From Paenarthrobacter aurescens TC1 (GTDB lineage: Bacteria; Actinomycetota; Actinomycetes; Actinomycetales; Micrococcaceae), in assembly GCA_000014925.1 (NCBI GenBank), contig CP000474.1, positions 806,001 through 870,000 on the forward strand: a stretch of DNA of 64,000 nt, written 5' to 3'. Numbering within the stretch: the first letter of the stretch is position 1; every line of letters starts with the position of its first letter. The position numbers were made by a program, and so were the translations under genes. Shown here piece after piece: positions 1 through 64,000 of this stretch. The notes beneath the pieces were generated by a model. It made no database searches. It saw only the letters and a program-made list of their open reading frames with translations, and had not been told where the DNA came from.

Positions 1-81
1 CTGCTGCCGAAGTTCATGGTTCCGGAGCGGGCAAAGGCAACGGCCCCCACGGAAGCCGTGGAGGCCGCGCCTGCAGCGTAG
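1..81 (+). CDS. C-terminal end of an unidentified protein (partial)
   Basis: An open frame runs from the first base of the window to a TAG at 79-81 and encodes 26 residues ending in an Ala/Pro/Glu-rich tail (…EAVEAAPAA). The start lies outside the window. It converges on the minus-strand hydrolase gene whose stop is 17 bp away. The low-complexity tail does not identify a family, so no function is proposed. Confidence 0.55.
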   Translation: MLPKFMVPERAKATAPTEAVEAAPAA

Positions 82-98
82 GGCTTAGCGCGCAAGCA

Positions 99-1319
99 CT
101 AACGGCACGCCTCCAGGTCCTCGCCGTACCGCAACCAGTCCGGCAGGTCCTGGGCCAGCGCATCGCGGATAGCGGGCGATCCAGCGCTACGCCAGTCGAC
201 GTCGTCGTTAATCTCGATCTCGTATTTCTTCCACTCGAACCAGTTGATCATTTTCAGCTGCGGGTACTTCTGGTGGGTTTCGGCGGAGAAGACCTGCCTC
301 CACCAGGCCTGCTTGACGTCCAGCTCGGAGGCCCCGCCCCGCGCGGGCGTGTAGATGGCCGCGGTCTCCGGAATGCCCACCGGCTTGCCGTGGTCCACCC
401 CGTACACCTGGTAAAAATCGGGGACGGAACTGTCATCACCCGCGGTGCCGCTGTAGCTGCCGGTGAGCATGGCCAGGAATTTGCCCGGTTCCGAAACGTC
501 GTTGTTGCCCCATGGCCGCTGGTTGCCCCAGTGATACAAGGAAACCCCCACCCAGTCCACGGCGTCGTCCCCCGGATAGTAGGGCGCGTAGGTGTCGTCG
601 GCCATGGTGAGGGTGCCGTCGTGATCGGTATCCAGGGCAGCGAAGTCCGGGGTGCCTGGCCGCGCAGCGAACTGGCCACCCGTGAACGGATAGCCGCCGC
701 CATAGTTTGGCGCCCACATCATGGACGTCCCCGGAGCCTGCGAGTGCACCGCCGCCGCCACCTTGCGGAAAACGTCCACGTAGCGGATCGGCTGCTGTCC
801 CCACGAGTACCAGGAGCCGTTCATCTCATGCGCAAAACGCACGACGACGGTGGTCCCCTGATCGTTGATGGCCCGTAAGTCGGTGGCCAGTTTGGCGATC
901 ACTTCGTCGCTCATGGTCTCTAAACCGCCGTGGGGCTCGAGGGTCAGGAGCAGCGCGCCGCCCGTTTCCCGAACTTGCGTGACGGCGTTGGTGGTGTGCG
1001 ACCACGTTTCGTCGTCGTAGGGGATATCCGAGAACTGCACCACCACCGCGGGATCGTGGCCGAGGTTTGCTCGGTGTTCGGCCAAGGTCTCCGAGTCCCA
1101 ATCCAGGTTGACGCCCAAGAGCACGCCATCCCGGGGGATCAGGGTGGAGGCATCACCGGCCCGGCAAAGGGACAAGGCCTGGACCACGGGCACCACCTCC
1201 TTGGAAGCAAAACCCAAACACGTGGCAGCCAAGGCCGTCACCACCAAGGGGATGAGCAGGCTGGCCCGCCGTCGTTTTCGGTTCGGATGCCCGATGAAAG
1301 CTGGAGGAGTCTGCGCCAT
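99..1319 (-). CDS. GH26-like glycoside hydrolase, membrane-anchored or secreted
   Basis: Predicted beta-mannanase-like hydrolase of 406 residues. A basic N-terminus (NRKRRR) and one hydrophobic segment suggest an uncleaved anchor or signal peptide. The motif RFAHEMNGSWYSW contains the HEMNG signature of the GH26 acid/base, and GIPETA is a plausible nucleophile region. An EF-hand-like loop (DTDHDGTLTMAD) suggests bound calcium. The ATG at 1319 is chosen because it follows GGATGGGG at a normal distance and starts 2 bp after the STAS stop; an upstream ATG at 1331 has no ribosome site. It is the last gene of a GT2-STAS-hydrolase unit, so it may trim or release the polymer made by the synthase. 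The substrate is inferred. Confidence 0.8.
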   Translation of the reverse strand: MAQTPPAFIGHPNRKRRRASLLIPLVVTALAATCLGFASKEVVPVVQALSLCRAGDASTLIPRDGVLLGVNLDWDSETLAEHRANLGHDPAVVVQFSDIPYDDETWSHTTNAVTQVRETGGALLLTLEPHGGLETMSDEVIAKLATDLRAINDQGTTVVVRFAHEMNGSWYSWGQQPIRYVDVFRKVAAAVHSQAPGTSMMWAPNYGGGYPFTGGQFAARPGTPDFAALDTDHDGTLTMADDTYAPYYPGDDAVDWVGVSLYHWGNQRPWGNNDVSEPGKFLAMLTGSYSGTAGDDSSVPDFYQVYGVDHGKPVGIPETAAIYTPARGGASELDVKQAWWRQVFSAETHQKYPQLKMINWFEWKKYEIEINDDVDWRSAGSPAIRDALAQDLPDWLRYGEDLEACR

Positions 1320-1321
1320 GG

Positions 1322-1759
1322 TCAGCCCCATCCGAGGGAGCGGCGTCGGCGCCCGAAGAGGGTGCGCCAACTGAACCGCGGCGCAAGCCCGCGCGGCCGT
1401 ACGAGTGCTGCGCCGCCGTCGATCGCTTCCTGGCGGTTTGCGTAGATCCGGGCCACGTGACCCAGATGGGCCTGGAGACGGGTTTCCGCCAGGGCGCTGG
1501 AGTCCCCGAAGAGGCGCAGATCGCCGCCTCGTGAGCGCAGCAGGTGCAGCACCTCAAGCAGCCCTACGACGCCGGACGCTCCCACGGAAGTCACCGCCGC
1601 GATATCGAGCAGGACCAGAACGGGACCGTCTGTGGCGGCCTTGGCGGACGTTTGGCGAATAGCGAGAACGGACGCAGCGTCCAAGGTGCCGGTAATGGTC
1701 AGGTCCACCGATTTCAAGGTGGTTGAGATGGTGTTCGGGGCATGGGAAAGAGTGGACAT
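1322..1759 (-). CDS. STAS-domain protein (anti-sigma-factor-antagonist-like)
   Basis: A 145-residue protein. Residues ~15-110 match the STAS fold of SpoIIAA/RsbV proteins. The segment DIAAVTSVGASGVVGLLE contains the serine region normally phosphorylated by an anti-sigma kinase. The last ~35 residues are basic (FGRRRRSLGWG) and extend beyond the domain. AAGGAG lies 9 bases before the ATG. It sits between the polysaccharide synthase (52 bp upstream) and the hydrolase (2 bp downstream), so it is probably cotranscribed. A partner-switching role in controlling polysaccharide synthesis is inference; no kinase or sigma gene is adjacent. Confidence 0.85.
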   Translation of the reverse strand: MSTLSHAPNTISTTLKSVDLTITGTLDAASVLAIRQTSAKAATDGPVLVLLDIAAVTSVGASGVVGLLEVLHLLRSRGGDLRLFGDSSALAETRLQAHLGHVARIYANRQEAIDGGAALVRPRGLAPRFSWRTLFGRRRRSLGWG

Positions 1760-1810
1760 GGGGGGTCGCTCCTTGCTGGGGGATGGAACGGCGTCTGTTG
1801 ACGGTTGCTG

Positions 1811-3754
1811 TCAGTGCAGGGGTTTGCTTGGCGAACCTTTCGGCGAAGCAAGGACGCTGGTGAGCTCCTTAGGTGGGGGCATCGGTTCCACGAGGTCCTC
1901 TCCCGGCCCCCGGTACCTTGCGGCACCAATCACCACGCTGAGCAGGGCCAGGTCCAAGGCGACCCAGGCCAGCGTGATCAGGGTTGGATAGAGCGGCGCT
2001 TCCCCGGATGACACCCGGGCAACGCCGATGAGCGAGGACACAACGAGCAACCCCATCGCCGCCACTTGGAGCCTGACGTGCTGGAATCCGCGTCCTGTGG
2101 CTTGCTTACTCTTGGCTGTCACGGAGAAGGTGAGGTGCCTGCCCAGGAAGACCGCGGCCGCACCTGAACACGTGGCCGCGATCCAGGTGGGAAACAGCGC
2201 GAAGGACCACTGCTGGCCTCGCCACAGCCCCTTCGACCCGTTACCTGCAACTTGGAAGAGCAGCTGGCACGAAATGAAGAAGGGAAGAAAAAGGCAGAAG
2301 AACACCACAGGACTGGCAGTCAGCGGGTAGGTACCGGCCACCAGGAAAACCACCGGCGCTGCGATGTAGCTCAGCGCGGCGAAGCCATTCAAGTAGCTCG
2401 TCATGGTGCCCAGGTACATGAGGCGCTGGGCCAACGTCAGACCCCGAAGGAACAGAGGATTGTCGTTGAAAAACACCTGCATGGTGCCCGCCGCCCAGCG
2501 ATGCCGCTGCGAGAGCATGGTGGACACGTCCTCCGGGGCAAGCCCATGGACCAGGACCTCGTGGTGGTAGATGCTGCCCCATCCCATCGCGTGGAGGTGC
2601 ATGGCCGTTGCCATGTCCTCGGTGATGGTGGTGGTATCCATGGGGTGGATCGCCAAAGCCTGGTCCGTATGTGCAACATCCACGGATTCCAGGACGGCGT
2701 CCAGTTCCGGCACAACGTCATCCATCGCATCCGGGACTGCCAAAGCGGCGGCATGGAAGGCCACACGGAGCTCGAAAGTGATCTCGGCCAGGACTTCGCC
2801 CCTGCGGACTTGGTGCTCAGCACGCGCCACCGCCTCCAAAGCACTTTCCACCACGGGCATGGCGGCGGGATGGCGCCTGCCCGATTCGCTGTGAAGGTCC
2901 TGCAGCCGCGACCGACCCCTGCGCAAAGCACGCCACGTCTGCTCCGTGGCTGTCCGCGTGTAGCGGGTCAAACCAAGAGCCATGAGGGCTTCCCTGCGAA
3001 GCACAGCGTTCGAACCGCAGAAGAACGCTGCGTCCCACCCGTCCTTGCCCTGCTGGATCGGGCCATAGAAAAGTTCCGCTTGGCTTCCCAACGGGTCCCG
3101 GTCCGGAACGTTCCAAAAGTGTTGCGGCGTCTGGACGAAAGCCACTTCCTCGGCATCGAAATAGCCCAGAACGCGGTCCAGGAAACGCGGTTCAGGAACC
3201 TGGTCCGCGTCAAAAATGGCCACGAACTCGCCGGTGGTCATGGACAGGGCGTTGTTGACGTTTCCTGCTTTCGCGAACCGTTGCCGGCCATCCCACTCAG
3301 GACCGCGGGTGATGTATCCGACGCCGATCTGCCGGGCTGCGCTCGCAAACTCGGCGCGGTCGCCGTCGTCGAGTATCCACGTTTCGTGGGGGTACTCCAT
3401 GTCCCTGGCCGCTATGGCCGTTTTGAGTACCAGGTCCAGCGGCTCGTTGTAGGTGGCGATGAATACGTCCACCGATCTGCCCGGCAGGGCAGGCGGGGGA
3501 GGCGGCCGTCGTCGTGCGTTCCACATGGTGACCGCATACAGCGCCGATTCGCCCAGGCTGTAGGTCTCCGCGGCCACCAGGGGCAGCGAAATCCACCAGG
3601 CGTCCCAGGCGACGGTGCTCGACCAGCGCCAACTGATGTAGATCAATCCGAAGGAAACCACCAGAACTGCAAGGATCCTTACCAGTATTTGTCTGTAAAT
3701 GCCCATCTTTAGCCTCCGGTAACTGCTGGGGAAAAGGCCAAGGCGCGTCAGCAT
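1811..3754 (-). CDS. Processive GT2 polysaccharide synthase (cellulose/mannan synthase-like)
   Basis: A membrane glycosyltransferase of 647 residues. Two N-terminal membrane segments precede a cytoplasmic GT2 domain with the full processive set: DDG (~residue 130), DAD (~183), TED (~399) and QRHRW (~437), followed by several C-terminal membrane spans. A hydrophilic stretch of ~140 residues (~252-395), rich in Arg, Glu and Ala, separates the DAD half from TED and is unlike BcsA. The ATG at 3754 is preferred over an in-frame TTG at 3760 because GAGGGG lies 8 bases before it. First gene of the unit with STAS and GH26-like genes. The pairing with a mannanase-like enzyme suggests a mannan or glucomannan, but the sugar is not shown by sequence. 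Confidence 0.88.
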   Translation of the reverse strand: MLTRLGLFPSSYRRLKMGIYRQILVRILAVLVVSFGLIYISWRWSSTVAWDAWWISLPLVAAETYSLGESALYAVTMWNARRRPPPPPALPGRSVDVFIATYNEPLDLVLKTAIAARDMEYPHETWILDDGDRAEFASAARQIGVGYITRGPEWDGRQRFAKAGNVNNALSMTTGEFVAIFDADQVPEPRFLDRVLGYFDAEEVAFVQTPQHFWNVPDRDPLGSQAELFYGPIQQGKDGWDAAFFCGSNAVLRREALMALGLTRYTRTATEQTWRALRRGRSRLQDLHSESGRRHPAAMPVVESALEAVARAEHQVRRGEVLAEITFELRVAFHAAALAVPDAMDDVVPELDAVLESVDVAHTDQALAIHPMDTTTITEDMATAMHLHAMGWGSIYHHEVLVHGLAPEDVSTMLSQRHRWAAGTMQVFFNDNPLFLRGLTLAQRLMYLGTMTSYLNGFAALSYIAAPVVFLVAGTYPLTASPVVFFCLFLPFFISCQLLFQVAGNGSKGLWRGQQWSFALFPTWIAATCSGAAAVFLGRHLTFSVTAKSKQATGRGFQHVRLQVAAMGLLVVSSLIGVARVSSGEAPLYPTLITLAWVALDLALLSVVIGAARYRGPGEDLVEPMPPPKELTSVLASPKGSPSKPLH

Positions 3755-3802
3755 GTCCAACGCCCCTCAGGGCGAAGTTTGGGAGGACACGGCTGACGCG
3801 CC
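3742..3802 (-). promoter_or_regulatory. Nested hairpin masking the synthase start site
   Basis: An 11-bp perfect stem (GGCGCGTCAGC at 3742-3752 with its complement at 3792-3802) encloses a second stem, CGCCC-CTCA-GGGCG. In the minus-strand mRNA the inner hairpin carries the GAGGGG ribosome site and the outer 3' arm covers the codons just after the ATG at 3754. Folding would block initiation, which suggests translational control of the polysaccharide synthase. Confidence 0.5.
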
Positions 3803-4047
3803 TGGAGCTGCATCGTCGATGCTCAAGGGAAGGAATTCGGCTGCGAACGGAATGTCCTTTTGCCAACAAACTTGAAGGAATTCTTTTCAAGCTAATTGGT
3901 TCCTGATTCCACCATCTCCCGCCGATATTTCGTCCTCGTTACGGAATTGAAAAGTAAAACCGCGTTGATTATTTCGTGGCTGTGACGTTTTGCGTGTCGC
4001 GTCGAAAAAGCTTGCGCGCCACGGGGATGGCCCTACAGAGTGGCACC

Positions 4048-5310
4048 ATGAAGCGAAGACTCATGCCCCTGACGATGTTCGTCGCAGGCCTGACCATCGC
4101 AGCTACCCTCATAGCCCCGGAGCCTTCTGCACTTGCAGCCGCTGGCATGCCCGCCCCCGGAAAACTGGTCTGGAGCGATGAATTCAACGGCCCCGCCGGC
4201 ACGGCGCCTGACCCCGGGAAATGGACTCACGACACGGGAGGATCCGGATGGGGCAACGGCGAACTGCAGTACTACACCAGCAGCACCAGCAATGCCGCAG
4301 CTGATGGCCAGGGAAACATGGCCATCACCGCCCGAAAGGAAAACCCTGCTGGATATCAGTGCCACTACGGGCCGTGCCAGTACACATCCGCCCGGCTGAT
4401 AAGTGCTGGAAAGTTCAGCCGGACACAAGGCCGGTTCGAAGCCCGGCTCAAAGTGCCCAAGGGGCAAGGCATGTGGCCCGCTTTCTGGATGCTCGGTGAC
4501 AACGTTTTCGCCCAGGGCTGGCCCGCCAGCGGTGAGCTGGACGTCATGGAAAACGTTGGCAAGGAACCCGGAACGGTGTGGGGAAGCATCCACGGACCCG
4601 GCTATTCGGGGGCAAACGCCTCCAACGCCAGTTACACACTGCCCGGCGGTAAGGCCTTGGGGGATGCTTTCCACACATTCACCGTGGACTGGGGACCCGA
4701 TTCCATCACCTGGTACATCGACGGAATTTCCTACTCACAAAAGACCAAAGCCACAACGTCCGGACCGTGGGTCTTCGACCACGATTTCTTCCTCCTGCTG
4801 AACCTTGCCGTGGGCGGCTACTGGCCGGGAGCGCCGAACTCGGGCACCCAATTCCCGCAGTCGTTGCTGGTTGACTACGTCCGCGTGTACGAGCTTGCCT
4901 CAGGGCCGGCGAGGCCCGTTTCGCCAGCCAGCACGCGCATCCAAGGCTATGCCGGAAAGTGCATTGATGTGGCCGGTCGGCAGGCTGCTGACGGGGCCCC
5001 ACTGCACCTGTGGGATTGCGACACAGCGGCATCAGAGCAGTGGACCTTCGCTGCCAACGGCACCATCCGCTCGCTGGGCAAGTGCATGGACGTGGCGTGG
5101 GGTTCAACGGCCAACGGTGCACCAGTCCAGCTCACCAGCTGCAATGGCAACCCGGCGCAGCAATTCGTCCTGAACAATGCCGGGGATCTGGTGAACCCGC
5201 AGGCCAACAAATGCGTGGACGTAGTTGACTGGAATTCATCCAACGGTGCGAGGCTGCAGTTGTGGGATTGCGCCGGTACCACCAACCAAAAGTGGTGGCG
5301 GATGGCGTAA
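4048..5310 (+). CDS. Secreted GH16 endo-beta-1,3-glucanase with ricin-type lectin domain
   Basis: A 420-residue exoenzyme. The signal peptide (MKRRLMPLTMFVAGL…) ends near an Ala-rich site at ~33. The GH16 domain (~38-275) holds the catalytic motif ELDVMENVG, with the ExDxxE arrangement of laminarinases and lichenases. A Cys-containing beta-trefoil CBM13 domain follows (~290-420) with QxW-type repeats (EQWTF, QQFVL, QKWWRM). The ATG at 4048 is used because it begins directly at the signal peptide; upstream in-frame starts add an unlikely N-terminus. It is divergent from the polysaccharide synthase. Attack on fungal or plant beta-glucan is the family's usual role. Confidence 0.9.
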   Translation: MKRRLMPLTMFVAGLTIAATLIAPEPSALAAAGMPAPGKLVWSDEFNGPAGTAPDPGKWTHDTGGSGWGNGELQYYTSSTSNAAADGQGNMAITARKENPAGYQCHYGPCQYTSARLISAGKFSRTQGRFEARLKVPKGQGMWPAFWMLGDNVFAQGWPASGELDVMENVGKEPGTVWGSIHGPGYSGANASNASYTLPGGKALGDAFHTFTVDWGPDSITWYIDGISYSQKTKATTSGPWVFDHDFFLLLNLAVGGYWPGAPNSGTQFPQSLLVDYVRVYELASGPARPVSPASTRIQGYAGKCIDVAGRQAADGAPLHLWDCDTAASEQWTFAANGTIRSLGKCMDVAWGSTANGAPVQLTSCNGNPAQQFVLNNAGDLVNPQANKCVDVVDWNSSNGARLQLWDCAGTTNQKWWRMA

Positions 5311-5433
5311 TAAAAACGTCCGACGGCGGCGCGCAGCTTTGCGGGGTCCGGCGGCTATTGCTGGGGCGGCTGGGGAGCTTCCTGGAGTAGCGGGCCGGGC
5401 TGGCAAGTGCGCGCAGCCGTCGCGGCGGTTGTT

Positions 5434-5472
5434 GGCCGGACCTGGCCGGCTTTCATGTGGCTGGGTCCGGCC
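5434..5472. terminator. Convergent-gene hairpin, terminator candidate
   Basis: GGCCGGACC (5434-5442) and GGTCCGGCC (5464-5472) form a perfect 9-bp stem with further pairing inside the loop. It lies between the converging GH16 gene and nei. No long U run follows. The rest of 5311-5490 is GC-rich and holds no convincing gene. Confidence 0.5.
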
Positions 5473-5490
5473 GGTGGTTGGCGTTCTTGA

Positions 5491-6321
5491 TTAAGGCGCC
5501 GGCTGGCAGCGTGGGCAGAAGTAGATGTCCCGCTCCTCGGTGCCGTCCGGTCCTGCAAGCAAGCCGCGGCGTACAGTGGTGCCGCAGCGCCTGCAGGGTT
5601 GGCGTTCCCGGCCATATACCCAATACCCGGGTCGCATGGCGCGCGGTCCCAGGGTGGTCCTCCGCCCTGGGCCCAGGTTTTCGCCGAGTAGCCGTTTGGC
5701 GTCGTTGACTGTCTTGGCGAGGTCGGGGACTTCGCCTACCGGCAGGGCAGGGTGAATCCCGGACAGGAAGCATGCCTCGCATCGGTAGATATTGCCGATG
5801 CCCGCAAGCTTCCGCTGGTCCAGCAACGCGAATCCCACGGTGACGTCCGGTTCAGCGCGAAGCCTGCGCAACGCTTCTTCCTCGTCCCAGTCGGGCCCGA
5901 GCAAGTCCGGCCCGAGGTGCCCTACTATCTTGTCTTCCTCGGCGGTGGGCACCACTTCCAGGATGCCCAACGAGAATCCGACCGCGTCTGCGGAGTCCGT
6001 ACGGAGCACACACCGTGCGGTGTGGCCGGGTTTGGTCCAGCGGCCACCCGGCGGGTAGATCATCCAGTTCCCTTCCATTTTGAGGTGGGAGTGGATGGTC
6101 AGGGCCCGGGGCTTCCTGCTGGCGCCTGGTTCTTCATCAACGGGGCCGGCCAGGCGCATGAGCAGGTGTTTGCCCTTGGGAACAACTTCGGTCATGGTCC
6201 AGCCAGACAGGTTCAGGGTGGCGAACCGGGGCACGCGAAAGTCGGAGGACGTGATGACCTTCCCAGCCAATGCCTCGTTCAGTCGCGTCGCAGCCCGCCA
6301 TATGGAATCGCCTTCAGGCAC
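5491..6321 (-). CDS. nei: Nei/Fpg-family DNA glycosylase-AP lyase
   Basis: Base-excision repair enzyme of 276 residues. The mature N-terminus PEGDS supplies the catalytic Pro-Glu. A helix-two-turn-helix region containing KLAGIGNIYRCEACF follows, and the C-terminus has a CxxC…CxxC zinc finger (CRRC…CPRC). The GTG at 6321 is the start because it places PEGDS directly after the initiator; the longer frame upstream is out of family. The start overlaps the end of lhr by 8 bp, so the two are translationally coupled. Actinobacterial Nei2-type proteins have this length and remove oxidised pyrimidines. Confidence 0.93.
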   Translation of the reverse strand: MPEGDSIWRAATRLNEALAGKVITSSDFRVPRFATLNLSGWTMTEVVPKGKHLLMRLAGPVDEEPGASRKPRALTIHSHLKMEGNWMIYPPGGRWTKPGHTARCVLRTDSADAVGFSLGILEVVPTAEEDKIVGHLGPDLLGPDWDEEEALRRLRAEPDVTVGFALLDQRKLAGIGNIYRCEACFLSGIHPALPVGEVPDLAKTVNDAKRLLGENLGPGRRTTLGPRAMRPGYWVYGRERQPCRRCGTTVRRGLLAGPDGTEERDIYFCPRCQPAP

Positions 6322-9300
6322 GGATACGGAGTCCCTTCGGAGTGGAGTACGCCCCCGCTGCCGCGAGGGCAACGGCGATCGGAGTGTCCAGGAGATCGTG
6401 GCCGTTGACTTTCTCCATGAAGAGCTTGTCCACGGCACCGCGGCGCACCACGTCCACCAACGCTTGGGCCGCAACTGTCAGCACGGCGTCGTCCTGGCTG
6501 AAGGTGAGCAGCGTCTTGCCGCCGCGTTCCACGTAGAGGACCAACGCGCCGTCAACCATCACCACCAGCGCTCCGGCCTTGCGCCCCGGACGGTGACCGG
6601 AACCGGCGTCGACAGACAGCGCGGGCCAAGGAAGGGCAGCGCCGTAGGGGTTGGCGGGGTCGGTCGCGGCGAGTGCAAGGGCGGCTGGTTCGGCCTTGGA
6701 AATGCGGGCATCCTCCGTGAAGGACCTGAGCCGGTCCACCGTGGCGGGGACGGCGAACTGGGCTGCCCCCAAATGCTCGATGAAGTAACCGCGGCGGCAA
6801 CGCCCGGCTTCTTCCAAGCGGGCCAGCACTTTGTACATGAGCCCGAAACCGCCGATGATGTTCTCTGCCATGACCGAACCGCGAGTTACCACGCCGTAGC
6901 GGTCCAACAGGAGCTCAGCCGTGCCGCGTGCGTGGATGGTCGGGTCCAGTTCCGGGGCGGGAAGAGCGGACCATCGACCCACTGCCGACGGCGGTGCAGG
7001 CGCAATTCCGCCTGATACCGAGCCGTAGCGACCCCCCGTTAGTCCGGGGGAGCCGAGCAGGCCCGTCCCATGGGAACGGCCGAGCCTGCTCATGCGCGGG
7101 GCCCGGGCCCTGGGCGCCTTGGCTACTTGCCGGTGCGCGGTTTTCCCTCCGGCGATCATGGCTCTCACGGGTGCAAAGGTATCGCCCGTTACGCGGCCGG
7201 CCCAGACGAGGTCCCAGAGCGCGGAGACCACGGCGTCGTCGCTCAAGACTGCATCCATGCCGCCGGCAACGTCCGTGAGTTGCCGGAAGAAGTAGCCACC
7301 GCCCGCACTGAAATGTTCCAAGAGACGCTGTTGGGCATCGCCGGGTTCGAACTCGGGGTCGGGGTTGAGCGTCAGCTCAGCGGAATCGGCTACGTGCAGG
7401 CTGATCCAGCCATCGTTTCCGGGCAGCGAGCCTGCGCCGGACCAGAGGAGCTCGCCGGCCGCCATGAGTTCGTCCAGCATGGCCGGCTTGTAGTCCGCCA
7501 CCCTGCTCGCGAGTACCAGGGGTTCCCACGCGGATGCCGGGATGGGTACTCCGGATAGTTGGTCCACGGCTGTGATGATGCCGTCCAACCCCCGCAATGC
7601 CTGGCTTCGAGACTTGCCCGGCGCGGTCACGTTCTGCCAGGCAGGCAGGAACCGGCCGTAGGCGGCGGTGTCCACTGGCTCCACTTCGGCCCGCAGCGCA
7701 GCGAGCGAGCGACGCCGCAGTTTCCGGAGGACTTCGGCATCGCACCACTCGCTGGACGGTGGGGCGTCAATGGTCATAAGCTCTGCGTCGGGTGCTTCCG
7801 CAGGCTGCTCCGCGACGGCGTGCGGACGGAATTCGCCTTCCACCACGCGACCGTCGCCAGCCAACCGTTTCAAGGCGGTGTTGACTACCGCGACGCCAAG
7901 CCCCAGCCGCGCCGCAGCTTCAGCGGCAGTGAAGGGGCCATGGGTGCGCGCGTACCGGGAAACGAGGTCGCCCAGGGGATCGTGGACTGGCTCAATGAAA
8001 GCAAGCGGTACGCCCATGGGCAACGGAACACCGATTGCGTCACGCAGCCGCGCCGCGTCCTCAACTGCGGCAAAGCGCTCGACGCCGCCGATGGTTACCT
8101 TGAGTGCGCGGTTGGCTTTCTGCAATGCCGCAAGGTGGGATCCGGCGTCGACGACGCTGCCATGTGGCGCAGCCGCCGGGGCTTCGTCGAAGTGGTCCGC
8201 GCCTTCAACTTCGGCTTGTTCCACGCCTTGGAGCCGCTGGGCCACTTCTTCAACGCTCAGGGGGCCCAGCAGCCGCAGCAGATCCGCGACGCCTTCCATT
8301 CCTCGAACGCGTCGGTCCGGGGCGAGGCGCTGCAGCTCCAACTCAGTTGAGTCGATAACCGCGGCATCCAGGAGCTCGCGCAGTTCCACGCGGCCCAGGA
8401 GCTCATTGAGGAGCGTGGAGTCCAAGGCGAGGGCAGCGGCCCGGCGTTCGGCCAAGGGGGAGTCGCCCTCGTAGAGGAACTGGGCCACGTACCCGAACAA
8501 CAGGGACTTCGCGAAAGGGGAGGGTTGCTGAGTGGTGGTCTCCACGATCCTGAGCTCCCTGCGCTCCACAGAAGCGGCAATGTCTTTCAGGGCGGGCAGA
8601 TCATAAACATCCTGCAAGCATTCCCGCACTGTTTCGAGCACGATGGGGAACGAAGGATACTTCCGGGCGACATCCAGCAACTGGGCAGAGCGCTGGCGTT
8701 GCTGCCATAGCGGCTGACGCTTGGCCGGATTCTGTCGTGGAAGAAGCAATGCACGGGCGGCACATTCGCGGAACCGGGAAGCGAACAGTGCGCTGCCGCC
8801 TACTTCTGCGGTGACGATTTGCTCGAGTTCCTCCGGGTCGAAGAGAAAGAGCTCAGCGCCGGGCGGCTCATCTTCCATCATGGGCACGCGCAGCACGATG
8901 CCGTCGTCTGCTGCCATAGCGGATCCATCGAGGCCGTAGCGCTGTTGAAGGCGTTGGCCTACTGCAAGAGCCCACGGGGCGTGAACGGGCATGCCGAAAG
9001 GACTGTGGAGGACTACCCGCCAATCGCCGAGTTCGTCGTGGAAGCGCTCCACCACCAAGGTTCGGTCGCTCGGGACAATCTCCGTGGCTTCCTTTTGCTC
9101 CCTGAGGTACTGGATCAGGTTGCTTGCGGCGAAGGCATCCAATCCGCTGGCCTGGCAACGTTCCATGGCCGGGGCTTCGTCTGCGGCCGAGAGTTCACGG
9201 ATGAAGGCACCCAGCGCGCGGCCCAGGTCTACGGGCCTGCCGAGGGAATCGCCCTTCCAGAAGGGAAGCTTGCCGGGTTGGCCGAAAGCGGGGGAGACCA

Positions 9301-11278
9301 GCACGCGGTCGTGGGTGATGTCCTCGATCTTCCAACTGGTGGCACCGAGCGCGAAGACGTCTCCCACCCGGGATTCGTACACCATCTCTTCGTCGAGCTC
9401 ACCAACGCGGCGTCCACCCTTGGCGGCACGCGCCGAAGCGGTGGGTTCTGATCCGTCCGCGTTGGCGGGGGAAGCTGAGCCCTCAACTTCCGTGCCGATG
9501 ATATACACGCCGAAGAGTCCACGGTCAGGGATGGTGCCACCGGACGTGACGGCAAGGCGCTGGGCTCCGGGCCTGCCCTCGATGGTTCCGGCATGCCGGT
9601 CCCAGATAATGCGCGGCCTGAGCTCGGCGAATTCGTCTGAGGGGTACCGGCCGGCGAGAAGGTCCAGCGTGGCCTCAAATGCAGAGCGCGGCAGGCTCGC
9701 GAAAGGCGCAGACCGCCGCACCGTACTGAACCAGTCCTCAACGTCTATGCTGCCCAAGGCGGTTGCTGCGACCGTTTGCTGGGCCAGGATGTCCAACGGG
9801 TTGGCTGGGATGCTCAGGCGCTCAATCTGCCCACTCAGCATGCGTTCCACCGTGACGCTGGTGTGGAGGAGGTCCGCGCGGTGCTTGGGGAAGAGCACGC
9901 CCTCGGAGATCTCACCCACTTGGTGCCCTGCACGCCCGACACGCTGGAGGCCACTGGCCACCGATGGGGGAGACTCCACCTGGACCACCAAGTCCACGGC
10001 ACCCATATCGATGCCGAGTTCCAGTGATGACGTTGCCACCACGCAGCGGAGCCGGCCGGACTTGAGGTCGTCCTCGATCATGGCCCGCTGGTCTTTGGAG
10101 ACCGATCCGTGGTGCGCGCGCGCAAGCACGGGATCGGCGCCAGTAGAGCTTCCGGCCTGCGCCATCATGTGCGCAGGGGTTGCCGTGGAGGCCGGGATTC
10201 CCGGGTTGGATTGGGGGGCCGCCCCGGGAGCAGCCCACTCGCTGCCGCCTACCGCCATCAACTGGCGCTCGGCGTAGATCTCGTTGAGGCGGGCTGTCAG
10301 GCGTTCTGCCAAGCGACGGGAGTTGGCGAACACGATGGTGGATTGTTTGGACAAGACCAAGTCCACAATCTGCTCCTCCACGTGCGGCCAGATGGACGCC
10401 TGTGGCTGCAACCCCGACGCCGGCCCGGAGTCGAATGCTCCGGCAGCGCCCTGCAGATCGGACATGTCCTCCACAGGTACGGTGACCGTGAGGTTCCAGT
10501 TCTTCTTGGATGGTGGAGCGACGATCTCCACGGGGGCTTGGCCGGCCAGGAACTGCGCCACCAGCTCACGCGGCTGAACGGTTGCCGAGAGCCCGATGCG
10601 CTGCGCAGGCTTCGGAAGCAGGGCATCCAGGCGTTCCAAAGAAACGGCCAAGTGTGCGCCACGTTTGGTGCCGGCTACAGCGTGCACTTCATCGATGATG
10701 ATGGTGTCCACTTCGCTGAGCGTTTCCCGGGCACGGGAGGTCAGCATGAGGAACAGGGATTCCGGCGTTGTGATGAGGATATCCGGCGGGTTGGTCAACA
10801 GCGTGCGGCGATCCGCCGCCGTCGTATCTCCTGAACGTACGCCGACTGTCACCAGTGGTGCGGGGAGTCCCAACCGCTTGGCAGTTTGGGTGATGCCGAT
10901 CAGGGGTGCGCGGAGGTTCCGCTCCACATCCACACCCAGCGCCTTCAGCGGCGAGATGTAGAGGACGCGGGTCTTGGTTTTAGGCCGCTTTGCCCGACCC
11001 TTGCCATTGGCTGGGACAGTCTCAAGACCTGGCAGCGTGTCAGTGGGCTTGGAATGCAGGCGATCGAGCGCCCACAGGAACGCCGCAAGGGTTTTGCCGG
11101 AACCTGTTGGCGCCACTACCAGGGCATGGGAGCCCGAGGAGATCGCGTTCCATGCACCATCCTGCGCGGGTGTGGGCTCGGAAAAAGCGCCGAGGAACCA
11201 TTCCCTGGTTGCCTGGCTGAAACGGCTGATAGCGCCATCCGACGCCTTCGGCTCCTGCATTCCTCCATCATGCCTCAC
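6314..11278 (-). CDS. lhr: Large ATP-dependent helicase Lhr
   Basis: A 1654-residue superfamily 2 helicase. Motif I is APTGSGKT (~residue 57), motif II is DEVHAV, and motif VI lies around QRVGRAGHQ. The Lhr winged-helix and core regions follow, then the very long C-terminal extension typical of full-length bacterial Lhr. It unwinds 3'-tailed DNA or RNA:DNA in known homologues and is DNA-damage-induced in mycobacteria. It is first in an overlapping pair with nei. The start is uncertain: the GTG at 11278 lies inside a strong terminator-like hairpin, while the in-frame ATG at 11260 lies just beyond it and directly follows GGAGGA. Confidence 0.95.
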   Translation of the reverse strand: MRHDGGMQEPKASDGAISRFSQATREWFLGAFSEPTPAQDGAWNAISSGSHALVVAPTGSGKTLAAFLWALDRLHSKPTDTLPGLETVPANGKGRAKRPKTKTRVLYISPLKALGVDVERNLRAPLIGITQTAKRLGLPAPLVTVGVRSGDTTAADRRTLLTNPPDILITTPESLFLMLTSRARETLSEVDTIIIDEVHAVAGTKRGAHLAVSLERLDALLPKPAQRIGLSATVQPRELVAQFLAGQAPVEIVAPPSKKNWNLTVTVPVEDMSDLQGAAGAFDSGPASGLQPQASIWPHVEEQIVDLVLSKQSTIVFANSRRLAERLTARLNEIYAERQLMAVGGSEWAAPGAAPQSNPGIPASTATPAHMMAQAGSSTGADPVLARAHHGSVSKDQRAMIEDDLKSGRLRCVVATSSLELGIDMGAVDLVVQVESPPSVASGLQRVGRAGHQVGEISEGVLFPKHRADLLHTSVTVERMLSGQIERLSIPANPLDILAQQTVAATALGSIDVEDWFSTVRRSAPFASLPRSAFEATLDLLAGRYPSDEFAELRPRIIWDRHAGTIEGRPGAQRLAVTSGGTIPDRGLFGVYIIGTEVEGSASPANADGSEPTASARAAKGGRRVGELDEEMVYESRVGDVFALGATSWKIEDITHDRVLVSPAFGQPGKLPFWKGDSLGRPVDLGRALGAFIRELSAADEAPAMERCQASGLDAFAASNLIQYLREQKEATEIVPSDRTLVVERFHDELGDWRVVLHSPFGMPVHAPWALAVGQRLQQRYGLDGSAMAADDGIVLRVPMMEDEPPGAELFLFDPEELEQIVTAEVGGSALFASRFRECAARALLLPRQNPAKRQPLWQQRQRSAQLLDVARKYPSFPIVLETVRECLQDVYDLPALKDIAASVERRELRIVETTTQQPSPFAKSLLFGYVAQFLYEGDSPLAERRAAALALDSTLLNELLGRVELRELLDAAVIDSTELELQRLAPDRRVRGMEGVADLLRLLGPLSVEEVAQRLQGVEQAEVEGADHFDEAPAAAPHGSVVDAGSHLAALQKANRALKVTIGGVERFAAVEDAARLRDAIGVPLPMGVPLAFIEPVHDPLGDLVSRYARTHGPFTAAEAAARLGLGVAVVNTALKRLAGDGRVVEGEFRPHAVAEQPAEAPDAELMTIDAPPSSEWCDAEVLRKLRRRSLAALRAEVEPVDTAAYGRFLPAWQNVTAPGKSRSQALRGLDGIITAVDQLSGVPIPASAWEPLVLASRVADYKPAMLDELMAAGELLWSGAGSLPGNDGWISLHVADSAELTLNPDPEFEPGDAQQRLLEHFSAGGGYFFRQLTDVAGGMDAVLSDDAVVSALWDLVWAGRVTGDTFAPVRAMIAGGKTAHRQVAKAPRARAPRMSRLGRSHGTGLLGSPGLTGGRYGSVSGGIAPAPPSAVGRWSALPAPELDPTIHARGTAELLLDRYGVVTRGSVMAENIIGGFGLMYKVLARLEEAGRCRRGYFIEHLGAAQFAVPATVDRLRSFTEDARISKAEPAALALAATDPANPYGAALPWPALSVDAGSGHRPGRKAGALVVMVDGALVLYVERGGKTLLTFSQDDAVLTVAAQALVDVVRRGAVDKLFMEKVNGHDLLDTPIAVALAAAGAYSTPKGLRIRA

Positions 11279-11309
11279 GGCTCCGACAGAATAAGCCGGA
11301 GCCGTGAGG
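11273..11309 (-). terminator. Strong hairpin after the DUF4232 gene
   Basis: CCTCACGGCTCCG (11273-11285) pairs perfectly with its complement at 11297-11309 around an 11-base loop. It begins 6 bp after the stop of the upstream minus-strand lipoprotein gene, so it looks like that gene's terminator, though no U run follows. It also covers the upstream candidate start codon of lhr. Confidence 0.65.
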
Positions 11310-11315
11310 AGACGG

Positions 11316-11972
11316 TCAGACTGCCTGGAAAGCGGTGATGGTCAGGAGCTTGATGCCGGCGTTGCTGCACGCATCGTGGGGCTCCGGGATGAACAATGAG
11401 GCCGTGTCGTTCGGCGGGTAGATGCGGAAACCGGCGGCGGCCACCTTGGTGCAGTCGCCGTAGTTGCCGGCTTGCGTGTACCGGATTTCGGCCCACGCCG
11501 ACTTCCCCGGAGCCAGTTCGATTTTGGTGACCGGGGTTGTGGTTTCCCGGGTTGCCGGTTCGCCGATCGGTTCACCGTTGGCGTCGGCAGTCAAGGAGAC
11601 TCCTGCGAAGCCCTCCAAGATGCAGGGGGCGCTGCCGGAGTTGGTCAGGATCAACTTCTCATAGATGCTGCCCGCCGCGCCGCCTCCGGTCGCATCGGTT
11701 GCAGCGGTGAGGGACGCTGCTTTGCACAGCCCCGGTGCTGCTGGTGCCGCGGACGTTGCTGTCGCTGAGGGTGACGGCGTGGCCGTGGCCGTCGCAGAAG
11801 GCGGGCTTGACGTCGCCGAGGCCGACGGAGTCGAGGAAGTTGGCGTCGAAGAAGTTGGCGGGGCACTGCTGGTTCCCGACGGGCTGGGGCTTGGCCCGCA
11901 GGCAGCAAGAAGGAGCAGCGCAGCGGCTGCCGTCGTCGTCACAAGTCCGGTTTTGATGCGCTGAGTCCACAT
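11316..11972 (-). CDS. DUF4232 lipoprotein
   Basis: A 218-residue predicted lipoprotein. The N-terminus MWTQRIKTGL… leads to a lipobox LLAAC with the acylated Cys near residue 25. A ~60-residue Ser/Thr/Pro linker follows, then a DUF4232 domain with paired cysteines (e.g. APCILEGFAGVSL, NYGDCTKV, HDACSN). The ATG at 11972 places the signal peptide at the N-terminus; the frame is open further upstream but that part is not signal-like. The domain occurs on many actinobacterial surface lipoproteins and has no established biochemical role. Confidence 0.85.
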   Translation of the reverse strand: MWTQRIKTGLVTTTAAAALLLLAACGPSPSPSGTSSAPPTSSTPTSSTPSASATSSPPSATATATPSPSATATSAAPAAPGLCKAASLTAATDATGGGAAGSIYEKLILTNSGSAPCILEGFAGVSLTADANGEPIGEPATRETTTPVTKIELAPGKSAWAEIRYTQAGNYGDCTKVAAAGFRIYPPNDTASLFIPEPHDACSNAGIKLLTITAFQAV

Positions 11973-12076
11973 GGGCACCAGCCTTGCCCCGGCCCTGATC
12001 CGAGTCAATTCAGCCACGGTCAGGAGTGCGGATTGGCGCCCGGATTGTGATCTTCCGGGCGCCAATCCGCTTTCAA

Positions 12077-12811
12077 CTACTTGGTGTCGGCTTTGGCCAC
12101 GGCCGGCTTGGCGGAGCGGCTGCGGAAGAACGCAGCACCGCCCAGACCCAAGCCAGCGATGCCGGCGATCAGGCCAGCCCAGCTTCGCGCCTGCGAGCCG
12201 TCGTCAGTCACAGCGGCGGCCTGCTCGGTGGAGACGGCTTCTGCAGCGTGGTGGTCGCCTGCGGTATCGGCTGCCGTGATGGTGACTGACGGCGCCGGTG
12301 CCTTGAGATCGTGCGGGTCCTGGCCCTCCTTGGCGATCTCGGACCAGTCTGTCTGGCCCGTCTCGCAGGTCTGCAGCGTGGGGAAGTAGATGGTCTTGCC
12401 CGCTGCGTCCGGCAGCTTGACCGACAAAACAAGGGCGTCGCGCAGGTGCGGATCCAACGGCGCCTTGGCCGTGTAAACGATCTGGCTTGTGCGCTTGGTG
12501 ATGGTGGTGCCGTCATCGAGCTTCTTGGGCTCAGCGAGTGTCTCCGTGACCTTTTCCACGGTCCAGTTGGGGTTGACGGTCGGCTGAGCGTCGTTCAGTT
12601 CCTCAGGGAGTGAAATGGCCACTTTGGTGGTGCCGGACGTGTCGCAACCGTGGGGGATTCCAAAGGTCACCAGCGCGTACGAGTTAGCTGCGGTCTTGTT
12701 GGGGTCGGCGCCGACGTGGGCGGATGCTCCGGCCAGACCGGCCATCATCAGGGCAGCGGTTCCACCGGCAACGGCGGTAGCGGACAGGGTGCGACGAATC
12801 GAGGATTTCAT
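12077..12811 (-). CDS. YcnI-family (DUF1775) copper-binding membrane-anchored protein
   Basis: A 244-residue protein. The signal peptide ends at …AGASA, so the mature chain starts with His-Val-Gly-Ala-Asp-Pro, the N-terminal histidine that binds Cu(II) in characterised YcnI proteins. A cupredoxin-like DUF1775 domain follows (~32-180), then a linker and a C-terminal membrane helix (~212-232) with a basic tail. YcnI acts at the outer face of the membrane in copper handling. The next gene upstream encodes a His-containing membrane protein read in the same direction and is plausibly linked. Confidence 0.9.
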   Translation of the reverse strand: MKSSIRRTLSATAVAGGTAALMMAGLAGASAHVGADPNKTAANSYALVTFGIPHGCDTSGTTKVAISLPEELNDAQPTVNPNWTVEKVTETLAEPKKLDDGTTITKRTSQIVYTAKAPLDPHLRDALVLSVKLPDAAGKTIYFPTLQTCETGQTDWSEIAKEGQDPHDLKAPAPSVTITAADTAGDHHAAEAVSTEQAAAVTDDGSQARSWAGLIAGIAGLGLGGAAFFRSRSAKPAVAKADTK

Positions 12812-12936
12812 GGGATGTGCCTTTCGGGGGCGCCAGATGAAGCGGCGCGGGGGGTACGGGTTTGAGGCCCGTCACCATGCAAAGGCTGTGCTGTTGCAGC
12901 GCGTGGTTTGTTGTGCGCAGAAGGTGCCGGGCGGAA

Positions 12937-13557
12937 CTAAGGAAGTACGACGACGGCGGGCGGGCCGCGGCGGCTGTCTTGCCTAAGGTTCCGCCAAGGG
13001 CGGGGGACAAAGACGTTGGGTGTGCCGACCGCGACAGGCGAGGCGCCGGCGTCGGGCCTGAACACCAAAGTTGGCAGGGCGAGCAGCGGCCGCAGCCAGG
13101 CGGCGAGCTGCCACAGGGCATCCTCACCCTTGGCCAGGACGACGGCAGAAGCGATGGTGGCGAGCACGTGGCCCACAAACATCATGGTGCCGAAGGCTGT
13201 GCCGAGTTCATGAGTGTGCGTCGCCGCTACGTCCAGCCCGGAGCTCAACGGTTCAGCGCCGAGGTGGTGATTTGTCCCCTGCACGTTGGCCGTGATCGGG
13301 CTCAAGGCCGTGAAGGCTTCGTGGAGTGCCAACTGTCCCGCGCCCAAGAGCCCCGCCATGGTGAAAAGGTTCAGCTTGAACCGGGTGGCAAGTGTGGCAG
13401 CCAGGGCCGTCAGCGCAACGAGCGCCAGCAGGACCGGTGCTGTGGGGAGTTCTCCGCCGCCTATGATGTGGGCCCCTGCAGCAAGGAGAACCACCACAAT
13501 CGAGACGGCGCCCGACCGCAACGCATGAAAGGGTGCCCGGGACTGCGATGTGCGCAC
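12937..13557 (-). CDS. Multi-pass membrane protein next to ycnI
   Basis: A 206-residue protein with about four to five hydrophobic segments (VSIVVVLLAAGAHII, VLLALVALTALAAT, MAGLLGAGQLALHEAF, MMFVGHVLATIASAVVLA). A short His-rich loop (NHHLGAE, THTHELG) and a basic cytoplasmic tail are visible. It starts with GTG at 13557 behind GGGAGGA. It is not a family I can name. The histidines and the ycnI neighbour 125 bp downstream suggest metal or copper handling, but this is inference. Confidence 0.7.
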   Translation of the reverse strand: MRTSQSRAPFHALRSGAVSIVVVLLAAGAHIIGGGELPTAPVLLALVALTALAATLATRFKLNLFTMAGLLGAGQLALHEAFTALSPITANVQGTNHHLGAEPLSSGLDVAATHTHELGTAFGTMMFVGHVLATIASAVVLAKGEDALWQLAAWLRPLLALPTLVFRPDAGASPVAVGTPNVFVPRPWRNLRQDSRRGPPAVVVLP

Positions 13558-13654
13558 GGGTCCTCCCTCATCTGGCTGTTTGATTGATCGGCGTCTTGAT
13601 TCTATCGGGAGTTCGGCGCGGGCCTGGCCTCGGATGGGTGCGTACGTGCACGTT

Positions 13655-13766
13655 CCTGCGTTCCTCCCCTGTTACCTCCGGCTTTCCGGTGCTCGCCATG
13701 CCCGGACTCCTGGAATTCCGCGGTACGCCTGGGGTGAGGGCTGAAGTAACCGGGAAGGAACGTAGG
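13655..13766. repeat. 112-bp element with 21-nt imperfect terminal inverted repeats
   Basis: The left arm (13655-13675, core CGTTCCTCCCCTGTTAC) and right arm (13746-13766, core GTAACCGGGAAGGAACG) match over 21 positions with three mismatches. The arms flank ~70 bp that fits no gene. It fills most of the gap between the membrane-protein start and the SRPBCC stop. It could be a small non-autonomous element or a large terminator stem. No target duplication was recognised. Confidence 0.4.
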
Positions 13767-13767
13767 C

Positions 13768-14319
13768 CTAGCGCTGGGCCCATCGAGCGAAGGTTGGTTT
13801 CGGTGGCTCCGGAACGTTTGTCGAGCCCGCGGGTGAACGTCGACGGCGGAGCTCAAGTTTCAGGCTTTCCTCACCGCGTGCCATGGCCCAGTGATGGTTG
13901 GCAGAGAACGCCGGTTTGAAGAGCCAACTCAGGCGGCGAAGCAAGGGCTTGGCTGCGCTGACCCGCCAGTCGTAGGTGATAACAACCTCGGGACCGTCGG
14001 TCTCGAAAGTCCAGCGGCCTGTGCCGTTGAGGTCCCCTTCAGCGGTGAGCGCGAAGCCGTCGAGGGTCACCGGTTCGGTAATGGTGAGCCGCCACCGCAA
14101 GGTGTACGGGAGCCAGCCCTTGGTATGAAGGTCGAAGGTCGCGCCCACGCCATCGGGTCCGCCTTGCGCTACGGGCGTCACCGTGAGGTAGACAGCGGGC
14201 CACCACTGTTTGAGGGCCGCGGCGTTGCCCAGGATGTTAACGACTTCCTCGCGTGTGCCCGCCACACGCCACACGGTGACGAATGCGTAGTCGGTGCTTT
14301 TGGCTTTTCGCTGGGCCAT
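13768..14319 (-). CDS. SRPBCC (polyketide cyclase/START-like) family protein
   Basis: A 183-residue protein beginning behind GGAGG with good spacing. The sequence shows the SRPBCC helix-grip pattern: an N-terminal strand (FVTVWRVAGTREEVVNILG), LKQWWPAVYL, then alternating strands (GWLPYTLRWRLTITE, GRWTFETDGPEVVITYDW) and a long C-terminal helix. The last ~25 residues are Pro/Arg-rich. The family binds hydrophobic ligands. No neighbour reveals the ligand. Confidence 0.8.
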   Translation of the reverse strand: MAQRKAKSTDYAFVTVWRVAGTREEVVNILGNAAALKQWWPAVYLTVTPVAQGGPDGVGATFDLHTKGWLPYTLRWRLTITEPVTLDGFALTAEGDLNGTGRWTFETDGPEVVITYDWRVSAAKPLLRRLSWLFKPAFSANHHWAMARGEESLKLELRRRRSPAGSTNVPEPPKPTFARWAQR

Positions 14320-14403
14320 TGTTGCCTCCGCGGTCCGTGTCGGTTCCGAGGGTGTCTTACGGCATCCGGGAACAATCTACGCCTGCCAACGCCGAAGGGT
14401 TAG

Positions 14404-14438
14404 ATCTCGGGGCTTTGGGCCGCCCAAAGTGCCGAGAT
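14404..14438. terminator. Hairpin in the SRPBCC-PLDc_N gap
   Basis: ATCTCGG…CCGAGAT encloses CTTTGGG-CCG-CCCAAAG, forming one long stem with a small internal loop. It lies ~100 bp past the stop of the minus-strand PLDc_N gene. It may end that transcript or be an isolated structured element; there is no U tract. Confidence 0.35.
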
Positions 14439-14538
14439 TCCGCCCTTCGTTGCGATAGTCACTGAACGCCGAGGTCTGAAGGTGGTCGGATTCATGGCCG
14501 CCTATCGGGTTTTTGCTCGTGAGGGGTGCCGACTACCT

Positions 14539-14769
14539 CTAACGCGAGGTTGGTTCGATTTCCTTTGGCCCGATCCAAAACCACGCGATAGCCCCAAGAA
14601 CAGGCGCAACCAGGACGATAAGAATCCAAATGGCTCGCGTCATAGGGTCGAAGGCCGGGCGCTGCGCAATCTGAACTACAGCCTTAACCATGAGTGCAGT
14701 CATCGCGAGACCAACGGCGCCCATCAACAGTACGACCCAGAATGGACCCGCGTCGTAACCAATTCTCAT
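14539..14769 (-). CDS. PLDc_N-type small membrane protein
   Basis: A 76-residue protein with two hydrophobic helices. The second, AIWILIVLVAPVLGAIAWFWIGP, carries the pattern of the phospholipase-D-nuclease N-terminal (PLDc_N) family. Those are usually short, two-helix membrane proteins of unknown role without a nuclease domain. GGGGGA lies a few bases before the ATG. It is a single gene pointing away from the HTH-NERD islet. Confidence 0.75.
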   Translation of the reverse strand: MRIGYDAGPFWVVLLMGAVGLAMTALMVKAVVQIAQRPAFDPMTRAIWILIVLVAPVLGAIAWFWIGPKEIEPTSR

Positions 14770-14875
14770 GCTTCCCCCAACAAGGCAGCGGACGGCGGAG
14801 CCGGCCAGCGTATCTTCGCTTGGACCTCACCGTACTCGTCCAGTCAGGGATGACAAAGGTGCTTAGTGGTGGACC

Positions 14876-15142
14876 ATGAGCGACACGAAGCAAGAGCCTC
14901 CCCGGCTTGGTGTGGCTTGCAACGCAGACTCCTTGTTCGGCCCCCTGTATCTGTACCCGGAGACGGGGATGGGAAAGGGCGAAGTCTTCGTCGCAACGTC
15001 TGGGTCTGCGCGGGCGTTCGGGAAGGAACGGAGTGTGCCGCTCAGGGCATTCGCCTGCCGGCAGTGTGGCAACCTTCAGCTCATCGCTGCAGACCCTGAA
15101 TCACTCTTCGAGCACTGGTCAGCTGAGCAACACCAAGGTTAG
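14876..15142 (+). CDS. Small CxxC protein, unknown
   Basis: An 88-residue soluble protein of no recognised family. One CxxC pair (FACRQCGNLQL, ~residues 59-62) and a nearby His pair (EHWSAEQH) could form a zinc-ribbon-like site. The N-terminal half is Gly- and Tyr-containing (LFGPLYLYPETG). There is no strong ribosome site, but TTAGTG lies 7 bases before the ATG, so it may be leaderless. It heads the same-strand islet with the HTH and NERD genes. The shared CRQCG-type motif with the NERD protein is noteworthy. Confidence 0.6.
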   Translation: MSDTKQEPPRLGVACNADSLFGPLYLYPETGMGKGEVFVATSGSARAFGKERSVPLRAFACRQCGNLQLIAADPESLFEHWSAEQHQG

Positions 15143-15155
15143 TCGCTAGCTGAGC

Positions 15156-15189
15156 CCACGCCGTGGCGCTTCATCGGGGCCCGGCGTGG
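15156..15189 (+). terminator. Hairpin after the CxxC gene
   Basis: CCACGCCG (15156-15163) pairs with CGGCGTGG (15182-15189). It lies 14 bp after the TAG of the small CxxC gene and is followed by a mixed sequence rather than a U run. It is a plausible but not canonical terminator. Confidence 0.4.
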
Positions 15190-15209
15190 TCCTGGGGACA
15201 GCCGTCAGT

Positions 15210-15275
15210 GTGCTCTTTGCCAAGGTACCTTGACAGAGCACCTTCGTGGGCTGACCATGACGTCATGGCAAGGTA
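15210..15275 (+). promoter_or_regulatory. Palindrome cluster upstream of the HTH-NERD pair
   Basis: There are three nested or adjacent symmetric elements: GTGCTCT…AGAGCAC (15210-15241), inside it the perfect palindrome CAAGGTACCTTG (15221-15232), and the perfect palindrome CCATGACGTCATGG (15255-15268). The half-site CAAGGTAC recurs at 15269-15276. Repeated half-sites before a gene for a DNA-binding protein suggest an autoregulatory operator. Confidence 0.5.
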
Positions 15276-15363
15276 CAGCGGCGGTCCAACTGTCCACCGG
15301 GCGATGAAGGGGCCTCGATTGACGGGGGTGTCCAGGTCGAGCCCACAGGGCTGGAAGGCCGAG

Positions 15364-15621
15364 GTGGTCATCACGTTACGGGCTATACAGGAGGTCCGCC
15401 AGGAGTGCGATAACACTGAACTCAGAACTGTGAGGCACGCCCGAAAAGCCGGGCTGTCCTGGGCGGAGATCGCCACTGCTCTTGGGGTTTCCCGCCAAGC
15501 TGTATGGGAGCGGTGGCATGAGATCGACGAGACGCTGCCCAAGAATGACCGGTGGGGGCCTTCCGCGCTGAACGACACGGGGCCCAATGGCGACGAGCCC
15601 CCTGATGGCACGCGAATATGA
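15364..15621 (+). CDS. Small helix-turn-helix DNA-binding protein
   Basis: An 85-residue protein. The core LSWAEIATALGVSRQAVWERW is a clear helix-turn-helix of the sigma-70 region 4/MarR-like type. The GTG at 15364 is chosen because GGAAGG lies 5 bases before it; ATGs at 15265 and 15304 are in frame but lack ribosome sites and give a non-protein-like N-terminus. The C-terminus is acidic and Pro-rich. Its TGA overlaps the ATG of the NERD gene (ATGA), so the two are translationally coupled. It probably regulates the pair through the palindromes upstream. Confidence 0.7.
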   Translation: MVITLRAIQEVRQECDNTELRTVRHARKAGLSWAEIATALGVSRQAVWERWHEIDETLPKNDRWGPSALNDTGPNGDEPPDGTRI

Positions 15622-16439
15622 GGCAGATGAGGCTCCGGTACGCGGGAGCCTGCCGGCAGTGCGGGGCAAGGATTGCTGCCGGGACAGAGGCGATCTATGA
15701 GGGCGAGACCAAGTCCATCAGTTGCTTGGTGTGTGCCACTGAGGGCAGTGTTGCGCTAACCCCGGTTCTGGAACCAACTCGTGACGAATCTACTCCCATT
15801 GAACCCGGAACAGCAGGATCCTCTGCTCGACGTGAATATGAGCGACGCAAGGCCAAGGACAAGGAAAAGCTGCGCGGGAAGTGGGGACGCTTCGGCGGCT
15901 TGGCAGTCGCGCTCGCTGATGAGCGGCCCAGCACGAGCGCCTGGGACAGGGGTGCGATCGGTGAGGAGCGACTGGGAGTGCGGCTAAATGCCCTGGCCTC
16001 CGAGGACCTGGCTGTCCTCCATGATCGGCGCATCCCCGGTTCGAAGGCCAACATCGACCATATCGTCATCACGCCGGGCGGAATTTGGGTGATCGATGCC
16101 AAACGGTACAAGGGTCGGCCTGAATTGAAAATTGCAGGTGGCATGCTTCGTTCACGCGTCGAGAAGCTTCTGGTGGGCGGGCGTGATTCAACGAAGTTGG
16201 TCGATGGCGTTCTCAAGCAGGTCGACGTTGTGCAGGACTTGGTCGGATCTGTCGCGGTCAACGGCGTGCTGTGCTTCATCGAAGCGGACTGGCCTCTGAT
16301 TGGGGGAGCGTTCATGACTCGTGGCGTTCACGTACTCTGGCCGAAGCGGCTGGCCAAGGTACTTGAGGCGCAAAGGGCCGGTGACGTTGATGTGGCGAAG
16401 ACGCGGGAATCACTAGCCTCGCGGTTCAAGCCAGCGTGA
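15618..16439 (+). CDS. NERD-domain nuclease-like protein with N-terminal zinc ribbon
   Basis: A 273-residue protein. Residues ~10-40 form a zinc ribbon (C12xxC15…C36xxC39). A charged, probably helical linker follows (ARREYERRKAKDKEKLRG). The NERD domain (~110-225) contains GEERLGVRL, NIDHIVITPGGIWVIDAKRY, the E…D…DxK constellation of PD-(D/E)xK nucleases. It overlaps the HTH gene by 4 bp. NERD proteins are linked to DNA processing and accessory regions, but their role is poorly known. A nuclease function is inference from the retained residues. Confidence 0.85.
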   Translation: MRQMRLRYAGACRQCGARIAAGTEAIYEGETKSISCLVCATEGSVALTPVLEPTRDESTPIEPGTAGSSARREYERRKAKDKEKLRGKWGRFGGLAVALADERPSTSAWDRGAIGEERLGVRLNALASEDLAVLHDRRIPGSKANIDHIVITPGGIWVIDAKRYKGRPELKIAGGMLRSRVEKLLVGGRDSTKLVDGVLKQVDVVQDLVGSVAVNGVLCFIEADWPLIGGAFMTRGVHVLWPKRLAKVLEAQRAGDVDVAKTRESLASRFKPA

Positions 16440-16557
16440 CGGCATGAGTTGATGCTCACAGTCGTTCGGGAGCATGGGGAGCAGTCTCCGCACAGGCCCT
16501 ACTCCGAGAGGTCGCCTACCTGGAATGCCTGGCATTAGCGCCGGCTGGACTGCGTTG

Positions 16558-16563
16558 TAGGAT
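16558..16563 (+). promoter_or_regulatory. -10 element of a leaderless mini-gene
   Basis: TAGGAT ends 7 bases before the ATG at 16571, the spacing expected for a leaderless transcript starting at or next to the ATG. No ribosome site is present. Confidence 0.5.
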
Positions 16564-16570
16564 CTTGGCC

Positions 16571-16734
16571 ATGACCGAGACATTCTTCAACCCGGGCGAC
16601 AAAGCTGCCACGCCTCGCACGGTCGGCACCGTTGTCGACGTCCGACCTACGCCTTTCGGGCAGTTCATCTTCGGCGTTGAAACAGCACAGGAGAGGTAAC
16701 CTACTTCACGCCGAAGGCTCTGCGGGAAGCGTAG
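16571..16734 (+). pseudogene. Frameshifted mini-gene beside tRNA-Ser
   Basis: The ATG frame encodes MTETFFNPGDKAATPRTVG… and stops at TAA 16697-16699 after 42 residues. The -1 frame continues without a break (VTYFTPKALREA) to TAG 16732-16734. Restoring one G in the GAGAGG run at 16691-16696 would give a continuous 55-residue protein ending GVETAQER+VTYFTPKALREA. That resembles a small beta-rich regulatory or KOW-like fold, although I do not recognise the family. It is either a recent one-base deletion, a sequencing error or a programmed slip. Confidence 0.5.
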
Positions 16735-16795
16735 GTCTTGATGTCGGGTGGCAACCTCTCGATGGCCATGGCTTGCCGACCAGCCCGGGCAAAGC

Positions 16796-16839
16796 AAAAG
16801 GCCCCGCCTCCCTCATAAACAAAGGGAAGCAGGGCCTTT
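16796..16839 (-). terminator. Terminator of tRNA-Ser
   Basis: On the minus strand AAAGGCCCTGCTTCCCT pairs with AGGGAGGCGGGGCCTTTT around a short loop and ends in U-rich sequence. It lies 9 bp past the 3' end of tRNA-Ser. Confidence 0.8.
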
Positions 16840-16847
16840 CTCATTGG

Positions 16848-16934
16848 CGGTGACGGTGGGATTTGAACCCACGTTGGCTTTTACACCAAACAACATTTCG
16901 AGTGTTGCACCTTCGGCCGCTCGGACACGTCACC
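16848..16934 (-). tRNA. tRNA-Ser (CGA)
   Basis: An 87-nt gene. Acceptor arms GGTGACG/CGTCACC, anticodon stem CAACA/TGTTG with loop CTCGAAA, hence anticodon CGA. It has the long variable arm expected of a class II tRNA and T-loop GTTCAAATC. CCA is not encoded. It reads UCG codons, common in this GC-rich genome. The terminator lies immediately downstream. Confidence 0.95.
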
Positions 16935-17061
16935 AACTGAAATAGGGTACCGGAGTTGAGGCCGGTTCCCCAAAACGAGGCCCCATCGCCCCGCAGGAAG
17001 AACAAGCCCGAACACAGCCAACTTCCGTCCGCAGCGCCCCACCGATAGATTCGTAAGTACC

Positions 17062-18069
17062 ATGACGATTTCGCAGCACCACGAACAAGAACACGAAGCA
17101 CGGGCCTACTGGGTCACTGAGACCGGCGATGGCGAGCTGCGCCGTGAGGCCCTGCCCGCGAGGCGAGACGGGGAAGCCCTCGTCAGGACCCTGTTCTCGG
17201 GTGTCAGCCGCGGCACTGAGCGCGTGGTCCACGAAGGCCGCGTCCCGGAGCGTGTGGCCGACCTCATGCAGGCCCCGCACCAGGAGGGTGACTTCCCGGG
17301 CCCGGTGAAGTACGGCTACCTGAACGTCGGCATTGTGGAAGAAGGCCCGGACGAATGGCGAGGACAAACGGTCTTTAGCCTGCATCCGCATCAGGACTTC
17401 TACGTGATCCCCACGAGCCAACTCACCGCCATCCCGGAGGAAGTCCCTGCGAAACGCGCCGTGCTCACGGGCATCGTTGAGGTTGCCATCAATGCGCTCT
17501 GGGAAGCCGGACCCAGGCTGGGAGACCGTGTCGCCGTCGTCGGTGGCGGTTTGGTGGGTGGCGTTCTGGCGACGCTGCTGCGGAAGTATCCGCTGGGCCG
17601 CCTGCAACTGGTGGACGCGGACCCGGAGAAGCAAAATCTCGCGCAAAAGCTCGGCATCGAATTCGCCGAGCCCGAAGCCGCCAAGAACGACAACGACATC
17701 GTCTTCCACTGCTCCGCCTCCAATGAGGGCCTCAAATTGAGCCTCCAGCTGGCCGGCGACGACTCCGATGTCATCGAGCTCTCGTGGTTTGCGGACAAGG
17801 AAGTCACCCTGCCGCTCGGCGAGGATTTCCACGCCCGCAGGCTCAATATCCGCTCCAGCCAGGTGGGCGCCGTCGCCCTGCCCAGGAGGCACCGGCGGTC
17901 CAACGCCCAGCGCTTGGAGCAGGCGGCAACCGAACTAAGGGACCCGCTGTTCGACACCTTCATTACCAGCGAATGCCTGTTCCAGAACCTGCCCGCCACG
18001 CTCACAAAATTGTTCGAACGGCCCGGCGGTTTCTGCCACGTGGTCGCCTACCCCCACCCGGAGGATTAA
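17062..18069 (+). CDS. BchC-like MDR-family dehydrogenase lacking the catalytic zinc Cys
   Basis: A 335-residue medium-chain dehydrogenase/reductase. The N-terminal GroES-like half holds FSGVSRGTERVVHEG and FPGPVKYGYLNVGIVEEGP, the pattern of BchC-type zinc-binding dehydrogenases. Ser occupies the place of the usual first zinc-ligand Cys. The Rossmann half carries VAVVGGGLVGGVLATLL (~residue 155). HPHQDFYVIP is retained. It is first of three same-strand genes; the next starts 3 bp after its stop. The substrate is unknown. The neighbours suggest a step on a pterin-like or glycosylated small molecule. Confidence 0.85.
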   Translation: MTISQHHEQEHEARAYWVTETGDGELRREALPARRDGEALVRTLFSGVSRGTERVVHEGRVPERVADLMQAPHQEGDFPGPVKYGYLNVGIVEEGPDEWRGQTVFSLHPHQDFYVIPTSQLTAIPEEVPAKRAVLTGIVEVAINALWEAGPRLGDRVAVVGGGLVGGVLATLLRKYPLGRLQLVDADPEKQNLAQKLGIEFAEPEAAKNDNDIVFHCSASNEGLKLSLQLAGDDSDVIELSWFADKEVTLPLGEDFHARRLNIRSSQVGAVALPRRHRRSNAQRLEQAATELRDPLFDTFITSECLFQNLPATLTKLFERPGGFCHVVAYPHPED

Positions 18070-18072
18070 TAC

Positions 18073-18471
18073 ATGTTCAGCTTGACCGTCCGACGCCACT
18101 TCATGATCGCCCACAGCCTTCCCCGCGAAGCTTTCGGCCCGGCCCAGGGCCTGCACGGCGCCACGTTCGTAGCCGAGGTCACCTTCCGCCGGCCCAACGT
18201 CAACGACGACGCCATAGTCCTTGACATCGGTGCCGCCGGCGGCATCCTCGAGGAAGTGCTCGCCGACCTGAACTACAAGAACCTGGACGAACACCCCGCT
18301 TTCAAGGGCAAACTCTCCACCACCGAAGCGCTCGCGAAGCACATCGCCGACGCCATGGCGGCCCGAATCCAGGACACTGCGGACGGTCCGGCCCTGACCG
18401 GCATCGACGTGGTCCTCCGCGAAAACCCGGACGCCTGGGCAGGCTACTCGCTGGAGCTCCCGGTCAAGTAA
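18073..18471 (+). CDS. 6-pyruvoyltetrahydropterin-synthase-fold protein with lost active site
   Basis: A 132-residue T-fold protein of the PTPS/QueD family. The N-terminal FMIAHSL and LHGATF align with the zinc-binding HxL…HGH of QueD. Of the three zinc ligands H14 and H28 remain but the third is A30. The catalytic Cys is A24, and the catalytic Asp-His pair is N67-Y68. The pterin-anchoring Glu (VVLRENP, E117) and the TxE motif (STTEAL) remain. So the ligand pocket may persist without canonical catalysis. It sits between the BchC-like dehydrogenase and the GT4 gene. A binding or novel lyase role is inference. Confidence 0.88.
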   Translation: MFSLTVRRHFMIAHSLPREAFGPAQGLHGATFVAEVTFRRPNVNDDAIVLDIGAAGGILEEVLADLNYKNLDEHPAFKGKLSTTEALAKHIADAMAARIQDTADGPALTGIDVVLRENPDAWAGYSLELPVK

Positions 18472-18485
18472 ACCCGGTCAAGTAA
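18459..18485 (+). repeat. 14-bp tandem duplication at a gene junction
   Basis: CCCGGTCAAGTAA occurs at 18459-18471 and again at 18473-18485, one base apart. The first copy contains the PTPS-like stop codon and the second ends directly at the GTG of the glycosyltransferase. It looks like a short slippage duplication that separated two formerly tight genes. Confidence 0.8.
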
Positions 18486-19475
18486 GTGCACATCCGCTTC
18501 CTGGTCCCGGGGAACGTCCGGCACGGCTCCGGCGGCAACAAGTACAACGCCAAGCTCGCCGAGCACCTGTCCGCCTTGGGCGTCGAAGTTGAAACAGTAA
18601 CGGTCGACGGCGACTGGCCGGTTGGGAGCCCCGCAGACCGGCAGCGCTTCGCTGACATGCTCGACGGCGCCACAACAGTGATTGCCGACGGCTTGGTGGC
18701 GAGTGGGGCACCGGACGAGATCGCCGGTGCCGCAGGTAAAGGAACACGGGTCTGGATCCTGTCCCACATGGCGTTGGCGGACCATCCGGATCTTGAGGCC
18801 AAGGCGCTGGCTGCGGCGACCGGGATCATTTGCCCGAGCGCCCATGCCGCCGCGGAACTGCGAGCCAGGCACGGGCACCAGGACATTGTCGTGGCCACAC
18901 CCGGGGCTGTTGAAGCAGACCCTGCCAAGGGATCGCAACCGCAGCACATCGTGGCTGTCGCGGCGTTGTTGCCTAACAAGAGCCAACTCGAACTCGTGGA
19001 GGCCCTCAGCCACACGCAGGATCTCCCCTGGACCGCAGCCCTCATCGGCTCAAATGACGCTGACCCGAGGTACGCCGCGGAGGTGAGGGCCGCCGTCGAG
19101 CATCACGGGCTCCAAAACCGTATCAGCGTCACCGGTGAGCTGACCGGCGAGGCCCTCGAGGATCAGTGGCACAGGGCGGACCTCAGTGTCCTTATTTCAC
19201 GCTCCGAAAGCTATGGAATGGCGGTCTCGGAGTCGTTGGCTCATGGCATCCCCGTGCTTGTGCGGAAGGGAACGGGAGCAGTGGAAGCACTGGGTAAGAC
19301 AGGGGCGGGCACTGCCTTGGAACTCCCAGAAACCGGGAACCTCACCAACACCCTCCGTAGCTGGCTCACTGACCCCGCGCTCCAAGACCGTTGGCGGACC
19401 GCCGCCCTCAAAGCCCGGGACCATCTCCAAGGCTGGGGCACCACCGCGGCCATCGTTCTCAAAGCCCTCACGTAG
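18486..19475 (+). CDS. GT4-family glycosyltransferase
   Basis: A 329-residue GT-B enzyme. The N-terminal domain opens with IRFLVPGNVRHGSGGNKYN, a Gly-rich acceptor loop. The C-terminal domain has the EX7E nucleotide-sugar motif (ESYGMAVSESLAHGIPV). Start GTG at 18486, 14 bp after the preceding stop; the ribosome site is weak, consistent with coupled translation. It is last of the dehydrogenase/PTPS-like/GT cluster. The acceptor is unknown. Actinobacterial clusters linking these three families are known to me, but no product is established. Confidence 0.85.
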   Translation: MHIRFLVPGNVRHGSGGNKYNAKLAEHLSALGVEVETVTVDGDWPVGSPADRQRFADMLDGATTVIADGLVASGAPDEIAGAAGKGTRVWILSHMALADHPDLEAKALAAATGIICPSAHAAAELRARHGHQDIVVATPGAVEADPAKGSQPQHIVAVAALLPNKSQLELVEALSHTQDLPWTAALIGSNDADPRYAAEVRAAVEHHGLQNRISVTGELTGEALEDQWHRADLSVLISRSESYGMAVSESLAHGIPVLVRKGTGAVEALGKTGAGTALELPETGNLTNTLRSWLTDPALQDRWRTAALKARDHLQGWGTTAAIVLKALT

Positions 19476-19502
19476 CAGCGGGGGAGGGTGCAGAATGGGG
19501 CC

Positions 19503-20747
19503 ATGACTAGCACAGTCCAGACCGCAACTAGCACGGTCCAGACCCTCCCGGCCACGGAAACCCTCACGCCTGAGCGCCTGAGGGCGTGGGCCTGGCAACG
19601 GCAGGGACTTGACGGCTCGCTGAACGGCAAGACTTCCGAAGAAGTCCTGGACCACGCTGGCTGGGCCCGCTCGGTAGGAGGCGCCAACCCCTACCTCACA
19701 TTGTTCGCCAGGGCGGGAGTCAGCCGCGAGCAAGCAGACCGGGACGTCAAAGCGCTGAAAATCCACGAACTCCCCACAGCCCGAGGATGCACCTACGTCC
19801 TGGGCCAGGCCGACTACGCTTGGGCCCTGCAGATCGGCCGCGACGCCGCCATAGCCCCCTTCAAAGTACTGGCAAGGCTGGGCGTCGAACGCGGTGAGAT
19901 TACCCTCCTCGAGGACGAGGTGGAGCACGCCCTCAGAGAAACCAGCAGTCCCATGGACCCCAAACAACTCCGGGATGTGCTGGGCGACTCGGTCCGCAGC
20001 CTGGGCGAGGAAGGCAAGAAAAAGGGCGCCTCCACCACGCTGCCCACCGCCTTGGGACTCCTGCAGGCAGACGGCCGCATCCGCCGCGTCCCCGTCAACG
20101 GCCGCCTCGACCAGCAGCGCTACGCCTACACCAAATGGGGCCTTCCGCCCGGCAAACTGGACGACGACGGCGCCCGCTGCCTTTTGCTCGAACGGTACCT
20201 GCGCTGGACCGGGGGAGCGACCTTCAAACAGAGTCAGTGGTTCACTGCGTTCACCGTGGCTCAAAGCAAAAAGGCGCTCGCCGCCATTGGCGCAGTGGAA
20301 GTGCCCACAGCGTGCGGTGAGATCCTGTGGATGCTGCCCGCCGACGTCGAACGCTTAGCTGACTTTGAAGAGCCCGGCGACGAGCAAATCCAGCTGCTGG
20401 CAGGCACCGACTCACTGGTCCTCCTCAGGCGGAACTCGGCAGACATGTTTGCGGACGAGGACAGGGGCAAGAGCGTCCTGGGCTCCACGCTCGCGCTGCA
20501 GGCCGACCTCCCGGACCATCCCATCCTGGACCGTGGGAGGATCATCGGGCTCTGGCAGTACGATCCCGGCAAGGAAAGGATCGCGGCGTGGACCTTCGAT
20601 CAGCCGACAGAGGCGGTCCGCGAAAGAATCACGCAAGTAGAAGCATGGATTCGGGACGAACTCGGCGATTTCAGGTCGTTCAGTTTAGATACCCCGGCAT
20701 CACGCCAAATCCGGATCGACGCGCTGGATGAGGCCGCCGGACGCTGA
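19503..20747 (+). CDS. AlkZ-like winged-helix DNA glycosylase family protein (HTH_42)
   Basis: A 414-residue protein. The sequence follows the AlkZ/HTH_42 pattern: RLRAWAWQRQGLDG at the N-terminus, repeated winged-helix units (e.g. LHE/LPTARGCTYVL, DDGARCLLLERYLRWTGGATFKQ) and a C-terminal strand-rich region (ILDRGRIIGLWQYDP). AlkZ and YcaQ members unhook interstrand crosslinks; others are uncharacterised, so the substrate is open. The ATG at 19503 is preferred: the -10-like CAGAAT lies 6 bases before it, suggesting a leaderless mRNA. It converges on the VOC gene. Confidence 0.85.
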   Translation: MTSTVQTATSTVQTLPATETLTPERLRAWAWQRQGLDGSLNGKTSEEVLDHAGWARSVGGANPYLTLFARAGVSREQADRDVKALKIHELPTARGCTYVLGQADYAWALQIGRDAAIAPFKVLARLGVERGEITLLEDEVEHALRETSSPMDPKQLRDVLGDSVRSLGEEGKKKGASTTLPTALGLLQADGRIRRVPVNGRLDQQRYAYTKWGLPPGKLDDDGARCLLLERYLRWTGGATFKQSQWFTAFTVAQSKKALAAIGAVEVPTACGEILWMLPADVERLADFEEPGDEQIQLLAGTDSLVLLRRNSADMFADEDRGKSVLGSTLALQADLPDHPILDRGRIIGLWQYDPGKERIAAWTFDQPTEAVRERITQVEAWIRDELGDFRSFSLDTPASRQIRIDALDEAAGR

Positions 20748-20765
20748 CGCCTTCAACGAACCAGC

Positions 20766-21146
20766 TCAGCCCGAGCCATACGGCCTGGTGATCGCCTCAA
20801 GGAAGTGCCCGTCAGGGTCGCAGAAGTACATCCCACGGCCGCCGTCGTTGTGGTTGATCTGTTGTTCGCGGGAACGGGCAGGATCGGCCCAATAGGGGAT
20901 GTGTTCCGCGGTGATCCTCAGGAAGATCTGATCGAACTCCTCCTCGCTGACCAGGAAGGCGTAGTGCTGCGGGGCGATCTCCCCGGAGGCCTCAAGGAAG
21001 TCCAGCGCTACGCCGTTCTCCAACGCCACGGTCACGAAGGACCACATGGGCTGCGGCTTCGGAAGCCCCAAGATGCGGGCCAGGAACTCCGCCGAACGGT
21101 GCTTGTCCTTGGCGTAGACGATGGTGTGGTTGAAAGAGACAGACAT
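20766..21146 (-). CDS. VOC-superfamily (glyoxalase-like) protein
   Basis: A 126-residue single VOC domain with paired beta-alpha-beta-beta-beta units: FNHTIVYAKDKHRSAEFLARILGL at the N-terminus and GRGMYFCDPDGHFLEAITRPYG at the C-terminus. The motif His and Glu residues at H7 and E117 could bind a metal. GGGAG lies before the ATG at 21146; the open frame upstream of it is non-coding. The stop is 18 bp from the converging AlkZ-like gene. The family includes lyases, dioxygenases and antibiotic-binding proteins, so the substrate is unassigned. Confidence 0.85.
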   Translation of the reverse strand: MSVSFNHTIVYAKDKHRSAEFLARILGLPKPQPMWSFVTVALENGVALDFLEASGEIAPQHYAFLVSEEEFDQIFLRITAEHIPYWADPARSREQQINHNDGGRGMYFCDPDGHFLEAITRPYGSG

Positions 21147-21168
21147 GTTGTGCTCCCACTTGGAAAGA

Positions 21169-21702
21169 TCAGACGGGGCGGTGCTCCACGGCCGGTACCC
21201 GGTGTGTAGCGAAGAAGTCCCTGAGCAAGGCAGCGCACTCGTCCTCGCGAACGCCCGCGTACACCTCCACCCAGTGATTGAGCCGGCGCTCGCGGAGGAT
21301 ATCGAAGACAGACCCCACGGCACCGGCTTTCTCATCCCACGCGCCAAACACGACGCGGGGAATACGGGCAAGGACAATAGCCCCGGCACACATGGCGCAG
21401 GGCTCAAGGGTGACCACCAAGGTGCAATCCTCAAGCCGCCAACCGTCGCCAGAGGCGCCCGAATCGTGAGCGAGCTGACGCAGCGCAGCGGCAGCTTCGC
21501 GGATGGCGACGATCTCCGCGTGAGCCGTCGGGTCCCCGTGAGCTTCCCGTTCGTTGCGTCCGGAACCCAGCACACCGCCGTCGGGCCCCAACACCACGGC
21601 GCCAATCGGCACGTCGTCCGTTTTCAACGCCAACCGGGCTTCGTCCAGGGCAAGGCCCATCCAGGCCAGGTGATCTGCGTGATACGGCTCGGTGGCGCTC
21701 AT
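21169..21702 (-). CDS. tadA: tRNA-specific adenosine deaminase TadA
   Basis: A 177-residue cytidine/adenosine deaminase. The zinc motifs are HAE (GDPTAHAEIVA, catalytic Glu) and PCxxC (LEPCAMCAGAIV). TadA converts A34 to inosine in tRNA-Arg(ACG) and is essential in most bacteria. Its substrate tRNA gene is itself in this window at 62946-63019. It is divergent from upp with only 22 bp between the two ATGs, so the two promoters must overlap coding sequence. Confidence 0.95.
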   Translation of the reverse strand: MSATEPYHADHLAWMGLALDEARLALKTDDVPIGAVVLGPDGGVLGSGRNEREAHGDPTAHAEIVAIREAAAALRQLAHDSGASGDGWRLEDCTLVVTLEPCAMCAGAIVLARIPRVVFGAWDEKAGAVGSVFDILRERRLNHWVEVYAGVREDECAALLRDFFATHRVPAVEHRPV

Positions 21703-21712
21703 GTCTCAATGA

Positions 21713-21718
21713 TAGTTT
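21713..21718 (+). promoter_or_regulatory. -10 element of leaderless upp
   Basis: TAGTTT is followed by TGGGGG and the upp ATG at 21725. With only 22 bp between tadA and upp, transcription of upp probably starts at its ATG. Confidence 0.4.
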
Positions 21719-21724
21719 TGGGGG

Positions 21725-22360
21725 ATGCGCACACTCGTCGTGGACCACCCGCTGGTCGCTCACAAGCTCACCGTTCTGCGGGATAAGAACACTCCTTCAC
21801 CGGTCTTCCGGCAACTCACTGAAGAACTCGTCACCCTCCTGGCCTACGAAGCCACCCGCGAGGTCAAGACGCAGCCAGTCGAGATCGAAACACCTGTCAC
21901 CAAAACCGTGGGCACGGCGTTCACTAAACCCACTCCGCTTGTGGTCCCCATTCTGCGCGCAGGCCTTGGCATGCTCGAGGGCATGACCAAGCTGGTCCCC
22001 ACTGCTGAGGTCGGCTTCCTGGGCATGGCCCGCGACGAAGAAACCCTGGACATTATCACCTACGCCGAGCGCCTCCCCGAGGACCTCACCGGCCGTCAGA
22101 TCTTCGTCCTCGACCCCATGCTCGCAACTGGTGGCACCTTGCGCGAGGCCATCAAGTTCCTGTTCAAGCGCGGTGCCTCGGACGTGACCTGCATTTGCCT
22201 GCTGGCCGCTCCGGAGGGATTGTCCAAGCTGGAAGAAGAGCTCTCCGACGCCAACGTGAAGATCGTTCTGGCTTCCATTGACGAGAAGCTCAACGAAAAG
22301 TCGTACATCGTGCCCGGCCTGGGCGACGCCGGCGACCGCCTGTACGGCGTGGCGGGTTAA
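21725..22360 (+). CDS. upp: Uracil phosphoribosyltransferase
   Basis: A 211-residue PRTase that makes UMP from uracil and PRPP in pyrimidine salvage. The motifs are canonical: [32 protein letters not shown] (PRPP-binding loop) and the C-terminal [15 protein letters not shown] uracil-binding hood. Length is normal for the family. The 22-bp gap to tadA and the -10-like TAGTTT suggest a leaderless transcript. Confidence 0.97.
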
Positions 22361-22636
22361 GGCATTCACGGTCCCCTTTCTTATTCTCGAGCTGTGGTGC
22401 GCTTATCGCAACTGCGGTAGGCTCACATGCCGCCTTGCTCCGAAGGTTGCTTGCTTGCCGCTTCACGCGGTGCAGTGACGCGATGTGCCGGCAGTACTCG
22501 TCGTCATTCGGATTCCTTGACTCGTGTCTGCTCATAACGGACTAAGTCTTCCCCGTTGTGGTTCCCGTCACGATTCGTGCCCTGGCTCACTTCAATAGTG
22601 GGCGGACCCTCCGCTCCGCGTTGTGATGGGAGACGA
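22361..22636. other. Intergenic region, no gene seen
   Basis: 276 bp of lower coding character after upp. TTGACT at 22516-22521 is a -35 candidate with a weak -10 (GACTAA) 17 bp later, suiting the secreted-protein gene downstream. No terminator hairpin with a U run is evident after upp. Confidence 0.35.
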
Positions 22637-23086
22637 ATGAGATTGAAACAATTCGCTGCGCTCGCTTGTGCTTCGGCCATCGCCATTTCCCTTGTGGTGC
22701 CAGCGGCTGCGCAAGCCAGAGAGCATGATGAATCCGTTAAGGAAACTGCTGAGACGGCGGCCGCCGTCATACAGGAGGCGGTGGTCTCCGCGGGCCAAGA
22801 CTCGGCTGCTGCCGTGCAACCCGACATAGAGTCGTCCGATTCGGTAACAACCAATGTCAAGGAATCGACCGTAGAAGTTTCAAAGGATGGGGGCGATGCC
22901 ACTGCATTGCTGGACGGAGGCTCGGACGGATTACAACTCTCATTGGAACTGCCGACGAGCGGTCAGGCTGATGATGCGGAGGTGGCCGGGGATGGTACAA
23001 CTGTCTTTGCGGACCCAACCAGACAGACTGATGTTGGAATTCAAACGCTTGAAGATGGCGCCGTTGCCGAGACATGCCGTGCGTAA
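22637..23086 (+). CDS. Secreted acidic protein, unknown
   Basis: A 149-residue protein with a clear signal peptide (MRLKQFAALACASAIAISLV… cleaved near AQA at ~26). The mature part is acidic, low in aromatics and rich in Ala, Thr, Ser, Asp and Glu, with no recognised domain. GGGAGA precedes the ATG at 22637. The last 32 bp overlap the start of the next gene in another frame, so the pair is coupled. Unusually for a secreted protein it is highly acidic; a ligand- or cation-binding role would be guesswork. Confidence 0.7.
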   Translation: MRLKQFAALACASAIAISLVVPAAAQAREHDESVKETAETAAAVIQEAVVSAGQDSAAAVQPDIESSDSVTTNVKESTVEVSKDGGDATALLDGGSDGLQLSLELPTSGQADDAEVAGDGTTVFADPTRQTDVGIQTLEDGAVAETCRA

Positions 23087-23534
23087 GTGGGTCCTGCTGG
23101 GAGCTGCCTTGATTCCGTGGGCACTCGGATCCTTCGCCGTTTATGTTACGTCCGCGCAGTATTCCGGTCTCGGCATCTTCGAGTCTTACGGGGCCTTTGA
23201 GGGCGGTTCCAACCTAGGCAACATCTTGTGGTTCCTCGTGTGGACAGGGGTCTCTGCTGCGGTTTGTTGGTTTCTGGTACGAAAGCCGGGCGCCATCGGA
23301 GTGATCCAACCCGTGTCTGGCGCACTGTATTGTTACGGCACCCCGGCCGCCCTGTTGGTTTTTCCAGACGCAGCCATGGGATTCGCCATTTCGCACGTCC
23401 GCGCGTTCACTGACGACACTGCCTTGCATTCGCCCTTGGTCGAGTTTCTTGTTATCAGCGGCGTGGGGGCCCTGGCTTGCGCTTCCCTCATGTCCCTCGT
23501 ATTCAGGAAAGAGAGACCGCAGAGGACGGCTTAG
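23055..23534 (+). CDS. Four-helix membrane protein, unknown
   Basis: A 159-residue protein with four predicted membrane helices (WVLLGAALIPWALGSFAVYV, LGNILWFLVWTGVSAAVCWF, VSGALYCYGTPAALLVF, LVEFLVISGVGALACASLMSLVF) and a basic tail. The ATG at 23055 lies in the 3' end of the secreted-protein gene; GTG at 23079 is an alternative start. The two probably act together at the cell surface. I do not recognise the family. Confidence 0.65.
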   Translation: MAPLPRHAVRKWVLLGAALIPWALGSFAVYVTSAQYSGLGIFESYGAFEGGSNLGNILWFLVWTGVSAAVCWFLVRKPGAIGVIQPVSGALYCYGTPAALLVFPDAAMGFAISHVRAFTDDTALHSPLVEFLVISGVGALACASLMSLVFRKERPQRTA

Positions 23535-23578
23535 GCTATCGAAATCAAACACCCCTACCGGTTTTCGACGCCCCCCGC

Positions 23579-23584
23579 TAGCCT
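23579..23584 (+). promoter_or_regulatory. -10 element of leaderless VOC gene
   Basis: TAGCCT lies 7 bases before the ATG at 23592, with no ribosome site between. This is the leaderless signature seen at several genes here. Confidence 0.5.
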
Positions 23585-23591
23585 GTGGCGC

Positions 23592-23969
23592 ATGGACTGG
23601 AAACTTGAACTGGTGTTTGTCCCTGTGTCCGACGTCGATCGCGCGAAGGACTTCTACGTCAACAAGGTTGGTTTCAACGCCGATTTCGATGAACGTCCCA
23701 TGGACGGCATCCGCTTCGTGCAGCTGACACCGCCGGGGTCGGCGTGTTCCATCGCCATCGGGGAGGGCCTCAGCGACGCTCCTCCAGGCACAGCGCCAAG
23801 CCTTCAAGTGGTGGTGGCGGACATCAACAAGGCGCACGAGCAACTCAAAGCCAACGGCGTGGATGTCAGCGACATCGACGTCCAGGACTGGGGTCACTTC
23901 GTCTACTTCGCTGACCCCGACGGCAACAAGTGGGCGATCCAGTACATCCCGCAGCGGCCAAACGGCTAG
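23592..23969 (+). CDS. VOC-superfamily (glyoxalase-like) protein
   Basis: A 125-residue VOC domain. The first half-repeat is LVFVPVSDVDRAKDFYVNKVGF and the second is FVYFADPDGNKWAIQYIPQ. The sequence resembles stress- or antibiotic-related VOC proteins with degenerate metal positions, so catalysis cannot be assumed. It is a single gene with its own leaderless promoter, 57 bp after the membrane-protein gene. Confidence 0.85.
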   Translation: MDWKLELVFVPVSDVDRAKDFYVNKVGFNADFDERPMDGIRFVQLTPPGSACSIAIGEGLSDAPPGTAPSLQVVVADINKAHEQLKANGVDVSDIDVQDWGHFVYFADPDGNKWAIQYIPQRPNG

Positions 23970-24028
23970 GCAGTCTTCGGCCAGTCACACTTCGGCGCTG
24001 TACCCCGGACGTGCGGCAGGATGGAACC

Positions 24029-24733
24029 ATGACCCAACCTGCCGAGCCCGCCCTCCCCACCGGGCCACCCACACTGACCGTCCGCGCCGTCCTTTTCGAC
24101 ATGGACGGCACACTGGTGGATTCAACGGCGATCGTTGAGCAAGTGTGGCTGGAGTTCGCCGAGCGATACGGCTTGGATTTCGACGAGATCCTCCGCACCT
24201 CGCACGGCGTCCAGGCCGGCGATACCGTTCGCCGGTATGCGCCCGCCGGCGCTGACTTTGAAGCCCTGACCGCCGAGTTGGGTGAGATGGAACGCTCCCG
24301 GACGGACGGGGTCATAGCGCTTCCCGGGGCAGAAGCCCTGCTGGCGGGGCTGCCGGATGACGCCATCGCGTTGGTCACGTCCGCGGATCGCATTCTGGCC
24401 GGTATCCGTATGCAGGCGGCCGGGCTCACCATGCCATCAACAACAGTCACTGCCGAGTCGGTCACCCGCGGTAAACCGCATCCTGAGGGGTACCTGAAGG
24501 CGGCGGCGCTGCTGGGAGCCGACCCGGCCGACGTCGTGGTCTTTGAAGACGCACCTGCCGGTATCGCCGCGGCGCGTGCTGCGGGGATGCGGACCGTTGT
24601 GGTGGGCAAGGCCGCTGCCAGGCACAATGCGGAGCTGGAGCCGGGCATGTGGCGGATCCCGGACTACTCGGCGGTGACGGTCACAGCAGCGAAGGACGAC
24701 GACGGCGGTCACCTCCTGACGCTGACGCTGTAG
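24029..24733 (+). CDS. HAD-family phosphatase (beta-phosphoglucomutase/YniC-like)
   Basis: A 234-residue HAD hydrolase. Motif I is FDMDGTLVDS (catalytic Asp pair), motif II is LVTSADR, motif III Lys is in RGKPHPEGY, and motif IV is VVFEDAPAGIAAA. An alpha-helical cap lies between motifs I and II, as in subfamily IA sugar-phosphate phosphatases. The ATG at 24029 has CAGGAT 6 bases before it, again leaderless-like. The exact substrate, probably a sugar phosphate, is not determined by sequence. Confidence 0.9.
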   Translation: MTQPAEPALPTGPPTLTVRAVLFDMDGTLVDSTAIVEQVWLEFAERYGLDFDEILRTSHGVQAGDTVRRYAPAGADFEALTAELGEMERSRTDGVIALPGAEALLAGLPDDAIALVTSADRILAGIRMQAAGLTMPSTTVTAESVTRGKPHPEGYLKAAALLGADPADVVVFEDAPAGIAAARAAGMRTVVVGKAAARHNAELEPGMWRIPDYSAVTVTAAKDDDGGHLLTLTL

Positions 24734-24772
24734 CTGTTCCTGAGCGGGCTGTTCCAAGCAGGAAACCCGGCG

Positions 24773-24778
24773 TAGGCT
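24773..24778 (+). promoter_or_regulatory. -10 element of leaderless decarboxylase gene
   Basis: TAGGCT is separated from the ATG at 24785 by 6 bases. Confidence 0.5.
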
Positions 24779-24784
24779 GTGCGC

Positions 24785-26176
24785 ATGTCTGCGATGCCGG
24801 AGGCGTACAGTGCTGCATTGAAGCGGGCCATGGTGCACGCAACGGACTGGTTGGCGTCGGTTCCCGACCGCCCCGTCCGTCCCGCGGTCGACGCCGATCA
24901 GGTGGCCGCGAGCTTGGCATCGATCCTCCCGGACGGGCCAACTGAAGCCGCTGATGTGGTGGACGAGCTTGCCACCCTGGCCGAACCGGGCTTGATGGCC
25001 ATCCAGTCCGGACGGTTCTACGGGTGGGTCATGGGTGGAACCCTGCCCGCCGCCATGGCCGCCGACTGGCTGGTTTCGGCATGGGACCAGAACACTGGAC
25101 TCCGCTTCGCCACTCCGGCTGCGGCTGCCATCGAAGAATCCGCCGCCGCCTGGCTTCTTGACCTCCTGCACCTGCCCGCAACCTCCGACGTCGGCTTCAC
25201 CACCGGTGCCACCACCGCGAACTTCGTGGGACTGGCCGCTGGCCGCCAATACCTGATGGATCAGGCTGGCTGGGATCTTCAGTCGCTGGGCCTCTCGGGT
25301 GCTCCACGCATCACCACCTTCGCGGGACGGGAGCGGCACGCGGCCGTTGACCTGGCGCTCCGGTATCTCGGGTTGGGGGCCTGCGTTCCAGTGGACGCTG
25401 ATGAGCAGGGTCGCATTCTGCCCGAGGCACTGGCGGCTGCCATGGATGAGCAACCCGGGCCATCGTTGGTCTGCCTGCAAGCGGGTAACCTGCACTCCGG
25501 CGCCTTTGACCCCATGGCGGAAGCTGTAGCCGTTGCCCATGAACGCGGGGCATGGGTGCACGTGGATGGTGCTTTTGGTTTGTGGGCGGCCGTCAGCCCA
25601 ACGTTGCGGGAACGGCTGGCTGGTGTTGAGGGCGCCGACTCCTGGGCTACCGATGCACACAAAACACTCAATGTTCCCTACGACTGCGGCTTGGCGATCG
25701 TTGCGAGCCCGGAAGCACTTCGCCGGGCGTTCAGCATCCACACGAGCTACTTCATCGCAACGGACGCCGGACCGGGGGACCCTTTCGAGAAGGTTCCCGA
25801 GTTGTCGCGCCGCGCCCGCGGCATTCCCGTGTGGGCCGCCCTCAGGCAGTTGGGCCGCCATGGAGTGATCGCCATGGTTGAACGGCTTGCGGCGAACGCC
25901 CGTGCGTTGGCTGAGGGCCTCGCGGCAATCCCGGGCGTCGAGGTCCTCAATGATGTCGTCTTTACGCAGGTCTCGGTGAGCTTCGGCAGCGACGACCGCA
26001 CGCACCGCGTCACGCAACGGCTCATGGCCGAGGGCGCGGTGTGGATGTCGGGCTCGGCCTGGCGCGGCCGGGAGATCCTGCGGATCTCGGTCAGCAACTG
26101 GTCCACGGACGCGGGGGATGTTGCAGCGTCCATCGCAGCGGTCCGGCGTGCGGTGGAGGCCGAACCGGAGGCGTAG
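24785..26176 (+). CDS. PLP-dependent group II decarboxylase-like protein
   Basis: A 463-residue fold-type I PLP enzyme. TTGATTANFVGL and WVHVDGAFGLWA supply phosphate- and ring-binding residues. DSWATDAHKTLNVPYDCG carries the Schiff-base Lys. It is related to aromatic-L-amino-acid and glutamate decarboxylases, but the active-site loop is not close enough to name a substrate. Starts at the ATG 24785 or 24794; the former fits the -10 signal. It converges on the GT2 gene with 3 bp between stops. Confidence 0.88.
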   Translation: MSAMPEAYSAALKRAMVHATDWLASVPDRPVRPAVDADQVAASLASILPDGPTEAADVVDELATLAEPGLMAIQSGRFYGWVMGGTLPAAMAADWLVSAWDQNTGLRFATPAAAAIEESAAAWLLDLLHLPATSDVGFTTGATTANFVGLAAGRQYLMDQAGWDLQSLGLSGAPRITTFAGRERHAAVDLALRYLGLGACVPVDADEQGRILPEALAAAMDEQPGPSLVCLQAGNLHSGAFDPMAEAVAVAHERGAWVHVDGAFGLWAAVSPTLRERLAGVEGADSWATDAHKTLNVPYDCGLAIVASPEALRRAFSIHTSYFIATDAGPGDPFEKVPELSRRARGIPVWAALRQLGRHGVIAMVERLAANARALAEGLAAIPGVEVLNDVVFTQVSVSFGSDDRTHRVTQRLMAEGAVWMSGSAWRGREILRISVSNWSTDAGDVAASIAAVRRAVEAEPEA

Positions 26177-26179
26177 CGC

Positions 26180-27271
26180 TCAGAAGTTGCTTCCCCGCAT
26201 CACGTAACGCCGGAACGGGCGCGTTACCCAAGTGGTGAGCAGCAACGCCACGACGCTCGCCATCCAAGGGTCCGTGGCGTTGCGGATTAGAAGGAAGACC
26301 ACAGCGTAGGCCAAGGTCCACGTCAAGGCCCGGAACACGCGCCGGGACAGACTGCCCCTCAACGTCGCTTTCACTCCCAGTTCACGCCGAAGCTCGTGGA
26401 TCGGAATGCGGCGCAGGTTTCGGTTCAGGCGCGCCATACCGCGCAGGTCGGCCAGGGCGGTTCGTACGACGTCGACACGGGAGTCAGCGTCGTCGGTCCA
26501 GTCGACGGGTACTTCATGGACGCGCAGACCACAGCGTTCAGCGATCACCAGAAGTTCGGTATCGAAGAACCACGAGTCGTCCGTGGTGTGGGGGAGGAGG
26601 CGGTGCGCTACGTCGGCGCGGACGGCCTTGAAGCCGCACTGGGCGTCGGAGAAACGAGCCCCCAAGACCGTCCGAAGGAGCGAGGTGTAGCTGCGCGAAA
26701 TGAACTCACGATGCGGACTGCGGGTGACACGGGAACCCGGCGCCAGACGCGTGCCGATGGCGAGGTCCGAGTGGCCGGAGATCAGCGGTGCCACAAGGGG
26801 CGCCAGCGCGGAGAGGTCCGTGGACAGATCCGCTTCCATGTAGGCAAGCACAGGTGACGGCGACGACTGCCAGACCTGGCGGAGAGCGTTCCCGCGTCCC
26901 CTCTCTTGGAACCGGACCACCGTCAATTCAGGGAGTTCACGGGCAAGACGCTCGGCAATCCTCAGCGTGCTGTCTGTGCTGGCGTTGTCCGCCACGGTGA
27001 TCCGGAACGTGTGCGGAAAGGACCTCGTCAGATGCCCGTGCAGCTGGCGGAGGTTGTGTTCCAGGCGCGCTTCCTCGTTGTAGACAGGGACGGTGAGGTC
27101 CAGGACGGGAACCACAACACTGGTGTCAACGGGGAGACGCCGGGGCTGGGGGCTCGGACCCGTCTGGCCTTGGAGGAGAGCCGGGTGACCAGTGGGCAAC
27201 GCCGCGCCACGCAAGCGAGCCGAATGAGTCCTTCGTGCCAAAGCGCTGGTGGTGGGATCTGTGAGCGTCAT
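26180..27271 (-). CDS. GT2 glycosyltransferase with C-terminal membrane segments
   Basis: A 363-residue enzyme of the dolichyl-phosphate sugar synthase type. LTVPVYNEEARL begins the catalytic domain. ADNASTDST (nucleotide binding) and AYMEADLSTD (metal-binding DxD-like) follow, then the acceptor region QCGFKAVRADV. Two C-terminal hydrophobic stretches (ALTWTLAYAVVFLLI, ASVVALLLTTWV) anchor it. It begins with ATG at 27271 behind a weak GGA. It likely moves a sugar to a polyprenyl phosphate or cell-wall lipid. A repeat array lies 45-125 bp upstream. Confidence 0.88.
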   Translation of the reverse strand: MTLTDPTTSALARRTHSARLRGAALPTGHPALLQGQTGPSPQPRRLPVDTSVVVPVLDLTVPVYNEEARLEHNLRQLHGHLTRSFPHTFRITVADNASTDSTLRIAERLARELPELTVVRFQERGRGNALRQVWQSSPSPVLAYMEADLSTDLSALAPLVAPLISGHSDLAIGTRLAPGSRVTRSPHREFISRSYTSLLRTVLGARFSDAQCGFKAVRADVAHRLLPHTTDDSWFFDTELLVIAERCGLRVHEVPVDWTDDADSRVDVVRTALADLRGMARLNRNLRRIPIHELRRELGVKATLRGSLSRRVFRALTWTLAYAVVFLLIRNATDPWMASVVALLLTTWVTRPFRRYVMRGSNF

Positions 27272-27315
27272 GTATCCAGCATGGGACCGCCGATTATGAA
27301 CGCTTTAGGCGGTAG

Positions 27316-27393
27316 CTGTGACCTCACTGTGAACCACGTGCCGGAGCTGTGAACCACGTGCTGGAGCTGTGAACCATGCGCCACAGCTGTGAA
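27316..27393. repeat. Tandem ~20-bp repeats before the GT2 gene
   Basis: The unit CTGTGAACCACGTGCCGGAG occurs at 27327-27346 and with small changes at 27347-27366 and 27367-27386. Partial units start at 27316 and 27387. Two full units contain CACGTG. Located 45-122 bp upstream of the GT2 start, so it could be a multi-site operator. Only 3.5 units, no spacers: not CRISPR. Confidence 0.75.
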
Positions 27394-27396
27394 ACG

Positions 27397-27466
27397 GCAA
27401 AAGCCGCGCCCGCTCCCGCCATTCGCTCCAGTTGGTACTGGTGCAAACGGCGGCAACGGGCGCGGC
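27397..27466 (-). terminator. Terminator of the transglycosylase gene
   Basis: On the minus strand GCCGCGCCCG (27457-27466) pairs with CGGGCGCGGC (27403-27412), followed by TTTTGCC. It lies 17 bp past the stop at 27483. The loop is long (44 nt). Confidence 0.65.
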
Positions 27467-27482
27467 GATCAAGCGGCTCGGC

Positions 27483-28346
27483 TTAGTACCAGTTGTTGGC
27501 CAAGTGGAAGCCCAGAGCGGCGGACGGGGATCCGTAACGCTCCTTGATGTAGTTCAGGCCCCACTTGATCTGGGTCTGGTAGTTGGTTTCCCAGTCAGCG
27601 CCGGCAGTGGCCATCTTGGAGGCCGGCAGGGACTGGACAATGCCATAGGCGCCGCTGGAAGCGTTCATCGCCGTGGTCTTCCAGTTGGATTCCTTCTCCC
27701 ACAGCGTGTTCAGGGCAGCCATTTCACCGGCGCCCCAGCCGTAGTTGCCCAGGATGCTGAGTGCATAGGCCTTGGCAGCAGCGGGGTCGTCAACAGCCTT
27801 GGGTGCTGCAGCAGCTGCTGCGGCTTCCGCGGCGGCGGCGGCAGCAGCGGCGTCGGCTGCTTGCTTGGCGGCAGCGTCAGCAGCAGCCTTCTCAGCAGCA
27901 ACCTGTGCGGCGGCCTGATCGGCGGCAGCCTTCTCAGCAGCAGCCTGTGCGGCGGCGGCCTGGTCTGCGGCAGCCTTCTCGGCAGCGGCCTTCTCAGCGG
28001 CTGCCTTGGCAGCAGCGTCAGCAGCGGCCCTGTCAGTTGCGCCCTTTTCGGCGGCAGCATTCAGGGAAGCGGAGATCTCAGCCGACTTGTTGGAGTTGAC
28101 CTGGGCGCTCGCTTGGGTTCCGGCTACGCGGCTTGCCTCGGGGAGGGTCAGTGCGGCGTTGGCGGCGGTTCCGAGCGATGCAACGCCCAGTGCAGCTGCC
28201 ACGACACCGGCTACGACGGACATGCGGTGGCCGGACTTACCCTGGCGGGCTGCGTTCTTGAGGACGGACTGCGACTTGGTGAGCGGTGCGTTGTTCTCGT
28301 CGCGGCGACGCGCGGAAGGGCGCGTCTGATCGTTAAATTCAGACAT
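27483..28346 (-). CDS. Secreted lytic transglycosylase-like (Rpf-type) protein
   Basis: A 287-residue exported protein. After a basic N-terminus and a hydrophobic signal (VVAGVVAAALGVASLG), residues ~60-210 are an Ala/Lys/Glu/Asp-rich coiled-coil (AAAEKAAADQ-type repeats). The C-terminal ~80 residues form a lysozyme-like domain: ALNTLWEKESNWKTTAMNAS with the catalytic Glu, and GAYGIVQSLPASKM. Such proteins cleave peptidoglycan and resemble resuscitation-promoting factors. GAGAGG lies before the ATG at 28346. The c-di-AMP riboswitch in its leader supports cell-wall regulation. Confidence 0.9.
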   Translation of the reverse strand: MSEFNDQTRPSARRRDENNAPLTKSQSVLKNAARQGKSGHRMSVVAGVVAAALGVASLGTAANAALTLPEASRVAGTQASAQVNSNKSAEISASLNAAAEKGATDRAAADAAAKAAAEKAAAEKAAADQAAAAQAAAEKAAADQAAAQVAAEKAAADAAAKQAADAAAAAAAAEAAAAAAAPKAVDDPAAAKAYALSILGNYGWGAGEMAALNTLWEKESNWKTTAMNASSGAYGIVQSLPASKMATAGADWETNYQTQIKWGLNYIKERYGSPSAALGFHLANNWY

Positions 28347-28358
28347 GTGATTACCTCT

Positions 28359-28530
28359 CGGCGCCTGCGGAGTTAGCTGTCGGGTTCGGATGAGGTCATC
28401 CGGCCGCGCATCACGCTGCGGCTTCACCCCAAGGGCCGGCAAAAAGCCTGGCCCGGAGACTCTGGGTCCCCCGTCTCTGCCTCGGAGAAAGAACGGACTC
28501 CGGGAAGTGGCAGAGCTCGGCGCATCCCGG
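28359..28530 (-). ncRNA. ydaO/yuaA-type c-di-AMP riboswitch
   Basis: The leader of the transglycosylase gene carries the ydaO signature on the minus strand: GCCGAGCTCTGCCAC near its 5' end, ACGGGGGACCCA, then TTGGGGTGAAGCCGC and the 3' block CCGAACCCGACAGCTAACTC with GCAGGCGCCGAGAGG. In actinobacteria this RNA turns off resuscitation and cell-wall lytic genes when c-di-AMP is high. The 3' end lies 12 nt before the ATG, so the ribosome site may be in its folding domain. Confidence 0.92.
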
Positions 28531-28641
28531 ATGTGGGCCTGCTAGGGGCGACCCACCCTTTCGACGGTACAGGAGGTTTCCGCAGAAGTCACATTTAGGT
28601 AACAGAGATCACGACGCCGGTGAGTCGCCTTGCCCGATTCG

Positions 28642-30156
28642 TTACAGGCCTTCGGTGCTCACCGTGGGAAGTCGAAGGGCGAACTCCGTGCGCCCCGGCC
28701 GTGAGGTCACTTCCACGCTACCGCCGTGAGCTGAAACAATGGATTCCACAATGGACAGGCCGAGTCCGGAGGTGCCTTCAGAGCCCGATCGTGCGGCGTC
28801 GGCGCGGGCAAATCGCGAGAAAATCCGGCCCTGGAAATCTTCCGGAATGCCGGGGCCGTTGTCCGTCACGCTGACCACGGCGCTGCCATCGGCGGAGAGC
28901 ATGACGCCGGTGACCACAGTGGTGCCGGGGTCGGTGTGTTTGCGGGCGTTGGACAGCAGGTTCGCCAGCACCTGATGCAGTTGCGTGGCGTCGCCGCGGA
29001 CCGTGATGGGCTCGTCCGGGAGCTGGAGCTGCCAGATGTGATCGGGTGCCATGACTTTCTCGTCACTGACCGTCTCGATCACCAACTGAGTGAGGTCCAC
29101 ATCCTCAACTTTCACGGGTTGGCCCTCGTCCAACCGCGCCAACAGCAGCAGGTCCTCCACCAACGTGGTCATGCGTTCGGACTGGCTTTGGACGCGAGCC
29201 AGCGACTTCCGGCCGTCTTCGGTGAAGTTCTCGGTCATCCTCAGCAGCTCGGTATAGCCCCGGATGGCGGTCAGGGGAGTCCGCAGCTCGTGCGAGGCAT
29301 CGGCCACGAACTGACGCACCTTCGTTTCGCTTTCCTGGCGGGCTTCCAAAGCGCTGGAGACGTTGTTCAGCATTTGGTTCAAGGCATAGCCGACACTGCC
29401 CACTTCCGTCCCGGGATGAGAAGCCGACGGCGGTACGCGCACCGCAAGTGCCACCTCACCGGCGTCGAGAGGCAGCCGCGAAACCTTCGTGGCCACTTCG
29501 GAGAGCTGCTCCAGCGGACGCATGGTGCGGCGGATGATCACGGTGCCGGCCAGGCCGATCACCACCAGGCCGCCCAGCGAAACCAGCACCATGGTCCACA
29601 CGAGCGAGGCCTCCGCACTCTGTTTGTCCGCCAGCGGCAGGCCCGTCACAATCACGTCGCCGTACGCGGTTTCGACCGCTACCAGACGGTAGTCGCCGTT
29701 GGACAGGGAACGGTCCACTGGCCCGTTGTCCCTGGGGAGCGAGAGCAGCACCTGCTCGTCGTCGGCCGAAAGCGAGACGCGGTGACCTTGGGCATCGATC
29801 AAACCGGAGCTACGCACGGTTGAGCCGTCGATCCTTGCGTTGAGCGTGCCAGCCGCTTGGCCGCGCGCCTCCAGCGGATCAGGCCTTCCGGAGGGTGACG
29901 GAAAGTTCGACGGCGGCCTGCCGAAGTCATTCGCGCGGCTGGACGCCTGTTCCAGCTGCCTGTCGAGCTGCTTGTTGAAGACCATGTCCATGGACGCGTA
30001 GCTGACCACTCCCACGGCAGAGCAAATGGCGACCAGCAGGGCCATGGCCACCAGGACCAATCTGGTGCGCAGGTGCCACGTGGAGGGGTTGAGCCAGCTG
30101 CGTTGTGTCTGTAAGGCCGCACCTGACCTTTTGGCCACTCCTGAAAGTGTGCTCAA
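28642..30156 (-). CDS. Sensor histidine kinase (HAMP-HisKA-HATPase)
   Basis: A 504-residue two-transmembrane kinase. TM1 (~32-55) and TM2 (~175-200) enclose an extracellular sensor. A HAMP linker follows, then HisKA (FVADASHELRTPLTAIRGY, phosphorylated His) and HATPase_c (NLLSNARKHTDP N-box, DNGPGIPEDFQGRIF G1, GTSGLGLSIVES G2). The likely start is TTG at 30156, 3 bp after the response-regulator stop; GTG at 30138 is possible. It partners the OmpR-type regulator just upstream. Confidence 0.93.
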   Translation of the reverse strand: MSTLSGVAKRSGAALQTQRSWLNPSTWHLRTRLVLVAMALLVAICSAVGVVSYASMDMVFNKQLDRQLEQASSRANDFGRPPSNFPSPSGRPDPLEARGQAAGTLNARIDGSTVRSSGLIDAQGHRVSLSADDEQVLLSLPRDNGPVDRSLSNGDYRLVAVETAYGDVIVTGLPLADKQSAEASLVWTMVLVSLGGLVVIGLAGTVIIRRTMRPLEQLSEVATKVSRLPLDAGEVALAVRVPPSASHPGTEVGSVGYALNQMLNNVSSALEARQESETKVRQFVADASHELRTPLTAIRGYTELLRMTENFTEDGRKSLARVQSQSERMTTLVEDLLLLARLDEGQPVKVEDVDLTQLVIETVSDEKVMAPDHIWQLQLPDEPITVRGDATQLHQVLANLLSNARKHTDPGTTVVTGVMLSADGSAVVSVTDNGPGIPEDFQGRIFSRFARADAARSGSEGTSGLGLSIVESIVSAHGGSVEVTSRPGRTEFALRLPTVSTEGL

Positions 30157-30159
30157 CGC

Positions 30160-30900
30160 CTAGTCCGCGGGCTTGATGACGTATCCGGCACCGCGGATGG
30201 TGTGGATCATGGGCGGGTGGTTCGCTTCGATCTTCTTGCGAAGGTAGGAAATGTAGAGCTCCACGATGTTGGCCTGGCCGCCGAAGTCGTAGTCCCACAC
30301 CCGGTCCAGGATCTGGGCCTTGCTGACCACTCGTTTGGGGTTTTCCATGAGGTATCGCAGGAGCTCGAACTGGGTGGCGGTGAGGGAGATGTCCTCGCCG
30401 CCGCGGGTTACTTCCCGGGTGTCTACGTTGAGGGTGAGGTCACCCACCACCAGCTCGGCAGTGTCCATGGCGGCCACCCCGGAACGTTGGACGAGGCGGT
30501 GAAGGCGCAGGAGCACTTCCTCCATGCTGAAGGGCTTGGTGACGTAGTCGTCCCCGCCGGCAGCCAAGCCGACAATGCGGTCCTGCACGGCGTCCTTGGC
30601 GGTGAGGAACAGGGCCGGAACTTCCGGGGCGAAGGTGCGGATGCGGTTGAGGACCTCCACGCCGTCGAAGCCGGGGAGCATGACGTCGAGGACCAGCACG
30701 TCCGGCCTGAAGTCCTTGGCCAGCTTTACTGCCCCCGGACCGTCGCCGGCTACCGCCACGGACCACCCCGCCATGCGCAGGCCCATGCTCATGAGCTCGG
30801 CAAGGCTGGGTTCGTCGTCGACCACCAGGGCGCGGATCGGTGAGCCGTCCGGGTGGGACAGCTGGGGAAGGTTGTTGGTCATGGAGTGCGAGGAGGCCAT
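30160..30900 (-). CDS. OmpR-family response regulator
   Basis: A 246-residue regulator. The receiver domain (~20-135) has DDE, LVLDVMLPG with the phosphoacceptor Asp, and KPF. The winged-helix C-terminus (~150-240) ends IHTIRGAGYVIKPAD. GGAGAG lies 7 bases before the ATG at 30900. It is first in a pair with the histidine kinase, read from a long AT-rich upstream region. Its closest style is TcrA/MprA-like actinobacterial regulators; the signal is unknown. Confidence 0.95.
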   Translation of the reverse strand: MASSHSMTNNLPQLSHPDGSPIRALVVDDEPSLAELMSMGLRMAGWSVAVAGDGPGAVKLAKDFRPDVLVLDVMLPGFDGVEVLNRIRTFAPEVPALFLTAKDAVQDRIVGLAAGGDDYVTKPFSMEEVLLRLHRLVQRSGVAAMDTAELVVGDLTLNVDTREVTRGGEDISLTATQFELLRYLMENPKRVVSKAQILDRVWDYDFGGQANIVELYISYLRKKIEANHPPMIHTIRGAGYVIKPAD

Positions 30901-31574
30901 GAGACAACTCTCCGTTCTGCCGGTAAGCCAGCGCTATGCCCGTCCTGTGAGGACGCTGTGAACTCCACCCTAGCGAGGTGGGAGTGCAGGGCCACGTAAG
31001 TCGGCGGCGGAACTTTATCTCCCGATTCCCTCTGTTTTCTACAGCTTGTAGCAGATTTCGGGCAGAAAATCGGCGAGAAAAGCAGCCTGCGATTGGACAA
31101 CAAGTGTTTCAGATCGTGAGATTCCGCTTGAGGGGGGTTCACTGCAACAGAGGTGCTCAAAATGCCAGAAGAGTCGAAGAAAATTCAGCAGAGGAGCAAT
31201 AATCCCTACTTCACCCGAATGAAATGGCGTTCATTTATGACGCCTGCGGAATTGTGATTTGCAACACAATAGACCTCTACGTCTCAAAATGTGGACGTTT
31301 CCGCGCTTTGTTACTTGCGTGTTGCCATTGTTACGTTGCACACTTCCAATGTGAACAAGAACTCAACAGCACCTGCAGCCGCAGCAACCTGGCCCAGCAC
31401 ACCCGCTGGCCATGATGACCGCTGTTGTCGAATGCAAGCCTAACTTTCCACCCCAAGAAGTTTCAGGCATTCGCCCCCTTGCCCAGCGTTGGGCGCCCCT
31501 CCCCAAACTCATTGCGGGGACAACCAGCATTCGAAGCCGCGATGACGGCTATTCACTTTTGAGGTAAGCACTCC
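30901..31574. other. Long AT-rich divergent regulatory region
   Basis: 674 bp separate the response regulator from the winged-helix gene. The middle part (about 31000-31440) is clearly more AT-rich than its surroundings. It holds one short candidate gene (31162-31257) and is otherwise without a convincing ORF. Length and composition suggest multiple regulator sites, a long 5' leader, or a small RNA. No known riboswitch motif was recognised. Confidence 0.4.
31162..31257 (+). CDS. Candidate small ORF, 31 residues
   Basis: AGAGGTGCTCAAA precedes an ATG at 31162 with the ribosome site 7-8 bases upstream, followed by 31 codons to TGA at 31255. The predicted product is hydrophilic and basic (MPEESKKIQQRSNNPYFTRM…TPAEL). 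It sits in the AT-rich region upstream of the winged-helix gene. Evidence is only the ribosome site and composition, so it may be a leader peptide or chance. Confidence 0.35.
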   Translation: MPEESKKIQQRSNNPYFTRMKWRSFMTPAEL

Positions 31575-32441
31575 ATGTCAGTTGCATCTGGATACGTCCA
31601 CATCTCCGTCCGTAACGCCAACAAGGCCGCGTCAAACGCAGGGCTTCGCCCCGGCTTCGGCAACCGTCCCGGCTACTCTCCCGCTCCACAAGGAGCCGGG
31701 CAGCAGGCTCCCGGATACGTGCCGCAGGGCTACAACCCCAACTCCTACGGCCAGTTGCGCGCAGTCCCCACAGCAGAGCCGGCGCCCATGACGGCGCCCA
31801 CCCCTGTGATTGCCCAGTCGGACAAGCTCCGCCCCGTTGCCAACGACAATGTAGCCCGCGGGTTTGTCCTCTACATGGGCATTGACGAAGAAACCGCAGC
31901 CGCTGCAGGAACGTCCATCGCCAAACTCGCCCAGGAAATCCGGGCATACGCTCAGTCCCTCGTGACCGGCGCGGAGAGCTACGCCGCCGTCGCAGTTGCC
32001 CCCGCCGGGGCACCCGGCTCGGCACTCGACGTCGTGCGTTCCACCTTCGGTGACCCCACCGTTGCCGCACGCCAGCGCACCGAGGCCGCACGTCCGGCGC
32101 CGCAGCAGGAATCCCGTCCGTCGGGCGTGCTGATCGACCTCGCACGCCGCGAAGTGCACCTCGACGGCGAATCCCTGAACCTGACGTTCAAGGAATTCGA
32201 ACTCCTCAACTACCTCGTCGAGAACGGCACCCGCACCGTGGGCCGCGATGAACTCCTTGAGGGCCTGTGGCGCAACGCCGAAGAGGTGCCCAACGAGCGC
32301 ACCATCGACGTCCACATCCGCCGCCTCCGTTCCAAGCTCGGCCGCCTTGCCAACACCGTCCGTACGGTCCGAGGCCAGGGCTACCGCTTCTACGAGCACC
32401 CCGAAGTTATTGTTTGGGCAGCACCCGAATACTCGATCTAG
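31575..32441 (+). CDS. Winged-helix transcriptional regulator without receiver domain
   Basis: A 288-residue protein. Residues ~1-75 are Pro/Gly/Gln/Tyr-rich and probably disordered. A middle region of Ala-rich helix (~85-160) precedes the C-terminal OmpR-type winged helix (~185-280): VLIDLARREVHLDGESLNL, LNYLVENGTRTVGRDELLEGLW, ERTIDVHIRRLRSKLGR, TVRGQGYRFYEHPEV. No phospho-receiver is present, so it is not a classic response regulator. GAGGTA precedes the ATG. The disordered N-terminus is the unusual feature. Confidence 0.88.
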   Translation: MSVASGYVHISVRNANKAASNAGLRPGFGNRPGYSPAPQGAGQQAPGYVPQGYNPNSYGQLRAVPTAEPAPMTAPTPVIAQSDKLRPVANDNVARGFVLYMGIDEETAAAAGTSIAKLAQEIRAYAQSLVTGAESYAAVAVAPAGAPGSALDVVRSTFGDPTVAARQRTEAARPAPQQESRPSGVLIDLARREVHLDGESLNLTFKEFELLNYLVENGTRTVGRDELLEGLWRNAEEVPNERTIDVHIRRLRSKLGRLANTVRTVRGQGYRFYEHPEVIVWAAPEYSI

Positions 32442-32452
32442 TCTCAGCACAT

Positions 32453-32488
32453 AGCGCCCGTCTCCCGTGAGGAGGCGGGCGCTTTCGC
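32453..32488 (+). terminator. Intrinsic terminator of the winged-helix gene
   Basis: AGCGCCCGTCTCC pairs with GGAGGCGGGCGCT (one G-U) over a 5-base loop and is followed by TTCGCTTT. It starts 12 bp after the TAG. Confidence 0.85.
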
Positions 32489-32674
32489 TTTGGCGGGACG
32501 ATCCCGCGGCAGGGCTGCGTGCCGCCACCACCCACATTGGCCGCGGAACCCGCTCAACACACCCGCTGCGCCGCGTGTCTGGGGTGCTGGGAAGTCAAAG
32601 TTGGTGACGGCGGACCGGCTGCTCTCTTCCAAAGAAGGTCAGGAAGCCCCGGGCGGAAGAGAACGTGGGGCGGA

Positions 32675-32680
32675 TAGGGT
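32675..32680 (+). promoter_or_regulatory. -10 element of leaderless phosphatase gene
   Basis: TAGGGT lies 6 bases before the ATG at 32687. Confidence 0.5.
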
Positions 32681-32686
32681 TGGGGT

Positions 32687-33211
32687 ATGAGTGACCATCA
32701 CATTAAGCGCCTGGTGATCATGCGGCATGCCAAGGCAGATTGGCCCATGGGCGTGCCTGATCATGAGCGTCCCTTGGAGGAGCGCGGGCACCGGGAAGCT
32801 CCGCTGGCCGGAAAATGGTTGCTCAAGCACGGCGTGGTTCCCGATTTCATTCTGTGCTCGTCAGCGTTGAGGACCCGGCAGACCTGCACCTGGGTGTGCG
32901 ATGAGTTGGGGGACAAAGCTCCGACGCCCAAACTCGAGGACGGCCTGTACTCCGCCTCGGCCAACCGCATGTTGACGGTCATCAACCATGTTCCGGACAC
33001 CGTGACCACGCTGATGGTGATCTCGCACATGCCCGGAGTCCAGGATCTGGCCATGCATTTGGCTTCCCGCGATTCGGACCACGACGCTTACATGGACGCC
33101 GCTACCAGTTACCCAACGAGTGCGTTGACGGTCATGGAAACGGAAAAATCGTGGGCTGAGCTTGATGGGCAGGACGCGCGGCTGACGCACTTCAAGGTGC
33201 CCCGCCACTAA
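32687..33211 (+). CDS. SixA-type phosphohistidine phosphatase
   Basis: A 174-residue histidine-phosphatase superfamily enzyme. The opening strand LVIMRHAKADWP holds the RHG-type catalytic His, with SALRTRQT and VISHMPGVQDL as the second Arg and His regions. SixA removes phosphate from histidine (e.g. in phosphorelay or PTS proteins); the target here is unknown, though a two-component system lies 2 kb away. TAGGGT 6 bases upstream of the ATG suggests a leaderless mRNA. Confidence 0.88.
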   Translation: MSDHHIKRLVIMRHAKADWPMGVPDHERPLEERGHREAPLAGKWLLKHGVVPDFILCSSALRTRQTCTWVCDELGDKAPTPKLEDGLYSASANRMLTVINHVPDTVTTLMVISHMPGVQDLAMHLASRDSDHDAYMDAATSYPTSALTVMETEKSWAELDGQDARLTHFKVPRH

Positions 33212-33259
33212 CCCAAACTGGCTGGCATTAGTGGTTGTTTTCAGGGCTCAGAACAATCA

Positions 33260-33586
33260 CTATTGCGAGTTGCTTGGGTCCCCGTAGGCCAGCTGCGGCA
33301 TGCACATGCAGCGGATCTCGAACACCGGCAGGCCTGCCGCTTCTTCGCCGTGCCCTGTTGCGATCAGGTATTCGCCGTCGAACATGTACACCGGCAACTG
33401 CGGCGCCATGTACTCGTTGTAGCGGCTTGGGTACACCCACTGACCACGGATGTCGAAAGCGGGAAGCGCATAGGGATCCCGCCGGTTATGGGCGCTCGGA
33501 TACAGTGCGTCGTCGATCATGATGTAGCTGACCAAGCCATACGTGTGATGGTGGTTCATGTCGGTGGGAAAGAGGATTGCTTCCAC
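33260..33586 (-). CDS. Iron-box-controlled small protein, Tyr/His/Met-rich, unknown
   Basis: A 108-residue protein I do not recognise. It is unusually rich in Tyr, Met and His (MNHHHTYG, RYNEYM, RCMCMPQLAY) and has no signal peptide or membrane helix. The GTG at 33586 is chosen because AAGGGG lies 7 bases before it. A near-consensus iron box lies ~58-76 bp upstream, so it is probably repressed by iron. The Met/His/Cys clusters fit metal or heme binding, but that is inference. Confidence 0.72.
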   Translation of the reverse strand: MEAILFPTDMNHHHTYGLVSYIMIDDALYPSAHNRRDPYALPAFDIRGQWVYPSRYNEYMAPQLPVYMFDGEYLIATGHGEEAAGLPVFEIRCMCMPQLAYGDPSNSQ

Positions 33587-33643
33587 AGTTGGGCCCCTTC
33601 AAAGATTTCGACGACTGCACCCCGGGCGGCGCAGATAGCTAGG

Positions 33644-33662
33644 TAAGGTTAGCCTAAGCTAA
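33644..33662 (-). promoter_or_regulatory. DtxR/IdeR iron box
   Basis: The 19-mer TAAGGTTAGCCTAAGCTAA matches 17 of 19 positions of the actinobacterial iron-regulator consensus TTAGGTTAGSCTAACCTAA and is nearly palindromic. Its position upstream of the 33586 GTG and near the -35/-10 zone fits iron-dependent repression of the small protein. Confidence 0.75.
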
Positions 33663-33712
33663 CGACTCTCCGGTCGTCGAATGTTCCACTGTGTGACCTT
33701 GATCGCTCCTGG

Positions 33713-34630
33713 TCAGCCCTGCGGCAGGGGTAATTCGGCCGCTATTTCGCGCAGCATGCTCACAGCTAAGCGAATGTTGGGGCTGGCCGTCATGGTTTTC
33801 CGATACACCACGCCCACGGACCGTTGCTGCACAGGCCGGATCACCGGAATGGCAACCACGCCGGCGGGAAGCGGAGGCCTGCCGAGCCTCGGAACGAGTG
33901 CCACGGCCACGCCCTGTTCCACCATGGCGATGTGGGTGGAGAAATCGGGATCGTAAACGCGGATATCGGGGACCTTGCCCAGCCCGGCGAAGATCTGCAG
34001 CAATGCTTCGTTGCAGATGGCTCCTGCCGGGGTGCTGATCCAGGTTTCGTCCAGCAAATCTCCACGCTCGACGGCGGCGCGTCCGGAAAGTGCGTGGGTG
34101 CTGTTGACGAGGACATCGGCTTGGTCGATGCACAGGTCCTCATGCACCAGGTTCTCCGGGATCACCAGGGGCACGGAGTTCCAGTTGTGGACCACCGCGA
34201 GTTCTGCTTCGCCTGAGGCCACCCTGTGGACCGCCTCGCGGGGGTCCTCGGCCAGAACGGTGACCTCCAGGGCGGAGTGGGCAGCGGCCATGCGCCCCAG
34301 CATGGGTCCCACCAAGCCGCGGCAAGCCGTGGAAAACGCAACGAGCCGCAGGAGTCCCGAAGGTTTCGCTGGGTCGGCGAGCAGGGTGGCCTGCAGCTCT
34401 TCAAGCTCGCCCATGATCCTCCGGCCATAGCCGGCCAAGGCCAAACCCCGCTCGGTGAGGAGTACCCCGCGGCCATTGCGTTCCAGCACGGAGACGCCGG
34501 TTTGCTTCTCAAGTTTCTTGATTTGCTGCGAAATGGCCGAAGGGCTGAAACCCATCACGTCTGATGCTGCCACTACTGAGCCGTGCTGTTCCACGGCCAC
34601 CAAGGCCCTCAGTGATGAAATATCGATCAT
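33713..34630 (-). CDS. LysR-family transcriptional regulator
   Basis: A 305-residue LTTR. The N-terminal winged helix-turn-helix (ISSLRALVAVEQHGSVVAAS, FSPSAISQQIKKLEKQTG) is followed by a co-inducer domain with two Rossmann-like lobes. It is divergently transcribed from the EamA transporter, a classic LTTR arrangement. An imperfect CTTC-N8-GAAG box lies in the gap. The ligand is unknown; regulation of the exporter is inferred from position. Confidence 0.92.
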   Translation of the reverse strand: MIDISSLRALVAVEQHGSVVAASDVMGFSPSAISQQIKKLEKQTGVSVLERNGRGVLLTERGLALAGYGRRIMGELEELQATLLADPAKPSGLLRLVAFSTACRGLVGPMLGRMAAAHSALEVTVLAEDPREAVHRVASGEAELAVVHNWNSVPLVIPENLVHEDLCIDQADVLVNSTHALSGRAAVERGDLLDETWISTPAGAICNEALLQIFAGLGKVPDIRVYDPDFSTHIAMVEQGVAVALVPRLGRPPLPAGVVAIPVIRPVQQRSVGVVYRKTMTASPNIRLAVSMLREIAAELPLPQG

Positions 34631-34672
34631 GAAGCAAATCTACGCTGTCCCATGTCGAATTCAACGCTGGTG

Positions 34673-34688
34673 CTTCAACCAAAAGAAG
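34673..34688. promoter_or_regulatory. Candidate LysR box
   Basis: CTTCAACCAAAAGAAG is a dyad with a T-N12-A-like core placed between the divergent LysR and EamA starts. Confidence 0.35.
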
Positions 34689-34703
34689 GCCAGAGTGTTA
34701 CTT

Positions 34704-35618
34704 GTGAACCTTCGCCACTCTGCCCTAGCCGTCTTAGTCGCTGTCCTGTGGGGCATCAACTTCGTCGCGATCGACCTCGGCCTGCACACCAACGGCAGGG
34801 AGGTCCCGCCGCTGCTCTTCGTCGCCATGCGCTTCTTGCTGGTGGTCTTTCCCTTCATCCTGTTCATCCGCAAACCAGACGTCGGCTGGAAGGCGATTCT
34901 CGGCGTCGGGCTCTTCATGAGTGCCGGCCAATTCGGCCTCCTGTACCTGGGCATGGCCTTGGGGATGCCCGCAGGTTTGGCCTCCCTGGTCCTTCAGGCG
35001 CAAGTGTTGTTCACCATCTTGCTCGCGGCGAAGTTTCTCGGAGAGCGGCCGAGCCGCCGCCAACTGGCAGGCGTGGCACTGGGCATCGCGGGCTTGGCAG
35101 TGGTGGCATGGGGGCGCAGTGCCGTGGCGCCGGTGCTGCCGCTCATGATCGTTCTGGCCGCGGCGTTGTCCTGGGCGATCGGCAACGTGGTGGCCCGGCA
35201 CACGAAAGCGGCTTCCGGCTTGGGCCTGGTGGTGTGGTCCGGTGCCGTGGTGCCGGTCCCGTTGGCTGGCCTCTCACTGTTGGTGGATGGGCCGGGCGCC
35301 GTGTGGTCAACCATCATCGACCTGCAGCCGGCCACCATCCTGAGCGCAATCTACACGGCTGTGTTCGCGTCCCTGATCGGCTACGGCATCTGGAACCGTT
35401 TATTGTCGCTGTATCCGAGTTCCGACGTCGTGCCGTTCACGCTTCTTGTCCCTGTGGTGGGGATGACGGCCGCGTGGCTTGTCTTGAACGAGATTCCCAC
35501 GCTGACCGAGATCCTGGGCGGATTGATCCTGCTCCTGGGAGTTGCCACCGCCGTCCTCGGAGCCGGACGCAAAATCCGCCCGGAAACTCCCGTTGTGAGG
35601 CCCGCTCTGCGCCTCTAA
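34704..35618 (+). CDS. EamA/DMT-family transporter
   Basis: A 304-residue protein with about ten membrane helices in two EamA repeats (WGINFVAIDLGLHTNG in the first, ALSWAIGNVVARH in the second). Members export amino acids, metabolites or drugs. The GTG at 34704 begins directly at the first helix; the open frame extends to 34455 but reads into the LysR gene. The last residues (VVRPALRL) are encoded by the palindromic repeat at 35591, so a repeat insertion apparently rewrote the C-terminus. Confidence 0.87.
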   Translation: MNLRHSALAVLVAVLWGINFVAIDLGLHTNGREVPPLLFVAMRFLLVVFPFILFIRKPDVGWKAILGVGLFMSAGQFGLLYLGMALGMPAGLASLVLQAQVLFTILLAAKFLGERPSRRQLAGVALGIAGLAVVAWGRSAVAPVLPLMIVLAAALSWAIGNVVARHTKAASGLGLVVWSGAVVPVPLAGLSLLVDGPGAVWSTIIDLQPATILSAIYTAVFASLIGYGIWNRLLSLYPSSDVVPFTLLVPVVGMTAAWLVLNEIPTLTEILGGLILLLGVATAVLGAGRKIRPETPVVRPALRL

Positions 35619-35653
35619 ATCCCCCGAAGGCATGCAGAGCAGGCCACGCAACG
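35591..35653. repeat. Palindromic repeat, copy 1 (overlaps transporter 3' end)
   Basis: Arms CGTTGTGAGGCCCGCTCTGC and GCAGAGCAGGCCACGCAACG form a long near-perfect stem around a ~23-nt loop. The left arm encodes the C-terminal residues of the EamA protein and contributes its TAA stop. Confidence 0.9.
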
Positions 35654-35660
35654 CACTGAA

Positions 35661-37139
35661 TTAGCGCAGGTTGAAGATGGTCCGGTGCCAGTCCTTCTCG
35701 GTAACACCCTCCAGTTCGAACATCACATGCTTGACCTGGGTGTACTCCTCAAAGGAATAAGCGGACATGTCCTTGCCGAAGCCGGATTGCTTGAAGCCGC
35801 CATGGGGCATCTCGGAGATGATCGGGATGTGGTCGTTGACCCACACGCAGCCGGCCTTGATCTCGCGGGTGGCGCGCAATGCCCGCTGGAGGTTGTTGGT
35901 CCAGGCAGAAGCGGCCAGCCCGTAGACGGTGTCGTTGGCCAACGCGATGGCTTCATCATCCGTTTCGAACGGGAGGACTACCAGGACGGGGCCGAACACC
36001 TCGTCCTTGACGATCTCCGAGTCCGGCGCCGCATCAACTACCAGTGTGGGCCGGTAGAAGGCGCCATTTTCCAGGCCCCCACCCGTGGGTGAGTAACCAC
36101 CGGCCATCACCTTGCTGTAACTGCGGGCCCGGTCCACCATTCCGGCCACGTGGTCCCGCTGCTTGAAGGAAACCAAGGGGCCAAGGTCGGCGTCGGTATC
36201 CACGGGAGTGCCCAGGACGATCCCATCAAAGCGGGCGGCGACCTTGGCCACGAATTCCTCGTACACGCTGCGGTGCACGATTGCCCGGGTGGCTGCGGTG
36301 CAATCCTGGCCGGTGTTGATCAGCGAGCCGGCCACAGCGCCGTGCACAGCGGCGTCAAGGTTGGCGTCATCAAACACCACGAAAGGCGCCTTGCCGCCCA
36401 GTTCAAGGTGCACGCGCTTGGCATTGACGGCGGCGGCCTCCAGGACCGTGCGGCCAACCGTGGTGGAACCCGTGAAGGAGACCATGTCCACGTCCGGGTG
36501 ACGCATGAGGGCTGCCCCGACTGTGGCGCCGTCGCCCACCACCACGTTCACCACGCCGTCGGGCAGTCCCGCGTCGGTGAGCGCCCGCGCGAACATCAGG
36601 GACGTCAGCGGCGTGATCTCGGCGGGCTTGAGAACTATGGTGTTGCCGGCGGCGATGGCCGCAAGAATCTTCCATGCGGCCATTTGCAGGGGGTAGTTCC
36701 ACGGTGCGATGGACCCCACCACTCCGATGGATTCTCGGCGGATGGATGACGTGTGCTGGGGGGAATACTCTGCGGTGGCCTTGCCTTCGAGGTGCCGGGC
36801 GGCTCCTGCGAAGAAGTCGATGTTGTCGATGGTGCCGGGGACGTCGAACTCCCGGGTCAGCCGCAGTGGCTTACCCGTCTGCGAACTCTCAACGCTGGCG
36901 AACTCCTCCGCACGATCTTCGAGGATACGGGCGAATTTCTGCAGAATGCCTGCGCGTTCGCCGGGCGCGGTGCGGGACCATGCCGGGAAAGCGCCGCGGG
37001 CCGCTGTCACTGCCGACTCAAGGTCCGCCAGCGAAGCGAGTTCAACCGTTTCCACCACCTCTGAGGTGGCCGGATTGATGATGTCGAGGCTGCTGCCGGA
37101 GGTTCCGGACAGCAGTTTTCCGTTGATGAACTGGTGCAT
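35661..37139 (-). CDS. Aldehyde dehydrogenase (gamma-aminobutyraldehyde type)
   Basis: A 492-residue NAD-dependent ALDH. Motifs: WNYPLQMAAWKI, GSTTVGRTVL (NAD), HLELGGKAPFVV with the general-base Glu and TGQDCTAATRAIV with the catalytic Cys. Overall closest to PatD/PuuC-type enzymes that oxidise 4-aminobutyraldehyde. The ATG at 37139 follows GGAAAG and starts at the domain. Together with the FAD amine oxidase at 45075 it would convert amine to aldehyde to acid. The substrate is inferred from family and neighbours. Confidence 0.9.
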   Translation of the reverse strand: MHQFINGKLLSGTSGSSLDIINPATSEVVETVELASLADLESAVTAARGAFPAWSRTAPGERAGILQKFARILEDRAEEFASVESSQTGKPLRLTREFDVPGTIDNIDFFAGAARHLEGKATAEYSPQHTSSIRRESIGVVGSIAPWNYPLQMAAWKILAAIAAGNTIVLKPAEITPLTSLMFARALTDAGLPDGVVNVVVGDGATVGAALMRHPDVDMVSFTGSTTVGRTVLEAAAVNAKRVHLELGGKAPFVVFDDANLDAAVHGAVAGSLINTGQDCTAATRAIVHRSVYEEFVAKVAARFDGIVLGTPVDTDADLGPLVSFKQRDHVAGMVDRARSYSKVMAGGYSPTGGGLENGAFYRPTLVVDAAPDSEIVKDEVFGPVLVVLPFETDDEAIALANDTVYGLAASAWTNNLQRALRATREIKAGCVWVNDHIPIISEMPHGGFKQSGFGKDMSAYSFEEYTQVKHVMFELEGVTEKDWHRTIFNLR

Positions 37140-37252
37140 GGGGGTACCGTGCTTTCCCTGCCGGGCGTCGCTGTCCGGGCAGTGCTGAGCGGACGACGCC
37201 GGATGGTGGCGTCGTGCGGGGAGGGTGGTTGCGTTGCTGGCCAAGCAGGCGG

Positions 37253-37948
37253 TCAGGCCTGCGTGCTTTCGCGTTCGGCGCTGTCCAGGATGGCTGCAAG
37301 GCCGGCTTGGAACGCTTTGAGAGAATCGAGGTTTTGCAGTGCAGCGTGGTGTTTTTCAAGGAGCGGGTGCCCGGTGATGCGCGTGAAAACTCCGGGGTTG
37401 AGCCAAGGATCGTGGCCCTCGGAATCAGGGAGCCGTTGGATTTCAACCGCAATCCCTGCGCCGAGTGCCAAGGTGTAGCTTTCCAGGGCTGCGTAGTAGT
37501 GCACCACGCGGTCCTCTTCCAGCCCGGCGTCGGTGAGGCATTGCAGGACGAACTCGATCGCTTTCAACTCACCGGGACCGTAGGTGTCCGTGGCGAACGA
37601 CTCGCTGCCCAAGGAGGGGTGTTGCATGAAGGACCTGAGGAGTTCGTCGAGGTAGGCCTCCAGCCGGGCACGCCATCCCTGGTTGCGCGCCGTGGCCTGT
37701 GTTCGTTCCACGGACAGCATGAACAGCTGGTCCAGTGCTGCCCTGACGATCGCGTCCCGGTTCCGGAAATGCCGGTAGACGGCGGTGGCGTCCACGTCGA
37801 GTTCCTGTCCCAACCGGCGGACCGTCAGCCGTTCGCCGAGTTCCTGGCTGGAAATCCGCAGGACGGCGTCAATGATGGTGGCTGGGTCCAGGCGCGTGCG
37901 GCGGTCCGTCGACTGTGCTTGCTGCACCATCAGTTGTCCGCCTTCCAT
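37253..37948 (-). CDS. TetR-family regulator of the catabolic cassette
   Basis: A 231-residue TetR repressor. The N-terminal domain (~20-65) contains LTVRRLGQELDVDATAVYRHFRNRDAIV. The C-terminal helices bind an effector. It is divergent from the amidohydrolase operon and followed by the ALDH gene 113 bp downstream. A perfect GTCAAC-ACT-GTTGAC operator overlapping the amidohydrolase -35 box is its likely target. Confidence 0.9.
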   Translation of the reverse strand: MEGGQLMVQQAQSTDRRTRLDPATIIDAVLRISSQELGERLTVRRLGQELDVDATAVYRHFRNRDAIVRAALDQLFMLSVERTQATARNQGWRARLEAYLDELLRSFMQHPSLGSESFATDTYGPGELKAIEFVLQCLTDAGLEEDRVVHYYAALESYTLALGAGIAVEIQRLPDSEGHDPWLNPGVFTRITGHPLLEKHHAALQNLDSLKAFQAGLAAILDSAERESTQA

Positions 37949-38046
37949 GCGATCCCGTTCCCTGTGAATCCCGGGTTGATTATCAAACTACATGATTCAT
38001 GGCGTCCTCCTTTCAATGATCAGTCAAAGACTTTGTCAGCAGTGAT

Positions 38047-38061
38047 GTCAACACTGTTGAC
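38047..38061. promoter_or_regulatory. TetR operator
   Basis: The perfect inverted repeat GTCAAC-ACT-GTTGAC lies over the -35 box of the amidohydrolase promoter and between the divergent genes. Such placement would block RNA polymerase. Confidence 0.65.
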
Positions 38062-38086
38062 TTTAGTGTGACTTGGCTCATAGTGT
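38057..38086 (+). promoter_or_regulatory. Amidohydrolase operon promoter
   Basis: TTGACT (38057-38062) and TAGTGT (38081-38086) are 18 bp apart. The operator overlaps the -35 box and the GTG start is ~40 bp downstream of the -10. Confidence 0.6.
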
Positions 38087-38125
38087 GTCTCGCAGAGTTG
38101 ATTTTCCCCACGAAAGGACTCGAAC

Positions 38126-39817
38126 GTGCACGCAGAGATTTTGTTAGAGAACGGATGGGTGTACACCGGCAACGACGCCGGACCCGTCCAAGCAAATCTG
38201 GCCATAGCCGAAGGCCGGATCATCGCCATCGGAAAACCCTACGACGTCAACGGAACCGTCACGGCCGATACCCGCAGGGTGGACCTGCAGGGGCAGCTGG
38301 TGGTGCCCGGATTCCAGGACGCCCATATCCACCCCATCTTCGCCGGGATCGAGCTGCTCCAATGCGACCTGACGGAGGCCACCAGCGCTGAAGAGGCCGT
38401 GGCCAGTGTGGCCCGCTACGCAGCAGACAACCCCGACGAACCTTGGATCCTGGGCGCTGGATGGTCCATGGATTTCTTCCCGGGCGGCACTCCCACCCGG
38501 AGACTGCTGGACGCCGTAGTGCCGGACAGGCCCGTCTACCTCGTCAACAGGGACCACCACGGGGCATGGGCCAACACCGCCGCCTTTGAGGCGGCGGGCA
38601 TCAGCGCAGAAACACCCGATCCCGAGGGCGGACGGCTGGAACGCGAAGAAGACGGGACACCGGCCGGGACCCTCCATGAGGGAGCCATGGATTTGTTCAA
38701 CGCGGTCAAGCCGGCGGTGCCGTATGACCTGGCGTACCAAGGCTTGCTCGCCTCCCAGCAATTGCTGTTGTCGCAGGGCATCACCGCCTGGCAGGACGCC
38801 TGGGTTCCCATTCCGGAGGGCGACCATGCCGACCACTTGGACGTTTACATGGACGCAGCGAAGGCCGGAGACCTGAAAGTCCGGGTCACCGCATGCCAAT
38901 GGTGGGACAGGACCGCTGGAATGTCCCAGCTGGACTTGATTACCAAGAGGCGCCAACGTGTAGCCGAAAACTTCGACCACCACCGGCTCAACGCCAACGC
39001 GGTCAAAGTAATGGTGGACGGGGTGGCAGAAAATTACACAGCCGCCATGCACCACGTTTACCTGGACCACCACGGCCACCACACGGACAACCGCGGCATC
39101 GAATTTTTTGAACCTGATGAACTGAAGGAATACGTCACCGCGATTGACGCATCAGGCATGCAGGTCCACTTCCACGCACTTGGAGACCGTGCGGTGACCG
39201 ACGCTTTGGATGCGCTGGAGGCAGCACGGGATAGCAACGGGGCCAACGACAACCGGCACCACTTGGCGCACCTTCAGGTGGTCCGCAGCGAGGATGTTGC
39301 CCGTTTCGCCGAGTTGAAAGCCGCAGCCAATGTGCAGGCTCTCTGGGCCTGCCACGAAGAACAGATGGACACCCTGACCCTCCCGTTCCTTGAACCGGGC
39401 GCCGAGGACAGGCACTACCCCTTTGGCGAACTTGCCTCCGCCGGCGCCCGCTTGGTGGCGGGAAGCGACTGGCCCGTCTCCACTGCGGACCCTCTCGCAG
39501 CCATCCACGTCGCAGTAAACCGGACAGCGCCCGGGGAGGACCAGCCCCCGCTCGGACCGGAATCACAGAAACTCAACCTTAAACAGATCCTGGATGCCTA
39601 CACGCAGGGATCGGCGTGGATCAACCACCTGGAGGCGGAGACGGGAACGCTGGAACCGGGAAAACTTGCCGACCTCGCCGTTCTGGACAGCAACGTTTTC
39701 CGCCTCCCGGCCGAGGAACTGTACCGGGCGGTGGTGACGCAAACGTGGATTGGGGGCGAATGCGTCTATGACCGCGCAACCGCCCGCCACACCGTGCCCG
39801 CCTCGGTGATGCCATGA
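38126..39817 (+). CDS. YtcJ-like metal-dependent amidohydrolase
   Basis: A 563-residue Amidohydro_3 protein. The metal site begins FQDAHIHP, with MVDGVAENYT and VHFHALGDRAV further on and GSDWPVST as the catalytic Asp region; residue order matches YtcJ/exoenzyme regulatory amidohydrolases. These cleave amides such as formamides or N-acyl groups. Start GTG at 38126 behind AAAGGA. Its stop overlaps the ABC substrate-binding gene (ATGA). It is likely first in the uptake and degradation operon. Confidence 0.88.
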   Translation: MHAEILLENGWVYTGNDAGPVQANLAIAEGRIIAIGKPYDVNGTVTADTRRVDLQGQLVVPGFQDAHIHPIFAGIELLQCDLTEATSAEEAVASVARYAADNPDEPWILGAGWSMDFFPGGTPTRRLLDAVVPDRPVYLVNRDHHGAWANTAAFEAAGISAETPDPEGGRLEREEDGTPAGTLHEGAMDLFNAVKPAVPYDLAYQGLLASQQLLLSQGITAWQDAWVPIPEGDHADHLDVYMDAAKAGDLKVRVTACQWWDRTAGMSQLDLITKRRQRVAENFDHHRLNANAVKVMVDGVAENYTAAMHHVYLDHHGHHTDNRGIEFFEPDELKEYVTAIDASGMQVHFHALGDRAVTDALDALEAARDSNGANDNRHHLAHLQVVRSEDVARFAELKAAANVQALWACHEEQMDTLTLPFLEPGAEDRHYPFGELASAGARLVAGSDWPVSTADPLAAIHVAVNRTAPGEDQPPLGPESQKLNLKQILDAYTQGSAWINHLEAETGTLEPGKLADLAVLDSNVFRLPAEELYRAVVTQTWIGGECVYDRATARHTVPASVMP

Positions 39818-41523
39818 AGCCGCCAACAGCCCCACCGCCTGCGCCTCCCACTGCGTACGGTGCCGTGCGTCTCAAACAGCGGACGACGCCGTCGCGTATC
39901 ACAGCGGTTGGCGTCGCCGCCGTCGTGGCCGGCCTGGTCCTGGGCGGCTGCGGCGTCCGGCCCGCCGGCGTGACGGACGCCGCGGGCGGAGCCAAGTTCA
40001 CCCTGTCCGACTCCACTCCAGCCCCCACCAGGGAAATCGACAACTTCAACTGGGCCATGTACGCGGAACCGTTCTCCTTGGACTACGCGTACGCCTTCGA
40101 CTACCCGGACAACACTGTCCTGTCCAACGTGTGCGAGTCCTTGTTCCGCTGGAACTCTGACCTTTCCACATCGCCGGGCCTGGCCACGGGAGTGGAGAAC
40201 CCGGATCCGCTGACGTGGATTTACACCATCCGGCAGGGTGTGAAGTTTCACGACGGCAGCGAGATGACAGCGGACGATGTTGTGGCCTCCCTGAGCCGGC
40301 ACGTGGACCCCGAAGTAGGTTCCTTCTGGGCATCGGCCTACCAGAACGTGGAATCCATCGAGAAGACGGGTGACTTCGAGGTCACGGTCACCACCACCCG
40401 GCCGGACTATGTGTTCAACAGCTCCGTGGTGGGGGCCACGGGTGTGGTTGAGTCTGCCAAAACACTGGAAGCTGCGGGCAAGGACTACGGCAATTCAAGC
40501 ACCGGCGTGAATTGCACCGGACCCTTCCAATTCGAACAATGGGAAGCCGGGGAAAGCATCACCCTCAAGCGCTTCGACGACTACTGGGATCCCGAACTCA
40601 AAGCGAAGTCCCAGCGGGTCACCTTCAAAATGCTGCCCGATGCCACCTCCCGGATCAACGCGTTCCAGACCGGCGAAATAGACGGTGGCTTCGCGATCCC
40701 GTCCAATGCCATGGACATCCTGAAAGCCAACAAAGACGCCGGATCGCTCTACTTCGGCGAGGACACCTCGGTGCAAAGCATGGTTTTCACCAACCTTGGC
40801 GGCACGTTCCAGGACGTCCGGGTTCGCAAGGCGCTGATGATGGCCATCAATCGTGAAGCCTTGATCAAGGCGGCCGAACAGGGCTATGCGAAGAAGACAG
40901 ATGCGTTGACCACAAAGAGTGTGTGGAAGGACGTGCCAGCCGCGACATCGGACGAGGCTTTTGACGGCCTGCTGTCCACACCCTACGACGTTGAAGAAGC
41001 CAAGAAGCTCGTCAAGGAAGCAGGGGCGGAGGGCAGCAAGTTCGTCTTCGCCACTGCCTCCCTCAATGCAGCCTTCGACATCACCGCAAGGGCCATCGCG
41101 TCCGCGGCCAAGGAGATCGGCCTGGACCCGGAAATCCAGACCATGTCCAACGACAAATACACCACGCTTTTCTCCGATCCCGAGGCCCGCAAGAACGTGG
41201 ACCTCCTGGTGACGTCCTGGTACCTCTCCAGCACCGAGCCCTTGGAAATGTACAGCGTGCTGCGCACCGGGGATTTCAGCAACTACGGCGGCTGGAGCAA
41301 CCCGGAATTCGATGACCTGGTCAATACCGCGTACACCATGCAGGACCCCGAGGCCCGGGGCAAACTCACGGGCCAAGCCGCCAAGCTGGCCGCGGATGAC
41401 GTGGTGTGGGGTCCTCTCTATGAGACCGTCACGTCCATGTGGCTGGGCAAGCGCATCACCGGGGCGGACCCGTCCATCAACTACATGTACTTCCCGTGGG
41501 CAGCCCGGATAGGAGGTCTCTGA
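39814..41523 (+). CDS. Peptide-class ABC transporter substrate-binding lipoprotein
   Basis: A 569-residue SBP_bac_5 protein. An unusually long, Pro-rich N-region (~28 residues) precedes a hydrophobic stretch and the lipobox VLGGC (Cys ~45). The mature protein has the DppA/OppA pattern (LSNVCESLFRWNSDL, WIYTIRQGVKFHDGSEMTADDV). It overlaps the amidohydrolase by 4 bp and is followed 2 bp later by the first permease. It probably binds the amide or amine substrate. Confidence 0.92.
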   Translation: MKPPTAPPPAPPTAYGAVRLKQRTTPSRITAVGVAAVVAGLVLGGCGVRPAGVTDAAGGAKFTLSDSTPAPTREIDNFNWAMYAEPFSLDYAYAFDYPDNTVLSNVCESLFRWNSDLSTSPGLATGVENPDPLTWIYTIRQGVKFHDGSEMTADDVVASLSRHVDPEVGSFWASAYQNVESIEKTGDFEVTVTTTRPDYVFNSSVVGATGVVESAKTLEAAGKDYGNSSTGVNCTGPFQFEQWEAGESITLKRFDDYWDPELKAKSQRVTFKMLPDATSRINAFQTGEIDGGFAIPSNAMDILKANKDAGSLYFGEDTSVQSMVFTNLGGTFQDVRVRKALMMAINREALIKAAEQGYAKKTDALTTKSVWKDVPAATSDEAFDGLLSTPYDVEEAKKLVKEAGAEGSKFVFATASLNAAFDITARAIASAAKEIGLDPEIQTMSNDKYTTLFSDPEARKNVDLLVTSWYLSSTEPLEMYSVLRTGDFSNYGGWSNPEFDDLVNTAYTMQDPEARGKLTGQAAKLAADDVVWGPLYETVTSMWLGKRITGADPSINYMYFPWAARIGGL

Positions 41524-41524
41524 C

Positions 41525-42553
41525 ATGGCCGTTATGGATCAAGCGCAGGCACCCGCACCCCCACAGGGGCCGGCAGGCAAGCGGGCCAAAGGCAGGGCAG
41601 TCCGCCCTGCGGTCTTTATCGCCAAGAAAGTTCTGGCACTGGTGGCCACACTCTTTGTCGCCTCACTGGCCGTGTTCTTCTCACGCTTCCTGGTTCCCGG
41701 CGATCCCGCACGCTTCCTGCTGAGGGGCCGCAGCCCCAAACCCGAGGCTCTGGAAGAAATCACCCGGCAGTTCGGCCTGGATAAACCAGCCTGGGAACAA
41801 TACCTCAACTGGCTCGGCGGCATTCTCCAAGGAGATTGGGGCCGATCACTGACCTACCGCCAGGACGTCTCAGACGTCTTGCTCGGACGGTTGCCCACCA
41901 CCCTCCAGCTCGTGGCGCTCGCCGCGGTTTTCATCACTGTGTTGGGATTGTTCGCCGGCATTGTGGCCAGCCTGAACAAGGGCTTCGGGGATCGCTTCAT
42001 CCTCATCACCCTCACCGCAGCGGGCGCAGTGCCGCCGTTCGTCGCAGCCATTGCCCTGGTAGCGCTCTTCTCCGTGGGCTTGGGCTGGTTCCCTTCCTTT
42101 GGAAGCGGCGACGGCGGATGGGACCGGATCTGGCATCTCACCCTCCCGGCGCTCGCCTTGGGCATCACCTACATCGCCATGGTGGCCAGGGTGACCCGCT
42201 CATCCATGAACGAGCAACTGCTCCGCGAACACGTGGAAGTGGCGACGAGTCGCGGACTCACCCGCGGATCCGTGGTGGCACGCCACGTCCTCCGCAACGC
42301 CCTGGGGCCCATCCTTACCGTGAGCGGTGTTCTCGTGGCCGGACTCTTGGTTTCCAGTGCCATCATCGAGCGGACGTTCGGGCTCTCCGGCATAGGACAA
42401 CTCCTGGTGCAGTCCATCGACCGGCTCGATTTCGGCGTCGTCCAAGCCATCGTCATGGTGGTGGTGGCGGCCTTCGTTCTGGTCAACACCGTGGTGGACC
42501 TCGTCCAACCCCTCATTGATCCGCGGATCGCGGCCGGAACGGAGTCCCGATGA
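41525..42553 (+). CDS. ABC transporter permease 1 (DppB-like)
   Basis: A 342-residue inner-membrane permease with six helices and the BPD_transp_1 EAA-type loop ATSRGLTRGSVVARHVLRNAL. Preceded by a ~35-residue basic/Pro-rich N-terminus. It overlaps the second permease by 4 bp (ATGA). It forms the transport channel with the partner below. Confidence 0.93.
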   Translation: MAVMDQAQAPAPPQGPAGKRAKGRAVRPAVFIAKKVLALVATLFVASLAVFFSRFLVPGDPARFLLRGRSPKPEALEEITRQFGLDKPAWEQYLNWLGGILQGDWGRSLTYRQDVSDVLLGRLPTTLQLVALAAVFITVLGLFAGIVASLNKGFGDRFILITLTAAGAVPPFVAAIALVALFSVGLGWFPSFGSGDGGWDRIWHLTLPALALGITYIAMVARVTRSSMNEQLLREHVEVATSRGLTRGSVVARHVLRNALGPILTVSGVLVAGLLVSSAIIERTFGLSGIGQLLVQSIDRLDFGVVQAIVMVVVAAFVLVNTVVDLVQPLIDPRIAAGTESR

Positions 42554-43407
42554 CGTTAGCCATCCAGCTGCCGCAGGCAGGCTTTCGCCGTTACGGAAGC
42601 CTCCTGTCACCGATGGCGTGGGGTGCGCTTGCCGTCGCTGCCGCCGTCGTACTTCTCTCACTTTTCGCCCCGGTCCTGGCGCCGTACGACCCCGACTATG
42701 TGGACCTCAACAACGTCCTGGCCGGTCCCAGCGGGCAACACCTGCTGGGGACCGACGCGCTGGGCCGTGATCTGCTCAGCCGGCTCATGCATGGCGGGCG
42801 GACCTCGCTGCTGGGGCCCACCATCGTGGTGATCGGGTCCACTGTGCTCGGCCTGCTGCTTGGCTTGGTTGCCGGCTGGTCAGAGGGCTGGCTGGGCAAG
42901 GTCCTCGGCAGGCTTTTCGATCTGTTGTTCGCTTTCCCTGCACTGCTGATGGCCATGCTCGCCATCGCCTTGTTCGGCAAGGGGCTCTTCGCTCCCATCC
43001 TGGCGATGACCATCGCTTATGTGCCGTACGTGGCCAGGCTGGCCCAATCCCTGGTGGTTGCCGAGCGCAGCAGGCCCTACGTCCAGGCGTACCGGGTGCT
43101 CGGATTCCGGACGCCCTGGGTGGTGCTGGGACGGGTTCTCCCCAACCTGATTCCCACTGTTGGCGCGCAGTCAACACTGAACTTTGGCTATGTGCTGGCC
43201 GACCTCGCGGCGCTCTCCTTCATCGGGCTTGGGGTCCAACCACCCACCAGCGACTGGGGCGCCATGATCGAGGAATCCCGTGGCGCCCTGCTGGGCGGCT
43301 ACATCCTGCCCGCCTTCTGGCCCGCGTTGGTAGTGGTCCTGGTGGTGGTTGCCGTCAACGTCATCGGCGAGGAACTCTCAGATCGCATCGGAGGAAAACT
43401 TTCATGA
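42550..43407 (+). CDS. ABC transporter permease 2 (DppC-like)
   Basis: A 285-residue permease. The N-terminal signature HLLGTDALGRDLLSRLMHGGR and the cytoplasmic EAA loop (AYRVLGFRTPWVVLGRVLPN) are typical of DppC. Overlaps both neighbours by 4 bp, so the transporter genes are translationally coupled. Confidence 0.94.
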   Translation: MTLAIQLPQAGFRRYGSLLSPMAWGALAVAAAVVLLSLFAPVLAPYDPDYVDLNNVLAGPSGQHLLGTDALGRDLLSRLMHGGRTSLLGPTIVVIGSTVLGLLLGLVAGWSEGWLGKVLGRLFDLLFAFPALLMAMLAIALFGKGLFAPILAMTIAYVPYVARLAQSLVVAERSRPYVQAYRVLGFRTPWVVLGRVLPNLIPTVGAQSTLNFGYVLADLAALSFIGLGVQPPTSDWGAMIEESRGALLGGYILPAFWPALVVVLVVVAVNVIGEELSDRIGGKLS

Positions 43408-45008
43408 GCCAGCTTTTGCAAATCGAAAACTTTACGCTCGGTTTTCCAGGCAGGCCGCCGCTGCTGGACAGCGTCTCCCTGCACGTGAACGACGGCGAAG
43501 CTGTCGCCTTGGTGGGGGAGTCCGGCTCAGGCAAATCGCTGACCACCCGTGCCGCGCTGGGGCTTTTTCCTGGTGGCTCGCAGTCTTCCGGCGTTGTGTC
43601 GGTTCAGGGCCTCGACACCCTGACGGCGAGCAATCAACGCCTCAGGGAGCTGCGGCGTGGCCACGCGTCCATGATTTTCCAGGACCCCAGGGCCGGTATC
43701 AACCCGGTCCGGACCGTGGGGGACTTCCTCACGGAAACCCTCCTGAGGCTCGACGGTTCATCCCGGGCCGAGGCCACTGAACGGGCCGTGAAGCAACTGG
43801 AGCAGGTGGGTCTCCGGCGGGCCAGCGAGCTCATGGACCAGCACCCGCATCAGCTCTCGGGCGGCATGCTCCAGCGGGTCATGATCGCAGCGGCACTCCT
43901 GAACTCGCCGGATCTGTTGCTGTGTGACGAACCCACCACCGCCCTGGACGTCACTACCCAGGCGGGGATCGTGAAGCTCTTGCGTGAAGAACAACAATCG
44001 CGGGGGATGGGCATGCTCTTCATCACCCACGACCTCAACCTTGCCGCCAGCCTGTGCGAACGCGTCTACGTTCTTCGTCGGGGTGAAGTGGTGGAGCACG
44101 GATCAACCCGGACTGTTTTCCTGACTCCCCAGCAGGACTACACGCGGCAACTGGTGGAGGCTACCCCTGTCATTGAGGTGGGCGCTTTTGCTGCACCGGC
44201 GGTCCCGGGGTCCCCCCTACTGAAGGTTTCAGGGCTATCCAAAACGTACCAACTGCCCCGCGGCGACACTATTACCGCCTTGGATCCCGCCGATTTCAGC
44301 CTGCCGGAGGGTGGGTCCTTGGGCATCGTGGGGGAGTCCGGTTCCGGAAAATCCACCCTGGCCCGGTTGGTGGTGGCACTGGAAACCGCTACCTCCGGTG
44401 AACTTACGCTGCGGGACATCCCCCGGCCGCGCCGGGCCCTGAAAGCCTCCGAACGGAAAGTCCTGGCCAAGGATGTCCAAATCGTTTTCCAGGATCCCTA
44501 CCTTTCTTTGGACCCGCGCATCAGTGTGGGGAACGCTGTGGCCGATGTCTTCCGCCTGCATCAGAAACAAGGACGCAAGGAAGCCAAGGACAGCGCCCGC
44601 GAGCTGCTGGGGCGGGTGGGCATCGGACCGGAACGTTTCGATGCCCGGCCCCGAGCCCTCTCCGGTGGGCAGCGGCAACGCGTTGCGCTAGCCAAAGCGC
44701 TGGCTGCCCGCCCCCGGCTCCTGGTTTTGGACGAGGCCACCAGTGCCCTGGACGTCTCGGTCCAAGCCCAGGTTCTGGAGCTCGTGGAGGAACTGCGTGA
44801 CCAGCTCGGACTGACCATCCTGTTTGTCACCCATGACTTGGCTGTGGTCTCGCGCCTGTGCTCCGACCTCTTGGTAATGCATCAGGGACGGATTGTGGAG
44901 CAAGGACCCACGGCTCGCATCCTTGAGGACCCCGGGGACGACTACACGCGGAACCTCATCGCCTCCCGTCCCCGGCCATTGTGGGACGCCGAAGCGGTCA
45001 CTGCCTAG
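43404..45008 (+). CDS. ABC transporter ATP-binding protein, two fused domains
   Basis: A 534-residue DppD-DppF fusion. Each half has a complete ATPase: VGESGSGKS Walker A (~35 and ~310), LSGGMLQR or LSGGQRQR signatures, and LLLCDEPTT / LLVLDEATS Walker B. Both halves carry the oligopeptide C-terminal extension. It energises the two permeases upstream. Confidence 0.95.
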
Positions 45009-45074
45009 GGCAGACCGGCCACCAACTAGATTCCCGGCGCCTCCTCAGCGCGCCCAGAAACAGGAGAATTTCCC

Positions 45075-46493
45075 GTGAATACCACCGTTTTCGAACGGAA
45101 CGTCCCGCAAGCCGCCGTCGTATCCCGTGCCTTGGCAGGTGCGGCCCACCGGCCGTTCTGGATCGACGACCTTAATGACTCCGCCACGCGCTACCCTCAA
45201 CTCGGCGGCGACGCTGCCGCAGATCTCGTGATTGTCGGCGGCGGCTATACCGGCCTGTGGACAGCGCTGCGGGCGAAGGAACGCGATCCTGGCCGAACAG
45301 TGATCCTGCTGGAAGGGGAGCGTGTGGCATGGGCAGCTTCGGGCCGCAATGGCGGCTTCTGCGAGGCGAGCCTCACCCACGGCCATGAGAACGGCAGGAA
45401 CCGTTGGCCGGAAGAATTGGAGATTCTGGAACGCTTGGGCATGGAGAACCTGGACCGCATGCAGGAAGCCGTGGAGAAGTACGGCATGGACTGCGAGTGG
45501 GAGCGGACGGGCGAACTCAACGTTGCGGTAGAACCTCATCAGGTGTCCTGGCTCCAGGAGGACGACAGCCCCGGCAGCGTCTTCCTGGACCAGGAGGCTG
45601 TGAGGGCCGAGGTCAACTCACCAACCTACCTGGCGGGCCGCTGGCATAAGGATTCCGTGGCAATGGTCCATCCTTACAAACTGGGGCTCGAACTGGCGCG
45701 CGTGGCAACAGAGCTGGGCGTGGTGATTCACGAGGGCACACGCGTGCGCGAGCTGAAGGACCACGAGCAGGGCGTCACGGTGGTCACGGAGCGGGGCAAC
45801 GTAGAGGCGGGACACGTGGTCCTGGGTACCAACGTGTTTCCATCGCTGCTGAAGCGCAACCAGTTGATGACGGTGCCCGTGTACGACTACGCGCTCATGA
45901 CCGAGCCCCTCACTGCCGAACAGCTGGAGTCAATCGGCTGGGGCAAACGCCAAGGAATAGGGGATGTCGCCAACCAGTTCCACTACTACCGCATCACCAA
46001 GGACCACCGGATCCTGTTCGGTGGCTATGACGCCCTCTACTTCTGGGGCCGCCGCGTGGACCAGCGGCACGAACACCAGCCTGCGACGTGGGAGAAAATC
46101 GCCTCCCACTTCTTCACCACGTTCCCGCAATTGGAAGGCCTGAAGTTCACGCACAAGTGGGCCGGACCCATCGATTCGAGCACACAGTTCTGCGCGTTCT
46201 TCGGCACTGCGCGGAAGGGGCGGGTAGCGTACGCGGCTGGCTTCACGGGACTTGGGGTGGGCGCCACAGCCTTCGCTGCCGACGTTCTCCTGGACCTCCT
46301 GGCGGGCCTCGACACCGAACGAACGCGGGTTGAAATGGTCAGGAAACGGCCGCTGCCCTTCCCGCCTGAGCCGCTGGCCTCCCTGGGCATCAACCTGACG
46401 CGTTGGTCCATGGACCGGGCGGACCACAACCAGGGGAAACGTAACCTCATCCTTAAAGCCCTCGACGCCGTCGGGCTGGGCTTCGACTCCTGA
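45075..46493 (+). CDS. FAD-dependent amine oxidase of the DAO/PuuB family
   Basis: A 472-residue flavoprotein. The N-terminal GxGxxG is DLVIVGGGYTGLWTALRAK and the DAO core includes AASGRNGGF, as in gamma-glutamylputrescine oxidase PuuB. The GTG at 45075 follows AGGAGA. It is the last gene of the operon. It likely oxidises the amine released by the amidohydrolase to an aldehyde for the ALDH gene on the other side of the TetR gene. The substrate is inference. Confidence 0.88.
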   Translation: MNTTVFERNVPQAAVVSRALAGAAHRPFWIDDLNDSATRYPQLGGDAAADLVIVGGGYTGLWTALRAKERDPGRTVILLEGERVAWAASGRNGGFCEASLTHGHENGRNRWPEELEILERLGMENLDRMQEAVEKYGMDCEWERTGELNVAVEPHQVSWLQEDDSPGSVFLDQEAVRAEVNSPTYLAGRWHKDSVAMVHPYKLGLELARVATELGVVIHEGTRVRELKDHEQGVTVVTERGNVEAGHVVLGTNVFPSLLKRNQLMTVPVYDYALMTEPLTAEQLESIGWGKRQGIGDVANQFHYYRITKDHRILFGGYDALYFWGRRVDQRHEHQPATWEKIASHFFTTFPQLEGLKFTHKWAGPIDSSTQFCAFFGTARKGRVAYAAGFTGLGVGATAFAADVLLDLLAGLDTERTRVEMVRKRPLPFPPEPLASLGINLTRWSMDRADHNQGKRNLILKALDAVGLGFDS

Positions 46494-46498
46494 CCCCC

Positions 46499-46646
46499 TT
46501 CGTTGTGGGGCCTGCTTTGCACGTTTAGATCCCGCGTTAGCGTGCAGAGCGGGCCTCGCAACGCAGGGGTGGTTCGTTGTGGGGCCTGCTTTGCACGTTT
46601 AGATCCCGCGTTAGCGTGCAGAGCGGGCCTCGCAACGCAGGGGTGG
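46499..46646. repeat. Palindromic repeat, copies 2 and 3 as a 74-bp exact tandem duplication
   Basis: The unit at 46499-46572 (arms GTTGTGGGGCCTGCTTTGC and GCAGAGCGGGCCTCGCAAC) is repeated without any base change at 46573-46646. This shows recent duplication. It lies in the gap between the amine-oxidase stop and the convergent membrane-protein stop. Confidence 0.95.
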
Positions 46647-46655
46647 GAAGGTGAG

Positions 46656-47330
46656 CTAGCGTTTGGGGGCCGGCTTGCGTTGAGTGGAAGCGCTCGACGC
46701 CGGACGCTTGGCTGCCGTGGTTGGCGTACGCGGTGCGGGACGCTTCACTGCAGGGGGCTTGGCTGCATTGGATGGACGTGGAGACGAAGCAGCCGGACGT
46801 TTGGCAGGCGTAGGCGGACGGGAAACTGGTGTGCGCGGCGCCGGGGTTCGCTTCGCAGGCGTCGGGGGTCGTTTGGGAGGAGCTGCAGCCCGTGAACCGA
46901 ACGATGGCACCACAGCACCTAGAAACAGCACGCCCAGCGTCCCAAACCCTGCCACGGCGGCCAAGTAGAAGTAGATATCTGAATCCTGGGTGCTGGCCGG
47001 GCTGCCCAGCGCTGCACTGCCCAAAGCGTTGGCGTCCTGGCTGAAAGCAATTCCCCACATTCGCAGGAACGCGATGCTGCACCCGATGAACAAGCTCGTG
47101 CCCGCTGCACCAAGGAGGACCACCAAGTAGCGTCGCCGGTTGAAGACCTGCACGATGGACGCCAAGTAGCAGATCAGCACGGAACCCAGGAAAAGGTACA
47201 ACACCAGTTCCTCAAGCACAACAGCGACCAGAACCAATAGCCCGAGCGAGACGAATGCGGACACCACCGCAAGCTTCCCACTGTTCCCCATGTGACGCAT
47301 GAGGTTAATCATCGCCGACCAAGTAGCCAC
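46656..47330 (-). CDS. Membrane protein with basic Pro/Ala/Lys tail, unknown
   Basis: A 224-residue protein. About four membrane helices (e.g. LVVSAFVSLGLLVLVAVVLEE, LYLFLGSVLICYLASIVQVF, YFYLAAVAGFGTLGVLFLGAVV) are followed by a ~75-residue Pro/Ala/Lys/Arg tail with KRP, TPAKR and PKR repeats. The tail resembles disordered, DNA- or cell-wall-adhering low-complexity regions. The family is not recognised. It lies between palindromic repeats on both sides. Confidence 0.7.
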   Translation of the reverse strand: MATWSAMINLMRHMGNSGKLAVVSAFVSLGLLVLVAVVLEELVLYLFLGSVLICYLASIVQVFNRRRYLVVLLGAAGTSLFIGCSIAFLRMWGIAFSQDANALGSAALGSPASTQDSDIYFYLAAVAGFGTLGVLFLGAVVPSFGSRAAAPPKRPPTPAKRTPAPRTPVSRPPTPAKRPAASSPRPSNAAKPPAVKRPAPRTPTTAAKRPASSASTQRKPAPKR

Positions 47331-47360
47331 GCCACGCCGTCATACATTGCAGTTGGATAC

Positions 47361-47423
47361 CGTTGCGGGGCCCGCTCTGCGCCCTAAAAGCCAAACATAA
47401 CGCGCAGAGTGGGCCCCACAACG
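47361..47423. repeat. Palindromic repeat, copy 4
   Basis: CGTTGCGGGGCCCGCTCTGC…GCAGAGTGGGCCCCACAACG around a ~23-nt loop, between the membrane-protein start and the TetR stop. Confidence 0.9.
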
Positions 47424-47435
47424 GGCTGCCCATAC

Positions 47436-48080
47436 CTACTTGATGACGTACCCATGCATGATGGTCATCACAGCTGCCACGCTCTGCTCGCGAGTGCGTT
47501 CAGGGTTGTACGTCTGCCGGTCGAGGCCCACCACGAAGATGGCCCCGAAAATCGCTGCTTCCAAAGAGCCTCGGGCAATGCTCTGATCAACCTTGTAGCC
47601 GGACGCAACGCTCTCCACAGCCGAGCCGATCACAGCCAGAAGTTCAGCCCGGAGCTCGGCAAATACGGCACTCCACTCGCCGGGAGTGCGCCAGTTTTCA
47701 CTGACCCACAGGCGGGCGAAGGAGGGGTAGTCGTCCATGAACTCCATGGCCTGTCCCACCATGTTGTTCATGGATTCCAGCGGATCACTGCTATTACCCC
47801 GAACGTCCTGCAGCCGCACCAGCATGATGTCCACACCGTGCCGCAGCAATTGCGCGATCAGATCGGATTTGCTGCCGAAGTTGTAGTAGACAGTTCCCTT
47901 GGACACCCCGGCGGCGGCCGCAATTTCATCCACGGTCACCCCCGCAGCGCCGCGCTCGCCGATCAGCTCCATGGAAGCCTCGAACAGGCGCTGCTTGGTG
48001 GCGTTGGTGCGGCCCGGGCGGAGTTTCTTCTCCGACAGGCCGGAGTCGGTTGCGGAAGGGAGCGGCTCGGTGGTGCTCAT
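47436..48080 (-). CDS. TetR regulator of the YhgE export module
   Basis: A 214-residue TetR protein. HTH: GVTVDEIAAAAGVSKGTVYYNFGSKSDLI. Effector domain C-terminal. The ATG at 48080 overlaps the YhgE stop by 4 bp, marking a three-gene operon: ATPase-like, YhgE, TetR. The operon promoter carries a perfect 16-bp dyad, AACTGACCAGTCAGTT, so it most likely represses its own operon. Confidence 0.93.
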   Translation of the reverse strand: MSTTEPLPSATDSGLSEKKLRPGRTNATKQRLFEASMELIGERGAAGVTVDEIAAAAGVSKGTVYYNFGSKSDLIAQLLRHGVDIMLVRLQDVRGNSSDPLESMNNMVGQAMEFMDDYPSFARLWVSENWRTPGEWSAVFAELRAELLAVIGSAVESVASGYKVDQSIARGSLEAAIFGAIFVVGLDRQTYNPERTREQSVAAVMTIMHGYVIK

Positions 48081-50113
48081 ACTGCGATCTCCGGCTTCAG
48101 GGTCTTGAGGGTCCACACCTTGTGTTTGCGGACGGCGAGCGTGGACAGCGCCATTCCCAGCAAAGTGTATCCAAGCAGGCCAAGGACCGTGGGCCAGATC
48201 ATGCTGAGCTCACCACCGTAGATCAGGTGACGCATGCCGGTCACCACGTATCCCATGGGCAGGACCTCGTGCACCACGTGCAGCGGCATGGGCGTGGTCT
48301 GCCACGGGAACGTACCGCCCGAGGAAACGAGCTGCAGGACCAACAGGATCAGCACCACGAACTTTCCGGGCGTCCCCATCAGCGCCACGATGCCTTGGAT
48401 GATCGCGCTGAATGCCATCACCGCGGCCAACATGAACAGCCACATTCCGATGGGATGTGCGGGGTTCAAGCCGAGGCCAAGGTTCACTACCAAGGTGAGG
48501 ATGGTGGCCTGCAGGACCGAGACCACGAAGAACGGCAGCCAGCCTCCGACGGCGATTTTCCAGGCGGGGGCGTTCGATGCCAGGGCCCGTTGGGTGATGG
48601 GTCGCATGGCCTGGACCAGCATGAACACGCCGATCCACAGGGCGAGCGTCAGGAAGAAGGGTGCCAGCCCGGCGCCATAGGAGCCCGCCTTGGCTTGGGA
48701 GACGTTGTCCACGGCGACGGGATCCGCGATCACCTTGGACACGCTGCTCTTCTGCTCGTCGTTCGGGTTGGGGATGTCTCCCGCGCCTTTGGCGAGCTCA
48801 GTGGCCAGGGTATGTGAACCGTCGGACGCGGTCACTGCGCCGCTGGCGAGCTGGCCTGCGCCATTGTCCAGTTGGTGCGCACCGTCGTCGAGTTTGGCTG
48901 CGCCGTCCAAGGCGGTCTGCTGCCCGGCGGCCAACGTTGATGCGCCCGCGTTGAGCTGCCCGGCCCCGTCGGCGGCCTTCGAGATGGCGTCGGTCAGCGC
49001 TGGCGTGGCGGCGGCCAGCTTGGAGGCTCCGGCGCTCACAGCGGCTGAACCGTCGGAGAGCTGCTGGATTTTGGCAGCGTCACCGGCAATTTTTGCCTTC
49101 GCATCGGTGACCGGGCTCGACGCTGCGGCAGCATCAAAGTCTGCCAGGACCTTGTCGGCCTGCTCCTGCGTCAGCACACCGGCACTAACCAGCCGGGCGT
49201 TTGACTCGAGCACACGGGTACGGAGGCCCTTGTCTGCCGCTTCGAGCTGCCCGACGACGTCCTGGACTTTCGTGTTCAGCTCGGCGTTCCCGGCGGCTAC
49301 TTGGGCGGCGCCATCAGCGAGCTTTTGGGAGTCCGTTGGAAGGGTAGCGGTCTTGTTTCTGAGCTCTGTGAGGCCGGAACTGAGCTGGCTGGCGCCGGTG
49401 TTCAGCTGCACAGCGCCATCGCGCAACTGGGTCTGCCCCGCGACGAGTTGGTCTGCGCCGGTGACCAGTTGCGTGGTGCCGTCGTGCAGGGTCGCGGCGC
49501 CATCACTAAGTTTCCCCACACCCGTGGCCAACTCCGAGGCGCCATCAGCGGCCTTCACGATGGACGCGTGGATGGTGCCGAAGCCGGTGAGGAGCTGGTT
49601 GGCGGTTTCCTCGCCCACTTCCTTGGCGACAGTGGAGTGCACAGCCGTGGTGAGCTTGTCCACGATGGTGCTCAGAAGGTAGTTATTGGCATCGTTGGTG
49701 GTGACGTGCAGCATGGCCTGGTTGGCGGCGTCGAAACTGCCGGGTGAGACCAGGTTGGCCGAGAAATCCTTGGGTATGCGCAGGGCGAAAGCGTACTCAC
49801 CCGTGCGGACACCGGCATCCGCATCCTCAGCGCTGGAGACCTGCTTCCAGTTGAAGACGTGACCGTCCACCAGGCTGTCTGCCACCTTCTTGCCGGCCTG
49901 CAGTTCCGTGCCGTCTTTTGAGGTGGCACCCGTGTCTTCTACCACCAAGGCGGCGTCGATCTGGTTCAGGTTGCCGTACGGATCCCAGTTCGCGTAAAGG
50001 TACACCGCGCCGTAGAGCAACGGAACCATGGTGAGGGCGAGGATGGTCAGCTTGGGCAGGAGCCCGCCGGTCATGCGCTTGAGTTCGGAGCGGGCCAGCC
50101 GCAGAACAGTCAC
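48077..50113 (-). CDS. YhgE/Pip-type membrane protein
   Basis: A 678-residue ABC-2-like protein. The N-terminal helix (KLTILALTMVPLLYGAVYLYANW) and extracellular domain carry many GA/GxxxL heptads (SELATGVGKLSDGAATL, TQLVTGADQLVAG) typical of YhgE coiled regions. The C-terminal membrane block has about five helices (LWIGVFMLVQAM, TILTLVVNLGLGLNP, WPTVLGLLGYTLLGMALSTL). Members act in envelope stress or export. It overlaps both neighbours by 4 bp. Confidence 0.92.
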   Translation of the reverse strand: MTVLRLARSELKRMTGGLLPKLTILALTMVPLLYGAVYLYANWDPYGNLNQIDAALVVEDTGATSKDGTELQAGKKVADSLVDGHVFNWKQVSSAEDADAGVRTGEYAFALRIPKDFSANLVSPGSFDAANQAMLHVTTNDANNYLLSTIVDKLTTAVHSTVAKEVGEETANQLLTGFGTIHASIVKAADGASELATGVGKLSDGAATLHDGTTQLVTGADQLVAGQTQLRDGAVQLNTGASQLSSGLTELRNKTATLPTDSQKLADGAAQVAAGNAELNTKVQDVVGQLEAADKGLRTRVLESNARLVSAGVLTQEQADKVLADFDAAAASSPVTDAKAKIAGDAAKIQQLSDGSAAVSAGASKLAAATPALTDAISKAADGAGQLNAGASTLAAGQQTALDGAAKLDDGAHQLDNGAGQLASGAVTASDGSHTLATELAKGAGDIPNPNDEQKSSVSKVIADPVAVDNVSQAKAGSYGAGLAPFFLTLALWIGVFMLVQAMRPITQRALASNAPAWKIAVGGWLPFFVVSVLQATILTLVVNLGLGLNPAHPIGMWLFMLAAVMAFSAIIQGIVALMGTPGKFVVLILLVLQLVSSGGTFPWQTTPMPLHVVHEVLPMGYVVTGMRHLIYGGELSMIWPTVLGLLGYTLLGMALSTLAVRKHKVWTLKTLKPEIAV

Positions 50114-50910
50114 TTTGCAGTCCTTTGAAGGTTTTCGGATTCAGCGTGGGCAGCCGATGTAGTTTCAGACGCCGGTTGGGCGGCATGCTTGGCTTTGGGC
50201 TCAGTTTCGGGCTCGGTTTTGGGCTCGACGACGGCCGCTGGCTTGGGCTGGGTGGGTGCGGCTTCAGCTTCCGGTTCAGGCGGGTGCGAGACGGAGTTGC
50301 CGATCACCGCAGCGGCGCCGGTCCAGTTGTCCGGGAGGGCACCCACGACGGCGACGACGGCAAGCGGCCGACCGGCGTCGGACGCCAATGCCTGAAGTCG
50401 GGGCAACCATGCCGAGGGGTCAGCGCTGTGGCGGTCCGGGGAGTCCACCACGAGGAGGTCCGTGGCCGGATCTGCCAGGGCCAGCGCGGTGAGGAGTTCC
50501 AAGCGGCGAGCGGCGGGAATCTGTTCTATCCAGAGACCAGCGATGTCTTCAAAGCTGTTGACCTTCAGCCACGGTTTGCTCAGCAGCGCGCCGCGGTAAC
50601 GGCGGGGGATGAGGGAGAGGTCTTCGGTGACGAGGTCGCGGACGCTGAGGTGTTGCTCGGGTTCGTTGACGCCGGGGGAGTCCACCAAGGCGCTGGAGAG
50701 GCGGATCTTCTTGGTTTTGGTGGTGGCGTCCCAGCTGAGGATCCCGTTGCTTGGCTTCATGCGGCCGCTCAGAGCCAACGCCAAAGCGGTCCTCTGGTCC
50801 TGGCCCTCTCCAGCGACGAGCAGGAGTTCGCCGCGGCGGACTTGAAGTGACGTTGCCGGAAGGAGATCGTCCCGGCGGCCGTTGATCTGAAGTTGCTGTA
50901 CGGACAGCAC
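50110..50910 (-). CDS. Degenerate ABC-ATPase-like protein
   Basis: A 266-residue protein with an ABC-ATPase framework but broken motifs. The P-loop at residues 34-41 is GEGQDQRT (Lys to Arg, Gly to Gln). The signature region is IEQIPAARR instead of LSGGQ, and Walker B ends VVDSPD with Ser in place of the catalytic Glu. The last ~60 residues are Pro/Glu/Lys/Ala-rich and disordered. It probably does not hydrolyse ATP. Operon with YhgE and TetR suggests a regulatory or structural partner. Confidence 0.8.
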   Translation of the reverse strand: MLSVQQLQINGRRDDLLPATSLQVRRGELLLVAGEGQDQRTALALALSGRMKPSNGILSWDATTKTKKIRLSSALVDSPGVNEPEQHLSVRDLVTEDLSLIPRRYRGALLSKPWLKVNSFEDIAGLWIEQIPAARRLELLTALALADPATDLLVVDSPDRHSADPSAWLPRLQALASDAGRPLAVVAVVGALPDNWTGAAAVIGNSVSHPPEPEAEAAPTQPKPAAVVEPKTEPETEPKAKHAAQPASETTSAAHAESENLQRTAK

Positions 50911-50944
50911 AATGAAGCCTTTCGCAGAAATGGTGTCTGCTGAA

Positions 50945-50973
50945 AGTCTAACTAAACTGACCAGTCAGTTCAA
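50945..50973 (-). promoter_or_regulatory. TetR-controlled promoter of the YhgE operon
   Basis: -35 TTGAAC (50968-50973) and -10 TAGACT (50945-50950) with a 17-bp spacer. The perfect dyad AACTGAC-CA-GTCAGTT (50955-50970) covers the spacer and part of the -35 box. This fits tight repression by the TetR product. Confidence 0.75.
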
Positions 50974-50981
50974 ATAGAGGT

Positions 50982-52439
50982 TTAGAGGCCGTACTTCTCC
51001 AGAAGCCGCAGCCACACTTCGCTGACGGTGGGATACGACGGAACTGCATGCCAGAGCCGATCCAAGGGAACCTCACCCACAATGGCGATGGTCGCGGAGT
51101 GCAGTAGCTCGGCCACGCCCGGACCCACGAAAGTAGCTCCGAGGATGACCTTCCGGTCCTCGTCAACCACGATCTGCGCCCACCCCTTGTAGTCCGGGGA
51201 GTGCAGCTGGGAACCGGACACGTCGATGGGGAGCTCAACGCCCGTGACGTTCTTGCCCTGCAGCAGTGCCTGTTCCAGGCTCGCGCCTACAGATGCCACC
51301 TCGGGATCGGTGAAGACGACGCTGGGGATGGCGTGATCGTTGGCCGTGTGGGCCCACGGGCTCCACGGTTTGGGTGTCCCGGTGAGTTTGCCGTTGGCCC
51401 TGGCCACAATTGCGTCACCGGTTGCTCTGGCCTCGTACTTGCCCTGATGCGTCAGGAGCACCTTGCCGGCTGCATCCCCCGCGGCGTAGAGCCACAGTCC
51501 GCTGGTGCCGTCACTGGCAGGGCCTTCCACCAGGCCGCTGGCATCCGTTGTGAGTCGGAGGGGTTTGCCGTCCTGTGCTTCAACGCCCACGTTTTCCAAG
51601 CCCAGATTGACCAGGGCGGGGTGCCGTCCGGAGGCGACCAGGAGTTTATCGGCTGTGATTGTTTTGTCGTCGAACGTAACTGTCAATGAGCCGTCGTCGT
51701 TCTTCTCCACTTTCTCCACATCAGTGTGAAGATGAACAGCCACACCGTCGGCGCGAAGCCCGGCCAGCACCAGGTTCGCGGCTTCCTCCGTGTAGCTGCT
51801 CAGCAAGCGGCCACGGGCGATGAGCGTGACATCCGAGCCGAACCGGGCGAATGCTTGCGCCAATTCCACACCCGCCACCCCGCCGCCAAGGACCACAAAG
51901 CGCTTCGGAATTTCCTTGGCTGCCGTGGCGCCGCGGGTAGTCCAGAAAGGTACGTCCTTCAAACCGTCAATGTCCGGGATGGTGGGGGTTGAACCCGTCG
52001 CGACCACCACGGCATGGTGAGCTTTCAGAGCGTAATTGTTGCCGTCGAGTCCATCCACCTGGACCTCGCGAGGCCCTGTGATGCGGCCACGTCCTCGGAT
52101 CAACTCGATCCCGGCGCTGTCCAGCCATTCAACCTGGCTGCCGTCCTGCCAATTATTGGTGAACCAGTCCCGGTGCTTCAGTGCGGCCTCGGCATCCATG
52201 GTTCCAGTGATCGCCTCTTTGGCGCCGGGCACCACTTGCGCGGCGTGAAGCACGCTGCCCGGACGAAGCAGCGCCTTGGAAGGAATGCACGCCCAGTAGG
52301 AGCACTCGCCGCCCACCAACTCGCTCTCGATAATCACCGCCGTCAGGCCGCCGCGAACCACCCGGTCCGCCACGTTTTCTCCCACGGCGCCAGCGCCGAT
52401 CACGATTACGTCGAATTCCCGGGAGCTCTCGGCAGTCAT
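50982..52439 (-). CDS. Dihydrolipoamide-dehydrogenase-like flavoprotein disulfide reductase
   Basis: A 485-residue class I flavoprotein. FAD GxGxxG is FDVIVIGAGAVGENVADRV. The redox pair is in GGECSYWACIPSKALL (CxxxxC). The NAD site is VVLGGGVAGVELAQAF. The C-terminal HAVPSYPTVSE supplies the catalytic His. The exact partner is unclear: lipoamide, quinone or mercuric reductase relatives share these motifs. It is a single gene; the palindromic repeat lies just upstream of its start. Confidence 0.9.
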   Translation of the reverse strand: MTAESSREFDVIVIGAGAVGENVADRVVRGGLTAVIIESELVGGECSYWACIPSKALLRPGSVLHAAQVVPGAKEAITGTMDAEAALKHRDWFTNNWQDGSQVEWLDSAGIELIRGRGRITGPREVQVDGLDGNNYALKAHHAVVVATGSTPTIPDIDGLKDVPFWTTRGATAAKEIPKRFVVLGGGVAGVELAQAFARFGSDVTLIARGRLLSSYTEEAANLVLAGLRADGVAVHLHTDVEKVEKNDDGSLTVTFDDKTITADKLLVASGRHPALVNLGLENVGVEAQDGKPLRLTTDASGLVEGPASDGTSGLWLYAAGDAAGKVLLTHQGKYEARATGDAIVARANGKLTGTPKPWSPWAHTANDHAIPSVVFTDPEVASVGASLEQALLQGKNVTGVELPIDVSGSQLHSPDYKGWAQIVVDEDRKVILGATFVGPGVAELLHSATIAIVGEVPLDRLWHAVPSYPTVSEVWLRLLEKYGL

Positions 52440-52465
52440 GGGGAAAGCCTACGCCGCTCCCTGAG

Positions 52466-52528
52466 CGTTGTGAGGCCTGTTCTGCAGGGTTTGCGTGGGT
52501 TTTAGGGCGCAGAGGGGGCCTCGCAACG
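52466..52528. repeat. Palindromic repeat, copy 5
   Basis: CGTTGTGAGGCCTGTTCTGC…GCAGAGGGGGCCTCGCAACG around a ~23-nt loop in the gap before the sulfurtransferase gene. Confidence 0.9.
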
Positions 52529-52594
52529 TGATCTCCCGTCCATATATTGGGATGCGTATCTCAAAATATGGAAGTCCTGTTTAGGCTTCGATGC

Positions 52595-53416
52595 ATGGGA
52601 GATGAACTGAAGCCTTTTGTTGACTGGAATTGGTGTGCCCGCAACCTCGGGACCGTCGTCTTCGTGGACGCGCGCTGGTACTTGGACGGATCTTCGGGGA
52701 AGGACGCCTACGACGCCGGACATCTCCCGGACGCAGTGTTCGTGGATATGGATCGTTGGCTGTCCGGGCCCGCTACACCCGAAGCCGGCAGGAACCCGCT
52801 ACCCGAGCCGGAAGTGTTTGCCCAGGGGATGCGTGAAGCCGGTATTGGTGATTCGGACACCGTAGTGGCCTATGACGACGCCGGGGGAGTCATCGCGGCC
52901 CGGCTGGTCTGGATGCTCCGATCGACGGGACACACTGCGGCGATCCTGGATGGGGGCATTGGCAACTATCCCGGGGATCTCTCCACGGAAACACCGCTAC
53001 GCCGGACCGGGAGCTTCACCGCCAAAGCCTGGCCTGCAGACCTGCTGGCAGACATTTCGGAAGCTTCCTCTGACACCTTCCTCGCAGTGGATGCGAGGAA
53101 TCGGGACCGTTTCGAAGGCCGCCAAGACCCCATCGACCCCCGCCCCGGACACATACCCGGCGCCGCGAACGTCCCGTGCCGTGAGAACCTCGATTCCACG
53201 GGAAACTTGCTCCCGGAGCCGCAAATTCGCACGAACTTCGAGCGCGCCGGAGTCCTGTCCGCAGAGGGGACTATTGCCTACTGCGGATCCGGAGTGACTG
53301 CGTGCCACAACCTGTTGGTGATGGAGCAGTTGGGAATGGGCTCCGGCCGGTTGTTCGTTGGCGGATGGTCCCAGTACTCCCGCGCGAACGACAGGCCAGT
53401 GGAGACGAAAATCTAG
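52595..53416 (+). CDS. Two-domain rhodanese sulfurtransferase
   Basis: A 273-residue thiosulfate or 3-mercaptopyruvate sulfurtransferase. The inactive N-terminal rhodanese domain (~10-130, VVFVDARWYLDG, DGGIGNYPG) is followed by an active domain with IAYCGSGVTACHN (catalytic Cys, loop CGSGVT). The ATG at 52595 follows TTTAGG at 9 bases; two in-frame starts lie upstream (52547 TTG, 52568 ATG) without ribosome sites. It is flanked by palindromic repeats. Confidence 0.88.
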   Translation: MGDELKPFVDWNWCARNLGTVVFVDARWYLDGSSGKDAYDAGHLPDAVFVDMDRWLSGPATPEAGRNPLPEPEVFAQGMREAGIGDSDTVVAYDDAGGVIAARLVWMLRSTGHTAAILDGGIGNYPGDLSTETPLRRTGSFTAKAWPADLLADISEASSDTFLAVDARNRDRFEGRQDPIDPRPGHIPGAANVPCRENLDSTGNLLPEPQIRTNFERAGVLSAEGTIAYCGSGVTACHNLLVMEQLGMGSGRLFVGGWSQYSRANDRPVETKI

Positions 53417-53478
53417 CTTGTGAGGCCTGCTCTGCGGGCTTTGGGTGGGTTTTTGGGCGCAGAGCGGGCCTCGCAACG
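53417..53478. repeat. Palindromic repeat, copy 6
   Basis: CTTGTGAGGCCTGCTCTGC…GCAGAGCGGGCCTCGCAACG. Starts directly after the sulfurtransferase stop and ends 6 bp before the NanE stop. Confidence 0.9.
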
Positions 53479-53483
53479 CAGGG

Positions 53484-54170
53484 CTACGCGTGCATCGCGC
53501 CCTTGAACCAGCCCGTAATCGACGCCGGGTGAGTGATGGCCGTGCCCACCACCACGGCGAATGCCCCGGCATCGAGGGCTTGGCGGGCGTGGGCCGGGGT
53601 GTGGATGCGGCCCTCCGCGATGAGTGGCTTGTCCAGGCCGGCGGAAGCGATGTGCTCCAAGAGTTCCAGGTCCGGGCCGTCGGTCTTGGGGCGCTCGCCC
53701 GTGTAACCGGCCAACGTCGTCCCAATCAGGTCCGCACCCGCTTCGACCGCAGCCACTGCGTCATCGAAGGACCCACAATCGGCCATGACCAGTGCATGCG
53801 AATCCGCGTGAATTCCCGCGACGGTCTCAGAAAGCGAAAGCCCATCCGGGCGGGAACGCCGCGTCCCGTCAATGGCCACAACATGCGCACCCGCATTCGC
53901 CACCGCCAAGGCGTGACGAAGGGTGGGGGTGATGAAGACGCCGTCGTGCCCGTCCTTCCAGAGGCCAATGACAGGAAGCTCGACGGCGGCACGAGTGAAC
54001 TGCACGTCGGCCAACCCCTGGACGCGGATCGCCGCAGCGCCCCCGATGACGGCGGATGCCGCTACTTGGGCAGTGGTCCGGGGATCACGCATGGGCTCTC
54101 CGGGGTACGCCTGGCAAGAGACGATCAGCTGGGAACGGAGGGCTTCGAGGCCTTTGGGCGTGAGGATCAT
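53484..54170 (-). CDS. nanE: N-acetylmannosamine-6-phosphate 2-epimerase
   Basis: A 228-residue TIM-barrel epimerase that converts ManNAc-6-P to GlcNAc-6-P. The motifs LIVSCQAYPGEPMRDP, VIGLWKDGHDGVFITPT, MADCGSFDDAV, LIGTTLAGYTG and PLIAEGRI match NanE. GGAG precedes the ATG at 54170; the upstream frame is not coding. Last of the sialic-acid operon, 22 bp after nanK. Confidence 0.94.
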   Translation of the reverse strand: MILTPKGLEALRSQLIVSCQAYPGEPMRDPRTTAQVAASAVIGGAAAIRVQGLADVQFTRAAVELPVIGLWKDGHDGVFITPTLRHALAVANAGAHVVAIDGTRRSRPDGLSLSETVAGIHADSHALVMADCGSFDDAVAAVEAGADLIGTTLAGYTGERPKTDGPDLELLEHIASAGLDKPLIAEGRIHTPAHARQALDAGAFAVVVGTAITHPASITGWFKGAMHA

Positions 54171-54192
54171 GACGTCTCCAATTACTTTCGGA

Positions 54193-55173
54193 CTACTTAA
54201 GGACGAGTTTTGCGGCGCCAACAATGGCGGCGGTATTGCCGAGAGTCGCCCGCACCACGGGCACGGAAACCGTGGGAGCCAGCAGTTCCTGTCGCAAGGC
54301 AAACTCCATAGGCTTCCACCAGAGCTCGCCGGCGTCGGCCAAGCCACCGGAGATCACCACGGTTTCAGGGTCCAGGACGTTGATGAGACCGCCTACTGCT
54401 TGTCCGGCTGCTGCCGCGCCGACGCCGATGGCACGCAAAGCGGCGGCGCGGTCCCCAGCAGAGCCCGCGGTAGCACCGCCGTCGTGGGCTTCAGAAGCGG
54501 CCAGAGCAAACACGTCCCGCGTGTCCGCCGCATCCACAGCGGAACCGCCAAACCGCAGGAAAGACTCGTAAATCGCGGGCCCCGAAGCGATGGCCTCAAC
54601 ATGCCCGGAACCACCGCACACGCAGGGGAGCGGAGTCCCGTCAAAGGCGGCGTAAGGAGAAGCGAAGTGCCCCACATGCCCGCCAACAAAACGGTGACCC
54701 AAGACAGGAGCGCCGTCCAGCACAAAGCTTCCGCCGACTCCCGTTCCGAACGCCACCATGAGCGAACTTGAGGATCCGGCCGCAGCGCCGAGCCATGCTT
54801 CGCCGAGGGCGTGGGCATGGACGTCGTTGACGGCGCGCACGGCCGAAGGATGAAGCGACAGACGGGACGAAAGCCCGGAAACAAGCTCAGTCCCTGCCCA
54901 GCCAAGAATCGCATCCGTCGCAGACACCACGGTCCCGGAAGAAGCGTCAATGACCCCGGCGGAGCCGATACCGACGCTGGACACTGAAAGTCCGGCGTCG
55001 GCAGCGCGCTCCACCAAGCCCGCAATCAGCGCAGCGGTGGCGTCGAGGATCGCTTCGCCACCAGCCCGGTTCAACGTCGGAATGGTCTCCGACATGAGCA
55101 CTTCACCTGCAGGGGAAACAACCCCGGCGGCAGTCTTGGTGCCGCCGAGGTCAACGCCGATCACGTGGGTCAT
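54193..55173 (-). CDS. nanK: ROK-family N-acetylmannosamine kinase
   Basis: A 326-residue sugar kinase. The ATP site begins IGVDLGGTKTAAGVV; AFGTGVGG, GHVGHF and CVCGGSGHVE follow. The zinc cluster of ROK kinases is usually CxCGxxGCxE; here the third Cys is His (GSGHVE), a conservative ligand change. It phosphorylates ManNAc between NanA and NanE. It overlaps nanA by 4 bp (ATGA). Confidence 0.9.
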   Translation of the reverse strand: MTHVIGVDLGGTKTAAGVVSPAGEVLMSETIPTLNRAGGEAILDATAALIAGLVERAADAGLSVSSVGIGSAGVIDASSGTVVSATDAILGWAGTELVSGLSSRLSLHPSAVRAVNDVHAHALGEAWLGAAAGSSSSLMVAFGTGVGGSFVLDGAPVLGHRFVGGHVGHFASPYAAFDGTPLPCVCGGSGHVEAIASGPAIYESFLRFGGSAVDAADTRDVFALAASEAHDGGATAGSAGDRAAALRAIGVGAAAAGQAVGGLINVLDPETVVISGGLADAGELWWKPMEFALRQELLAPTVSVPVVRATLGNTAAIVGAAKLVLK

Positions 55174-56096
55174 GAAGCTTCGACCAGCCCGTTCCGCTCC
55201 AGGATTTCGCGAATCGCGGCAGTCTCGGAATCGTTCAAGGAAAGCATCGGCGAGCTCATGGTGTTGGACTCGATGACACCCATCACCTGCAGTGCCGTCT
55301 TGAACGCACCCAGACCAGCGGCGCCGCCGGAGACGCCGCCGTTGGGGGTGTAGACGATCTCGAAGACGTCGGCCAAGCGGTCCTGCTCCCTTGCCGCGAG
55401 AGCCCAGTCGCCGGCCTGTGCGGCGTCGAACAGGCGACGGTAACCGGCAGGGTCAACGTTGCCGAGGCCCGGGACAACACCTTGCGCGCCGCCCAGGAGC
55501 GCGCCGTCCACCACAACCTCGTGACCGGTGAAGATGTCGAAGTTGGGGATGTCCTTGGCTGCGAGGAGCAGTTGGCGGAAGGAAACGTCGTCGCCCGAGG
55601 AATCCTTGACACCGGCAATGACGCCGTCACGGCCGAGGCGAACCAACAAGTCGGTGGGCAGCTTGAAGTGCGTGCGAACCGGGACATCGTACGCGAAGAT
55701 CGGCTTCTCGATGGCGGCGTGGATGCTGCGGAAGTGGGTTTCGGTTTCCGCGGCGTTGCCGATCGCGTAGTACATGGAGGTGACCACGATCGCGTCGGCG
55801 CCAAGGTCAACCACCTTGCGGGCTTCCTCGATCACGCGGTTGGTGGTCTGCTCGTTGGCGCCCACGATCAGCGGAACTGCTCCGGCGTTGGCGTCGGCGA
55901 TGGTGGAGACCACCAATTCACGCTCTTCGTTGGTCAGGTAGGGGACTTCGCCGGAGGAGCCCAGGACGAAAAGGCCGGAGACACCGCCGTCGATCAGGTG
56001 CTTGGTGACGTTCTTCAGCGACGCGGTGTCGATGCTGCCGTCTGCGTGGCGGGGAGTGATGACCGGGGGGATGACGCCTTGGAACTGAGTGGACAC
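55170..56096 (-). CDS. nanA: N-acetylneuraminate lyase (DHDPS family)
   Basis: A 308-residue TIM-barrel aldolase. FVLGSSGEVPYLT is the substrate loop, YDVPVRT the Tyr region and IAGVKDSSGD the Schiff-base Lys. Neighbouring NanK and NanE point to cleavage of sialic acid into ManNAc and pyruvate; by sequence alone other DHDPS-family aldolases are possible. The GTG at 56096 follows GGAG at ~7 bases. It is part of the same operon as the transporter. Confidence 0.88.
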   Translation of the reverse strand: MSTQFQGVIPPVITPRHADGSIDTASLKNVTKHLIDGGVSGLFVLGSSGEVPYLTNEERELVVSTIADANAGAVPLIVGANEQTTNRVIEEARKVVDLGADAIVVTSMYYAIGNAAETETHFRSIHAAIEKPIFAYDVPVRTHFKLPTDLLVRLGRDGVIAGVKDSSGDDVSFRQLLLAAKDIPNFDIFTGHEVVVDGALLGGAQGVVPGLGNVDPAGYRRLFDAAQAGDWALAAREQDRLADVFEIVYTPNGGVSGGAAGLGAFKTALQVMGVIESNTMSSPMLSLNDSETAAIREILERNGLVEAS

Positions 56097-56133
56097 AGAA
56101 TTCTCCGTTGTTTGTAGCTTGTGAAGGGAAAAA

Positions 56134-56949
56134 CTAGATGTGAAGCAGGCTCGGCGCGGCGCCCAGGAGCTTCTTGGTGTAGTCGTTGCTCGGGTTGTCG
56201 AAGACTTGCGCGGCTGAGCCTTGCTCAACGATCTTGCCGAAGTACATGACGCAGATCCGGTCCGAAACGTAGCGGACGGTCTGGATGTCGTGCGAGATGA
56301 ACACCATGCCCAGGTTCAGCTGGGTCTTTAGATCGGACAGCAGGTTCAGGACCTGCGCCCGGACGGAAACGTCCAGGGCCGACGTCGGCTCGTCCGCCAC
56401 GATGATGTCCGGGTCCAGAGCCAGTGCACGGGCGATGGCCACGCGCTGGCGCTGCCCGCCGGAAACCTGCGACGGCGTCACTTCGGCTGCCGATTGCGGC
56501 AAGCCGACCAGCGCCAACAGTTCCTTGACCTTGGCGGCGCGGGAGGCCGCGTTGCCGATGCCGTGGATCTGCAGCGGATCCGTGAGGATGTCCTGGATGG
56601 TCATGCGCGGGTTCAGTGCGGTTGCCGGATCCTGGAAGACCACGGAGACGGAGCGACCAAACTGCTTGCGCATGGCAGCGTTCCGCTTGATGGCGGGCTT
56701 TCCGTGGAACAAGACCTTGCCCGACGTCGGCGGCTGGAGTCCCACGAGCACTGACGCGAGTGTGGACTTGCCGCAGCCGGACTCACCGACGATGCCCACG
56801 GTTTCGCCGCGGCTGATGGTGAAGTCCACGCCGTCCACGGCTTTGACGATGTTCGGCCGGAACAAGCCGCCGGTCCGTGCATGGTGATAGACCTTGACGT
56901 CCTTGAGTTCGATGACCGGCTTGGAGCCTTGCTGTGTTGACTGGCTCAT
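56134..56949 (-). CDS. Sialic-acid ABC transporter ATP-binding protein (DppF-like)
   Basis: A 271-residue ATPase. Walker A VGESGCGKST, signature VSGGQRQR, Walker B IIVADEPTS and a C-terminal oligopeptide extension. It pairs with the fused permease-ATPase in the next gene (4-bp overlap), matching the two-ATPase layout of peptide-class uptake systems. Confidence 0.93.
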   Translation of the reverse strand: MSQSTQQGSKPVIELKDVKVYHHARTGGLFRPNIVKAVDGVDFTISRGETVGIVGESGCGKSTLASVLVGLQPPTSGKVLFHGKPAIKRNAAMRKQFGRSVSVVFQDPATALNPRMTIQDILTDPLQIHGIGNAASRAAKVKELLALVGLPQSAAEVTPSQVSGGQRQRVAIARALALDPDIIVADEPTSALDVSVRAQVLNLLSDLKTQLNLGMVFISHDIQTVRYVSDRICVMYFGKIVEQGSAAQVFDNPSNDYTKKLLGAAPSLLHI

Positions 56950-59057
56950 TTCGCGTCCTCCTTCAGGTGGCTCGCCCAGAAGTGGTCGGCATCGTCGCCG
57001 TTCGCCGAAGCAACGGTGGTGAGGACCAGCTTCTGGTGGGGATCGGCGTCGGGCCTCAACGAGCGGGCCGCGAAGCGGTCGCCCGTAGCGAAGTCGCGAG
57101 GCGACGGGACCGTGCCGGGAATCTGGTGCAGGCGGACGGCGTCGGCCTCGATGGAGAGGACCGCGCCCAGCAGGCCCCGGGTGTACTCGTGCTTGGGGTT
57201 CTGCAGGAGTTCGGATGCCTGTGCGGATTCCACCACCTGGCCGGCGTACATCACCGTGATGCGGTGCGCCAAGGATGCCACCAAGGCAAGGTCGTGGCTG
57301 ACGAAGACCATGGCGAAGCCCAGCTGCTCGCGGAGTTCGTTGAGCAGGTCCACAACCTGCTTCTGGACAGTGACATCCAGGGCAGTAGTGGGTTCATCGG
57401 CAACAACAATCTTGGGCGAGCGGGACAAAGCCATGGCAATCAGCACGCGCTGGCGTTGGCCGCCGGAAAGCTCGTGCGGGTAGCTGGCGAGGGTCCGGAC
57501 CGGGTCCAGTTTCACCATTTCCAGAAGCTCTGCCGGCGTCTTGCGGCCACCGCGCTTGGTGAGCTGCTCCATCTGGTCCTTGATTTTCATGGACGGGTTC
57601 AGGGAGCTCAGGGCGTCCTGGTACACCATGGCAATCTGCTCGCCGCGGAGACCCTCGTAGGCCTTGGGGTTGCTGTGCTTGGTGTTGGCATCCAAGAGTT
57701 CCTTGCCATCGAACTTGATGGAGCCGGTGACCTGGGCTGTTTTGGGCAGCAGCCCCATGACGGCCAGCGAGGTGATGGACTTGCCGCAACCGGATTCGCC
57801 TACCAGGCCCATGGTTTCGCCTTCGCGGACCGTGAACGTGACGCTGTCCACGATCGCGATGTCGCCGAAGCGGCCCGGGAAACGGATGGACAGGTTTTTC
57901 ACTTCAAGCACGTTGCGGGCTTCGGGAGAAACCTGCGGGAGTCGGTCGGTGCGCTTCGCTTCAATGGCTGCCAGCAGTTCCAACTCGCGGTCCAGCAGGA
58001 GATGCGGGTTGGCGGCGGCCAGCTTCACATCGGTCAGCACGGCTGAAGCGCCCACATCAGACGTGACGTCACCAACGGAAGCCGCGCGGACGCCGTCGAG
58101 CTCGTGTTCCTCCACCACGGAGGCCTGGGCCACAGATGTGGCAACTTCGGTGTCCACGGCGACAACTGCAGCGGAACCGTCGTCGTCCTTCACTACCGGC
58201 GCGCGCCGCAGCTTCGGATTGACCATGGCGTCGGTGAGGCCTTCGGCCAGGATGTTCAAGGACAGCACGGTCAGCAGAATGGTCACACCGGCGAAGGTGG
58301 TGGCCCACCAGCCGCCGGACAGGACCAGGTTGCGGCCGTAGGAAATGACGTTGCCCCATGACGGTGCAGGGTCCTGAACGCCAGCGCCCAGGAAGGAGAG
58401 GGAGGCTTCGAGGATGATGGCGTCGGCCACCATGACCGTGGCGAACACCAGCACGGGCGCGGCAGTGTTGCGGACAATGTGCTTGACCAGGATGTAGAAG
58501 CGGCCGGCACCGATCACGCGCTCGGCGCGGACGTAGTCTTCGCCGTACTGGGCCAGCACGTTGGCGCGGACGACGCGGGCCAGTTGCGGGGTGTAGATGA
58601 TGGCGATCGCGATGATGATGGTGGGCACCGAGTTGCCGAACGCGGCCAACAGCACGGCCGCCAGCGCGATGCCGGGGAATGCCATGAGGATGTCCATGAG
58701 CCGCATGATGATCTCGTTCACGGACTTGCTGGAGGTGGCCGCGAAGGAACCGAGGAGTGCACCGGCAAGGATGGCCAGGGCAACCGCTCCGAGGCCGATC
58801 ATCAGCGACGACTGTGCACCGAAGAGGAGACGCGAAAAGATGTCACGGCCCAAGCGGTCGGTGCCGAAGAAGTGCTCTGCACCCGGCGGGGTGGCTGGAA
58901 TGAACGTCTCCAGAGGATCGTGCGGTGCAATGACCGGCGCGAAAATGGCCGCCAGGACAATCACGATGAGGAAGAGCAGGGCGATACGGGAGCCCCAGGG
59001 CAGGGCTTTGAAACGAATGCCCGGGGCACTTAGCCGTTCTGCGAGCTTGCTGCGCAT
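56946..59057 (-). CDS. Fused ABC permease (DppC-like) and ATPase (DppD-like)
   Basis: A 703-residue protein combining two normally separate subunits. Residues ~1-290 form the permease (FFGTDRLGRDIFSRLLFG, EAA loop). A ~75-residue Ala/Val/Ser/Asp-rich linker (~295-370) joins it to an ATPase (~375-700: [17 protein letters not shown], Walker B KIVVADEPTT). It starts 3 bp after the first permease gene. The fusion would fix a 1:1 permease:ATPase stoichiometry on one side of the transporter. Confidence 0.93.
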   Translation of the reverse strand: MRSKLAERLSAPGIRFKALPWGSRIALLFLIVIVLAAIFAPVIAPHDPLETFIPATPPGAEHFFGTDRLGRDIFSRLLFGAQSSLMIGLGAVALAILAGALLGSFAATSSKSVNEIIMRLMDILMAFPGIALAAVLLAAFGNSVPTIIIAIAIIYTPQLARVVRANVLAQYGEDYVRAERVIGAGRFYILVKHIVRNTAAPVLVFATVMVADAIILEASLSFLGAGVQDPAPSWGNVISYGRNLVLSGGWWATTFAGVTILLTVLSLNILAEGLTDAMVNPKLRRAPVVKDDDGSAAVVAVDTEVATSVAQASVVEEHELDGVRAASVGDVTSDVGASAVLTDVKLAAANPHLLLDRELELLAAIEAKRTDRLPQVSPEARNVLEVKNLSIRFPGRFGDIAIVDSVTFTVREGETMGLVGESGCGKSITSLAVMGLLPKTAQVTGSIKFDGKELLDANTKHSNPKAYEGLRGEQIAMVYQDALSSLNPSMKIKDQMEQLTKRGGRKTPAELLEMVKLDPVRTLASYPHELSGGQRQRVLIAMALSRSPKIVVADEPTTALDVTVQKQVVDLLNELREQLGFAMVFVSHDLALVASLAHRITVMYAGQVVESAQASELLQNPKHEYTRGLLGAVLSIEADAVRLHQIPGTVPSPRDFATGDRFAARSLRPDADPHQKLVLTTVASANGDDADHFWASHLKEDAK

Positions 59058-59060
59058 GAG

Positions 59061-60017
59061 CTATACCGTCCTGATTCGGGGGTTGATGAGCAGGTAGAGA
59101 AGGTCCACCACGATGTTCACCAGAACGAAGGTGACGGAGATGGTGAGCACCACGCCCTGGACCAGGTTGACGTCCAGGTTGGTGATGCCGTTGAGGATCA
59201 GTTGTCCCATACCGGGCAGGGCGAAGATCATTTCAATCACGACGGCGCCGCCCAGCAAGTAGCCGACGCGCAGTCCCAGCACGGTCACCGGGGTGACGAG
59301 GGCGTTGCGGAGGACGTTCTTGGAGACCACCTCGCGGTAGGGGACACCGTTGCCGATGGCTGTACGGACGTAGTCCCGGTCCAGTTCTTCCACCATCGAC
59401 GTACGGACCACTCGGATCAGCGACGCTGACACAGGGATGCCGAGCGCCAAAGCCGGGAGGGCCATCGAGTTGAGCCAACCGCCGAAACCGGATTCCGGCG
59501 TCGCAATTCCGCCTGAGGGGAACATCGGGTTGGCACCGAGAGCGAACCACTGGATGAGGAGGATGCCCAGCCAAAACGACGGCGTGGCGATCGCGGCGAT
59601 GGAGAAGACTCGGACCAGCTGGTCCTGCCATTTATCGCGGTACAGGGCGCCGAGGATGCCGAACGCGAGCGAGAGCACTATCGCGATAAGCACGCCCAGG
59701 AAGGTGAGCTGCAGCGTCAGGGGGAACGCCGAGCCGATCATGGAAGCCACCGATTTGGCCGGCGGGGTGGTGACGCCGAGGTCGAACTGCAGGAGCTTGC
59801 CGAGGAATCGGAAGTACTGCAGGACCAGGGAATCGTTGAGGCCATTTTCCTGGCGGTACTGCTGTTTCGCTTCTTCGCTGGCACCGTCGCCGAGGGCGGA
59901 GCTGGCCTGGTCGCCGGGGGCGGCCTGCAGAACGAGGAAGACGAGCAACGTGATGCCCAGGATCATCAATGGCAATGCTGCAAGCCTGCGGCCAAGCAGA
60001 CGCAATATCGTGACCAA
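59061..60017 (-). CDS. Sialic-acid ABC transporter permease (DppB-like)
   Basis: A 318-residue permease with six helices, the N-terminal (LRLLGRRLAALPLMILGITLLVFL) and EAA loop AIGNGVPYREVVSKNVLRNAL. Start TTG at 60017, set by GGAGAA at 7 bases. It partners the fused permease-ATPase. A palindromic repeat lies between it and the substrate-binding gene. Confidence 0.93.
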   Translation of the reverse strand: MVTILRLLGRRLAALPLMILGITLLVFLVLQAAPGDQASSALGDGASEEAKQQYRQENGLNDSLVLQYFRFLGKLLQFDLGVTTPPAKSVASMIGSAFPLTLQLTFLGVLIAIVLSLAFGILGALYRDKWQDQLVRVFSIAAIATPSFWLGILLIQWFALGANPMFPSGGIATPESGFGGWLNSMALPALALGIPVSASLIRVVRTSMVEELDRDYVRTAIGNGVPYREVVSKNVLRNALVTPVTVLGLRVGYLLGGAVVIEMIFALPGMGQLILNGITNLDVNLVQGVVLTISVTFVLVNIVVDLLYLLINPRIRTV

Positions 60018-60046
60018 TTTATTCTCCGGTTGGTTGGGTGCTGCTG

Positions 60047-60107
60047 GTTGTGGGGCCTGCTCTGCGGGCTATTTGGGGGATTTAGGCCGCAGAGCAGGCC
60101 TCACAAC
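60047..60107. repeat. Palindromic repeat, copy 7, inside the sialic-acid operon
   Basis: GTTGTGGGGCCTGCTCTGC…GCAGAGCAGGCCTCACAAC, near-perfect. It lies between the substrate-binding gene (stop 60119) and the first permease (start 60017), so it may stop the processing of the SBP mRNA or lower expression of the downstream subunits. Confidence 0.92.
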
Positions 60108-60118
60108 TCGAAGGGTGC

Positions 60119-61741
60119 TTAGGCAGTTCGTCCGACGTCGATGAACGACAGGCCGGTGGTGGGCAGGGGCTGGAAACCGTTAAGTTTCTTCTCGTCCCAG
60201 GCACTGGGGAGTTGGCGGTGGAAGACCGGGTACAGGGGAACTTCGTCTGAGACCATGTCCACGATTTCGCCCACGATCTTCTTGGCCGCGTCACCGGAAG
60301 CCTGCGAGCCCTTGTTCATGAGTTCCTGCAGCTTGGTGCGCTCCGGCGTGGTCCAGAAGGCACGCTTGTCCATCCAGGTCGCACCCGAGTAGAACCAGCT
60401 CAAAAGGAGGTCCGCGTCGTTACCGAAAACGGAGGGATCGCCGGGGGCAGCAACCACGGAGAAATCACCCTTGCCCACGCGGTCGCTGTACAAGGCGCCG
60501 GACTGGAGGCTCTTGACGGTGACCTTGACGCCGGGGATCTTGTTCCAGGATTCGAGGATCAGCGGTGCAACATCCTTGACCCAGGCGGTGTCCGTGGTGA
60601 GGAGTTCGAATTCGAGGCTGGTGACGCCTGCCTGCTTTAGCAGCTCCTCGGCTTTGGAGGTATCGAAGCCGTAGACATTCTTGGCCTTGACGTAGTCCGG
60701 GTGGCCTTCCTGGAAGTAGGACGTGGCAGCCTTGGCGTTGCCGAACAGGGCCTTCTTAATGATGGCTTCCTTGTCCATGCCGTAATGCAGGGCTTGGCGG
60801 ACCAGCTTGTTGTCGAACGGGGCCTTGGCGCAGTTGAACATGAGGAACAGCAGGCCGAACGACTGGACGGATTCAACCTTGACCTTGGACTTCAGGCCGT
60901 CCACGTCCAGGTAGGGAACGTCTTCGATGGCTTGGACGCGGCCGGACTGGACTGCGGTAACACGGGCTGCTGCGTCGGACAGCAGCAGCCAGGTCATACC
61001 CTTGGCCAGTGCAGGCTTGGGGCCGTTGTAATCGGCGAAAGCTTCAAAAACGATCTTGTCGTCCTTGACCGCTGAGACGAGCTTGTAGGGGCCGGAGCCG
61101 ACGGGCGCGGCGTCGAAGGCCTTCAGATCGGTGGCGAGTGCCTTCGGAACGATCTTCACCACGGAGATGCGTGGCCCGAAGCCCGGGAAGGCGTACTTCA
61201 GGGTGAACTCCACCGTCTTCGCGTCCAGAGGCTTGACGTCCTGGATGAAGGGAATGAACTGGGAGAACAGGGACTTGTTCGCCGGATCCATCACCCGGGT
61301 GAAGGAGAAAGCGACGTCTTCGGTGGTGACGGGGGAGCCGTCATGGAACTTCGCACCTTCGCGGATGGTCACCTGGTAGGTGGTGTCGTTGACCTTCTTG
61401 GGGTCCGACGCTGCGAGGGCGTTGTAGGGCTGGCGGGTTGCCGGGTGGAGTTCAAGGAGGCCCTCGAAGATGTGCAGGTTGGCTGCCATCGGTGTGGCGC
61501 CGGACGAGCTCAGGGGATCGAAGCCGGTGGACAGGGCGTAGGAAATGCCTGCCTCGATGATGAGGTCCTTGTTGACGGCCGCCGTGTTGGTGGTGGCGCC
61601 CGTGGTGGTGCTGGCAGCGCCGCCGCACGCAGAGAGGCTTGCCGTGAAGGCGGCTGCTGCACCAACTGCGCCGCTTAGCTTCAGGAAGTTCCGGCGGCTG
61701 GCGTCGTTGACCAGCGGCAGGCTTTGGATCGTCTTGCTCAT
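60119..61741 (-). CDS. Sialic-acid ABC transporter substrate-binding lipoprotein
   Basis: A 540-residue SBP_bac_5 protein. The N-terminus has a Tat-like [17 protein letters not shown] followed by the lipobox [22 protein letters not shown] and other SBP5 motifs follow. The ATG at 61741 follows GTGAGG. First gene of the operon, divergent from the GntR gene. Sat-type sialic acid uptake systems use this SBP class; the ligand is inferred from nanA, nanK and nanE. Confidence 0.9.
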
Positions 61742-62078
61742 AGGGTGCCTCACCATTCGCGTTTCGTGGGTTATCGGATGTAGGACGTCCGATGCTCGTA
61801 TGGAAACTGTAAGGGCGGTCACAACGGAACGTCAAGTGAGAATTGGCGCCTGGGTCTCTGCCGCGCGCCTGGCGGTTTGCCGGCTGCGGCCGGTCCTGGT
61901 GGGAAATCTCAGGGAATTCCCGTACATAGCTATGACGGAGGTGGGACATCCGATATTGTATGTTGCGTGCCACTCGTTCTTGGGTGGGCACTAAGCTCGC
62001 CTCAATATTAACACCGCACTTGTTTCCAACGCTGGCTTTAGCCGGTGGCGGGGGAAGTGCATCGGCAAGGAGAAAGCC
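61742..62078. promoter_or_regulatory. Divergent sialic-acid control region with repeated half-sites
   Basis: 337 bp between the SBP and GntR genes. TCGGATGTAGGACGTCCGA (61774-61792) is an imperfect 19-bp dyad. The half-site TATCGGATGT (61772-61781) reappears inverted as ACATCCGATA (61946-61955) within ACATCCGATATTGTATGT. They are candidate GntR operators for the two divergent transcripts. No other gene is seen here. Confidence 0.5.
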
Positions 62079-62807
62079 ATGACAACTTCCGGTGTAGTTC
62101 CGCAGGCGCGGTTCAGTGCACAGGCCCGGCTGCGTGCATTGCAGTCGGACATTATGGAATTGATCCTTGAGCGTGAGCTGGAGGCCGGCGATCCATTACC
62201 CACGGAGAGTGAGCTCTCTGTCGCCTTGGGCGTGGGGCGCAATACGCTCCGTGAATCCCTCAAGGTGCTTCAGGCGCTGGGCGTCATAGAGATCCGGCAC
62301 GGGTTCGGCATGTTCGTGGCACCGAGCAACTTCGACGCCCTCGCGGACGGACTTACGTTCCGTGGCAGGCTCTCCCTGCGTCACCAAGGACTTGAAGCCT
62401 TGCAATTGGTGGATGTCCGCCAGGCGTTGGAGTCCGGACTGATTGGCTCCTCCATTGACGTCATGACCAAGGAGCAACTCACCTCCATCGAAGAAGCCGT
62501 GAAGCAGATGGAAGAGCTGGCCGCCGAGGGCGAGAACTTCGTTGCCGCCGATGCCGAGTTCCACCGCCGACTCTTCGAACCCCTGAACAACGAACTCCTG
62601 ATCAACCTCATGGGGGTCTTCTGGAAGGTCTACCGGAAGATTCATGTGGAGATCGGCCCAGGCAACGAGGATCTGGCAAAAACCGCCGCCATGCACCGCA
62701 ACATCTATGCTGCCGTTGCCGCCGGCGACAAAGTTTCTGCCTCAGAGTTGCTCAACCGACACTTCGACGGCATCCGGCGCCGCATCGGCGAGGCCGTGGG
62801 GGACTGA
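62079..62807 (+). CDS. GntR/FCD-family regulator of the sialic-acid operon
   Basis: A 242-residue regulator. The GntR winged helix (LQSDIMELILERELEAGDPL, SELSVALGVGRNTLRESLKVL) precedes an all-helical FCD effector domain with metal-binding residues (AADAEFHRRLF, HRNIYAAV). GGAGAAAGCC sets the ATG start. Divergent from the SBP gene; the shared region contains paired half-sites. The effector would be sialic acid or a ManNAc derivative, by inference. Confidence 0.9.
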   Translation: MTTSGVVPQARFSAQARLRALQSDIMELILERELEAGDPLPTESELSVALGVGRNTLRESLKVLQALGVIEIRHGFGMFVAPSNFDALADGLTFRGRLSLRHQGLEALQLVDVRQALESGLIGSSIDVMTKEQLTSIEEAVKQMEELAAEGENFVAADAEFHRRLFEPLNNELLINLMGVFWKVYRKIHVEIGPGNEDLAKTAAMHRNIYAAVAAGDKVSASELLNRHFDGIRRRIGEAVGD

Positions 62808-62820
62808 GCCTCCGCGCCTA

Positions 62821-62873
62821 ACGCAAGGGCCGCCGTCGTACTTCTATGAAAAGTACGACGGCGGCCCTTGCGT
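62821..62873. terminator. Perfect 23-bp hairpin after GntR
   Basis: The arms at 62821-62843 and 62851-62873 (core GCAAGGGCCGCCGTCGTAC) are perfectly complementary around the loop CTATGAA and followed by TTTGCG. It starts 14 bp after the GntR stop and could act in both directions. Confidence 0.8.
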
Positions 62874-62907
62874 TTGCGGGGTGGCTCACCTCATCCGGGC
62901 AAAACAA

Positions 62908-62939
62908 AAGACCCGCACCGGCGAACCGGTGCGGGTCTT
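62908..62939 (-). terminator. Terminator of tRNA-Arg
   Basis: AAGACCCGCACCGG pairs with CCGGTGCGGGTCTT around a CGAA tetraloop; on the minus strand it is followed by TTGTTTTG. It lies 6 bp past the 3' end of tRNA-Arg. Confidence 0.85.
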
Positions 62940-62945
62940 GATCTG

Positions 62946-63019
<74 letters not shown>

Positions 63020-63127
63020 ATTTCGTGTGATTCTCGGCGGTCTGTTTCTCTGACCCCCTCGAACCTCAATAAACTTTACAGAAGTTCATGTGAAGTTCCA
63101 AATCCAAAAGCTGTAATCTGCGCAACT

Positions 63128-63154
63128 AGACCGGTCTACGTGACCTTCGTCACT
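63128..63154 (+). promoter_or_regulatory. CRP/GlxR-like site and adjacent palindrome before pckG
   Basis: The perfect palindrome TAGACCGGTCTA (63128-63139) is followed by GTGA-CCTTCG-TCAC (63141-63154), the core of the CRP/GlxR consensus TGTGA-N6-TCACA. About 150 bp upstream of pckG, so cAMP-type control of gluconeogenesis is plausible. The remainder of the 63020-63303 gap is AT-rich with no gene. Confidence 0.55.
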
Positions 63155-63303
63155 TAAAATGAGCTTTGTCGATCCCGAATCCTTGATTTCTAGCGGTTTT
63201 CCCTCCACGCCTCTTTGGATGTCCGATGTCTGACAGCGGATTGGTCTGGTCCGCGGCCCCTATCGTTTAGGACACACCACTGAACCCGAGGAAGGGAACC
63301 GCA

Positions 63304-64000
63304 ATGGGCGATCTGGCGCGACTGCCGCTGCTTGAGAAGGCACCTACTACGCATGCACGCCTGCTGGCCTGGGTTGAGGAAGTTGCCGAGCTGACTCAGC
63401 CGGACCGCATCCACTGGGTTGATGGCAGCGAAGCAGAAAACAAGAAGCTCACCGACGAACTCGTCGAAGCCGGCACGCTGAAGCGACTGAACCCGGAAAC
63501 GTTCCCGAATTCCTTCGCGGCGTTCTCCGACCCCGCAGACGTTGCCCGTGTGGAAGAGCAGACCTTCATCTGCTCCGAAAACGAGCGCGACGCAGGCTTC
63601 ACCAACAACTGGATGGCCCCGGCCGAGATGAAGCAGAAGCTGCGCGGACTATTCGCCGGCTCCATGCGCGGCCGCACCATGTACGTCATTCCGTTCGTCA
63701 TGGGCCACCTGGATGCCGAGGATCCCAAGTTTGGCGTCGAGATCACCGACTCCGCCTACGTTGTCGCCTCCATGCGCATCATGGCCCGCATCGGCACTGA
63801 CGTCCTGGATCGCATCACGCAGACTGACGCTTTCTTCGTACCGGCCCTCCACTCACTGGGCGCACCTCTGGAAGCCGGCCAGGCCGACGTCGCATGGCCG
63901 TGCAACACCGACAAGTGGATTGTGCACTTCCCCGAAGAGCGCTCCATCTGGTCCTTCGGCTCCGGCTACGGCGGAAACGCCCTCCTTGGAAAGAAGTGCT
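63304..64000 (+). CDS. pckG: Phosphoenolpyruvate carboxykinase (GTP), partial
   Basis: The first 232 residues of PckG; the rest lies outside the window. [16 protein letters not shown] and [16 protein letters not shown] hold the substrate-binding region and the reactive Cys of the GTP-dependent enzyme. GAGGAAGGGAACC lies before the ATG. It converts oxaloacetate to PEP in gluconeogenesis. A CRP/GlxR-like site lies upstream. Confidence 0.95.

Follow-up and report, generated by a model that had tools for sequence, protein, structure and literature searches.

Three genes are packed on one strand of the window, the 64,000-nucleotide stretch of Paenarthrobacter aurescens TC1 DNA that was analysed, with gaps of 3 and 14 bp between positions 17062 and 19475 (Table 1). 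The preliminary description had reported this arrangement, together with the loss of catalytic and metal-binding residues from two of the encoded proteins, and both observations were confirmed.

Table 1. Genes of the trio, with window positions and the basis of each assignment
Feature	Position	Strand	Family or motif	Basis
Zinc-less medium-chain dehydrogenase (MDR), 335 aa	17062..18069	+	'SRGTE...KYGY...LHPHQ' family	ORF, alignment, model and fold
PTPS-IV protein, 132 aa, T-fold	18073..18471	+	FGPAQxLHGATF motif	Alignments, model, structural match
GT4-family glycosyltransferase, 329 aa, GTG start	18486..19475	+	E-x7-E-like motif	ORF, Pfam match, motif

The dehydrogenase belongs to the MDR superfamily, as its model and a fold comparison showed. 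Its first zinc-ligand cysteine is replaced by a serine (Ser49), as had been claimed, which is invariant in all 27 aligned rows and sets the protein apart from the zinc-dependent MDR alcohol dehydrogenases. The initial comparison to BchC was rejected as a family assignment, with a score of 23.6 bits against TIGR01202, below the cut-off of 291.25. The dehydrogenase was matched in all 198 genus genomes at E<=1e-3, and in 196 of them at E<=3.1e-66, and the PTPS gene was present in all 37 genus genomes searched. The glycosyltransferase matches PF00534 with 69.9 bits (Pfam cut-off 26.4) and carries the E-x7-E motif, which places it in GT4; a motif of this kind was found in 132 of 137 scored glycosyltransferases, that of the trio included.

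Residues and structure of the PTPS-IV protein

The middle gene encodes a T-fold member of PF01242 (83.9 bits; gathering score 22.4), the family of QueD and 6-pyruvoyltetrahydropterin synthase (PTPS). Two of the three zinc-binding histidines of these enzymes (His14 and His28) and the pterin-anchoring Glu117 are kept, but the catalytic cysteine is Ala24, the third zinc ligand is Ala30, the Asp-His pair of the triad is Asn67-Tyr68, and the protein falls below the model cut-offs for both QueD (35.5 of 89.25 bits) and PTPS (36.3 of 125.5 bits). The alignment therefore bears out each of the losses and retentions proposed for this protein. Among the 143 PTPS-IV cores compared, all of which were chosen for holding the PTPS gene, residue 24 is alanine in 142 and Glu117 is present in 142, the remaining one being unreadable (X). 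Four other polar residues, Gln25, Thr31, Asn70 and Asp72, are newly near-invariant (141-142 of 143 cores). The trio is under purifying selection, with the lowest dN/dS of the three genes in PTPS (0.03-0.06); PTPS-IV has lost its metal site, yet it is kept under strong selection. A role in queuosine synthesis is unlikely and was rejected, as the QueD residues are absent, the score lies below the QueD cut-off and the trio's PTPS is the sole PF01242 gene in all seven Arthrobacter-type genomes tested.

The residue losses are not a peculiarity of this locus. Residues 21-25 are FGPAQ, the signature of the PTPS-IV subfamily in the account given in PMC5445326, and the losses go with this subfamily in the alignment to 3d7j as well. 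PTPS-IV is a known subfamily without an assigned function, and the structure of one member, SCO6650 of Streptomyces coelicolor, has been solved (3d7j). This structure is the best match to our model of the protein (pLDDT 93.7), with a TM of 0.91, an rmsd of 1.5 over 131 columns and 49% identity. SCO6650 also matches in sequence (E 1.3e-32), contains the FGPAQ motif and has identical residues at the lost positions. The two differ in their surroundings, since Streptomyces relatives adjoin genes for GTP cyclohydrolase II and a creatininase, whereas the PTPS-IV gene in the window does not.

Larger clusters and the reduced Arthrobacter form

In other Actinomycetota, in Proteobacteria and partly in haloarchaea, a larger cluster usually surrounds the trio and adds a GTP cyclohydrolase, a creatininase and/or a RibD-type reductase, a methyltransferase and membrane proteins. 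The 143 cores were split into 44 Arthrobacter-type loci and 99 others, and gene content was counted in the 88 of the latter that have at least 14 kb. The dehydrogenase was present in all 88, the glycosyltransferase in 85, a creatininase or RibD-type reductase in 80, the methyltransferase in 77, a CDP-alcohol phosphotransferase in 72, a flippase-like protein in 68, and GTP cyclohydrolase II or IIa in 64; in the other 24, GTP cyclohydrolase was not found at the locus. Presence required 200 bits for creatininase, 'sulfatase', GTP cyclohydrolase IIa and dehydrogenase, and 100 bits for the other families. In 28 loci, a single ORF was hit by both the 'sulfatase' and the CDP-alcohol profile, and a CDP-alcohol profile built from six annotated enzymes also gave 72 of 88.

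The expectation that the three genes are conserved together was borne out, as they travel together far beyond the genus. Because most of the larger clusters also hold GTP-opening enzymes, the earlier suggestion of a GTP-derived pyrimidine or pterin substrate that becomes glycosylated is a sound reading, with a pterin as one possible product. The trio as a complete route was not supported, since a larger cluster is usually built around it outside the Arthrobacter-Sinomonas group. A similar neighborhood was described with AGeNNT (PMC5445326), in which PF00925 and PF01872 occur near FGPAQ proteins, a reported association rather than a defining trait; that account differs in taking PF00925 as GTP cyclohydrolase I/FolE2. 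The string 'creatinin' has 0 occurrences in the main text of that paper, and its section 19 mentions neither the Tyr105 split described below nor the stripped trio. The PF00925 and PF01872 neighborhood is common in relatives and was not found in the window or in any of the 44 Arthrobacter-type loci.

All 44 Arthrobacter-Sinomonas-type loci hold the trio alone (40) or part of it, and other cluster genes were found in none of them, with less than 7 kb available on one or both sides of PTPS in seven. A glycosyltransferase match of 100 bits was missing in L105, L176, L181 and L191, of which L176 stops right after the PTPS gene, and the frameshifted dehydrogenases of L180 and L181 were left in pieces. 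The group comprises the window, L100-L109, L164 and L168-L200 and was drawn after the gene table was seen; L172, identical to L109, was dropped, and L202 (Arthrobacter sp. H20) was kept outside. In a quick tree without bootstrap, the 15 Arthrobacter-type rows sampled grouped as a clade next to 12 rows from larger clusters, mostly of Micrococcales (SH-aLRT 96 and 98), which supports the grouping for those 15. Larger clusters occur in Arthrobacter sp. H20, Rothia and Kocuria (L202, L205 and L228), so the reduced state is not family-wide.

With no linked entry enzymes, the Arthrobacter-type trio must take its substrate from another source, probably the riboflavin route, although for the same reason the substrate could be something else. 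The genome of the window (G000) has a single match to GTP cyclohydrolase II, with RibD at a distance of about 1.5 kb. It also has 11 matches to PF01872, a broad family, so that a RibD-type reductase acting in trans is possible. Creatininases lie elsewhere in G000 (two, on contigs C2 and C3), G010 and G018 (one each), and none was found in G001 or G002. PF03706 had one weak match in G000 and none in the six other genus genomes searched.

Cyclohydrolase residue 105 and the entry step

The cluster GTP cyclohydrolases II divide according to their neighbors. Residue 105 is tyrosine in all 35 loci without a creatininase and never tyrosine in the 31 with one (19 Met, 7 His, 3 Leu and 2 Gln), and the zinc cysteines are kept in all 66. 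Seven references treated as canonical, including that of E. coli, all have tyrosine at this position; references L117, L119 and L122 were outside the comparison. The 31 non-Tyr cyclohydrolases form one clade (support 97/84), which leaves the association dependent on a single origin. The ten rows labelled canonical in this tree include the cluster genes L125 and L126 (identical to L059 and L092) and L124, whose status is unclear. The split points to entry via a formyl intermediate and then 2,5-diamino-6-ribosylamino-4(3H)-pyrimidinone 5'-phosphate (DARoPP), and this entry is well supported. Changed cyclohydrolase II activities have been reported for three Streptomyces isogenes (PMC3509567).

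A creatininase-family protein has been shown experimentally to be a bacterial deformylase of the GTP-derived formyl intermediate (PMC9478397). This protein, the riboflavin formamidase BrbF of Sinorhizobium, is likewise annotated as a creatininase and is a functional model for the cluster creatininase; it differs in serving riboflavin, and the authors had yet to find which bacterial enzyme produces the formyl intermediate (PMC9478397). The E-x-H...D motif is kept in all 32 cluster creatininases. The one scanned scores 38.6 of 180 bits against the ArfB model and is nearer to mycofactocin MftE (123.6 of 172), so deformylase activity is only putative. The RibD_C protein is encoded in all 35 Tyr-type clusters and near only 5 of the 31 creatininase-type cyclohydrolase genes. 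Two cluster RibD_C proteins match TIGR01508, the reductase of non-deaminated DARoPP, with 119.1 and 115.6 bits (cut-off 186.45), while the general ribD_Cterm model is the best fit for that of L154 (144.4 of 150.15); no deaminase domain was found in the one cluster RibD_C protein scanned with Pfam.

In two Haloarcula plasmid clusters, GTP cyclohydrolase IIa adjoins the dehydrogenase and PTPS. GTP cyclohydrolase III makes FAPy (PMC7288161). GTP cyclohydrolase was not listed in five haloarchaeal stretches, where the gene table is incomplete. All six haloarchaeal PTPS neighbors compared keep the three histidines, and a metal-free mechanism would therefore not apply to these proteins.

A candidate pathway and its alternatives

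We consider the trio to be a reduced, genus-wide form of a PTPS-IV cluster pathway that Actinomycetota share with Proteobacteria and partly with haloarchaea, a reading to which we give a probability of roughly 0.45. The substrate at the trio, the step order, the PTPS-IV chemistry and the product that we infer would be as follows. Cyclohydrolases II with Tyr105 would make DARoPP directly, whereas those without it, and cyclohydrolase IIa/III in some haloarchaea, would release a formylated intermediate that the creatininase-family enzyme may deformylate to DARoPP. In the zinc-less T-fold of PTPS-IV, Glu117 would hold the 2-amino-4-oxo ring of the diaminopyrimidine or a derived pterin and support a metal-free step, for example an Amadori rearrangement with ring closure, or a condensation. 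Adjusting the redox state of the side chain, or that of its partner, could fall to the zinc-less dehydrogenase, and glycosylation of the product to the GT4 enzyme. In the larger clusters, the methyltransferase and the membrane proteins (CDP-alcohol phosphotransferase and flippase-like protein) may modify or place it, and in Arthrobacter and its kin, which would have lost the linked entry enzymes, the trio would be fed from the riboflavin pathway. The trio's product is probably a sugar-decorated pterin-like compound derived from the GTP ring-opening product. A functional analogy exists in the pteridine glycosyltransferase of Chlorobium tepidum, a GT1/GT4-like enzyme that transfers a sugar onto tetrahydropterin (PMC5683033).

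A bolder version is speculative and rather improbable. PTPS-IV would be a metal-free T-fold cyclase within a GTP cyclohydrolase I reaction split into ring opening, deformylation, and Amadori rearrangement with closure, and the resulting dihydropterin monophosphate would become a glycosylated, methylated, membrane-tied redox or signalling pterin of a kind not yet described. Such a pathway would have spread on plasmids and chromosomes across bacteria and haloarchaea, with a simpler Arthrobacter form starting from riboflavin intermediates.

PTPS-IV may instead be non-catalytic, a carrier, scaffold or sensor that binds a pterin or flavin precursor while the dehydrogenase and glycosyltransferase do all the chemistry. 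This appears somewhat unlikely. The loss of the catalytic cysteine, one zinc histidine and the triad histidine with retention of Glu117 is consistent with it, as are the low dN/dS and the 2008 structure paper on SCO6650, which reportedly described no zinc, no PTPS activity and intact pterin-binding residues. However, the four near-invariant polar residues hint that the active site has been rebuilt. Metal-free catalysis is found in other T-fold enzymes, dihydroneopterin aldolase and urate oxidase among them, and the haloarchaeal counterparts keep all three histidines. A ribityl (flavin-like) product rather than a pterin is unlikely. RibD_C would reduce DARoPP, and the ribitylaminopyrimidine would then be condensed, glycosylated and membrane-tied, which would fit the RibD_C gene in every Tyr-type cluster, the sub-threshold TIGR01508 matches, and the frequency of the phosphotransferase and flippase-like protein in loci of at least 14 kb. 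RibD_C was, however, not found near 26 of the 31 creatininase-type cyclohydrolase genes or in any of the 44 Arthrobacter-type loci, and RibD_C proteins are related to dihydrofolate reductase and could therefore reduce a pterin.

It is about equally doubtful that the Arthrobacter-group trio has been repurposed, with GTP-derived compounds no longer a substrate at all. The lack of linked entry enzymes in all 44 loci, despite near-universal presence in the genus, would be explained, but relatives from larger clusters have the same residues in the listed pocket columns, and GTP cyclohydrolase II is available in trans in G000. F420 precursors derive from the same riboflavin intermediates, which could link the trio to F420 synthesis. 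A review also remarks in print, as unpublished work, that archaeal F420 synthesis involves PTPS-IV (PMC5041015). Against this, no match to CofH (FO synthase) over the family cut-off was found in any of the seven Arthrobacter-type genomes searched, which carry PTPS-IV, and an F420 role in this group was rejected. None was found either in G089 or in the genomes behind L236, L222, L238 and L205 (these four of unstated completeness), all of which carry PTPS-IV, while CofH was present in three other genomes of the same search (G235, G244 and G149). An F420 role is unlikely, and F420 synthesis as the pathway of the trio is very improbable.

A PDB entry available since 2008 (3d7j) holds the structure of a PTPS homolog with such losses, and in open-licence PMC papers we found neither a product of this cluster nor a role for PTPS-IV; a 2026 review of pterin signalling (PMC13259868) contains none of six terms looked for. 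From the gene content of the clusters and the split between Tyr105 and creatininase, PTPS-IV now has a specific candidate substrate. The search for the product could start from the Arthrobacter trio, a small, tractable system that is near-universal in its genus and has no other cluster genes linked to it. A new pterin, should the product prove to be one, would be an added cofactor or signal common to Actinomycetota and Proteobacteria, and perhaps haloarchaea.

A strongly selected PTPS with altered catalytic residues

The preliminary description reported that the PTPS-like protein of the trio carries Ala24 for the catalytic Cys, Ala30 for His and Asn67-Tyr68 for Asp-His, and that it retains His14, His28 and Glu117; alignment with E. 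coli QueD bore out each of these assignments. The dehydrogenase was likewise correctly described as having Ser for its first zinc ligand, as Ser49 occupies the column where solved relatives carry the presumed ligand Cys, and it was present in 20/20 and 27/27 rows of two alignments. Conservation was scored over 143 distinct PTPS cores, from a locus set that includes the best 80 of 576 matches. His14 and His28 were found in all 143, Ala24 in 142, Ala30 in 140, Tyr68 in 132, and Asn67 in 97, while Glu117 was found in 142 and was unreadable in the remaining one. Gln25, Thr31, Asn70, and Asp72 stand out as new near-invariant residues. Between the window and five relatives, dN/dS was lowest for PTPS (0.03-0.06), followed by the dehydrogenase (0.10-0.16) and the glycosyltransferase (0.17-0.23), which argues that the protein is altered yet strongly selected and no relic.

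The closest solved structure is 3d7j, S. coelicolor SCO6650 (E 1.3e-32; TM 0.91), which a 2008 structure paper is said to describe as lacking zinc, the triad, and PTPS activity. The window protein also matches the FGPAQ motif, the published mark of PTPS-IV (PMC5445326), so the loss of catalytic residues was already known. The observation was correct and careful, and it concerns a subfamily known by structure for which literature searches, as far as they reach, found no function.

PTPS was present in 37/37 genomes of the window's genus, its own included, and the dehydrogenase in 198/198 at E<=1e-3 and 196 at E<=3.1e-66, with weak matches in two genus genomes, G441 (68% complete) and G499. Of 296 genomes drawn from across the class, 46 had a PTPS match, three of them near threshold only. 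The block was also found on plasmid records from Streptomyces, Microbacterium, Rhizobiaceae, Methylosinus, Rhodobacterales, and Chromatiaceae, and in more distant form in haloarchaea. The AlkZ-like glycosylase that follows the trio has a relative (family 15, 7 loci) close to the trio in other genomes of the genus.

Features flanking the trio in the window, and individual genes at other loci (L)
Feature	Location	Strand	Remark
NERD-domain protein (PF08378)	window 15618-16439	+	Pfam match
tRNA-Ser (anticodon CGA)	window 16845-16934	-	directly upstream of trio, opposite strand
AlkZ-like DNA glycosylase ORF	window 19488-20747	+	12 bp past glycosyltransferase
Long CDP-alcohol phosphotransferase (PF01066)	L071 7488-9911		also matches cluster 'sulfatase' profile
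Long CDP-alcohol phosphotransferase (PF01066)	L095 9373-11640		also matches cluster 'sulfatase' profile
Cytochrome b561-like gene	L154 12055-12582		close to RibD-type gene
Cytochrome b561-like gene	L156 11528-12085		close to RibD-type gene
Cytochrome b561-like gene	L163 12011-12544		close to RibD-type gene

The trio and the larger clusters

We compared 146 loci, comprising 53 genome neighbourhoods, 12 plasmid neighbourhoods, 80 named loci that ranked best among 576 confirmed scan matches, and the window. Removal of two duplicates and one PTPS-less locus left 44 of the Arthrobacter-Sinomonas type, a group delimited after inspection of the gene table, and 99 others. In this set, with its best 80 of 576 matches, none of the 44 Arthrobacter-type loci (7 with a flank shorter than 7 kb) had other cluster genes, and 40 had a glycosyltransferase match. 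Among the 88 other loci with at least 14 kb, from the same best-80 selection, the dehydrogenase was found in 88, the glycosyltransferase in 85, a methyltransferase in 77, a CDP-alcohol phosphotransferase in 72, a PF03706 membrane protein in 68, and GTP cyclohydrolase II or IIa in 64. Creatininase was found in 30 and RibD_C in 55, with either one in 80. PF00925 and PF01872 have been reported in the PTPS-IV neighbourhood (PMC5445326).

In the dehydrogenase tree, 15 sampled trio rows formed a clade (SH-aLRT 96), with one further identical row inside, adjoining 12 larger-cluster rows, mostly Micrococcales (joint group SH-aLRT 98). Among these 12 are larger clusters at L202, a locus that bears the name Arthrobacter sp. 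H20, at L205 (Rothia), and at L228 (Kocuria). This placement beside larger-cluster rows makes gene loss the most likely origin of the trio, in a tree whose root is not fixed.

The long proteins of L071 and L095 are perhaps fusions, but at 28 loci a single ORF is hit by both the CDP-alcohol and the 'sulfatase' profile, and the two profiles may have members in common. A cytochrome b561-like gene occurs in five proteobacterial clusters (L154, L156, L163, L236, and L237), which hints at a membrane redox role of the cluster product.

Tyr105 and the likely entry into the pathway

Sixty-six cluster GTP cyclohydrolase II proteins, from the set including the best 80 of 576 matches, were compared at the position that corresponds to Tyr105 in RibA of E. 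coli. Tyr was present in 35/35 enzymes from clusters without creatininase and in 0/31 from creatininase clusters, where Met (19), His (7), Leu (3), or Gln (2) stands instead. The three zinc Cys were intact in all 66, and Tyr was also the residue in 7/7 reference enzymes taken as canonical, that of E. coli among them. The 31 creatininase-linked enzymes form one clade (support 97/84), so the loss of Tyr105 has a single evolutionary origin, kept across many genera with varied residues. The S. coelicolor paralog SCO6655 reportedly releases the formyl product FAPy because Tyr105 is replaced. Deformylation of FAPy by a creatininase-annotated protein is proven in Sinorhizobium (PMC9478397). Taken together, these points make it likely that creatininase finishes the reaction where the cyclohydrolase lacks Tyr105, and that 2,5-diamino-6-ribosylamino-4(3H)-pyrimidinone 5'-phosphate (DARoPP) is the common intermediate.

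Two further genome regions held related genes. A second GTP cyclohydrolase II in a genus genome (L124; G002, C16:74034) lies away from the trio and groups with the cluster enzymes in the tree, and a class-level relative has a further GTP cyclohydrolase II/RibD_C pair (L127 and L131; G244, C19:24535-26535) away from its PTPS cluster.

In two Haloarcula clusters, GTP cyclohydrolase IIa/III, described as FAPy-forming (PMC7288161), lies beside the dehydrogenase and PTPS; no GTP cyclohydrolase was listed in the gene tables of five other haloarchaeal stretches. Haloarchaeal PTPS proteins from such neighbourhoods kept three His but had Glu at the Cys column (6/6); they may be a form of the block's PTPS that bears zinc, or else a subfamily of their own. 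A Natrarchaeobaculum locus (L158 8228-10554) has GTP cyclohydrolase IIa and the dehydrogenase, with a hypothetical protein at the usual PTPS position.

Possible function and substrate supply

Gene content, residues, selection, and the Tyr105-creatininase association are established observations, and we infer that PTPS-IV acts on, or holds, a diaminopyrimidine or a pterin derived from it. A zinc-free T-fold could carry out the latter half of what GTP cyclohydrolase I does, namely Amadori rearrangement and ring closure. Zinc in that chemistry serves ring opening and deformylation, and such a role would be feasible because the zinc-needing steps fall to other cluster enzymes. A purely binding role for PTPS-IV is nearly as good a fit. 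Chlorobium has a GT1/GT4-like pteridine glycosyltransferase (PMC5683033), and by analogy a glycosylated pterin is a plausible product.

In the window's genome PTPS-IV is the sole PF01242 gene, and the one match to GTP cyclohydrolase II lies about 1.5 kb away from RibD. With no linked entry gene, the Arthrobacter-type trio must draw on genes elsewhere, and riboflavin intermediates would be the simplest source. A printed remark (PMC5041015) ties PTPS-IV to F420, but CofH was over the cut-off in 0/7 Arthrobacter-type genomes. What is added here is a view of the trio as most likely a stripped form of the larger cluster, in which covariation indicates the likely entry intermediate.
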